Notes under the pieces: model-generated | Databases searched by the model: none | Told to the model about the DNA's origin: nothing | Seen by the model: the letters and a program-made list of their open reading frames with translations, nothing else | DNA from: a virus | DNA length: 32,362 nucleotides | Direction: 5' to 3' (one strand) | IMG/VR virus record: IMGVR_UViG_3300042539_000408 | Span: 1-32,362 of that record | Part shown: positions 1-32,362 of the stretch, piece after piece | Layout: each line of letters begins with the position of its first letter | Numbering within the stretch: position 1 is the stretch's first letter | Program-made: the position numbers and the translations under genes

Positions 1-127
1 ACTGGCGCTTCACCGTCCAACTGACAGGCACGCCGACCCGGATGTTGATCCGCACCGCCATCGGGTGCTCTGACGGCTGCCAGGTACCCATCGCTGACCT
101 GCAGGCCTCGCCCACCAGGCGCTCCCA
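1..127. repeat. Terminal direct repeat, left copy (contig circularisation overlap)
   Basis: The first 127 bases are identical to the last 127 bases of the window (32236-32362). An exact overlap of 127 bases equals a common maximum k-mer size in short-read assemblers, so it most likely marks a circular contig rather than a biological terminal repeat. One copy should be removed, leaving 32,235 bp. Confidence 0.95.
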
Positions 128-241
128 GGCCACGGTCTTCGCCGGCGTGTACATCCGCGGCCGCCCGCCGATCGTGCTCACTCGAGGCCGGCCCTTGCCG
201 ACAGCCTGGCCCTCGACCGTGAAGTAGACCGCCAGGCTCAC
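1..241 (-). CDS. rusA: RusA-type Holliday junction resolvase, N-terminal part (continues at the other contig end)
   Basis: RusA-family endonucleases resolve Holliday junctions and branched DNA during phage recombination and before packaging. This piece starts at a GTG at 241 that overlaps the upstream stop in a GTGA junction. It encodes the family's N-terminal signature: a short beta strand, then GQAVGKGRPR and a MYTPAKT segment about residues 11-36. Reading across the circular join into 32051-32362 gives one intact 141-residue protein, a usual length for the family (about 120-140). It is cut only by the contig break. It sits second in the leftward operon, after the ribbon-helix-helix gene. 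The ribosome binding site is weak, so translation is probably coupled to the upstream gene. Confidence 0.9.
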   Translation of the reverse strand, partial: MSLAVYFTVEGQAVGKGRPRVSTIGGRPRMYTPAKTVAWERLVGEACRSAMGTWQPSEHPMAVRINIRVGVPVSWTVKRQ

Positions 242-426
242 CGCCTGCCGCCCAGCATCCGGTCGATCCGATCGCGCACGTCGCTGTAGCGCGGCTGCAG
301 GTGCTCCCGGATCAGCGCGTCGATCAGACTGGCCTTGCTGCGCCGCTGGTCTGTCGCCGCTCGGTCGAGTAACTCATAGGTGGCGGGCCGCAGCCGCACC
401 AGGAAAGCCTTGTTCTGTTCGCTCAT
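238..426 (-). CDS. Small ribbon-helix-helix (Arc/CopG-like) DNA-binding protein
   Basis: A 62-residue protein with the layout of a ribbon-helix-helix repressor. It has a short N-terminal strand (KAFLVRL, about residues 6-12), a helix (PATYELLDRAAT), a turn with RRSKASLIDALIREHL as second helix, and a basic tail ending MLGGRR. Such proteins bind operators as dimers through the strand. It is the first gene of the leftward operon and lies beside a divergent promoter region full of inverted repeats, so it may regulate one or both operons. An AGGGGAAT ribosome binding site precedes the ATG. Its stop overlaps the RusA start (GTGA). The fold is inferred from sequence pattern, and the operator target is unproven. 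Confidence 0.7.
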   Translation of the reverse strand: MSEQNKAFLVRLRPATYELLDRAATDQRRSKASLIDALIREHLQPRYSDVRDRIDRMLGGRR

Positions 427-498
427 ATTCCCCTCATCTGGAATCGCTACGATACCAGTGACTTGGGAACTGGACTAGCCTGAAGTCAAGGACTTGCG

Positions 499-514
499 TT
501 AGGGAAATCCCTAA
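499..514. promoter_or_regulatory. 16-bp inverted repeat, candidate operator
   Basis: TTAGGGA-AA-TCCCTAA has perfect 7-base arms and a 2-base centre. It lies between the leftward and rightward start points, about 22 bases upstream of the rightward -35 element. Its size and symmetry fit a dimeric repressor site, and the neighbouring ribbon-helix-helix protein is the obvious candidate ligand. Confidence 0.55.
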
Positions 515-536
515 TCGCTCTGTACCGTTTGGGTTG

Positions 537-565
537 TTGACAGGCTAAAAAGACCGGCGTACAGT
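537..565 (+). promoter_or_regulatory. Rightward sigma70-type promoter for the 624-4342 operon
   Basis: A consensus TTGACA (537-542) is followed after 17 bases by TACAGT (560-565), giving a start near 572. The leader to the ATG at 624 is about 50 bases, with AGGAG at 611-615. This is the best promoter I can see in the window and it would drive the recombinase/recombination operon. Confidence 0.75.
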
Positions 566-572
566 TCCGGTC
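552..572. promoter_or_regulatory. Inverted repeat spanning the rightward -10 element, candidate operator
   Basis: GACCGG (552-557) and CCGGTC (567-572) are perfect 6-base arms separated by 9 bases, placed across the -10 hexamer and start site. A protein bound here would block RNA polymerase. Its sequence differs from the 499-514 palindrome, so two regulators, or host and phage regulators, may act here. Confidence 0.45.
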
Positions 573-574
573 AT

Positions 575-595
575 GCGCTACCGCAACGGTATCGC
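575..595. promoter_or_regulatory. Inverted repeat in the leader of the rightward operon
   Basis: GCGCTACCG and CGGTATCGC (one mismatch in 9) flank a 3-base centre just after the predicted start site. It could be an operator half-site pair or an RNA hairpin in the 5' leader. Confidence 0.35.
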
Positions 596-623
596 TCAAC
601 CACCGAGAAACAGGAGTTGAACC

Positions 624-857
624 ATGAACAGCATCAAGTTCGAAGTCGGCAAGACCTACATGACCCGCAGCATCGGCAACCACGATTGCTGCATCTTCCA
701 GACGATCGTCAAGCGCACCGAAAAGACGGTCACAACCGCCGACGGCAAAACCTTCCGTTTGTCAGTTCGTGCAGGCGTTGAGCAGTTCCTCCCCTGGGGC
801 CGGTTCAGCATGGCCCCGGTCATGGGTGCCGATGAACAAATCGAAGTCGCAGCCTGA
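624..857 (+). CDS. Hypothetical protein, first gene of the rightward operon
   Basis: A 77-residue protein of unknown function. It starts with KFEVGKTYMTRSIGNHDCCIF and is followed by a KRTEKTVTTADGKTFRL segment, a pattern of alternating strands typical of small phage beta-rich proteins. It has no membrane segment and no recognisable catalytic motif. It is read from the 537-565 promoter with AGGAG 8 bases upstream of the ATG, so it should be strongly expressed early. Its stop is 2 bases from the start of the next small gene. Confidence 0.7.
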   Translation: MNSIKFEVGKTYMTRSIGNHDCCIFQTIVKRTEKTVTTADGKTFRLSVRAGVEQFLPWGRFSMAPVMGADEQIEVAA

Positions 858-859
858 TC

Positions 860-973
860 ATGCGCACCGCTGCCTTCATCGCCCTGGCGGCCGGCTTCGG
901 TGCCGCCGCCGCAACCGGCTCACCCTGGGCGCTGCTGCCCGTTCTGCTGCTCGCCCCGTTCGTCATTCGTTGA
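860..973 (+). CDS. 37-residue hydrophobic peptide
   Basis: A very short frame, starting 2 bases after the preceding stop and ending 18 bases before the recombinase. It encodes almost only small and hydrophobic residues (AAFIALAAGFGAAAA, then ALLPVLLLAPFVIR), so it could form one or two short membrane segments. There is no clear own ribosome binding site, so expression would rely on coupling to the upstream gene. A chance open frame in GC-rich DNA cannot be excluded, but the tight fit between two genes favours a real membrane peptide. Confidence 0.4.
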   Translation: MRTAAFIALAAGFGAAAATGSPWALLPVLLLAPFVIR

Positions 974-991
974 TCCCAGAAAGAGGACGCC

Positions 992-1648
992 ATGACCAAG
1001 TTCGTTGCTTACTTCCGTGTGTCCACCGAGCGCCAGGGCCAGTCCGGCCTTGGCCTCGAGGCCCAGCAAGCAGCTGTGAAACAATACGCCGACTCAATCA
1101 TTCACAGTTTTACCGAGATCGAGTCTGGCAAGCACGATGACCGGCCCCAACTGCAGGCTGCCATCGCAATGTGCAAGCGCAGTGGCGCTGCCCTGCTGAT
1201 CGCCAAGATCGACCGGCTCTCACGTCAGGCTGCGTTCCTGCTGACGCTCCGCGACTCAGGGGTGCAGATCGTCGCCGCCGACATGCCGCACGCCGGCACC
1301 CTCGAGTTTGGCATCCGCGCCGTCGTCGCCCAGCATGAGCGGGAGGAGATCAGCCGCCGCACCAAGGCCGCCCTGCAGGCCGCCAAGGCCCGCGGCGTGC
1401 GCCTGGGCTGCCCTACCCCCAGCATCGGCAGCGCAATCGGCGTGGCGGCCATCCAGGCCCGCGCTGACGCCTTTGCCGAGCGCCTGGCACCGGTCATCGC
1501 CGACATCAAGCGAGCCGGCTGCAGCACCCTGCGCGAGATTGCCGCCGCACTGCAAGCCCGCGGTGTAGCGACTCCCCGTGGCGGCACCACCTGGTCGCCA
1601 TCTCAAGTGTCCAACCTGCTTGCCAAACTGGAGACCGTCCATGCGTGA
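992..1648 (+). CDS. Small serine recombinase (resolvase/invertase type)
   Basis: A 218-residue serine recombinase. The catalytic N-terminal domain shows YFRVST with the nucleophile Ser11 and Arg9, the IDRLSR motif (about 73-78) with the active-site arginines, and the long helix containing AQHEREEISRRTKAAL (about 113-127). The C-terminal part (about 160-210, STLREIAAALQARGVATPRGG then WSPSQVSNLL) is a helix-turn-helix DNA-binding domain. The length fits resolvases and invertases, not large phage integrases. With no other integrase present it may resolve genome multimers, invert a segment or integrate. No inverted target segment is evident in the window. An AGAGGA site precedes the ATG, and its end overlaps the next gene. 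Confidence 0.9.
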   Translation: MTKFVAYFRVSTERQGQSGLGLEAQQAAVKQYADSIIHSFTEIESGKHDDRPQLQAAIAMCKRSGAALLIAKIDRLSRQAAFLLTLRDSGVQIVAADMPHAGTLEFGIRAVVAQHEREEISRRTKAALQAAKARGVRLGCPTPSIGSAIGVAAIQARADAFAERLAPVIADIKRAGCSTLREIAAALQARGVATPRGGTTWSPSQVSNLLAKLETVHA

Positions 1649-1841
1649 ATCAACACCGCTGTCGAAGGTGCCGATCGGCACCCGCTGGGAGCCCCGCCCT
1701 CGCTCATCGATCACCGATGAGGAACTCTTCATCCAGGCCCACCTGCTCGCCAAACCTGCCCGCAACGGCGGCCGGATAGCCTGGGCGATTGCTTGGGTCA
1801 CGGCCATTGCTGCGTACCTGGTCTTTGCGTTCACGCTGTAG
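1641..1841 (+). CDS. Small membrane protein, 66 residues
   Basis: The chosen start is the ATG at 1641, which overlaps the recombinase stop (ATGCGTGA). An upstream ATG in the same frame at 1578 lies inside the recombinase and is less likely. The N-terminal 40 residues are polar. Residues about 46-66 (RIAWAIAWVTAIAAYLVFAFTL) form a single C-terminal membrane helix, so the protein would be tail-anchored in the inner membrane. Function unknown. It may be a host-takeover or exclusion protein, as is common for such early genes, but nothing in the sequence proves that. Confidence 0.6.
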   Translation: MRESTPLSKVPIGTRWEPRPRSSITDEELFIQAHLLAKPARNGGRIAWAIAWVTAIAAYLVFAFTL

Positions 1842-1850
1842 GAGGCCGCC

Positions 1851-2159
1851 ATGCAACAGACCACCACCGGGCGCGAGCTCCGCGAGCAACAGCTTGCGCT
1901 CTTCAGTGTCTCGCACGCTGATCTTCTGGAACGCTGCCGGCAACAAGCCGTAGCGATCGCCCGCAAGCGAGGGATTGTCAGCATCAACGATGTCCGGGCC
2001 AGCATCGACCTGCCGGCCGGCATCCACCCGTCAGTCCTGGGAGCGGTGTTCCGCTGCTCCCTGTTCCGCGCCATCGGCTACACCGAGGCGCTTCACCCCG
2101 CGGCTCACGCTCGAGTGATCCGCGTCTACGCCCTGAAGGAGACCTCCGATGGTCAGTAA
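1851..2159 (+). CDS. Hypothetical protein, 102 residues, possible DNA-binding
   Basis: Preceded by AGGAGG five bases before the ATG. It has a helix-rich N-terminus (GRELREQQLALF, then LLERCRQQAVAIARKRG), a VSINDVRASI segment and HPSVLGAVFRCSLFRAIG. The order helix, turn, ...NDVR..., second helix with C/F/R residues resembles small winged-helix-like phage proteins, but I do not recognise a family. It lies directly before the exonuclease and overlaps it by 11 bases, so it may be an accessory to the recombination genes. Confidence 0.65.
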   Translation: MQQTTTGRELREQQLALFSVSHADLLERCRQQAVAIARKRGIVSINDVRASIDLPAGIHPSVLGAVFRCSLFRAIGYTEALHPAAHARVIRVYALKETSDGQ

Positions 2160-3108
2160 AGTCACTCCGAATACGATGATGTCAGCCAGCCGGCTGCCGG
2201 CACTCATGGGGCTGTCGAAGTATCGCAGCCCCAACGATGAGCTCACCGCCACGATCAGCGCCCTGCGCGGCGAAGACTGGCCCGACATCGGCAACGAAGC
2301 GATGGCCTGGGGCAACCAGCTGGAGCCTATCATCCTGCGCGAGGCCGCCCGCCGGCTCGAGCTCACTGACCTGGTAACCGACCACAGCGAGCCCTTCTTC
2401 CACCGCGACTTCCCGCTAGCCTGCAGCCTGGACGGCAGCGCCGATGGCCGCGGCCAGGTGCTGCACACTGACCCGGAGGCCGGCATCTACGTCGTCGGCC
2501 AGGACAGCATCCAGCTGGACGGCCTGGGCGTGCTCGAGGCCAAGCTCACCAGCCAGCCCGCGGAAGACATGCCGCCGCTCTGGCGTGGCCCGATCCAGCT
2601 GCAGGCGCAGATGGCCATCCTGGGCGCGAAGTGGGGATGCATTGCCACGCTCTATCAGGGCACCGAGCTCCGGCTGTTCCTGTTCGCGCCGCACGATCAG
2701 ACGCTGGGCGCGATCCGCGCTGCCTGCGAAGACTTCCAGCGCCGCCTGTTGGTCTGGAAGGACACCGGCACGGTCGACTTCTACCCGCCGCAGGACAGCA
2801 AGGATGCCAACCGCATGTATCCGCAGGCCGAGCCCGACTCGATCATCCACCTGGATGACACGGCGCAAGAGCTCGCGATGAAGATGCTGGCCGCCAAGAT
2901 CAAGATCGACAAGGCCGAGGCCGACCGTGCTGACGCCGAGAAGAAGCTCAAAAAATTGATCGGCACCGCATCGAAGGCAGTCGCTGGCAACTACCTGGTG
3001 TCCTGGCCGATGCGCAACTACCAGGCGCAGCCGGCCAAGACCGTGCCGGCGAAGGAGGCCTACAGCATCCGGCAGTCCACGCTCTCGATCAAGGAGATCC
3101 GGCCATGA
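2149..3108 (+). CDS. YqaJ-type viral recombinase (lambda-exonuclease-like)
   Basis: A 319-residue member of the YqaJ/lambda-exo family, which degrades one strand of duplex DNA to leave 3' tails for annealing. The family signatures are visible: the N-terminal SASRLPALMGLSKYRSP (about 12-28), a WGNQLEP glutamate (E59), SLDG with D95, the catalytic LEAKLT (E130, K132) and the helix PIQLQAQM (about 148-155). The C-terminus (about 225-319) adds a lysine- and alanine-rich coiled-coil segment. GAAGGAG seven bases upstream supports the ATG at 2149. It is paired with RecT downstream, the classic exonuclease-annealase arrangement. Confidence 0.9.
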   Translation: MVSKVTPNTMMSASRLPALMGLSKYRSPNDELTATISALRGEDWPDIGNEAMAWGNQLEPIILREAARRLELTDLVTDHSEPFFHRDFPLACSLDGSADGRGQVLHTDPEAGIYVVGQDSIQLDGLGVLEAKLTSQPAEDMPPLWRGPIQLQAQMAILGAKWGCIATLYQGTELRLFLFAPHDQTLGAIRAACEDFQRRLLVWKDTGTVDFYPPQDSKDANRMYPQAEPDSIIHLDDTAQELAMKMLAAKIKIDKAEADRADAEKKLKKLIGTASKAVAGNYLVSWPMRNYQAQPAKTVPAKEAYSIRQSTLSIKEIRP

Positions 3109-3290
3109 CCCCCCGCGATCTGACCAGTCTCGAAGACGCGCACGCCCGCGCCGTGCGGGCAGTACGCGCAGCCACCATCACTGCCAGCGAAGACGAAGCG
3201 ATGGAGCTCGTCGACGCGATCACCCTGGTCGTACTCGAAACCATCAAGGCATACCTGCCGGAAGGCGAAGGAGAAGAGACATGCAACTAG
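3105..3290 (+). CDS. Hypothetical 61-residue helical protein
   Basis: The start overlaps the exonuclease stop (ATGA), with AAGGAG eight bases upstream, and the end overlaps the recT start by 10 bases. The product is predicted helical and acidic (SLEDAHARAVRAVRAATI, EDEAMELVDAITLVVLETIKAYL). It has no motif I recognise. Its position between exonuclease and annealase suggests a small accessory subunit, but that is inference. Confidence 0.65.
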   Translation: MTPRDLTSLEDAHARAVRAVRAATITASEDEAMELVDAITLVVLETIKAYLPEGEGEETCN

Positions 3291-4342
3291 CAACCCGTGA
3301 GGGCTTCGCGCCCGTAACTCTGGACGAAGCGATGCGCTTCAGCGAGATGCTGGCGAAGTCCAGCATGGTGCCCAGGCAGTATCAGGGAAAACCCGAGGAT
3401 GTCCTCGTCGCCGTGCAGTGGGGGCGAGAGCTCGGCCTGGCACCGCTGCAGGCGCTCCAGAACATCGCAACCATCAACGGCAAACCTTCAGTCTACGGTG
3501 ACGCCGCGCTCGCTCTGGTGCAGGCCTCGCCGCTCTGCGAGGGCATCGATGAGCACATTGAAAACGAAGGCACCCCGAACCCGGTGGCCGTCTGCATCGC
3601 CCGCCGCAAGGGACGCATGCCGGTGGTCGCCAGGTTCTCGGTCGAAGACGCCAAGCGTGCCGGTCTATGGGGCAAGCAAGGCCCGTGGCAGGCCTACCCC
3701 AAGCGCATGCTGCAGATGCGCGCTCGAGGATTCGCCCTGCGCGACGCCTTCCCCGACGTGCTGAAAGGGCTGATCACTGCGGAAGAAGCTCAGGACTACC
3801 CGAGCGAGGATCGGCAGCCGGCCAAGGACATCACGCCGCGCAACCCGTTGGATGCCATCAAGCCGGCAATCCCTGCGCCGCCGCCAGTGCTCGAGACCAG
3901 CGACCCGATCGTCATCGAGCAGGTGTTCGCAGCCGACCAGGCCGCCGATGATGCTGCCGTCAGCGCAGCCGAGGCCGACGCCGAGCGCGAGGCCATGATC
4001 GCTGAGTCAGGCGAGCCGCCAGCCGAGGCTGCGCCTGGTGGCTTCCCGATCTGGGTGCCCGGCAAGGAGACCCCCCTCGCGGTCTACCGCACGCTGATCG
4101 AGTGGGCTGACGCCTACGATGCGCTGGGCGACAAAACCGCCAGGGCGGGCAGGGCAGGGGCTCGCACCCGGATGACCAAACTGCGCGAGCTCCGCGAGTG
4201 CAATGAGGAGCTCCTGCAGCGTGTTGACCTGGTGCGCAAGACCGCGCTGATGGCGAACTACAGCCAGCGTCTGGCGGCGCTGGGTGCAGCATTGACCCCA
4301 GAGGAGCGCGAGGCTGAGGCCGCCTCACGCAAGGTTGCTTGA
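3281..4342 (+). CDS. recT: RecT-family single-strand annealing protein
   Basis: A 353-residue RecT-type annealase that binds single-stranded DNA and anneals complementary strands. The core is visible at about residues 20-180: MLAKSSMVPRQYQGKPEDVL, GRELGLAPLQALQNIATING, PSVYGDAALALV, GLWGKQGPWQAYPKRMLQMRARGFALRDAFPDVLKG. Residues beyond about 190 are an extension rich in Ala, Pro and Glu, then a helical C-terminal part (about 265-345). GAAGGAG precedes the ATG. It is the last gene of the rightward operon, and its 3' end overlaps the 3' end of the convergent endolysin by 18 bases. Confidence 0.92.
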   Translation: MQLATREGFAPVTLDEAMRFSEMLAKSSMVPRQYQGKPEDVLVAVQWGRELGLAPLQALQNIATINGKPSVYGDAALALVQASPLCEGIDEHIENEGTPNPVAVCIARRKGRMPVVARFSVEDAKRAGLWGKQGPWQAYPKRMLQMRARGFALRDAFPDVLKGLITAEEAQDYPSEDRQPAKDITPRNPLDAIKPAIPAPPPVLETSDPIVIEQVFAADQAADDAAVSAAEADAEREAMIAESGEPPAEAAPGGFPIWVPGKETPLAVYRTLIEWADAYDALGDKTARAGRAGARTRMTKLRELRECNEELLQRVDLVRKTALMANYSQRLAALGAALTPEEREAEAASRKVA

Positions 4343-4855
4343 CCCGTCTGTCATCTTGCCGGCTGCGGTGGCCACCTCGGTCACCCGCCGGCCCCAGCCT
4401 TTGCCGAAAGTGTCCCAGGTCGGCAGACGCTGGAGAAACTCTAGACGCGCCGCTTGGTATTGGGACACGATTTCGTGGGCAGGCATGGCCGCGACAGCCC
4501 GCAACGTGCCAGGCCCGATCGAACCATCAGCAGTCGCGCCGACCACCTGCTGCAGCCACTTGGCCGCACGGCCTGGCCCGCTGTTGATGGCTGCATCGAA
4601 CACGCAATAGTCGACGCCTGCCGGCAGATCGTCGCCGGACACTTGGTTCCAATACTTGGCCTTGTACATGGGCGCAACGTCTTCTGGCGTGAGCGCACGC
4701 ATGACAGCCTCGTCGACCTCGTGCTTGACCCATTCCTCCCAGACGCGCTTGGTCACGCCCAGGTTGGTCATGCCGCCAGGGTCGCGGGGATGATTACTGA
4801 AACCGCCCTCGTGGTGCAGCACGGCGGCCAATGCGGATTCAAAGTTCTCTTTCAT
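4325..4855 (-). CDS. Endolysin, GH108 N-acetylmuramidase
   Basis: A 176-residue peptidoglycan hydrolase. The N-terminus shows the glycoside hydrolase family 108 signature HHEGGFSNHPRDPGG (E16 is the catalytic glutamate) followed by MTNLGVTK. The C-terminal half (about 80-165: FDAAINSGPGRAAKWLQQVVG..DGSIGPGTL) is the peptidoglycan-binding domain usual for this family. There is no signal peptide or membrane anchor, so it needs the adjacent holin for release. It is the last gene of the leftward transcript. Its start overlaps the holin stop (ATGA). Confidence 0.93.
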   Translation of the reverse strand: MKENFESALAAVLHHEGGFSNHPRDPGGMTNLGVTKRVWEEWVKHEVDEAVMRALTPEDVAPMYKAKYWNQVSGDDLPAGVDYCVFDAAINSGPGRAAKWLQQVVGATADGSIGPGTLRAVAAMPAHEIVSQYQAARLEFLQRLPTWDTFGKGWGRRVTEVATAAGKMTDGSSNLA

Positions 4856-5265
4856 TTCTTCATCATGTCCTTCTGTTGCGAACTGTTGGATGAGCCCAGC
4901 CAGAAGTTGTAAACCGATGCGGTCTCGCGGGCCAGCACGCCGAGCAGTAGCATCATCACGTCAGATCCGGTCAGCGCCATGTATCCGAGCGCAGACCCGA
5001 CCAGCAGGCCAAAGAACCCGAGCACGGTGACAACCGACAGCAGCGCCGGGATGCGGCTGCGCGTGGCGATCTGCATCTGGCGGGCAGAGTCGGTGTTCTT
5101 GACGTTGAGCTCGAAGATCTTGGTTTCGTTCGCCATGCGGGCGAGCTCACCGTTCTGCTCGAGTTGAGCGAGCTCACGCTTCGCTGCTTCAGCAGCAGCT
5201 GGATCAGGCAAGACCCTGTCGAGGATCTTTCCGCCTACCTCAAGCAGCGGGCCGAGTGGCAGCAT
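4852..5265 (-). CDS. Holin, 3TM gene-transfer-release type
   Basis: A 137-residue protein resembling the 'holin of 3TMs' family. It has an N-terminal amphipathic helix (LLEVGGKILDRVLPDP), a charged stretch AAAEAAKRELAQLEQNGELA, then hydrophobic segments at about 73-98 (IPALLSVVTVLGFFGLLVGSALGYMAL) and 100-124 around DVMMLLLGVLARETASVYNFWLG. The final SSNSSQQKDMMKK is polar and basic. It precedes the endolysin. AAGGAG and AAGGACG motifs lie upstream of the ATG. It overlaps the upstream membrane protein gene by 26 bases. Confidence 0.85.
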   Translation of the reverse strand: MLPLGPLLEVGGKILDRVLPDPAAAEAAKRELAQLEQNGELARMANETKIFELNVKNTDSARQMQIATRSRIPALLSVVTVLGFFGLLVGSALGYMALTGSDVMMLLLGVLARETASVYNFWLGSSNSSQQKDMMKK

Positions 5266-5530
5266 CGTCCTTCTCCTTGCCTATCAGGTTGGCCGCGGCA
5301 TACGCACCCTTGCGCCCGACGATCCCGCCGACCGCGCCGATACACAAAAGCATCACGTCCTTGAGGATGGCCATGAAGGCCGTGTCGATCGGCGAGATCC
5401 GCTCCATGTCGTGCTCGACGAACAGCACGCCCAGGATGATGCCGATCACGCTGGCAACCAGGATGCCGGTGAGCGACAGCGCGATCACTGCCCAGACCCG
5501 AACCTCTACCTCTTCCGTTGTCATCTTCAT
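5240..5530 (-). CDS. Two-TM membrane protein of the lysis cassette (possible second holin or antiholin)
   Basis: A 96-residue protein with two hydrophobic segments, about 13-37 (VWAVIALSLTGILVASVIGIILGVLF) and 46-70 (PIDTAFMAILKDVMLLCIGAVGGIVG). The tail KEKDDAATRPAA is hydrophilic. Size, topology and position just upstream of the 3TM holin suggest a holin-like or antiholin role. The ATG overlaps the stop of a tiny hydrophobic frame (ATGA). No enzymatic motif is present. Confidence 0.7.
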   Translation of the reverse strand: MKMTTEEVEVRVWAVIALSLTGILVASVIGIILGVLFVEHDMERISPIDTAFMAILKDVMLLCIGAVGGIVGRKGAYAAANLIGKEKDDAATRPAA

Positions 5531-5610
5531 GTCGAAACTCCGGCTAATACGAACATCAGCACCACAACGATCGCGATGACCCCAACCAGTAGCTTCACTG
5601 TCCAGGCCAT
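5527..5610 (-). CDS. 27-residue single-TM peptide in the lysis cassette
   Basis: A tiny frame that fills the gap between two lysis-region genes. It starts 16 bases inside the upstream gene and its stop overlaps the next ATG. The product, MAWTVKLLVGVIAIVVVL followed by MFVLAGVST, is essentially one membrane helix. There is no obvious ribosome binding site, so translation would depend on coupling. It could be a micro-holin, a regulator of the holin or an unexpressed linker. The perfect start/stop fit argues for a gene. Confidence 0.45.
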   Translation of the reverse strand: MAWTVKLLVGVIAIVVVLMFVLAGVST

Positions 5611-6086
5611 GCGTCGATGATGTAGCTGACCAAGTGATACATGATGATGCCGCCGGTCGCGAGCACCATCGCGATCAGCGCCCGCTCTTTCTTTTGCTTG
5701 GCCAGCCGCTCTTTCTCCCGCTGGGCGGCGAGCTCGGCAGCCTTGCGTCTCTGTACTACCGCATTGTGCTCACGCTGGATCTCGTCCCAGACCGCAGATT
5801 GACCAGACCATATCAGGAACTGTTTAAGCTCCTGCGTCATCTCGCGCACTTTCTTGGCTGCGATGACGGTCTCGAGCGCCTCGCTCATCGCAGACTGCTG
5901 GCCGCCGCCGCTGTCCTTTGCCTTTGCACGCTCGTCGGTCGACGCCTTCTGCAGCTGATCCTGCGCATCGAACAACTTCATGAAGTCGCCGAGACAGTCC
6001 TGCGCCTCTTTGCCAAGCTGGATGGCCTGCTTGATGCCGGCGACAGCAGCTTGCGCAGTGGCGAGTACGACGGCGACTTCAATCAC
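5595..6086 (-). CDS. Conserved phage protein with coiled coil and C-terminal TM
   Basis: A 163-residue protein beginning at a GTG two bases after the preceding stop. The N-terminus (EVAVVLATAQAAVAGIKQAI) is hydrophobic and alanine-rich, the middle (about 85-132) is a charged coiled coil (VQRRKAAELAAQREKERLAKQKKE), and residues about 135-158 form a membrane helix. Similar proteins occur between tail fibre and holin genes in T7-like podoviruses, with unknown function. The long periplasm- or cytoplasm-spanning coiled coil makes a spanin-like or holin-regulating role possible. It has no lipobox, so it is not a typical o-spanin. Confidence 0.7.
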   Translation of the reverse strand: MIEVAVVLATAQAAVAGIKQAIQLGKEAQDCLGDFMKLFDAQDQLQKASTDERAKAKDSGGGQQSAMSEALETVIAAKKVREMTQELKQFLIWSGQSAVWDEIQREHNAVVQRRKAAELAAQREKERLAKQKKERALIAMVLATGGIIMYHLVSYIIDAWPGQ

Positions 6087-6087
6087 G

Positions 6088-6255
6088 TCAGTTCACCTTC
6101 AGCACCAGGCCGAGCAGCAGCACGATGATGAACCCTGCGCTGCCGATTAGGATCGTCTCGAGCCGTTTGAGCCTGGCATTGATGCCCTCATAGCGCACCG
6201 CGCAAACCTCTTCGTGCGTCATCAACCGAGCCTCCACTTCATTCGCCGTTGCCAT
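6088..6255 (-). CDS. 55-residue membrane protein (haemolysin/holin-accessory type)
   Basis: The ATG at 6255 has GAGGTG just upstream. The 55-residue product has a soluble N-terminus with THEEVCAVRYEGINARLKRLE, a motif I associate with small phage proteins placed in lysis or tail regions, and one C-terminal membrane helix (about 35-53, TILIGSAGFIIVLLLGLVL). It lies between the tail proteins and the coiled-coil membrane protein. It may be a phage-encoded holin accessory. The exact function is unknown. Confidence 0.7.
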   Translation of the reverse strand: MATANEVEARLMTHEEVCAVRYEGINARLKRLETILIGSAGFIIVLLLGLVLKVN

Positions 6256-6315
6256 CAATCACCTCACACAAAACAAACCAGTCGCGCCATTCCTCGCGGG
6301 CACTGCGTTAGCTCA

Positions 6316-6717
6316 TCATGGCGGCGGGTAGTCCGTCGCATACGGGATGATCGCCACCTCAATCCATTGTCGCTGATCTGAAGTCACTGACAATGGGTCA
6401 AGCACATAGAGCAGCATCAGGTTGGAGTCAGCCGATGTCACCGAGCCGCTGTTGTTGATGTCACCGAGCCGTCGACCATTGATGTATGTGTTGCGCCAGT
6501 AGTCTGCATCAGGTTGTCGACCCTGAGACGCCCTGAGAATTTTCAAAACTGTCGTTGAGTCCGGCACATACAGCGTCTTCTGATCCCAGACGCTCGTCCA
6601 CGCTCCCTTGCGAAACATGTGGATCTCGGTCGCACGCACCCAGCTGCCATCACGGTAGACGTAGGCATAGCCTGGCTTCTTCCAGGCACCGCTGTCATAG
6701 ACCGACAGTTCTCTCAC
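6316..6717 (-). CDS. Tail fibre-associated protein with tryptophan repeats and a dockerin-like motif
   Basis: A 133-residue protein starting at a GTG that overlaps the tail fibre stop (GTGA). The first 45 residues contain three copies of an aromatic-x-x-G-small-Trp unit (YDSGAW at 7, YRDGSW at 21, FRKGAW at 35) spaced 14 residues apart. Residues about 85-107 (GDINNSGSVTSADSNLMLLY) match the calcium-binding loop plus helix of a single dockerin type I repeat. It ends YPPP. Because it directly follows the fibre gene it may be a fibre tip, chaperone or receptor-binding extension. It is probably displayed on the virion, but this is inferred. Confidence 0.65.
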   Translation of the reverse strand: MRELSVYDSGAWKKPGYAYVYRDGSWVRATEIHMFRKGAWTSVWDQKTLYVPDSTTVLKILRASQGRQPDADYWRNTYINGRRLGDINNSGSVTSADSNLMLLYVLDPLSVTSDQRQWIEVAIIPYATDYPPP

Positions 6718-7625
6718 GATGCAACCCGCAGCCAGAGTGCGCCGTTGTCAGCAGACCCGCTCGGTTCAGCGGTGCTTACGGTGATCGGCACCGCATACGC
6801 GATTTGGTTGGTGCTGATGACGGTGATCTCGTCATTGAGAGTCAGCGCCGACACCGTGATGCTGGTGCCGTTGGTTGCGGTGAACTCAGCCGAATGCAAG
6901 AGCGACCCGTTGATGTAGACCTGCACGCTGCCGATGACGTAGTTGGTCGTGATTGTGGTCTGCCCAGATGTTGCCAGGGCGCGGTAGATCGAATAGGTTC
7001 CCGTCCCAAGGTTCACCCAACCGGTCGCCGTGTAGATGCGCACCAAGGCGCTCACGGTGTTGTAGTACAGGTCGCCAGCCACGCGAGCATTGCCATCCGG
7101 CCTGGCGGTCGGATCGGTTGCATAGCTTCCGTAGTAGGTCGTGTTGGGAGCACCGGCCGTGGCAGTCGGGTTGCCGTTCGAGTCGAAGCTCAGATACTTG
7201 TTGGCCCTGGTGGTGCGGCCAGGCAGCGTCATGTTGATCGATGTCGGATCAGTCTGCGGGGCCTGCAGCGCACGGCCCAGACCCTCGGCGTTCTGCTGCG
7301 CGAAGATCGTCTGCTGGTCGAGCTCGTCGTTCAGCGTGTTAGCGAAGAAGTCGCCGCCGGTCACGAAGTCGGTGGTGCGGCTGATTGTCCGGTTGCCGAC
7401 GATCGCGATCTGCGTTGCACCGGTGGGCGTGGCAGTCAGCGTGACGAAACCGGTGCCGTTGGCGTTGATCGTCACCGTGTAGTCGGTGGTTAGCACCAGC
7501 AGCGTATTGTCCCGATAGACCGCGATGTCGCCCGCTGCGAGGATCTCAAACGTGAAGTTGTACGGGCCGGTGCCGCTGGCCGTGTAGACCACGCGCCGGG
7601 TGACGTTGTTGATTTGGATGGCCAT
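6714..7625 (-). CDS. Tail fibre protein, T7 gp17-like N-terminal domain
   Basis: A 303-residue protein. The N-terminus (about 1-75: NNVTRRVVYTASGTGPYNFTFEIL, DIAVYRDNTLLVLTTDYTVT, TQIAIVGN) resembles the domain that attaches T7-type fibres to the tail tube. Residues about 90-130 contain FFANTLNDELDQQTIFAQQNAEGLGRAL, the conserved coiled segment of such fibres. The C-terminal two thirds are Gly/Thr/Asn-rich beta structure without a recognised receptor-binding or depolymerase domain. It is short for a fibre (T7 gp17 is about 550), so the distal part may be supplied by the next gene. GAGGT precedes the ATG. Confidence 0.8.
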   Translation of the reverse strand: MAIQINNVTRRVVYTASGTGPYNFTFEILAAGDIAVYRDNTLLVLTTDYTVTINANGTGFVTLTATPTGATQIAIVGNRTISRTTDFVTGGDFFANTLNDELDQQTIFAQQNAEGLGRALQAPQTDPTSINMTLPGRTTRANKYLSFDSNGNPTATAGAPNTTYYGSYATDPTARPDGNARVAGDLYYNTVSALVRIYTATGWVNLGTGTYSIYRALATSGQTTITTNYVIGSVQVYINGSLLHSAEFTATNGTSITVSALTLNDEITVISTNQIAYAVPITVSTAEPSGSADNGALWLRVAS

Positions 7626-7628
7626 CGT

Positions 7629-10553
7629 TTACCTCGCGTAGTTGCCCAGCCGCGGCAGGCGTATCTGGGCTGTTTCAATCCGGCGCTGAATAGCTGGCGC
7701 GAACTTGCTGTTGATCATCAGATCATTTTGCGCTGCCTTGACGTATCCTGAATAGACATCGCGGATGTTGTCCTGCTGCACGTTCCGCGGGTCATCAATG
7801 AATCCAGGGGTGTTGTATCGCTCGACGATTGCATCTTTAAGACGCAGCCCGCGACCGTCTGCAATGCGGCCCAGCTGCTGCATCATGTATGCATACTCCT
7901 CAACCTCGAGCTTGATCGTCACGCCGGCTGCGGTGACGCTCATGTCGGGCTTCTTGAGCGGGATGCCCAAGCTGATGATGATCTTGTCGGCAGGCCGCTG
8001 CTTGCTCTCGCTGTAGCGCACACCAGTGGTCGAGGCCAGCCAGGGATTGGCGGGATCGACATCGGTCATCGGCTCGCCCAGGTAGTCGTATGTCGGCGGC
8101 AGCCGTTCACTCAGGATCGGCGTGCGGGCCTGGCTGCGGTTGACGCCCTCGAAGAATCCCTTGAGCACTGTCGGCGTGTTGGGCGACTCAGCAGTCATGC
8201 GCTTTGTTGGATCGACGCCGCGCTCGATCATCGCCCGCGCTGAACTGAAGATCCCAACCGGCGAGCCCTCGATGGCGTAGCTGGCAGCAGTTCCGGCCAG
8301 TCCATCGAGCGCATTCTTGAAGGCCTGCTTCGGATTCGGGATGGTGGCGCTGAACGCACCCGCGATCGAACTGATGCCCTGCACGAATGGCATCTGGCCG
8401 ACGTAGCCATAGAGCCCCCAGGTCGCGCCCAGCAACACCTCGCCGACCAGATCCTGGTTGTCCTCATAGCGGGCATACTCGACCGCGTCTGCGATCATGG
8501 CCATCGGCGCACCGACCGGGTCGATCCCGCGGAACGGGACATACAGCCGGCCATCCTTGCTGATCGACGGATCGATCCGCATGCCGCGCAGGTATTTCAC
8601 GAAGTCCTGATCCCACTCGCCAGACTGGAAGACGAACGAATACGGACGCCATCCGCTGTCCAGGTAGACCTTGCGCAGGTTGCTGTCGCCAGGGCCGCCA
8701 CCAGTCAAGCGGCCATCCGCAACCAGGCTGCCAGCGCCGATCATGATACCGGTGCCCATGCCCCACTTGGTCATGGCGAGCTCGCGCTTTGCGCCACCAG
8801 CCATGAAGTCCTGCCGCCACTGCTTGGAGAGCGGGGCGAACGAACTGTGCTGCATGCCCTCGCTCACCACCCAGATCGGGGTCTTGACGAACGGCAGCAC
8901 GATGCGGCCCAGCAGGTTGTCCTGCGCGAGCTCCTGGATCTGCGCGGCGCTGCCAGTCAGCTTGCGGCTGAACGTGATCATATGGCTGAAGTCACGCGCC
9001 AGGTCGTCGAGCTCTGCCGGCGGGTCAGACAGGATCTCGCCCATCCGCTTGAGGCCCAGCTGCTCGGCCTCCGCTGCAGGCACGCCGGCATCCCTGGCGG
9101 CACGCCTGACCTGCTGCTCGGCGCGATAGGCCTGGGCATAGAGCTCGGCCCGGTAGCCCATCGTCTTGAAGACCTCGTCCATCGCCATGATGGGACGGCC
9201 GCCCAGCAAGGTAACGAAGTTCGCGTATCCGTTGATGCCCTTGACCAGGCCTTCGCTCTCGATGCCGTAGTCGCGGGCGTCGAAGATATGGTACTGGCCC
9301 TCGAGCTTGGTGCCGGCGTCGCTGATGAGCTCGGATCCGGCCCGCATCTCGCGGGTGGTGCCGGTGCGGAGCGCCGTGCCAGCCAGGCTGAATCCTTCGC
9401 GCAGCGAATGCACATAGCCAGCCACCATCGCGGCGGCCTCACCGAGCTCAACCTCGGCGCTCATGCCGACCGCACGCTTGGCAGATCCGGCCAGCCCGGC
9501 CAGCGCCCTAGTGGCCACCGAGCTTGCCAGGAATGTCGTGTTCGATGTCAGGTTGACAACGTGCGTGCCGATGCCTGACAGCAGGCCGTTCTTCCAGGTG
9601 CGATCCCACAAGTCTGCGATGAGACCGGTCTTGCTGACCTTGTTGAGCAGACCCTCGCGGGCACCGTCGTCCTGCAGCTGGACGAACTTCTCGACCAGCA
9701 GCTTGAGCTCGGGCGCGACCTTCGGGTCTGCCAGCATCGCCTTCATTTCCGGGTCATTCGGCCCCGGAATCTTGGTGCCCTCGGCGACATCCATGATGCC
9801 GGCTGCGCGGCCTTCGCTCACCTGCACGCGCCCGACAGCGGTGGCCTGCGCTGCGCGGGTGCGCGACAGCACATAGGCGTCGTTGATCAGGTTCTGCCGG
9901 TTGAGCAGGTACAGCAGCTGCGCCTGCATGTCGGCGTCGTCAGGGTTTGCGTAGGCCTTCCGCGCCAGGTCGTAGAAGTCCTTGGCGTTCTGATAGCTCG
10001 CCAGGCGCATCCGCATCATGTCGACAGGGATCTCGCCGTACTGCTGCTTGAGCGCAGCCAGGTCGCTGATCAGATCCTGGCCGAATCCCTTCTTCTTGGC
10101 CGCGGCGATCGTCTGCTCGAACGTCATGCGCTCGACCTGGATCCCGCTGGACGTGACCAGCGAGTCGACCGTCTGCTTGAAATCGGCCGGCCCTTCGACC
10201 CGGTTCAGGTTGATGAGCGTGGTCGGCGGGGTGCCGGCAGCTGGCGCTGCTTCGATCGTCTTCTCGATCTTCTGCAGCTGCTGCGGCAATGCCTCGAGGG
10301 GTTTTGCTGCTGGCGGCGCAGACTCTGCTGCGGCCTTGGCGGCGGCCCTGGCGGCCTCGCCTTCTTTGACGGCCTTGGCACCGCCGATGATGATGTTGCG
10401 CAGGCCTGCGACCTGCACCACATTGTCGTCGCCAGTATGCGCGGGCTCGAATGCCGGGATCGGCTCATCTGGCTCCGCGCTCACCTCACGCTGCTGCGGA
10501 GGCGGGACGATCTCGTCGAGGCGCTGCTCGAGGGGGGCGTTAGGGATGGCCAT
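7629..10553 (-). CDS. Large internal virion / DNA-ejection protein (974 aa)
   Basis: The largest gene, in the position of T7 gp16 downstream of two other internal proteins. The N-terminal 130 residues are Pro/Ala-rich and probably disordered (EVSAEPDEPIPAFEP, AAAKAAAESAPPAAKPLE). The middle and C-terminal parts alternate helices with hydrophobic stretches, such as GIGTHVVNLTSNTTFLASSVATRALAGLAG (about 325-360) and MGTGIMIGAGSLVA (about 595-610). Such stretches suit a protein that is ejected and crosses the cell envelope. I see no transglycosylase motif. Its ATG overlaps the preceding stop (TGATG). Role assigned by size, order and composition. Confidence 0.75.
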   Translation of the reverse strand: MAIPNAPLEQRLDEIVPPPQQREVSAEPDEPIPAFEPAHTGDDNVVQVAGLRNIIIGGAKAVKEGEAARAAAKAAAESAPPAAKPLEALPQQLQKIEKTIEAAPAAGTPPTTLINLNRVEGPADFKQTVDSLVTSSGIQVERMTFEQTIAAAKKKGFGQDLISDLAALKQQYGEIPVDMMRMRLASYQNAKDFYDLARKAYANPDDADMQAQLLYLLNRQNLINDAYVLSRTRAAQATAVGRVQVSEGRAAGIMDVAEGTKIPGPNDPEMKAMLADPKVAPELKLLVEKFVQLQDDGAREGLLNKVSKTGLIADLWDRTWKNGLLSGIGTHVVNLTSNTTFLASSVATRALAGLAGSAKRAVGMSAEVELGEAAAMVAGYVHSLREGFSLAGTALRTGTTREMRAGSELISDAGTKLEGQYHIFDARDYGIESEGLVKGINGYANFVTLLGGRPIMAMDEVFKTMGYRAELYAQAYRAEQQVRRAARDAGVPAAEAEQLGLKRMGEILSDPPAELDDLARDFSHMITFSRKLTGSAAQIQELAQDNLLGRIVLPFVKTPIWVVSEGMQHSSFAPLSKQWRQDFMAGGAKRELAMTKWGMGTGIMIGAGSLVADGRLTGGGPGDSNLRKVYLDSGWRPYSFVFQSGEWDQDFVKYLRGMRIDPSISKDGRLYVPFRGIDPVGAPMAMIADAVEYARYEDNQDLVGEVLLGATWGLYGYVGQMPFVQGISSIAGAFSATIPNPKQAFKNALDGLAGTAASYAIEGSPVGIFSSARAMIERGVDPTKRMTAESPNTPTVLKGFFEGVNRSQARTPILSERLPPTYDYLGEPMTDVDPANPWLASTTGVRYSESKQRPADKIIISLGIPLKKPDMSVTAAGVTIKLEVEEYAYMMQQLGRIADGRGLRLKDAIVERYNTPGFIDDPRNVQQDNIRDVYSGYVKAAQNDLMINSKFAPAIQRRIETAQIRLPRLGNYAR

Positions 10554-12313
10554 TACTCAGCCCCTCCGGTTGGATTCTGTACTTGCGCTTTCTCCGCGCT
10601 GGCCTGCTCCCGTTGCTTGCGCAGTCTATCTAGGCGGCGGGCGTTTCGCTCGTTGAGCTTTCGTTGAGCTTCTGGATCAAGCGGGCCTGCTTGGCTGCCA
10701 ACTCCGGGTTTTTTGACTCCTGCTGCTGCATCAGTTGCTGCAGTAGCGTCACGGAGTCTTGCGAGTTGCTCGCCGTATCCTGCTTGCTCGAGGATTGGTT
10801 GGAATCGGGCGTCATAGAAGAGCGTCCTAAAGTCTGGCGTTGAAGCGATGAGCTCGTCGGTCAGCGCCTTGTCGCGGATCAACTGCACCGCGCTACGCTT
10901 CTCGCCCGCGCTGCCGGCCATCTCGTACAGCGTCTTGGCCCATGACCATATTGTCTCTTGAACTTCCGCGGGCGTCCACTTCTCTCCGGTGATCTTGGTC
11001 AGATAGTCAGCGGTCTCTCGCACCCTGGCATTCATCGCCAAGTAGCCTGGCCCTTTGCCAGGATCGCCGCCCTTGGTCAGGCTGCCGCCAAAGATCTTCT
11101 GGTCGACAAGCGAGAATGACGCCATCCATGCATCGTTCGTCACCTCGTTGACGTTGCCCTGCAGGTTCAGCATGAAGCTGTTTACCTTCGGGCCTGACAA
11201 CACCACCTTGGACGGGTCTTCTGCGCTCAATGCCGCAACCGAGTTGTTCTTCCAAGCGTCGAGTACCGAGGCCTCGCCCTTGCTGCCTTGCACGCTGCGG
11301 CCCATGACCGCGATGATGCCTTCGCGATCTGTTGGCCGACCGGCTGCCGTCCAGTTCTTCCAAATCTGCAGCGCGTTGTACAGGTTCGACTCGACGCTGG
11401 TCTGCGGGCTGGTGGCAGAGAGCAGGGCGGCGAACCGTGGCGCATCCGGGCCGAACACATTGACGATCGCCTGCGTGCTGCCTTCGTACCAACCTTTCTT
11501 TGCGGCCCCGCCGATGGCGGCAGCAGCAAACTCCTTGGTGCTTGGCAGATCGGACAGCATGCTGACGAACTTCTGCGCCGTGTCAGTCCTGAATTTTGCC
11601 TGTTCCTCTGGCGTCAGGTTCTTGACGGCACGCTGCAGCACCGCCGCTTGATCGGCCGGGATCTGAAGTTGCCGCTCCCCGACTTTTACCGGCATGAGCG
11701 TCGAGGCTTTCCCTGGCGGGGCAACATCGAGCAGCAGCCCTTGCTTGCGCAACAGATCCTCGGCCATCTCTCCGGCCTTCGGCGCGAGCTCGCGGCCGAT
11801 CGCAGCGTCAGCCTGCGCGGTGGCTTTGCCTAGTCCGATCGCAGTCTTGCCGCCGCCGAATAGCTCGCCCACCGTCTCGGTGACGCCAGCCGATTCGCGC
11901 CGGATCTGATCGGTCTCGCCGGCCGGCACCAGCGGCACGCCCAGGGTCTCATCGAGGAACTTCTTCACGTCCTCGGTAGTGGGCAGGATGGTCGCCCCCT
12001 TGGTGCCGCGCAGGAACGCATCGAGTCGGCCTTCTCCAGCATTCGGGCTGATCGCAGCCGCAATGCCGCGACCCAGCGAGATCAGATCACCAGGCAATCC
12101 GATCGTGCCCTGCACCGCACCCTTGGCCAGCCCAGCAGGGACATCCATCGCCATCTTGCCGAACGTCGACAGCGGGATGTTCTTGGCGTCCTCGGGCAGC
12201 GTCATCATCGTTGCTGCTTCTTGCAGGTCTGGCGCTGCAGGCTCGTCAGGGTAGGTGGCCTTCAGGTAGCCGTCGACGATCCGCTGCTCAAACGGCGTAT
12301 AGACTTCGCTCAT
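10553..12313 (-). CDS. Internal virion protein with a conserved central domain (586 aa)
   Basis: Encoded between two other probable ejection proteins. Residues about 40-100 contain a hydrophobic Gly/Ala stretch (GLAKGAVQGTIGLPGDLISLG). A conserved-looking domain spans about 275-400: GWYEGSTQAIVNVFGPDAPRFAALLSATSPQTSVESN..ALQIWKNW, then VLSGPKVNSFMLNLQGN..VTNDAWM. This pattern recurs in phage virion proteins annotated only as domains of unknown function (DUF7178, from memory). It loosely recalls the helix-hairpin-helix region of DNA glycosylases. The C-terminus is a charged helix (EAQRKLNERNARRLDRLRKQREQ). ATGA overlap with the upstream gene. Enzymatic activity is unproven. Confidence 0.7.
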   Translation of the reverse strand: MSEVYTPFEQRIVDGYLKATYPDEPAAPDLQEAATMMTLPEDAKNIPLSTFGKMAMDVPAGLAKGAVQGTIGLPGDLISLGRGIAAAISPNAGEGRLDAFLRGTKGATILPTTEDVKKFLDETLGVPLVPAGETDQIRRESAGVTETVGELFGGGKTAIGLGKATAQADAAIGRELAPKAGEMAEDLLRKQGLLLDVAPPGKASTLMPVKVGERQLQIPADQAAVLQRAVKNLTPEEQAKFRTDTAQKFVSMLSDLPSTKEFAAAAIGGAAKKGWYEGSTQAIVNVFGPDAPRFAALLSATSPQTSVESNLYNALQIWKNWTAAGRPTDREGIIAVMGRSVQGSKGEASVLDAWKNNSVAALSAEDPSKVVLSGPKVNSFMLNLQGNVNEVTNDAWMASFSLVDQKIFGGSLTKGGDPGKGPGYLAMNARVRETADYLTKITGEKWTPAEVQETIWSWAKTLYEMAGSAGEKRSAVQLIRDKALTDELIASTPDFRTLFYDARFQPILEQAGYGEQLARLRDATAATDAAAGVKKPGVGSQAGPLDPEAQRKLNERNARRLDRLRKQREQASAEKAQVQNPTGGAE

Positions 12314-14049
12314 CGCGCCACCTCACGCAGAATGCGCTGCTGCTGCCGCAGGTAATCGATGTCTTCCGGCTTCAGCTTGTTGTACCGTTTCGCAAGATCA
12401 TCCAGGTTGGTATCTGCGTTGATCGTGATGCTGGCTGGTAATTGCTTCTTCTCGATTAAATCGCGTACCGTCCGATCGATCGCGGTGGTGGCGTTCGATT
12501 TTCTGGCATCTGCCTTCTCTGTTTTGTCGTACTGCTGCACGGCCTGGTCGGCCAATATACGGAAGGGGATGCGCTGGCCCGGATTGTTTACTCGAAAATC
12601 TTCGACCAGCGTGTCAAAGTAGCCATTGATCTTTTGCTCTTTGTCGATCTTGTGCTGATCGTCTTTGGTGGCAAACACGCTTACAACGTCAGGGGTGCCG
12701 GATGCGCGCCTGATGAGCCTGACTGCATCAGATCGCTCGCGATCCAGCGGTTGCTTGAGCTCTGCAGCCAGATCCTTGAACTGCTCGCCATTCATGCCGT
12801 GACGGTTGGACAGCGTCAACAGTTCCCCAAAGTCGGTGATGTCCCCGCGCTGGATCGCATACTTGGCTGCAGCAAACGCATACGGATCGCCGGGCTTCTG
12901 CTTCGGGTCTAGGAACTTCTCCAGCTGCTCGATCGACATGACGTTGAGCTTGGCCGCCTCGAACGCGATCTGGCGCTGCCGGGTGGGCGGCGTGCCAGGC
13001 GTGAAGTATTCGATCATCAGATCGTTGACCTTGATGTCGCGCTGGCGCTTATCCAGTTTCTCTGCATCCTCGCGCTGGGAAATGCGGGCAGACACCTCTG
13101 CGCGGAACGTCTTGACGATGTCATCGACTGCAGCCTGGTCAGTCGCAACCAGGCCGATCAGCATGTTGTTGTACTTGTTGCCCATGCCGAGCGATCCGCT
13201 GCGGATGTCGGCGATCGTCTGCGTGGTGTTGGTGAAGTAGGCGTCGTTCTGCAGCTGGTTGGTGATGACCGAGACCTTTGCGGCCCTGACCATCTTCTCG
13301 AACTTGTCGCTGTACTCTTTCTGCACACCGAGGTTGCCAAGCGTCAACGCGGTCGTGCTGATGTTCCGGCGATGAATGTCAGCCAGCGCATCGAACTGAT
13401 CGGGCACCTGCGTCGCAGCGGCATAGAGCAGCTTGCCGACGTTGTCGATGTCCATGTCCAGCTTGATGAGCTGCTGCTGCTGGTTGCGCTTCATCTGCGC
13501 TTCGTAGGCCGCATTGAGCACGGTGTTGCCGTGCGTGGCCATCGTCGCCCTGAACTTGATCGCAGCCTCGGCATCCTGGCTGGCCAGCGCCTTGCTGTAC
13601 CCGTCGGTGAACGTGGCGATCTTCTGGCTCACCTGCTCGCCGGTGGCCTTGCCGTTCTGCACGTCGGTCAGCAGCTTCGCGAGCTCGTTGCGGCCCTCGA
13701 TCTCGAAGTGAGCCGCTAGCTGCAGCCCGCGGGCCTTACGCAGCGCGTCGGTGTAGATGTTGCCCGCCAGGCCAGGGACGATCGTCGCACCGTTCTTGGC
13801 GAGCTCGATCTGCTCTGGCGTGATCGGGTTGTCGGCGGCGAACTGCAGCGCCTCTTGCTGTGCGAGCTTGCCGGCCTGCTGAAACGCACTCTCGCTCATG
13901 CGGTCGAGCATCTGCGCCAGCGTGCCTGCTTGCTGGGCTGCAGCGCGTGCTGCGATCGGCTCGGCGACCTGCAGCTGCGGCTGCGCCATCGGCACGCCGC
14001 CCTGCGCACCGCGCAACATGATCTGACCGGATTCGAGCATCGTCGCCAT
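12310..14049 (-). CDS. Internal virion protein, long helical (579 aa)
   Basis: A predominantly helical protein rich in Ala, Gln and Asp, with no membrane segment. It has long amphipathic helices (AARAAAQQAGTLAQMLDRM, ESAFQQAGKLAQQEALQF, and a C-terminal LNDLAKRYNKL-like helix ending LRQQQRILREVAR). Its order, after a small internal protein and before two large ones, matches T7 gp15. By analogy it would form part of the ejection channel inside the head core. Starts at an ATG joined to the upstream stop (TGATG). No catalytic motif seen. Confidence 0.75.
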   Translation of the reverse strand: MATMLESGQIMLRGAQGGVPMAQPQLQVAEPIAARAAAQQAGTLAQMLDRMSESAFQQAGKLAQQEALQFAADNPITPEQIELAKNGATIVPGLAGNIYTDALRKARGLQLAAHFEIEGRNELAKLLTDVQNGKATGEQVSQKIATFTDGYSKALASQDAEAAIKFRATMATHGNTVLNAAYEAQMKRNQQQQLIKLDMDIDNVGKLLYAAATQVPDQFDALADIHRRNISTTALTLGNLGVQKEYSDKFEKMVRAAKVSVITNQLQNDAYFTNTTQTIADIRSGSLGMGNKYNNMLIGLVATDQAAVDDIVKTFRAEVSARISQREDAEKLDKRQRDIKVNDLMIEYFTPGTPPTRQRQIAFEAAKLNVMSIEQLEKFLDPKQKPGDPYAFAAAKYAIQRGDITDFGELLTLSNRHGMNGEQFKDLAAELKQPLDRERSDAVRLIRRASGTPDVVSVFATKDDQHKIDKEQKINGYFDTLVEDFRVNNPGQRIPFRILADQAVQQYDKTEKADARKSNATTAIDRTVRDLIEKKQLPASITINADTNLDDLAKRYNKLKPEDIDYLRQQQRILREVAR

Positions 14050-14711
14050 CAGAGCGTCCTCGCAGCGCCAATAAGGCCTTGTGTCAACGTCGCGCCAGCA
14101 AGTAGACCGCCAGTCCGGCGAGCAGTGGCTGCAGCGAACTCAAGCCCACCTGCCTGTCGCTGGGCCTGGAAGCGCGACAAGGTAGCCTGCAGTTCTGTCG
14201 ACTGCAGCATGGCGCTGGCATCCTCAAATCCGAGTACCTGCGCCGTCAGCGCGTTGAGCTCGGCGATGTCAACGTCGCGCATCACCGCCTGCACGTTCGC
14301 CGTCTGGATGCCCTGGATGCTGCCCTCGCCGAGCGCCACGCCGGAGGCTGCAGCCCGAGCACGCGCCGCCGCGTTGGTCTTGCGGAGATTGCGCAGCAGC
14401 GTGTTGCCCGCGATCTTGTAGTTCATCGCCTCCATGTCGGCACGCTTGAGCATGCGGCCGGCCTGGATGGTGGCGTACTGCTCCGACATGTCGGCCCTGA
14501 TCTCGGCCACTGCGAGCGTGTCGCGGGCCTGCACCAAGTAGGCCGTCTGCTGGTTGATCGCTTGCGCTTGCTGCGCCTGCGCTGCGCCATACGCGCCGAT
14601 CAGACCGGCAACCGCGTACATCTGCCCACCGGACAGCATTGGAGCGGCACCAGCAGCGGCAGCGCCGCCGGTACTTACAGAGCCTGGATCGTAGCCACCA
14701 GTGTCGGCCAT
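14049..14711 (-). CDS. Small internal virion protein (T7 gp14-like)
   Basis: A 220-residue protein. The start at 14711 is preferred because an upstream in-frame start lies inside the tail tubular gene. The N-terminus is Gly/Ala-rich with a hydrophobic stretch (MLSGGQMYAVAGLIGAYGAAQ, about 25-45). Long helices follow (ARDTLAVAEIRADMSEQYATIQAGRMLKRADMEAMNYKIAG). These features match the small ejection protein that in T7 inserts into the outer membrane. It is the first of four consecutive internal-protein genes behind the tail tube genes. Confidence 0.75.
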   Translation of the reverse strand: MADTGGYDPGSVSTGGAAAAGAAPMLSGGQMYAVAGLIGAYGAAQAQQAQAINQQTAYLVQARDTLAVAEIRADMSEQYATIQAGRMLKRADMEAMNYKIAGNTLLRNLRKTNAAARARAAASGVALGEGSIQGIQTANVQAVMRDVDIAELNALTAQVLGFEDASAMLQSTELQATLSRFQAQRQAGGLEFAAATARRTGGLLAGATLTQGLIGAARTL

Positions 14712-14712
14712 C

Positions 14713-16986
14713 TCATGTCCCCGAGTAGACCGCGATGCGGTAGTCAAGACCCAGCAGCGTCATCTTGAGCGGCAGCGTCTGCGAGATCTCGATCGCCTGC
14801 TCGCGGTCGTAGCCCAGCACACCGTTCACGCGCTTGATGCCGGTGAAGGTCGGCACCGGCTCGTCGAGCAGCGGGTTGTCCATCAGCCGGAACGCAACCG
14901 GCTGGTTGTTGATCTCGAGCTCCTGCGTGTCCTTCACCACCGCGCTAATCTCGACGATCCGCTTCTTGAAGCTCACGCGGCTGCCGGTCTGCAGCTGGAT
15001 CTCAGCCGGCATCGTCTTGGCGTACACGGTGAAGGGCAGGCCGACCTCGTAGCTGAAGACCGAGGCCCGGTCGAACGTCACGGTTCCGGATCCGCTCACC
15101 ACTTCGTTGCCCTGCGGCACGCCGTCGCAGATCACGTTCACCGTCTTGCGGGTCATCACCAGGCTGGACGCGCTGGCAGCAGCGCCGCCGGTCACCGCGC
15201 AGTCGGTGTACACCGCATCGTCAAACAGTTCGATCAGGTACTTGGTGCCCGCGAACTCCTGCACGATGCCATCACCGCCCTCGGTCAGGATCTCGCTCCC
15301 AGACTCTAGCAGCAGCGCACCGGAAGCCACGCGCTCGGCCACCGTGTAGATGTCTGTCACGTCCACGCCAACATCGATGAACTCGCCATCGGTCACGAAC
15401 TCAGACGGCGCGGTGATCTGCTGGCTGCGCATGATGCTGAACGCCGCCATCGTGCCGTCGGTGGTGTTGGTGAGTAGCAGAAGGTCGGCCTCGTCGGTGC
15501 TGGTGGCGCGTCTGATCGCCATCCGCTGCGGCCCTTTGAGCAGGTGCCCGGACAGCAGCGAGATCCGCTGCGTGATGTAGGTCTGTTGCGTGTCCGTGAA
15601 GACGAACTCGTTGAGAGACTTGCCCTGGCGCTGGATGAAGACCGTGCCGCTCTCGACCGACTGCACCCGCGTGCCAGGCTTGATGCCGTTCCGGCTCACG
15701 TTCTTGAACGTGAACGTCAACGGGGTGATCGGATCTGATCCCTGCTGCGGGACGAAGAACTCGCCGCCGGTGGTGAACACCTGGAAGTCGCGGCCGCTGA
15801 TGATGTCGGTGATGACGTTCAGGTCATTCGTGTCGAGCGTCGCCTCGACCGCATCGTCGTCCAAGTTCTCGGTCGGCACGAACTCGTAAAAGAGCCCGAT
15901 CTTCGATCCCCAGATCGTGCTGGGCCTTGATTTGCTGCCGCCAAAGAACAGCCGTCCCTCGTGGAAGCTCACCGTCCTCGGCCACCCGCGATTGGCAGAC
16001 CAGACATCCTCGTAGTTGTGCTCGAGCTCCCAGCTGCCGGCAGCAACCGCCGACGTGTTGAAGAACGGGTATTCGACCACCGCGTTGACCACGCTCGCGC
16101 TGACGTACTGGACAATCCGCGCACGGCCCTGCGGGCTCACGTTGACGTACTGATTGACCGATTGCGTCGTCCATGTCGTGAGCGAGTAGGTGCTGGTGTT
16201 GTCGGGCGCGGGCGAGAATGCGACATCCACCGTCGCGACTTTGGTTGAGCCGACATAATCATCGATGAGCCTGACCTGACCCGATCCAGTGCCGCCAGTG
16301 ATTGTGACGTACATTCCGTTGTACAGATCATCGGTGGCGCTGGCGGTAGCCTTCAGCGTGATCGTTGCCGTAGTTCCGGCCTGCGCTGTCCCGGTGTCAT
16401 GGTGCGTGGTCGAAGAGGTCAGTGTGATGTTCCCGCTCACCGCGCTCGGCGTCAGTGTCGAAGCATTGTTCGTGTGGAAGTCGATGTTGAATGCGTACTT
16501 CGGGATGCTGTCGAACGTGATCGTGGTGGCCGTCCAGGCGCTGTCGCTGGTGCGCTGGATCTGAACCGGCTGCAGATCGGGATGCACCACGATCAGCGTA
16601 TCAGCCGATTGTGTCCAACACATGTCGTCGACAATCGCGCTGGTGATACTCGAGACAGACAGGTAGTTGTTCCCGCTGCCGTTGATGTTGGTGATCAGCG
16701 AGCCATTCTTGATGACGTACATGCGCTGATGAACGAAGCACAGCATGTAGCTGTCGTCGACAGAGAACTGGAAGGGCACCAGGCGCACGCCGTCCGATGC
16801 GTTGCTCGGGAGCTCTGCGACGTACTTGGTGCCAGGCCGGCGGCGCATGCCACCCTGCGGCTGGATCAGGACATTGGTAGCCTTGGCCAGCGCGTTGTTG
16901 TAGGCCTGCAGGTCGACTCTGGCCCGCAGCAGGGGATCGAGCTCGCCCGTCGAGAAGTTGCTCTGCAGGTCGACGAAGCGCGGCAT
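14713..16986 (-). CDS. Tail tubular protein B (T7 gp12-like)
   Basis: A 757-residue nozzle protein of the short tail. The N-terminus FVDLQSNFSTGELDPLLRARVDLQAYNNALAKATNV followed by PQGGMRRRPGTKYVAEL is the family hallmark. The rest is beta-rich, with a GWPRTVSFHEGRLFFGGSKSRPSTIWGSK segment near residue 340 that is also typical. A stretch near residue 555 (GALLLESGSEILTEGGDGIVQE) resembles the acidic repeats of the protein at 22953-23258. The ATG overlaps the stop of tail tubular protein A (TGATG). Confidence 0.9.
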   Translation of the reverse strand: MPRFVDLQSNFSTGELDPLLRARVDLQAYNNALAKATNVLIQPQGGMRRRPGTKYVAELPSNASDGVRLVPFQFSVDDSYMLCFVHQRMYVIKNGSLITNINGSGNNYLSVSSITSAIVDDMCWTQSADTLIVVHPDLQPVQIQRTSDSAWTATTITFDSIPKYAFNIDFHTNNASTLTPSAVSGNITLTSSTTHHDTGTAQAGTTATITLKATASATDDLYNGMYVTITGGTGSGQVRLIDDYVGSTKVATVDVAFSPAPDNTSTYSLTTWTTQSVNQYVNVSPQGRARIVQYVSASVVNAVVEYPFFNTSAVAAGSWELEHNYEDVWSANRGWPRTVSFHEGRLFFGGSKSRPSTIWGSKIGLFYEFVPTENLDDDAVEATLDTNDLNVITDIISGRDFQVFTTGGEFFVPQQGSDPITPLTFTFKNVSRNGIKPGTRVQSVESGTVFIQRQGKSLNEFVFTDTQQTYITQRISLLSGHLLKGPQRMAIRRATSTDEADLLLLTNTTDGTMAAFSIMRSQQITAPSEFVTDGEFIDVGVDVTDIYTVAERVASGALLLESGSEILTEGGDGIVQEFAGTKYLIELFDDAVYTDCAVTGGAAASASSLVMTRKTVNVICDGVPQGNEVVSGSGTVTFDRASVFSYEVGLPFTVYAKTMPAEIQLQTGSRVSFKKRIVEISAVVKDTQELEINNQPVAFRLMDNPLLDEPVPTFTGIKRVNGVLGYDREQAIEISQTLPLKMTLLGLDYRIAVYSGT

Positions 16987-17600
16987 CAGTTCCTCACCGC
17001 GACCAGCGTGTAATCTTCGATCACCCGATTCGGGTTGCCCTGCGCATCCATCTGGCAGGCCTGCCGGAAGTAGCCCCCGCGCATGTTCTCAGCCGGGTCA
17101 CCCAGCGCCACACGCTGCCAGCGCAGAGACTTGTCCTGCTGCTCGGTGATCGCCTCGGCAATGTGCCAGGCCATCTGGTACTTCAGCAGCTGCACGAAGT
17201 ATTGCGGCATCGCGTACTCGGGCACGCTGTACTGGTAGTCGATGAAGACCGCGGTCAGGTTGGTCAGCAGCTGGTCGCCCTGGATTTCCCAGTCCTTGTC
17301 GATCGGGGTGCCGACGTTGCTGCTCGGGTAGACCGCCATCGGGTTGCCCAGGCGGTCGCCAGGCAATTGGTATGCATATCGCCAGTAGCTGCCGGGTGCG
17401 GTCACCAGCTGCGCCAGCGCGATCTTCTTCATGCTGAAGCTCCACCGGTACATCATCAGGGTGGAGTCGCGCACATTGGGGTAGAGCCGGTCGCAGACCG
17501 AGCTCGAGTCGGTGCCATCGTTGAATGAGGTGATCGCCTTTGCGCCCAGCATGAGCAGCGCGTCCGAGCAGATCCTGACTCCCGTATCACCTGCAGCCAT
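16986..17600 (-). CDS. Tail tubular protein A (T7 gp11-like adaptor)
   Basis: A 204-residue adaptor that connects portal and nozzle. Family features: the N-terminal helix GVRICSDALLMLGAKAITSF, SSSVCDRLYPNVRDSTLMMYRWSF (about 32-56), a YAYQLPGDRL segment (about 76-86), and the C-terminal helices around YFVQLLKYQMAWHIAEAI (about 134-151). Length matches T7 gp11 (about 196). GAGGGG is found five bases upstream of the ATG. It is separated from the capsid-side gene by a hairpin-containing gap of 72 bases. Confidence 0.9.
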   Translation of the reverse strand: MAAGDTGVRICSDALLMLGAKAITSFNDGTDSSSVCDRLYPNVRDSTLMMYRWSFSMKKIALAQLVTAPGSYWRYAYQLPGDRLGNPMAVYPSSNVGTPIDKDWEIQGDQLLTNLTAVFIDYQYSVPEYAMPQYFVQLLKYQMAWHIAEAITEQQDKSLRWQRVALGDPAENMRGGYFRQACQMDAQGNPNRVIEDYTLVAVRN

Positions 17601-17617
17601 TGCGGCCCCTCAATGTG

Positions 17618-17658
17618 AGAAAGGCCAGCCTCCGCTCGAGGCGAAAGCCGGCCCTTCT
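17618..17658 (-). terminator. Strong hairpin between head and tail genes (partial terminator or processing site)
   Basis: On the transcribed (minus) strand, bases 17658-17645 pair with 17631-17618 over 14 positions with three G-U wobbles, enclosing a 13-base loop. Only a short CUUUCU follows, so termination would be incomplete. It would suit read-through that lowers tail expression relative to capsid, or an RNase III site. Confidence 0.5.
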
Positions 17659-17672
17659 GGTTGCTGCTGCTA

Positions 17673-17945
17673 TTAGTCGCTGTCGGTCAAAGAGATCGAC
17701 TGACCGTTCGACACGTCGACAACCGTGCCGGTGTTCGACACTACCACCACCAGATTGGCGGTCGGGGTTGCCGTGTCGTACACATAGATCATGTCGCCGA
17801 CTTTCATCAGCGACGCGACCGAGTTGAAATAGCCCTCGGTGTTCACGTCAGCAATCGCATCAGCCGACTGGTATGACCAGATCTGCGGTGCGTTGCCAGC
17901 CTTGGAACCGGCGACCAATGCAAGACCAGTGCTCGAAAATGCCAT
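17673..17945 (-). CDS. Small head protein encoded after the major capsid (possible decoration)
   Basis: A 90-residue protein starting at the ATG at 17945 (AAGGAG six bases upstream). It is beta-rich: residues about 22-60 (IWSYQSADAIADVNTEGYFNSVASLMKVGDMIYVYD) resemble the small protein found just after the coat gene in many podoviruses and siphoviruses. The C-terminus (ANLVVVVSNTGTVVDVSNGQSISLTDSD) is a strand-turn-strand run. It is probably a virion surface or decoration protein expressed at capsid-like level before the following hairpin. No experimental function known to me. Confidence 0.65.
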   Translation of the reverse strand: MAFSSTGLALVAGSKAGNAPQIWSYQSADAIADVNTEGYFNSVASLMKVGDMIYVYDTATPTANLVVVVSNTGTVVDVSNGQSISLTDSD

Positions 17946-17955
17946 GATCTGCTCC

Positions 17956-18795
17956 TTATTCGCGGCAGGTGATCTGAACGATGCCCTCGGCGTCGATCGC
18001 AACCGCGTTGGCCGAGAACACCTCGTTGACCAGCCAGCTGGTCTTTTCCGGGATGTAATTGATCTCGGTGCGCATCGCGATGCCCTCGCCGTAGCCGATT
18101 GCCTGCTGATGGAACGCGAAGACCTTGCGGTCGCTCGAACCATCGATCGGCAGCCCGCCCTCGGCACGGTCGCCCAGAACGTGGAAGGTGAAGCCCAGGA
18201 ACGTGTTGAGCTCGCCCTGAACCAGCGCCTTGACCGTGTTGAAGTCGCTGCTGGTGACCGAGGTCTCAGACAGCAGGTTCGACAGGCTGTTGGCGTGGAT
18301 CACAATGTGACGGCCCTCGGGCGGCACATTGTTCTTGTCGAGCAGGCGCTTCGCGTCGCGGAGCTTGGCCAGGTTCAGGTTGGTGTTCGACCCGCCGATG
18401 CTGTTCGCAACGGTGGCGGTCGTTCCCGAGTTGACCAGCGCGTCGATGATCATCTGATCCTGACGGCGGCCGACAGCGGCTGCGACAACCTGCACAAGCT
18501 CTTGGCGCTCGTCGAAGTTGACCTTGGCCTGGCTGAAGATGTCCGAGTATTCGGCAGCATTCCAGTCCTGCAAGGTCAGCGTGACTTGCGAGAAGCTCGC
18601 GTTGATGGGGGTAACGTCGGTTTGCGGAACGCGCAGAGTCGCGGTGCCTTTGCCGACCTTGGGAAACTTGACGATAGAACCTTCGACTCCGCGACGCGCC
18701 CGGGTGGCCCCGACAAGCATTGCCTTGCCTTGGTAGGCTTGCTTGACCTCAGCGTCGAAGAGAGTCACGAAGGCATTGGAAAGACCAATAGCCAT
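17956..18795 (-). CDS. Major capsid protein
   Basis: A 279-residue coat protein, beginning AIGLSNAFVTLFDAEVKQAYQGKAMLVGATRARRGVEGSIVKFPKVGKG. Further typical features are a PINASFSQVTLTLQDWNAAEYSDIF segment (about 63-88), VAAAVGRRQDQMIIDAL (about 104-120), PPEGRHIVIHANSLSNLLSE (about 157-176), and the C-terminal beta strands ending GIVQITCRE. This is the pattern of HK97-fold coat proteins of small podoviruses. It has GAGGTG six bases before the ATG and its own promoter after a terminator, consistent with the highest expression in the genome. Scaffold lies immediately upstream. Confidence 0.88.
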   Translation of the reverse strand: MAIGLSNAFVTLFDAEVKQAYQGKAMLVGATRARRGVEGSIVKFPKVGKGTATLRVPQTDVTPINASFSQVTLTLQDWNAAEYSDIFSQAKVNFDERQELVQVVAAAVGRRQDQMIIDALVNSGTTATVANSIGGSNTNLNLAKLRDAKRLLDKNNVPPEGRHIVIHANSLSNLLSETSVTSSDFNTVKALVQGELNTFLGFTFHVLGDRAEGGLPIDGSSDRKVFAFHQQAIGYGEGIAMRTEINYIPEKTSWLVNEVFSANAVAIDAEGIVQITCRE

Positions 18796-18934
18796 TTGAT
18801 CACCTCATTCGGTTGAAAACTTGGGGTTCTCGCGCCGGTGGGCCTGCGTTGCACAGGGCCGAATGCTTGCTGGTTGCGCCAGCCACTCGTCAGCTTCCGC
18901 TGCGGTGAGGGTCGGGTAAACCCGGTGGGCCTTG
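18796..18934 (-). promoter_or_regulatory. Structured leader of the major capsid transcript
   Basis: About 139 untranslated bases lie between the predicted start site and the capsid ATG, long for this compact genome. It contains small hairpins: ACCCG-CGGGT arms around 18913-18924 and GCTGG-CCAGC around 18871-18885. The motif GCCCACCGG occurs twice on the minus strand. No open frame of note is present. It may stabilise the mRNA or regulate capsid translation. Confidence 0.4.
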
Positions 18935-18940
18935 ACGCCG

Positions 18941-18970
18941 ATTCTATTTCCTGATCGGCCCGTTTGACAA
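18941..18970 (-). promoter_or_regulatory. Leftward promoter for capsid and tail genes
   Basis: On the minus strand TTGTCA (18970-18965) is followed after 18 bases by TAGAAT (18946-18941), close to the sigma70 consensus. It lies directly behind a rho-independent terminator and ahead of the capsid gene, which is the arrangement expected of a fresh late promoter. Confidence 0.6.
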
Positions 18971-18977
18971 GTGGACG

Positions 18978-19005
18978 AAAAAAGACCCGGCGGGGAGGCC
19001 GGGTC
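18978..19005 (-). terminator. Rho-independent terminator after the scaffold gene
   Basis: On the minus strand GACCCGGC (19005-18998), a 6-base loop and GCCGGGTC (18991-18984) form a perfect 8-bp stem followed by six U residues (18983-18978). It ends or attenuates the transcript coming from terminase, portal and scaffold. Confidence 0.9.
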
Positions 19006-19034
19006 AATCCATCAGGGAGGAGGAGACTACAGGG

Positions 19035-19808
19035 CTATTGTAGGACTGCTTGGAATAGTCTTTCAACCTTCTGACGGTAGGCGGCGTCCGTCTTGTATCG
19101 CGGGTCGCCCACCATCTGGTAGAGCTCTTCCTTGCTGGGCGCACCTTCCATCGGCGCAACCTCGATCGGGATCCGGCCCTCGTAAGACTCGCGCAGCTTC
19201 ATCAGCGCACGGATGCCACCCGCGGTGCCGCCCATGATCTTGAATTCCTCAAAGTCATCCTTGCCCCAGACGCCCTTATTGACCAGGCCGCGAGCCCAGT
19301 CGACCATGCCGCCGATCACCGCGTTGGCATTCGGCCCCAGCTTCTTCATCTCGACAGCCGGGTCGACCATCTCGCCCTGCATGAGCTCCTTGGCCTGCGT
19401 CTGCAGCGTGCCGACCAGGTCGTCGAAGTCGGCCTGGCTGAGACCGCGCTCCTTCGCCCAGCCCGTCAGCGCGTTGGCCATCGGGTTCTCGGCGTTGCCA
19501 TCGCCGAACGCGGTCAGGTCGTACTTGCCGTCAGCCGGGGCGTTGTGTTGGCCCTTGCTGATCTTGGCTCGCAGATCGCGCCAGGACTTCGCAATGCCCT
19601 CGAGGTCGGGCTCGTTGCTGTCCTTCTTCCAGAAGTTCTCGGGCCAGTATTCCGGGCGCTCGAGGGGCTCCTCGGGTGCTGGTGCGCTGGGGTCAGCGGC
19701 GCGGTGATCGATCTGCGCTGCTTGGGGGCTTGCCGGCTTGCTGTCGTCTTCAACGGTAACGCTGTCGAGTAGGCCGGTGCTGCCGGGCTCGTTTGCAGTG
19801 TCGCTCAA
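19035..19808 (-). CDS. Capsid scaffolding protein
   Basis: A 257-residue acidic protein starting at a TTG that overlaps the preceding stop (TTGA), with GAGGA just upstream. The N-terminal 50 residues are disordered (Pro/Ser/Asp-rich). Then comes RPEYWPENFWKKDSNEPDLEGIAKSWRDLRAKI (about 51-83), a signature of podovirus scaffolds, and a KGQHNAPADGKYDL motif. The C-terminal helical domain ends AYRQKVERLFQAVLQ, the usual coat-binding position. It lies directly upstream of the coat gene. A terminator follows, so it is made from a different transcript level than the coat. Confidence 0.85.
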   Translation of the reverse strand: MSDTANEPGSTGLLDSVTVEDDSKPASPQAAQIDHRAADPSAPAPEEPLERPEYWPENFWKKDSNEPDLEGIAKSWRDLRAKISKGQHNAPADGKYDLTAFGDGNAENPMANALTGWAKERGLSQADFDDLVGTLQTQAKELMQGEMVDPAVEMKKLGPNANAVIGGMVDWARGLVNKGVWGKDDFEEFKIMGGTAGGIRALMKLRESYEGRIPIEVAPMEGAPSKEELYQMVGDPRYKTDAAYRQKVERLFQAVLQ

Positions 19809-20068
19809 AGGTTCCTCGCTCTTTTGATCCGTGCCTGGATGTCTCGCACCACCGACCGCTGACCGTCAGCGTAGAAGGCATGCGAGGGGTCGGTGCCGGG
19901 CACGGCGATCGGCACGTCGACGTACATGTGGCGCAGCCAGATCAGCAACCGCTGGCCGTCCTCGCCGTTGAATACGCGCAGCACCAGGCGGTCTAGGTCG
20001 TCGCGCTTCTGGTCTGCCTCGCGGATGTCGGGCGTCGCGAGCGCCTCGATCTCGTCCCAGCCGCTCAA
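19805..20068 (-). CDS. Bbp19-like protein
   Basis: An 87-residue protein initiated at a TTG overlapping the portal stop (TTGA), with AGGAG seven bases upstream. It contains VLRVFNGEDGQRLLIWLRHMYVD (about 29-51) and HAFYADGQRSVVRDIQARI (about 62-80). This layout matches the Bbp19 family named from Bordetella phage BPP-1, which lies between portal and scaffold in many podoviruses. Function is not established, and its position suggests a role in head assembly. Confidence 0.75.
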   Translation of the reverse strand: MSGWDEIEALATPDIREADQKRDDLDRLVLRVFNGEDGQRLLIWLRHMYVDVPIAVPGTDPSHAFYADGQRSVVRDIQARIKRARNL

Positions 20069-21657
20069 GCGGGCGCTCCTGCCGGCGCTGCGCCTTGGGC
20101 TTGCATGGCAGCCTGCTGCATGGCCATCGCTTCCATCTGCCTGTTCTGCGCCTCTTCCATGAGCACGGCACGCTCTTCGCGGGTGTTGCGCACGGTGGCC
20201 GGCACGCCGAGCTTGTCGCCGATGTAGTCGACCACCGCGTCACCCTTGAGCGCCAGCTGGCCGTCAGGCCCGAACGCTTGCATCAATTGCGCGTACTGGA
20301 GGATGGCATTAACCTCCTCCATGTTCTGCGCCTGCGCGAGCGGCGCGACAGGGGTGACTTTTACCTCGAGACCGTTGACACGCAACGGCAGGTCGATCAT
20401 TCCGCGCTCGTCCATGACCTCGAGGATCTTGGCCACTAGCGGGATCATGGTCTCGTTGATGAGGCGTCCGAACGCCGAGCCCAGGTTCTGCGCGAGCTCC
20501 TTCATTCGCTCCACGATCTCGGTGGCCGAGCGGGCGCTCATGTTGTCCGGCGGCAGCGACTCATCCAGCAGGATCCGCTTGATGCTGCCCGTCAGGTCGT
20601 TGATCACCAGCTGCGACACGTTGAAGTCGCCAGAGCGGGGCAGGGGCTGCAGGCTCGCACCCTGGGGGCCGCCATTGCGTGCCACCGGGATGATCGCGCC
20701 CGGCACGATCTTGACCGTCGCGGGGTTCAGCACGCCATCGTCGGCAGCCGTGTAGACGCCGGCAACAGCAAGGCTCGCGTTCTTGAGCAGGAGCTCCTTG
20801 GTCTTGTTCAGCGTCTTGATGTCGGGCAGAGCGGTGATCAGAGGCCCGCGGCCGTAGATCTCACCCGCGACCTTCATGTAGCGCGAGATCACCCAGGGAG
20901 AGGTCTTGCGGCGGCGGTAGACGATCTCCTGCTTCGAGATCTTGTCGATGACGTGATAGCAGTAGTCGCCGCGCTTGTAGTCGTGGATCGTGGCCTCGAC
21001 CAGGTCGACATCATCGGTGGGCTTTTGCTCGATCCGCATCTGCACTTCAGCCGGCAGCTTCGCATCCGGCCACTGGCGCTGGATTGACTCGCCCTTCATG
21101 CGCATCTTGCGGTAGACGTTGTCCACCTGGCCGTTGGCGCCTTCCTCGTAGCAGACCAGGAACAGCGGCACCGGGATGAAGTTGATCGGCGTCACGTCGT
21201 CGCCCGGCTGCACCATCATGCAGGCCGTGCCGACAGCGAGATCCAGCAGGAACTCGCCGATCGCGATGTCGAAGTTCGACTGCTTGAGCACGGCGAACAT
21301 CTTGTCGCCGTATGCGTCCAGGATCGCCTGGGCTTGCTGCGTGCGCTCGATCGGGATCGACGGGCCAGGCTCAAGCCGCGACCACTTGCGCTGCGGCGGG
21401 AAGACCACCGACTGCAGCCGGTTCGCAAACCGCTGGGTGCTGTTGATGGCAGTCGAGTCGAAGACGCGCTGCATCTTCTTCGTGCCGGTGCTGCCACCTT
21501 CCCAGATGCCGTACAGCTGGCGCTGCGGGAGCGCGAACTCGTAGGCGTCCTGGTAGATCTGCTGGAACTCGTCCTTCTTCTTCTGGGCCGCGTCGTGGCG
21601 CTTGAGGATCTGCTCTGGCGTCAGCCGCATCCCGCCTGTGTTCTTGTCGTATTCCAT
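20065..21657 (-). CDS. Portal (head-tail connector) protein
   Basis: A 530-residue T7-type connector. The start at 21657 is chosen for the GAGG site and the fit with the preceding stop. Longer in-frame extension upstream would run through the neighbouring gene. Features: LTPEQILKRHDAAQKKKDEFQQIYQDAYEFALPQR (about 13-47), INSTQRFANRLQSVVFPPQRKWSRLEPG (about 72-100), and GRGPLITALPDIKTLNKTKELLLKNA (about 270-295). MSARSATEIVERMKEL (about 377-392) is the conserved helix of this family. The C-terminus is Ala/Gln/Met-rich. Forms the dodecameric ring through which DNA is packaged and ejected. Confidence 0.93.
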   Translation of the reverse strand: MEYDKNTGGMRLTPEQILKRHDAAQKKKDEFQQIYQDAYEFALPQRQLYGIWEGGSTGTKKMQRVFDSTAINSTQRFANRLQSVVFPPQRKWSRLEPGPSIPIERTQQAQAILDAYGDKMFAVLKQSNFDIAIGEFLLDLAVGTACMMVQPGDDVTPINFIPVPLFLVCYEEGANGQVDNVYRKMRMKGESIQRQWPDAKLPAEVQMRIEQKPTDDVDLVEATIHDYKRGDYCYHVIDKISKQEIVYRRRKTSPWVISRYMKVAGEIYGRGPLITALPDIKTLNKTKELLLKNASLAVAGVYTAADDGVLNPATVKIVPGAIIPVARNGGPQGASLQPLPRSGDFNVSQLVINDLTGSIKRILLDESLPPDNMSARSATEIVERMKELAQNLGSAFGRLINETMIPLVAKILEVMDERGMIDLPLRVNGLEVKVTPVAPLAQAQNMEEVNAILQYAQLMQAFGPDGQLALKGDAVVDYIGDKLGVPATVRNTREERAVLMEEAQNRQMEAMAMQQAAMQAQGAAPAGAPA

Positions 21658-21658
21658 A

Positions 21659-21982
21659 TCAAGCCTCGGCCTTGTACTTCTCGAGCAGATTGCGACCCTT
21701 CGCGGCCAGACGCTGCGCAGCAGCTGCGGTGCGCGGAGCAGGTTCGCCCCATGCTCGAGCCGCCAACGCAAGCCGCGTCGGCTCACCCTTGTCGTTGACC
21801 AGCGGGCCTGACGGATTGGTGTAGAACCGCGTGAGGAACGAACCCTTGCGGCGAGCACGCTGGCCGGTAGGGCTCGACTCCTTCACGCCGGGCTGGAGGT
21901 TTCCGCTCTCGCCCGTCGACTCGTAATGCCGCCTGCCGGCCTCTGTCAGCCCGCCTTCTGGATCCTTGTAGCGAGCCTTCAT
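21659..21982 (-). CDS. DUF6321-like small phage protein
   Basis: A 107-residue basic protein with KDPEGGLTEAGRRHYESTGESGNLQPGV (about 7-34), RARRKGSFLTRFYTNPSGPLVNDKGEPTRLALAARAWGEP (about 42-81) and the lysine-rich end AAKGRNLLEKYKAEA. I recognise this pattern as the DUF6321 family, small proteins encoded near podovirus portals. The high Arg/Lys content and lack of a catalytic site suggest a DNA- or RNA-associated structural role. Its stop lies one base from the portal start. Confidence 0.75.
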   Translation of the reverse strand: MKARYKDPEGGLTEAGRRHYESTGESGNLQPGVKESSPTGQRARRKGSFLTRFYTNPSGPLVNDKGEPTRLALAARAWGEPAPRTAAAAQRLAAKGRNLLEKYKAEA

Positions 21983-21994
21983 CGTTGGCGCTCG

Positions 21995-22243
21995 TCAGGG
22001 CTGCAAGGCTGCCATCTGCGCCTGATACGCGGCAATCACCTCCGGCGTCCACGCGGCCTGGCACTGCGCCACAACGCTGGCAGGCTGACCGGTGAGATCC
22101 GCACCAGGCGTCAGCGTCCACCGACGGAATTGGCGTGCGAAGAACTCGCCGTCCTTGGTGATGGTCGTGGCTTCGCGCACCTGCACGATGCCGTTGCCAA
22201 CGATTTCAATTCGATCGATAGCGGTTGTTTCGGAAATTGACAT
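21995..22243 (-). CDS. Hypothetical protein, 82 residues, tail-locus associated
   Basis: The start at 22243 is preferred because AGGGAG lies seven bases upstream; an earlier in-frame ATG at 22279 has no such site. The product begins SISETTAIDRIEIVGNGIVQVREATTITKDGEFFARQFRRWTLTPGADLTGQ and ends in WTPEVIAAYQAQMAALQ. Proteins of this pattern usually follow host-recognition genes in phages and are probably tail assembly or virion components. The exact role is unknown. Confidence 0.7.
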   Translation of the reverse strand: MSISETTAIDRIEIVGNGIVQVREATTITKDGEFFARQFRRWTLTPGADLTGQPASVVAQCQAAWTPEVIAAYQAQMAALQP

Positions 22244-22278
22244 CAGATTCTCCCTAATTTCAACAAAGCCATTTAACA

Positions 22279-22298
22279 CGCTGATTGCTTAATCAGCG
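22279..22298 (-). terminator. Hairpin after the 22309-22950 gene
   Basis: CGCTGATT (22279-22286) and AATCAGCG (22291-22298) form a perfect 8-bp stem with a 4-base loop in an otherwise AT-rich 65-base gap. The following bases on the minus strand (TGTTAAAT) are only partly U-rich, so it is at best a weak terminator; it could also be a protein site. Confidence 0.4.
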
Positions 22299-22308
22299 CG
22301 AATTAAAC

Positions 22309-22950
22309 TCAGATCAGATATGTAAACCCAAACCTAATATCTGATGAATTGGTGAAATTCGTGTCATTAACGCCGGCTCTGCCTGTTGTGGTTTGCTGCA
22401 TCAAAAACAAAGTTGTCCCACTAGTAACTGCAAATAGTGCGCCGCCCGCTGTCAACCCACTCATTCCAGCTGAAGGGTCAATTAACACCGCAGGAAATGC
22501 AGCCGCCGTGAATGGCAAATTACCGATACTCGCAACCCCAGTAGAAGACCCTTTTGCAGTCAATTCAACCCGGATTTGCACCGTAACCTTGTTCCCGATT
22601 TTGGTGTAGGTGCCAGTAAATGTTCCTGTCATGCCGGTGTTATTACCGCCAAAAAGAAGACTTAAGGAACTAATTGTTCCTTCTTCGTAGTCATCCAGCG
22701 TGTTCGCATCACTCGATGCAGACGCCGTCGCAGGGAACGTAATTCCAGCCCCAGACGCAGCAGGCGTAGCGTTTCCAACCGCAATCGTCGCGGGGAACTT
22801 CTTCATGTAGTTCTGAAGTTCCTGCGCGGTGATCTTCTTGCTGCGATCAGCCGCTGCGGCCTCGCTGATGTCAACGATATAGAGCAGGTCGCCAGTCGCG
22901 GTGCCGGAGCCCGTCAGGGACGTGAGTGCGGATACGGCTTTGTCAGTCAT
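22309..22950 (-). CDS. Putative receptor-binding / tail tip protein (213 aa)
   Basis: The N-terminus (TDKAVSALTSLTGSGTATGDLLYIVDISEAAAADRSKKITAQELQNYM, about 1-50) matches the adaptor region of many phage tail fibres and tip proteins, where a 'KKIT..EL..Y' strand is common. The C-terminal 140 residues are beta-rich (FTGTYTKIGNKVTVQIRVELTAKGSSTGVASIGNLPFTAAAF) and resemble the distal domain of exchangeable tail fibres. The distal half of the gene is clearly AT-richer than its neighbours, a sign that it was acquired by exchange. It is followed by the 82-residue protein and preceded by a spike-base-like protein. Confidence 0.65.
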   Translation of the reverse strand: MTDKAVSALTSLTGSGTATGDLLYIVDISEAAAADRSKKITAQELQNYMKKFPATIAVGNATPAASGAGITFPATASASSDANTLDDYEEGTISSLSLLFGGNNTGMTGTFTGTYTKIGNKVTVQIRVELTAKGSSTGVASIGNLPFTAAAFPAVLIDPSAGMSGLTAGGALFAVTSGTTLFLMQQTTTGRAGVNDTNFTNSSDIRFGFTYLI

Positions 22951-22952
22951 GG

Positions 22953-23258
22953 TTAACTCTCCAAAAGTAGAAGGTCAAGATCCTCAAGTAGGGCGTCGTA
23001 CCCGTCCTCGAACTCAAGGTTGTCAAACAGCGATTCGTCGTTCTCAAACAGCAGATAGGACGAATCCTCTAGCAGCACATTGCCGCCATCCTCGAGCTCG
23101 ACGTTGTAGGACAGGTAGTCGGTGCTCTCGAGGAGGATGTAGCCACCGTCCTCAAGCAGGATGCCGCCGCCGTCTTCCAGCTGCAGCACCGCCGGGAATT
23201 CGATCCCGTTGCCGAGTCCACCGAACCGGCCTAGCCTGAGATTGATGCCGAGAAACAC
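22953..23258 (-). CDS. Acidic repeat protein (LEDGG/LLE repeats)
   Basis: A 101-residue protein starting at GTG. After a short basic start (GINLRLGRFGGLGNGIEF) it consists of degenerate 8-12 residue units such as LQLEDGGG, ILLEDGGY, VELEDGGN, VLLEDSSY and LEFEDGYD, ending LLLLES. Alternating hydrophobic and acidic residues with Gly turns suggest stacked short beta strands. It is very acidic. It lies between the spike-base-like protein and the tip protein, so a virion role is likely. The same unit appears once in tail tubular protein B. I know no biochemical function. Confidence 0.6.
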   Translation of the reverse strand: MFLGINLRLGRFGGLGNGIEFPAVLQLEDGGGILLEDGGYILLESTDYLSYNVELEDGGNVLLEDSSYLLFENDESLFDNLEFEDGYDALLEDLDLLLLES

Positions 23259-23259
23259 G

Positions 23260-23514
23260 TCACACCAGACCGACGATGCTGGTGGCGGTCGTACCGGTCG
23301 ACCAGACCCGCACCGCGGTCACCGGCAGGATTGATCCAGCCTGCACGGCGTTGAAGGTGGTTGCGTTGCCGAGCGCGTCGGTGATCTTCACGTTTCCGCT
23401 GCCGCCAACGTAGAGCGCACGCACGGGTGCCGCCAGGTCGCTGTCTGCAGGCGTGATCGCAATCGCGCCGATCGCGCATGAGTCTGGCGTGGTGGGGAAG
23501 GGTAGTTGCGCCAT
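23260..23514 (-). CDS. Spike base-like protein (RCAP_Rcc01079-type)
   Basis: An 84-residue beta protein with the pattern AIAITPADSDLAAPVRALYVGGSGNVKITDALGNATTFNAVQAGSILPVTAVRVWSTGTTATSIV. This matches the small conserved phage and gene-transfer-agent protein annotated as spike base protein, RCAP_Rcc01079 family (assignment from memory of the motif ARALYVGG...GSILPV..RVW.TGTTA..I). It would form the base on which head or tail spikes sit. AAGGA lies seven bases upstream of the ATG. It opens the first host-recognition locus. Confidence 0.7.
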   Translation of the reverse strand: MAQLPFPTTPDSCAIGAIAITPADSDLAAPVRALYVGGSGNVKITDALGNATTFNAVQAGSILPVTAVRVWSTGTTATSIVGLV

Positions 23515-23515
23515 G

Positions 23516-23674
23516 TCACTTTCCTTTTTGTGCTGCCCGCATGTTGTCGACCAGGTTGGGGTAGGGCCGTCCTGCTTTCTTGGCCATCATCTGCGCGGCC
23601 TTCTTCTGCATCGGCGAGAGTTGCTTCGGCTCGCCCAGATCCTTCGGTCGCGCTTTGTCCCAGACCTCTTTCAT
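23516..23674 (-). CDS. 52-residue lysine-rich protein, paralogue of its neighbour
   Basis: A small gene whose ATG overlaps the upstream stop (ATGA). The product begins MKEVWDKARPKDLGEPKQLS and continues QKKAAQMMAKKAGRPYPN, then LVDNMRAAQKGK. The QKK-AQMMAK-AGR segment is shared with the 65-residue protein encoded just upstream, so the two are duplicates. It is highly basic and may bind nucleic acid or be a minor virion component. Too short for a confident family assignment. Confidence 0.65.
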   Translation of the reverse strand: MKEVWDKARPKDLGEPKQLSPMQKKAAQMMAKKAGRPYPNLVDNMRAAQKGK

Positions 23675-23868
23675 TTCTTCGATCCGTATTCGTCGAGCTC
23701 ACTCTCGAGCTCGGCCGCCATCTTCATTTCGTGCTCGTTGGGCTTACTGCGTCCGGCACGCTTTGCCATCATCTGAGCAACCTTCTTCTGGAAGGCCGTC
23801 TGCTTCATGGCTTTCATCTCATCGTCGCCGTTCTTGCCGTTCGACTCGATCTCGATCTCGACTTTCAT
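23671..23868 (-). CDS. 65-residue charged protein, paralogue of its neighbour
   Basis: The acidic N-terminus (KVEIEIESNGKNGDDEM) is followed by FQKKVAQMMAKRAGRSKPN and a charged helical end (EMKMAAELESELDEYGSKK). The central motif repeats in the following gene. The start is joined by ATGA to the upstream DUF6496-like gene. Function unknown; it belongs to a run of three small, lysine-rich late genes. Confidence 0.65.
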   Translation of the reverse strand: MKVEIEIESNGKNGDDEMKAMKQTAFQKKVAQMMAKRAGRSKPNEHEMKMAAELESELDEYGSKK

Positions 23869-24017
23869 TTCTTCTTGTACCCCGCCTCAGACATCGCGAT
23901 AGCCACGGCCTGGTCTCGGCTGGTGACCTTGTCACCGCTCGAGCTCTTCAACTTGCCGGCCTTGTACTCGCGCATCACCTTCGCGACCTTGGCCTTCATC
24001 TTGTCCTGCTTTTCCAT
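23865..24017 (-). CDS. DUF6496-like small basic protein
   Basis: A 50-residue protein (or 51 if the ATG three bases earlier is used). It has KAKVAKVMREYKAGKLKSSS, then GDKVTSRDQAVAIAMSEAGYKKK. This is the DUF6496 pattern: a lysine-rich helix, a Gly-Lys-Val-Thr-Ser-Arg turn and a second helix with AIAMSEAG. Such proteins occur in phages and bacteria with unknown function. It is joined to both neighbours by overlapping start and stop codons. Confidence 0.75.
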   Translation of the reverse strand: MEKQDKMKAKVAKVMREYKAGKLKSSSGDKVTSRDQAVAIAMSEAGYKKK

Positions 24018-24616
24018 CATGCCCCCTGCAACATTGGTCGCGAGCCCCTGCGACTCACTGCCGCCAGCCTGGCGGCGCGGCGCTCACCGAGCTCACGCTG
24101 CAGCCCAGACTCCAGGCCCTTGCGCTCAGTCTCAAACGCGCTGGTATCGAACGCTGCAATTTTCGGAGCGGTCGGTGCCTCCGGTGCCGTCGGCTTCTTC
24201 TCAGTGAAAGTCGGAAGTTGCTTCGGCTCTTCGTACTCGTAGCTGCGGGTCTCGGTGGTGTAGCCCGCCAGGCCGAACAGACCAAAGCGCGGAACCCGCT
24301 CCTGGTAGTAGCCAGTCTTGGTCACCGTCGGGCTCGCCTTCACGGCTGCAAGCTCGCTCTCGTAGGCCTTCAACCGTTCGTTGTAGGCCGCCACCTGCGA
24401 TTCATACGCGGGGAAGCTCACCGTCTCGTAGGTAGCCTTGGCAGCCTCGAAGGGCTTCATCTGCTCTTTGACGCCGGCTTGGTAGGCAGCGAGTGAAGAC
24501 TCCTGCTTGCCGGTGAGCGCCTCGATGTCCTTGCGGAATTGAGTCGACAACCGGTCGATGCCACTGGTCTTGCGACGCAGAGCGCGTTGCGCAAACTGCG
24601 GCAGCCTGGTGGCCAT
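24017..24616 (-). CDS. Hypothetical late protein with coiled coil (199 aa)
   Basis: Residues about 20-95 form a long charged helix or coiled coil (STQFRKDIEALTGKQESSLAAYQAGVKEQM, SQVAAYNERLKAYESELAAVKAS). A short aromatic, Gly-rich part follows (TGYYQERVPRFGLFGLAGYTTETRSYEYEEP), then a Pro/Lys/Thr linker (TEKKPTAPEAPTAPK) and a basic end with RGSRPMLQG. It starts in a TGATG overlap with the preceding gene. Its composition and location between terminase and portal suggest a minor structural protein, but I do not recognise the family. Confidence 0.65.
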   Translation of the reverse strand: MATRLPQFAQRALRRKTSGIDRLSTQFRKDIEALTGKQESSLAAYQAGVKEQMKPFEAAKATYETVSFPAYESQVAAYNERLKAYESELAAVKASPTVTKTGYYQERVPRFGLFGLAGYTTETRSYEYEEPKQLPTFTEKKPTAPEAPTAPKIAAFDTSAFETERKGLESGLQRELGERRAARLAAVSRRGSRPMLQGA

Positions 24617-25062
24617 CAGAGCATCATCCCGGAGCCCAGTTGCGGGCCGGTGATCCCGAGCTCTGGCGTGAGGCGCTCTTGCGAGAGCAGGGATCGTCTG
24701 CCGCCTCGTGTCCGGGCCTTGAGGGCCGACGCTTCAGCAGCCGCGGCCTTGCGACGCTCTTCGTCTGCAGCGGCCTGCACCTCGCGGGCCTTGTTCTCCA
24801 TCGAGAGCTTGTTCTCTTGATACTGGAGTTGGCTGGCCTGGAAGGCCTGCCGGGCGGTCTCAGCCTGCGTCTGGAGTGCTGCAGCCTGCTGGCCGTAGGC
24901 AGCGGTCTGGCGGTTGATCTCTTCGCGCATCGCAGCCGCATCACGCTCTTGCTGCTGCAGCTGCAGAGCTTGGTTCTCACGCGCCTGGCGGTTCGCCTGA
25001 CGCGCCTGGTTGGCCTGGTAGGCCGTCCCCAGAAGAATCGCTCCAGCAATCAAGAATGGCAT
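24616..25062 (-). CDS. Hypothetical late protein, Ala/Gln-rich helical (148 aa)
   Basis: A short hydrophobic N-terminus (MPFLIAGAILLGTAYQ) could be a membrane or signal segment. It is followed by about 95 residues of Gln/Ala/Arg helix (NQARQANRQARENQALQLQQQERDAAAMREEI, then ETARQAFQASQLQYQENKLSMENKAREVQ) and a basic tail RTRGGRRSLLSQERL. This resembles the small internal proteins of podoviruses and the 14049-14711 product in style, without clear homology. It overlaps the cupin stop (TAATG). Confidence 0.65.
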   Translation of the reverse strand: MPFLIAGAILLGTAYQANQARQANRQARENQALQLQQQERDAAAMREEINRQTAAYGQQAAALQTQAETARQAFQASQLQYQENKLSMENKAREVQAAADEERRKAAAAEASALKARTRGGRRSLLSQERLTPELGITGPQLGSGMML

Positions 25063-25376
25063 TAGTCGCTCCTGACCAGCACTTCATCTATCCGATCCAG
25101 TTCTGTCTCACTCGTTGCGTGAACACAGAACCAAACCGCGTCCTCGAGCGCCTCGATCCGGTGATGCACTCCAGCTGGTATCGTGATCACGGCCGGCGCT
25201 GTGTATCGCCTCTCGACACCGTCTGCCTCGACCGTCACCTCACCACTCGCCAGTATCGACAGGTGGTCATAGTGATGCGCGTGGGTCACCGCAAAGTGAC
25301 CCCGCGGCAGCATCATCTGTCTCGCATACAACCCAGCTGAGAAGTGATGCCTGATCTGCAGATCTATGTCGATCAT
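25062..25376 (-). CDS. Cupin-domain protein
   Basis: A 104-residue single-domain cupin. The metal-binding motif is visible as HAHHYDHLSILASGEVTVEADG (about 32-53), and the second motif as PAGVHHRIEALED (about 67-79). The start at 25376 is chosen by domain extent; another ATG at 25385 is possible, and neither has a good ribosome binding site. Related small cupins occur in phage late regions and may act as virion components or modify small molecules. The ligand cannot be told from sequence. It lies about 30 bases after the HNH gene. Confidence 0.7.
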   Translation of the reverse strand: MIDIDLQIRHHFSAGLYARQMMLPRGHFAVTHAHHYDHLSILASGEVTVEADGVERRYTAPAVITIPAGVHHRIEALEDAVWFCVHATSETELDRIDEVLVRSD

Positions 25377-25405
25377 GCAGACCATTCTATTGGATGTTGG
25401 ACAGG

Positions 25406-25963
25406 TCAGGAAGACGGTGATACCGACGTGGTATTGGTGGATCGCCAGTCCGTTCTGTCCCAGTTCCCCTTGCCGTGGTTGCAGGGGTGGCAAAGGATCT
25501 GCAGGTTGTCTATGTCCAGGGCGAGATGAGGGTAGTGCTTTCGGGGTTTTATGTGGTCGACGTTGATGGTGATACCGTCGGCCGGCGTCGCGCCGCAGCA
25601 CATACACCTAGCACCGTACTTCTTGATGGCCAGCATCCGCAGCTGCCGCCACTCAAAAGTGTCGAGGAAAGCGTCTGTCTTGGGGTCAGTCTTGCTCTGC
25701 GGCTTAGTTGTGACGCTGTGCACCCACTCGTCAGACTTGTCGCGCACGATCCTCGCGTGGAAGGCATGCACGACATGCAGGTTGCGAATCACCCAGCCTC
25801 GACAGGACGCACCAGGCGGCCTCGGAAACCCGTCCTTGGCCAGGGCCCTGCAGGTCAGTTCATAGATGCTGGCATGCCGCTCGAATAAATGTCCGAGTCG
25901 GCTCTTGGTGTAAGCGTGCAGCTTGCTCTTCTTGATGGGCACCTTGTAGCGCACCTGGGGCAT
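25406..25963 (-). CDS. HNH endonuclease
   Basis: A 185-residue protein. The C-terminal HNH domain has zinc pairs CMCC (C120, C123) and CHPC (C158, C161), the catalytic NVDHIKPRK (H137), DIDNLQILC (N153) and CNHGKGNWD (H163). The N-terminal half is a helical domain (YKVPIKKSKLHAYTKSRLGHLFERHASIY). HNH nucleases next to terminase genes can support DNA cleavage in packaging (HK97 gp74 type), or they can be free-standing homing enzymes. The long non-coding stretch just upstream favours an insertion or a dedicated RNA element. AAGGAG lies upstream of the ATG. Confidence 0.88.
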   Translation of the reverse strand: MPQVRYKVPIKKSKLHAYTKSRLGHLFERHASIYELTCRALAKDGFPRPPGASCRGWVIRNLHVVHAFHARIVRDKSDEWVHSVTTKPQSKTDPKTDAFLDTFEWRQLRMLAIKKYGARCMCCGATPADGITINVDHIKPRKHYPHLALDIDNLQILCHPCNHGKGNWDRTDWRSTNTTSVSPSS

Positions 25964-26400
25964 ATTCAGGACTCCTTGAGGAGGTTCCAGGCAAAGGCCC
26001 CCTACCCCACAGACGTGAAGTAAGAGGCAGGCTCCAGGGCCCCGTAGGGCATCCCCACATGCCAGCTTGCGCTGCGCCCTCGACTTAGGGGATACGGCCA
26101 GTCGGCGGACTCTTACGGATTTGCACCGGGCAGGTCTTATGCGACCTCCTTACCGCTACCCTTTTCTTCCGCGCAGCCGGGTTGGGCTCTTGCTCCGTGC
26201 GGAGTACGGGTTACGGCAAAACAAAAACCCTCATGGGGAAAGGCTTTAGGCTTGGTTTGCCGCTACTTGGTTGGTCACGCCACCTTCCAAGTGCTTTGAC
26301 GAAGCCCGCCCCCATGAGGGTTCGGATAATCGCAGGCGTGTGCTGTATCGGTTTACCAGGCCGACACGCTGCGTACAGTAGCCAAACGCTCCGCAGGCTG
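25964..26400 (-). ncRNA. 437-base non-coding stretch with many hairpins (candidate structured RNA)
   Basis: This is the longest gene-free stretch in a genome whose other genes mostly overlap. Read on the minus strand it contains hairpins with arms at 26392-26396/26369-26373, 26364-26368/26337-26341, the 13-bp stem 26310-26322/26226-26238, an inner stem 26287-26292/26265-26270, 26200-26204/26193-26197, 26143-26147/26132-26136 and 26108-26111/26100-26103. The hairpin AGGTC-GCATAA-GACCT is followed by GGTGCAAATCC, which recalls the anticodon arm and T-loop of a tRNA, but no D stem forms and the acceptor stem is incomplete. I cannot assign it to a known RNA class. A group I intron remnant or an HNH-linked RNA are possibilities only. 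Confidence 0.45.
26218..26322 (-). terminator. Branched terminator-like stem after the large terminase gene
   Basis: On the minus strand AACCCTCATGGGG pairs perfectly with CCCCATGAGGGTT, enclosing 71 bases that themselves fold (ACTTGG/CCAAGT with an inner GGT/ACC). The closing arm is followed by TTTGTTTT (26225-26218). A 13-bp stem plus U-tract looks like a rho-independent terminator with an unusually large structured loop, or the 3' end of a small RNA. Confidence 0.55.
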
Positions 26401-27945
26401 TCAAGCAAACACGTCAAAGTCCGCACTGGCAGTGGTCTGATGAACCATCGGAGCACCGGCCATGTTGCTTTTCCGCACCATCCGGTTGTACTCGCCGCCA
26501 CCCAGCATCAGGTAGCCGAAGCTGTCGCCAATGTGCGAGTGCTCGTTCTTGTTGGGTGCGTCTCTGAACCGTTCCTGGCCGGCACCGATGCTGATGCGCT
26601 TGAAGTGATAACCGCCTCCCAGAGCCTTTCTGAGGAGCTTGCAGGAGCGATTGACGATCAGCCCAGGCTTACCCATTACCAGCCTCTGCATGGGGCTTGC
26701 AGCGGCCTCTCGTCTCACCTTGAAGTCGTTGCTGGCAGTGGGTTGCGCCTTCAGTCCCAGGGTGCGCAGGAAGTCAAAGGACGTGACCTCATAGATCGCG
26801 TCCCTTGCCATACCGGCGGGATCCCCCCAGAGCATGACCTGGTGGTTGGGGTATCGTTGGTTGAGCTCTGCGAGCAGCTGCAAGCCGAACCGCTCGAGGC
26901 CCATGTCGAAGGTCACGATCTCGTGGTGGATCAGCCAGCGGCCGTTGGGGAGTCTCTGGCCGATGGTGGCTGCAGGGGTGAGACCAAAGTCGAGGCCCAC
27001 CTGGATGGGTACACCAGGCTCGACCTCAGTCTCACCGCTCATGGTGGCGTCGTCGTACTCGGGCCAGACGGGTCTGCCTTCCTGGACGTAGGTGTACTGG
27101 CCCGCGGCATAGCACCGGATCCAGTCCAGGTTCTTGCCCGGCAGCATCTGCTGGTAGTAGCCGGCGGGGAGGTTGTTGATGTTCTCCGCGGCCGGGTTGG
27201 TCTTCCACCACTTGCCGGCAGCCAGCATATGGTCGTTGGCCTCGGGGTTGTCCGGCAGGTCGTCCGCGGGCACCTCGATCACGCCGCCTGGTTGCTTCCA
27301 GAACTTCCATCCTCGGGGCTTTTCCTTCTCGGCCATGTTGTGCCACCAGTGGTCGTCATCCATCGGGTTGGTATCCATCCAGATGCCGTGCCAGGACGCG
27401 CCGCCATCACGCTTGGTTGGATACCTGCCCACCCGGTGCGTAAGGCCGTCTATGACCGCTTTGGGGAGCTCACGGGCCTCGTTGACCCATGCGCCTGTCA
27501 GTTCAAGTGAGAGCAGCTTTCTGACGTCCTTGGGCTGATCGAGCGCCAGAAAGATGACCTCGCAGTCAATACCGGCAGCGTCACCGCGGGCTGGCAGCCT
27601 GATGTGATGGGTGATGGGTGGCGTCCAGAGCATGTTGCCGAACGTGCTCTCGGGGAACAGATCCAGCCAGGTCTTAATAGTCGTGGTCTTCAGCATGGGG
27701 TAGCTGTTGCGTACCACAGCCCATCTGCTGTACCGGATGTTGTCGATGGGGGAGGGCTTCTGTTTGACGGCCTGGATGAAAATCTTCGCCGCGCAGGCGT
27801 AGCTCTTCCCGGATCCGACCGGGCCCATGACACCGGCCACGAACTGTCTGGATTGGATGAAGTCGTAGACCACCGGGCTCTCGCTGAAGTCCAGCTTCAG
27901 TCCGGTGACGCCGACCTGCTTCGCGCTCTGTTCTTTGGTTCTCAC
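26401..27945 (-). CDS. terL: Terminase large subunit
   Basis: A 514-residue packaging motor. The N-terminal ATPase has Walker A GPVGSGKS (41-48) and a Walker B-like region LSLELTGAWVNEARE with the catalytic Glu about 156. The C-terminal RNase H-like nuclease shows its three acidic residues in GLDFG (D319), WGDPAG (D375) and HIGDSFGY (D474). It begins with a GTG overlapping the previous stop (GTGA). Full length and intact. It pumps DNA into the prohead through the portal at 20065-21657. The circular map suggests headful-type or permuted packaging, though this cannot be proven here. Confidence 0.95.
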   Translation of the reverse strand: MRTKEQSAKQVGVTGLKLDFSESPVVYDFIQSRQFVAGVMGPVGSGKSYACAAKIFIQAVKQKPSPIDNIRYSRWAVVRNSYPMLKTTTIKTWLDLFPESTFGNMLWTPPITHHIRLPARGDAAGIDCEVIFLALDQPKDVRKLLSLELTGAWVNEARELPKAVIDGLTHRVGRYPTKRDGGASWHGIWMDTNPMDDDHWWHNMAEKEKPRGWKFWKQPGGVIEVPADDLPDNPEANDHMLAAGKWWKTNPAAENINNLPAGYYQQMLPGKNLDWIRCYAAGQYTYVQEGRPVWPEYDDATMSGETEVEPGVPIQVGLDFGLTPAATIGQRLPNGRWLIHHEIVTFDMGLERFGLQLLAELNQRYPNHQVMLWGDPAGMARDAIYEVTSFDFLRTLGLKAQPTASNDFKVRREAAASPMQRLVMGKPGLIVNRSCKLLRKALGGGYHFKRISIGAGQERFRDAPNKNEHSHIGDSFGYLMLGGGEYNRMVRKSNMAGAPMVHQTTASADFDVFA

Positions 27946-28139
27946 TTGCGTCCTTCAATCAGCATCTTCATGGCGATCACAAGATCACTGGCGGTCTGCT
28001 CGGTGATGATGATCGACTCGCTGTCTTGTCTGACCTCGAAGTACATCGGGCCATCAGAGGTTGATTCTGAGTCGATCTCGACATCGATCGCAATGCCTGG
28101 CCCGTTGTCGATCTCGTAGCGCGTTGGCTTGATCTTCAT
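27942..28139 (-). CDS. Hypothetical 65-residue protein
   Basis: Joined by ATGA to the gene before and GTGA to the large terminase. The N-terminus is beta-like and acidic (KPTRYEIDNGPGIAIDVEIDSESTSDGPMYFEVRQD), followed by a helix (TASDLVIAMKMLIEG). It is one of six short genes between the terminase subunits. No family recognised. Confidence 0.65.
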   Translation of the reverse strand: MKIKPTRYEIDNGPGIAIDVEIDSESTSDGPMYFEVRQDSESIIITEQTASDLVIAMKMLIEGRK

Positions 28140-28321
28140 CGCTCACCCCTTGATCGTATGGCGGCTTGGTGTTCTTGATATTCCCGCACGCTGGCATTGT
28201 GTTTGAACATGTCGCGCAGCACTGGCAGGGTAACGTCTGGCATAGCCTCGGTAACGTACTCGGCATAAGACTTGAACTCTGGTGTGCCGTTTGCAATGGC
28301 CTTTTGCATCCACTTAGTCAT
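28136..28321 (-). CDS. Hypothetical 61-residue helical protein
   Basis: Overlaps both neighbours by four bases (ATGA). The product is helical, with TKWMQKAIANGTPEFKSYAEYVTEAMPDVTLPVLRDMF and a basic end AAIRSRGER. No motif recognised. The unbroken four-base coupling implies translation with its neighbours. Confidence 0.65.
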   Translation of the reverse strand: MTKWMQKAIANGTPEFKSYAEYVTEAMPDVTLPVLRDMFKHNASVREYQEHQAAIRSRGER

Positions 28322-28890
28322 GTGTTCTTTTCCTTCAGCTTTGCTTCGATGGCATCAAGGTGGGCAAGCGTGTCGTTGCCGTATTGCTCATCCAATGCGG
28401 CTTTGTCCTCATCCGTCAGCCCGACCCATTGGCGCGGGTGCTCGTACAGTGGCACCGCATCACCGACTCCGCGATTGATGATCTCGAGCGGGTAGAACAG
28501 TTCGCCCTTCGACAGGTAGCCGGCTGGCTTACCCGGAGCCGTCTGTTCAAGCGAGAACGCCTGCCCCATCTGCTCTGCCGTGTATGTGGTGATCGACCCG
28601 TCGGGCCACTTGACCCATGCGCCACCGTCGATAGATGTCGTCCAGACCCGGCACAGTTCGTCGCTCTCCATGCACCGGACATAGGTGCCGCGTCGGTACT
28701 TCGGCTTCTCAGCCTGCTCGATGGCAGCGCGGAGGGCTGCAACAGCATCAGATGCGACCTTGTGCGGATACATGGTCACTATTGGGCCGCCGTCCTTCGG
28801 CTTCCTGACCTGAATTCTGGTTTCAGGATTCTCATACCGCGCCAGTGTCTCCAACACTTCCAGCGCCTGCTTCATTGCTTCGATGCTCAT
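28318..28890 (-). CDS. Hypothetical phage protein, 190 residues
   Basis: The ATG at 28890 has GGGAG upstream and overlaps the previous stop (ATGA). The N-terminus (IEAMKQALEVLETLARYENPETRI) and a segment with AVAALRAAIEQAEKPK are features of mosaic phage proteins built from recurring modules. A YRRGTYVRCMESDELCRVW strand region and the end PLYEHPRQWVGLTDEDKAALDEQYG are also typical. Function unknown; it is usually a non-essential accessory gene. Confidence 0.7.
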   Translation of the reverse strand: MSIEAMKQALEVLETLARYENPETRIQVRKPKDGGPIVTMYPHKVASDAVAALRAAIEQAEKPKYRRGTYVRCMESDELCRVWTTSIDGGAWVKWPDGSITTYTAEQMGQAFSLEQTAPGKPAGYLSKGELFYPLEIINRGVGDAVPLYEHPRQWVGLTDEDKAALDEQYGNDTLAHLDAIEAKLKEKNT

Positions 28891-29078
28891 AACCAACTCC
28901 CTTTCAGCACATACGCCCGCCCACGCTCCCGTACATCTATCTGCCTGTCGTTCCGCTTCAGCCGCTTCGCGTAGTACCGCGCTCGACCGAGATGCGGAGT
29001 GACGATGAAGTTGCTGTAGCCGAACGAAAACTTGCGGGCTTTGTCGAGCATGACGTAGTACAGACGGTGGCGCCTCAT
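28887..29078 (-). CDS. Hypothetical basic protein, 63 residues
   Basis: A small, very basic protein with RRHRLYYVMLDKARKFSFGYSNF, then HLGRARYYAKRLKRNDRQIDVRERGRAYVL. The Arg/Lys/Tyr content suggests nucleic acid binding. AAGGGG precedes the ATG, and the start overlaps the upstream stop (ATGA). No family recognised. Confidence 0.65.
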   Translation of the reverse strand: MRRHRLYYVMLDKARKFSFGYSNFIVTPHLGRARYYAKRLKRNDRQIDVRERGRAYVLKGSWL

Positions 29079-29299
29079 ATCTCCCCCTTTAGCACTTTGG
29101 CTGCGTACAGATACTGATTGTGCTGACCGCCAGACCGCTCGTGCAGGCGCTCCAGTATCAGCACGCACCGATCACGCTCGGCAGCTGCAGCACGCTCTGC
29201 AAAGCGCATCAGAAAGGCCAGATCCTTCTCGGGCGTCTCCGACAGCTCCCAGAACGCTCCGGCATCCAGCGCCTGGCGCAAGATCTCATCTCGGTTCAT
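29075..29299 (-). CDS. Hypothetical 74-residue protein
   Basis: The ATG at 29299 has GAAGGAG five bases upstream and overlaps the previous stop (ATGA). The N-terminus NRDEILRQALDAGAF and the AERAAAAERDRCVLILERL helix are common in short phage proteins of unknown role. An earlier in-frame start lies inside the upstream gene and is not used here. Confidence 0.7.
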   Translation of the reverse strand: MNRDEILRQALDAGAFWELSETPEKDLAFLMRFAERAAAAERDRCVLILERLHERSGGQHNQYLYAAKVLKGEI

Positions 29300-29595
29300 T
29301 GCATCTCCTTCGCGAGATACCGGAGCTCCACGATCCGCGCACACTCCCGGAGCTTCGAGACATTGGTGCGCTTCATAACCTCGATCGCAATAGCGACGAA
29401 CGTCTCGAGCTCACTGCGCTCCTCGTCACCCCATCCGATCAACTCCGCCACACAGGCCTGCAGTCTCGTGTCTCGGAGCGTCGCTACCTTCTCCACCACA
29501 TACTCGAGATCATCCCGGCTGAGTGTGGCCCTCTGCTGAATGATCTCCCTCATCCTGTCGGCCTGTTCCGCCACAAATCCCCCCTCCGGCTTCAT
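29296..29595 (-). CDS. Hypothetical 99-residue protein after the small terminase
   Basis: Starts at the ATG in a TGATG overlap with the small terminase stop. It is helical and acidic (DRMREIIQQRATLSRDDLEYVVEKVATLRDTRLQACVAELIGWGDEERSELETF), with a C-terminal helix VSKLRECARIVELRYLAKEM. No known motif. As the first gene after the small terminase it may be a packaging accessory, but this is inference. Confidence 0.65.
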   Translation of the reverse strand: MKPEGGFVAEQADRMREIIQQRATLSRDDLEYVVEKVATLRDTRLQACVAELIGWGDEERSELETFVAIAIEVMKRTNVSKLRECARIVELRYLAKEMQ

Positions 29596-30017
29596 CACCC
29601 CTCTCCCCTGGGTGCCACCACGTTCACGTCAATCACCGAGGGCTTCTCATCGTCTTCAGGCTTGTCCAGCAATCCACTGGCCTTTGCCAGCAACCGCAGT
29701 ACCTGAACCTTGTCGAAGAGCTCGATCTCAAGCGTCTGCTGCCCGTCCTTGCCCTTCGTCACCCTCACGTTCTTAATGGCCTGCAGCGCATGCTCAGGGA
29801 TCCGGCTGGCACCCTTGAACCTCACCGTCCCGTCATCATCCCAATCCATGATGTCCGTGATCTTCGTCTTCGCCATGCAGAGCAACAGATAAGCAACAGC
29901 CTCCCGGTTCTCAACGATCGTGGCTGACCTTTCGAGCCTGCGCTGGACGGATCTGATACCACCCCACCCATCCAGACTCGGTATCGTCGCGCTGAACTTC
30001 TGCTTACCCGTAGGCAT
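29595..30017 (-). CDS. terS: Terminase small subunit
   Basis: A 140-residue protein; the ATG at 30017 is chosen because GAGGAG lies seven bases upstream. The pattern ENREAVAYLLLCMAKTKITDIMDWDDDGTVRFKGASRIPEHALQAIKNVRVTKGKDGQQTLEIELFDKVQVLRLLAKASGLL is that of small terminase subunits: a helical DNA-binding part, a beta-hairpin and the 'DKVQVLRLLAK' helix. It recognises phage DNA and hands it to the large subunit, which is unusually far away (1.65 kb, with six short genes between). Confidence 0.8.
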   Translation of the reverse strand: MPTGKQKFSATIPSLDGWGGIRSVQRRLERSATIVENREAVAYLLLCMAKTKITDIMDWDDDGTVRFKGASRIPEHALQAIKNVRVTKGKDGQQTLEIELFDKVQVLRLLAKASGLLDKPEDDEKPSVIDVNVVAPRGEG

Positions 30018-30028
30018 ACCAACACTCC

Positions 30029-30286
30029 TCAAAACGGGATCTCTTCGTCCTGCTGACCCTGGTACCCATTGCTCTTGGCCTGCTCATGCTGGGACTGCTG
30101 CACCCGATCCCCCAGCGCCAGGCTGATCCACTTCTCACCCGCACTCGTCTCCTTCGTCCAACCACTCACCCAGTACACACTCCCGTCCGGCAGCATCAAC
30201 CGACCCTTCAGATTCGGATGCTTCTCACTCGTCTTCTTGTCGTTCTTGAACAGGCTGCCCTGCCCAGGCTTCATCTCGTATGCCAT
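30029..30286 (-). CDS. Small OB-like protein with an SSB-type acidic tip
   Basis: An 85-residue protein; the ATG at 30286 fits AAAGG eight bases upstream. The N-terminal part (YEMKPGQGSLFKNDKK, then HPNLKGRLMLPDGSVYWVSGWTKET, and KWISLALGDRV) is a small beta-rich domain found in many phages as a hypothetical protein. The C-terminus ends QDEEIPF, close to the DDDIPF tip by which bacterial SSB recruits repair and replication proteins. It is much shorter than SSB (about 175). It may be a minimal single-strand binding protein or an SSB mimic; it lies between the possible origin and the small terminase. Confidence 0.65.
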   Translation of the reverse strand: MAYEMKPGQGSLFKNDKKTSEKHPNLKGRLMLPDGSVYWVSGWTKETSAGEKWISLALGDRVQQSQHEQAKSNGYQGQQDEEIPF

Positions 30287-30557
30287 CGTCATCACCTTTC
30301 TGTGGTTAGGAAAACTTGAGGAAAATTTTGGGGTGGCCCCCACTCGCTACCGGTGAGGGGGAGGGGGCAAGGGTCTACGCGTGACGCGCCCGCATGACGC
30401 GCCCCACGCGCACGCCTAGCCGTATGACACCGGGCCTCGAGCCCCGCCAGCACCCGACACGGCCCTGCCTGTCCAATTCCCATACGTTCGTTTGAGTTTT
30501 GTACGGAGCCCGTAGAAAGGCCTACAACGCGCTGGAAGGGTGCCTGGCTATGTCCGG
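30287..30557. other. 271-base intergenic region with repeats (possible replication origin)
   Basis: Gene-free stretch between the replication protein and the SSB-like protein. It has a tandem 13-bp repeat at 30379-30404, an AT-rich pair AGGAAAACTT/AGGAAAATTT at 30308-30328, a G-rich run at 30351-30373 and a GGGC-TCGAG-GCCC-type hairpin near 30433-30445. No convincing promoter was found. The mix of GC-rich iterons and a short AT-rich segment beside a DNA-binding replication gene suggests an origin. Confidence 0.4.
30379..30404. repeat. Tandem 13-bp repeat (iteron-like)
   Basis: GCGTGACGCGCCC is followed directly by GCATGACGCGCCC, 12 of 13 identical. It lies in the intergenic region beside the winged-helix replication gene. 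Only two full units are present, fewer than in typical plasmid iteron arrays. Confidence 0.65.
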
Positions 30558-31445
30558 TCATCCTTGCCCCCGGTCGTGCGCTGTGGGCGATCCTGGCGCG
30601 TTTAGGAGGTGGTCTGCGTACAGATCGGTGACCGCATCGACCAAGGTTGCGATCCGCGGAGGCTGCAGACCCTCGCGCCGGTACCGCTCGCCAACCTGGG
30701 CGATCAGGTCGACTGCGAGCTCGTGCGGAATCGAATCTTCGATGACTTTGACGTACAACCGTTCGTCACCTTCAACCCTTACACCAAGCTCCTGTATGTA
30801 GTCTCTTAAAGACTTTGGGTCTGTCTGCGCAGTCTCATGCACGCCCTCTGCATGCGCACGTGTAGGCAGACCTGTGTTGCCCTTCTTCAGGCCCGCCCGG
30901 ATGCGCTTGGTGGCGAGCGTCTCGCCGTCCTTCGGCATCTTGTACGGCTTGGCTGGCTGCACGGCTCCGAACGGTTTGACGATGCCTTGCAGCATGCGTG
31001 CGATCTTGGCCCGTTGTTCCTCTGGCGTCATGTCCTGCTCCTCGATGATCTGTGCTGGTGGCCGGCAGTCTTCCGCGCTGCTGGCAATGGCGATCGCCTC
31101 GTCTGCGCTGATCGCCGGGTCATAGACCACCCGCAACGTGTTGTTGTGGTGGCCGCGGAATCCTTTCCTGATGACCTGGACGTAGCCGGCCTTGCGGAGC
31201 TTGGCCATCGACGTGGTGAGCGCCGTGCGGCTGATGCCCATCTTGTCTGCGAGCTTGGCCTGGCTGATCCAGGTGATGCCCGCCCGGTTGCAATGCTGCG
31301 TGAGTGCCACCAGCGTGCGGATCGCTCCGTCGCTCACCGTGCGGTCGTAGGCGATCCTGGCCGGCAGCACGCTGAACTTCCGCTCGGGCGGCTTGTAGTC
31401 CTTCGGGCGCAGCCGTGGCCGCCGCGGAACCTGGATCTCACTCAT
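30558..31445 (-). CDS. Winged-helix replication protein
   Basis: A 295-residue protein; the ATG at 31445 overlaps the upstream stop and follows GAGG, so it is preferred to a TTG 12 bases earlier. After a basic N-terminus (VPRRPRLRPKDYKPPERKF), residues about 36-110 form a winged helix-turn-helix (SDGAIRTLVALTQHCNRAGITWISQAKLADKMGISRTALTTSMAKLRKAGYVQVI), as in phage and plasmid initiator proteins. The C-terminal half is helical with no helicase-loader Walker motif. It probably binds an origin and recruits host replication proteins. The repeat-bearing gap downstream is a likely target. Confidence 0.7.
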   Translation of the reverse strand: MSEIQVPRRPRLRPKDYKPPERKFSVLPARIAYDRTVSDGAIRTLVALTQHCNRAGITWISQAKLADKMGISRTALTTSMAKLRKAGYVQVIRKGFRGHHNNTLRVVYDPAISADEAIAIASSAEDCRPPAQIIEEQDMTPEEQRAKIARMLQGIVKPFGAVQPAKPYKMPKDGETLATKRIRAGLKKGNTGLPTRAHAEGVHETAQTDPKSLRDYIQELGVRVEGDERLYVKVIEDSIPHELAVDLIAQVGERYRREGLQPPRIATLVDAVTDLYADHLLNAPGSPTAHDRGQG

Positions 31446-31686
31446 CGGGATCCTCAACCCAGTCCGCTCCCATGCCGTGCGGCATCGGTGCCCAACCGAC
31501 CACCCGGCTGCGCTCGATCACGCCACCGGTGCCCGCGTCATGCCACTGCCGGCGCTCCCGGTCGTACCAACCGATCCAGGTCTCCTCGGGCCTGACTAGC
31601 TCCACCAGAACCGTCTCATCGTCTGCCGGCAGGTGCTGCCTTGCCCTGCGCCACAGGATGAGCTCCTGCATCATTGGCCTGGCCAT
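31438..31686 (-). CDS. DUF551-like small phage protein
   Basis: An 82-residue protein beginning at the ATG at 31686 (AAGGA six bases upstream), overlapping the preceding gene by 71 bases. ELILWRRARQHLPADDETVLVELVRPEETWIGWYDRERRQWHD and VVGWAPMPHGM match the short phage DUF551-type pattern, in which a strand with W.D or W.P follows a 'P..W..MP' end. Function unknown; common in early accessory regions. Confidence 0.65.
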   Translation of the reverse strand: MARPMMQELILWRRARQHLPADDETVLVELVRPEETWIGWYDRERRQWHDAGTGGVIERSRVVGWAPMPHGMGADWVEDPDE

Positions 31687-31975
31687 TGCGTTCCTTCCAC
31701 AGTTTCAGCATCACCGCCCGCAGCTGCTCCGCTGCACGCTCCCCACGCACCGCCTGCACCTCGAGCAGGTAGCGTCGCTTCGTCCACTTCTTCGATCTCG
31801 GGCCGACGCTGTCCGGCAGCTGCATTGCCCAGGTCGCTTCGCAATAGAGCCGGTACTGCTCGCTGTGGTTGCCCACCTGGCGACCGTCCGGCAAAGTCAC
31901 CAGCTTCGCGTTGTCGTGCACGTTCCCGCAGCCCATGCATGCAAGCGCCGCATTGCCACCTTCGATGCCTTCCAC
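31616..31975 (-). CDS. DUF7696-like protein with a Cys pair
   Basis: A 119-residue protein starting at a GTG ten bases after GGAGG. It has a CMGC pair (about residues 13-16), a VTLPDGRQV strand, then HSEQYRLYCEATWAMQLPD and RRYLLEVQAVRGERAAEQLRAVMLKLWKE. This is the pattern of small phage proteins I associate with DUF7696 (CEA-x-W/H..LP..R..YL..V...RG..AA..L...ML..W). It is read in another phase over most of the 31671-32054 frame. The convincing helix pattern makes this the real coding phase in the overlap. Confidence 0.7.
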   Translation of the reverse strand: MEGIEGGNAALACMGCGNVHDNAKLVTLPDGRQVGNHSEQYRLYCEATWAMQLPDSVGPRSKKWTKRRYLLEVQAVRGERAAEQLRAVMLKLWKERNGQANDAGAHPVAQGKAAPAGRR

Positions 31976-32054
31976 CGTTCAAGATCCTCCACGCGCCGCC
32001 CTCGATCGGGTTGCGCTGCTGACAGTTACTGCACCACCGCGGCTCGTCGCTCAC
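31671..32054 (-). CDS. Zinc-ribbon protein, overlapping the next gene out of phase
   Basis: Starts at a GTG overlapping the RusA stop (GTGA). The first 40 residues form a convincing zinc ribbon: WCSNCQQRNPIEGGAWRIL then RRWQCGAC (CxxC at 8-11 and 35-38). After about residue 55 the composition becomes Gly/Ala/Arg-rich (GDFAGRSPGG, ARGAGGAWGACSGAAAGG) like a shadow of the overlapping frame. The functional part may be only the N-terminal finger. Relatives usually end soon after the second CxxC. A frameshift joining this finger to the 31616-31975 product is another possibility. Confidence 0.5.
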   Translation of the reverse strand: MSDEPRWCSNCQQRNPIEGGAWRILNGGRHRRWQCGACMHGLRERARQREAGDFAGRSPGGQPQRAVPALLRSDLGNAAAGQRRPEIEEVDEATLPARGAGGAWGACSGAAAGGDAETVEGTQWPGQ

Positions 32055-32362
32055 TCGAGCACCTCGTGCATGTAGACCTCGACGCCAGGCTCGGTCGAAT
32101 AGAACTTGCTGACCGTCAGCCTAGCGACCTGCTTGTCGTCGACGTAGGCGATGCCGTTGCAAGCGTCCAGGATGGCCTTGGCGACGTTGTCCAGGTCTGG
32201 CTTACCCGGCACCGCATCGCCGTTCAGCGCGGCCAACTGGCGCTTCACCGTCCAACTGACAGGCACGCCGACCCGGATGTTGATCCGCACCGCCATCGGG
32301 TGCTCTGACGGCTGCCAGGTACCCATCGCTGACCTGCAGGCCTCGCCCACCAGGCGCTCCCA
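32051..32362 (-). CDS. rusA: RusA-type Holliday junction resolvase, C-terminal part
   Basis: This is the C-terminal part of the resolvase that begins at 241. It carries the RusA signature KPDLDNVAKAILDACNG followed by AYVDDKQV. The aspartates in the DLDN and YVDD motifs are the metal-binding catalytic residues in RusA. The first 127 bases of this piece are also present at 1-127. The stop (TGA at 32053-32051) overlaps the GTG start of the next leftward gene. With the YqaJ exonuclease and RecT on the other strand it completes a phage recombination set. Confidence 0.9.
   Translation of the reverse strand, partial: WERLVGEACRSAMGTWQPSEHPMAVRINIRVGVPVSWTVKRQLAALNGDAVPGKPDLDNVAKAILDACNGIAYVDDKQVARLTVSKFYSTEPGVEVYMHEVLE
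32236..32362. repeat. Terminal direct repeat, right copy (contig circularisation overlap)
   Basis: Exact copy of bases 1-127. Joining the two copies restores one continuous reading frame for the RusA-type resolvase on the minus strand, which supports the circular reading. Confidence 0.95.

Follow-up and report, generated by a model that had tools for sequence, protein, structure and literature searches.

The locus examined here raises the question of what occupies the stretch between the terminase gene terL and an HNH endonuclease gene in a viral DNA of 32,362 nucleotides (IMG/VR record IMGVR_UViG_3300042539_000408), referred to below as the window. Both genes run on the minus strand, terL up to 26401 and the HNH gene from its ATG at 25963, and positions 25964-26400 between them hold no convincing gene, just short ORFs in alternative frames. 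The gene-free gap reported by the first-pass annotation is therefore real, and its remark that the upstream terminase is complete was borne out as well, as terL is whole in the window and no gene is interrupted at the gap. The folding energy of the gap is modestly unusual (z = -2.28, with none of 100 shuffled sequences folding as low), and since it is only modestly low, the case for structured RNA rests on comparative evidence. On that evidence the gap is far beyond chance, because homologues covary strongly in both halves, and the prediction that the minus strand of 25964-26400 encodes two structured RNA modules, A followed by B, is well supported.

Module A is preceded by a putative sigma70-type promoter (26404-26375, minus strand) that is kept in relatives. 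Its -35 element, TTGACA (26404-26399), overlaps the terL stop codon TGA (26403-26401) and is followed after an 18-nt spacer by the -10 element TACTGT (26380-26375), which occurs as TAGTGT in loci L003-L005 and in the sibling loci L083, L084, and L086; elements resembling TTGACA and TATAAT precede most of the 65 copies of type-1 module A. The module itself (26368-26218, minus strand) is a predicted structured RNA of about 150 nt with an embedded intrinsic terminator, its start near 26368 being placed from the position of the -10 element. Hairpin 1 (26367-26345) has the stem GTGTCGG/CCGATAC and a UGGU loop (26358-26355) complementary to ACCA (26256-26253) in the terminator loop. Hairpin 2 (26343-26332), with the stem GCA/TGC, carries in its loop the sequence CACGCC (26340-26335), the 5' half of a kissing pair whose partner, GGCGTG (26281-26276), lies on an inner hairpin (26292-26265) of the terminator loop. 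The terminator hairpin (26322-26226) corresponds to the 13-bp stem with a folded 71-nt loop that had been noted from the sequence, and the description was exact: AACCCTCATGGGG (26322-26310) pairs with CCCCATGAGGGTT (26238-26226). The run said to follow this stem is also present, as the T tract TTTTTGTTTT (26227-26218), and at least four T residues follow the terminator stem in 65 of 65 type-1 copies. A G+C-containing stem followed by a T run is the anatomy of an intrinsic terminator, and module A is accordingly predicted to end in one. A simple consensus scan of the window called neither the promoter nor the terminator, on account of the weak -10 element and the length of the terminator loop.

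The comparative evidence for module A comes from a large family. A terminator-loop 17-mer was found in 109 viral stretches, 102 of the 108 loci examined fit the family profile, and more than 100 IMG/VR viral contigs carry type-1 module A; the window's own copy matches the profile at 1.6e-27 (nhmmer). When bacterial genomes were scanned with the 17-mer, at least 119 stretches were recovered, and among the matches listed, none fits the profile. A test for compensatory changes in homologous phages, which the first-pass annotation had proposed, revealed covariation in both A and B. For the kissing pair of module A, 55 distinct copies contain 42 different hairpin 2 loops, each of which was scored against its own partner in the terminator loop. 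At least six contiguous Watson-Crick pairs join the two loops in 91% of these copies, and the mean of 6.09 contiguous pairs, compared with 4.33 for swapped partners, was reached in none of 20,000 permutations. The stems are maintained to a similar degree, with 98.8% pairing for hairpin 1 across the 55 copies (70.5% when permuted), 99.3% for the basal stem of the terminator (80.4%), and 97.5% for its inner stem (57.6%), while the stem of hairpin 2 is paired within the family range (98-99% versus 58-80% permuted). The second loop-loop contact, UGGU/ACCA, becomes UGGC/GCCA in part of the family. Over the whole alignment, the covariation score is 0.382, compared with 0.140 for shuffled and at most 0.086 for slid alignments, and the terminator loop holds an invariant core, GGGCTTCGTCAAAGC, common to the 54 aligned sequences.

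Module B in the window is of the alpha type (26209-25985, minus strand). In an alignment of 16 sequences, 17 of its 36 pairs have changed on both sides, 95.9% of cells are paired, and the covariation score is 0.353 (0.178 shuffled, at most 0.104 slid). The structured block begins 12 nt past the terminator in the window, and in the 18 alpha-type copies measured, B begins 17-24 nt past the T tract, which leaves no space for a promoter of its own. Most copies of A have a B-like RNA behind them on the same strand. At least six other types of B stand behind module A elsewhere, one B family occurs behind differing A sequences, and in L196 and L250 an ORF is found in place of B. Some alpha-type copies (L199, L222, L279, L263, L185, L181, L230, and L425) hold a tRNA-like insert composed of a T arm, a D stem, a long acceptor stem, and a very short anticodon arm; ARAGORN called no tRNA in the first seven of these inserts. 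A string within module B that resembles part of a cobalamin riboswitch, GGTGCAAATCCG, was without support from Rfam and was set aside.

The covariance search that had been proposed for the gap was run on the window against Rfam 15, and at gathering thresholds it returned no match for module A or for the window's B; with permissive settings, the best match was a sub-threshold one to Chlorobi-1 (13.5 bits, E = 2). The literature within reach, which excluded most subscription journals, yielded no description of either module. A new phage noncoding RNA, the first of several suggestions made for this gap, is thus supported by conservation, by covariation, by the lack of any Rfam match at gathering thresholds, and by a predicted promoter and terminator.

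The surroundings of the cassette, compared among 160 viral loci gathered by using the HNH and TerL proteins as queries, bear on what such an RNA might do. The whole arrangement is kept in L002-L005. In L082-L086, TerL is 98-99% identical, yet a different cassette stands at the same site: these siblings match the window for the first 35-60 nt past terL and then diverge. Beyond that point they have a different promoter-terminator RNA and, where the window has B and HNH, a different block; the window sequence resumes where the HNH gene ends. Among the other close terL relatives sampled, the majority have nothing more than a short promoter-like stretch separating terL from the gene that follows. 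Together, the differing cassettes of the siblings and the short stretches of these relatives indicate that the terL-cupin junction exchanges whole cassettes, and such comparisons lead us to read the gap as one of an uncatalogued set of exchangeable RNA cassettes found in more than 100 uncultured phages. Elsewhere, cassettes adjoin genes for primase, helicase, ParB, methyltransferase, terminase, and other proteins. Two further features of these neighborhoods were seen. A TATCGC-type palindrome past terL is seen in many terL relatives (25377-25400 region of the window, minus strand, and L097-L161), together with a promoter whose -10 element, TAGAAT, is separated by just 7-10 nt from the next gene's ATG; transcripts of that gene, which in the window is the cupin gene, may therefore be nearly leaderless. 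In L221, the ORF upstream of module A encodes a 746-aa terminase-like protein with an apparent intein (CIPGTMIATPSGDRPIEM ... EHEFIANGIVVHN).

Because copies lie beside unrelated genes, two candidate functions are improbable. The first, also raised by the first-pass annotation, is a packaging RNA like the phi29 pRNA, in which complementary loops pair between molecules. The window's cassette adjoins terL, and pRNA is typically marked by kissing loops whose changes compensate one another, but the cassette has neither the constant link to a packaging ATPase that would be expected of a phi29-type pRNA nor any tie to terminase elsewhere, and it is missing from most close terL relatives sampled, which have a short promoter region only, making this function extremely improbable. 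The second is a site that controls late genes as lambda pR'-tR' does, with a constitutive promoter and a nearby terminator that a phage antiterminator overcomes. Such a site has the same order of promoter, leader of about 150-200 nt, and terminator, and the layout suggests that structural-type genes lie downstream in the window. In many phages, however, copies precede unrelated genes (primase, ParB/helicase, methyltransferase, or HNH), and most close terL relatives do without the cassette and have the short promoter before the next gene instead; a general late-gene switch is therefore unlikely.

The HNH gene (25963-25406, minus strand), which is preceded by the Shine-Dalgarno sequence AAGGAG (25977-25972), is an optional last part of the cassette. 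Its 185-aa product matches PF01844 (E = 1.7e-8) and phrog_144 (E = 7.7e-19), confirming the endonuclease that had been recognized downstream of the gap, and at E 1e-3 against Pfam it matches HNH alone, with no RuvC-type domain. Mobility is common among HNH classes, IscB is accompanied by HEARO/OMEGA RNAs, and an HNH gene stands behind about 18 of the 65 copies, all of which would suit either what is left of a mobile intron or an RNA that serves the HNH protein specifically, whether guide-like or involved in homing. Most copies, however, have no HNH gene nearby, no gene is split, the elements sit in many intergenic places, and no Rfam match to a group I or group II intron or to HEARO was found in the window or related loci. 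We consider an origin or function of this kind very unlikely; a dedicated HNH guide RNA was rejected given the minority of copies concerned and the protein's lone HNH match. Of the proposed tie to HNH, what stands is a loose association.

The layout is not confined to one sequence. Type-2 module A (GTTGGCGTNNNAACCGAC) is present in about 45 copies, with a variable triplet that is matched within the terminator loop, and 12 further loci, found mostly via the downstream B block and not via A, have a promoter, a hairpin, and a terminator whose sequences are unrelated and in which hairpin and terminator loop are complementary in the same way. This complementarity averages 7.33, compared with 4.92 for permuted partners (0 of 20,000 permutations); for one of the 12, L512, the expected pair was missed by the script, and a short AGCGT/ACGCT pair was read by eye. 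The 12 include MW202426 and MW202753, which are circular, complete-genome phage records. Searches by blastn with the window region and its relatives against phages gave weak or short matches alone, which led to the cassettes in these two records, and blastn of one relative against plasmids gave no substantial match. In the deposits of MW202426 and MW202753 (L512 and L513), short hypothetical proteins are annotated over the RNA modules and are probably spurious genes. As judged from these loci, the predicted layout is more general than the sequence of module A, and what the comparison delineates is a sigma70-like promoter, a module A with its putative terminator, two predicted loop-loop contacts, a module B, and an optional gene.

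What this layout accomplishes can be approached from its anatomy. Since no promoter fits between the T tract and B, transcription from the promoter of A would reach B and HNH by read-through alone. With roughly even confidence, we propose that the cassette consists of a module A ending in a terminator that gates transcription of B and HNH. Most transcription would yield a discrete A RNA of about 150 nt with its end near 26218, the end point anticipated by the first-pass annotation and one that agrees with the anatomy, whereas read-through of the terminator would yield A-B, plus HNH in some phages. The level of read-through would be set by the hairpin loops folding into the terminator loop or by a factor binding the conserved core, so that the gate would work like a terminator-embedded attenuator; the covarying kissing contact and the conserved core in the terminator loop are natural candidates for this role. 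The antitermination site considered by the first-pass annotation survives here in changed form only, as a terminator that stands between the promoter and B/HNH and has to be read through. In favor of a gate, loss of the kissing pair coincides with degradation of B in L258 (1061-1208 and downstream), where B is reduced to a 3' remnant and an HNH gene adjoins, a possible case of joint decay of A and B. Counted against it are the lack of a clear antiterminator helix (a mutually exclusive one was looked for and not found), the only slight excess over permutation (about 3% of permutations do as well) in pairing between the 5' hairpin and the sequence immediately past the terminator, the existence of B relatives without A, and the replacement of B by an ORF in the two loci named above. 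Transcripts from upstream genes could supply B too, though they would cross the same terminator.

The main rival to the gate is a stand-alone small RNA, either trans-acting or a scaffold, in which the terminator merely ends module A, the kissing loops hold its fold, and B is produced separately via leak-through and processing. A conserved fold bracketed by promoter and terminator argues for such an RNA, as does the core GGGCUUCGUCAAAGC, which is identical across phages with differing B. However, B nearly always comes immediately after A, in the same orientation and with no promoter space, and a free small RNA needs none of that; we regard this explanation as possible but doubtful. Returning to the gate, a broader proposal, plausible though short of probable, is that of a modular phage RNA system in which a gate is mounted before interchangeable structured RNA payloads, including the Betaproteobacteria-1 RNA, with conditional termination controlling the payloads and the diversified, matched loops keeping co-resident cassettes from interfering with one another. 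Structured phage RNAs without an assigned function are already a known kind, and a gate-plus-payload layout with diversified kissing loops appears to be previously undescribed. What began as an unexplained gap now stands for a phage RNA class that can be recognized and counted: more than 100 contigs of uncultured viruses carry it, and related cassettes are present in phage records that are circular and hold complete genomes. Payload and gate would be genetically separable, which would make the role of large structured phage RNAs directly testable.

Several known systems share parts of this arrangement. HEARO/OMEGA RNAs with IscB-type HNH nucleases likewise place a structured RNA beside an HNH gene, but the HNH gene of the cassette is optional and encodes the HNH domain alone. 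Lambda pR'-tR' (lambda 6S RNA) and the HK022 put RNA consist of a promoter, a short leader RNA, and a terminator to cross; module A has the same components and differs in having no tie to late genes and a conserved structure within the terminator loop. The Betaproteobacteria-1 RNA (RF02932), which has no covariance-model match in the window, is present in phage genomes at L194 (10563-10680), L534 (1492-1609), and L533 (2462-2585). It fills the module-B slot in L194 and L534, and in L194 and the complete phage genome MW202545 (100.8 and 100.1 bits) it lies directly behind a kissing terminator. Like the window's B, it is a structured phage RNA behind A, and Rfam lists it as an sRNA gene only; this orphan RNA thereby gains a genomic slot in common with other RNA families. 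It is nonetheless a different family from the window's B and also exists without module A, none being recognizable upstream of it in Acidovorax phage AP1 or at the three bacterial sites for which the sequence upstream was examined. GOLLD and ROOL, which gave no match at gathering threshold in the window or related loci, resemble the cassette as large structured phage RNAs with kissing loops, and the linkers of GOLLD, which sometimes contain tRNAs (PMC12286853), recall the tRNA-like insert of some alpha-type B copies. The cassette differs from both in being smaller, in being split by an internal terminator, and in having no general association with tRNA islands (2 of 97 elements, with few tRNAs parsed). 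A further parallel in layout is the HMP-PP riboswitch (thiS motif), which has a conserved RNA domain within a terminator hairpin (PMC6478431), much as module A has an invariant core inside the terminator loop. Compared with the riboswitch, module A has no link to a ligand or metabolic gene, is phage-borne, joins its terminator to an upstream hairpin through a kissing loop, and is usually followed by another RNA.
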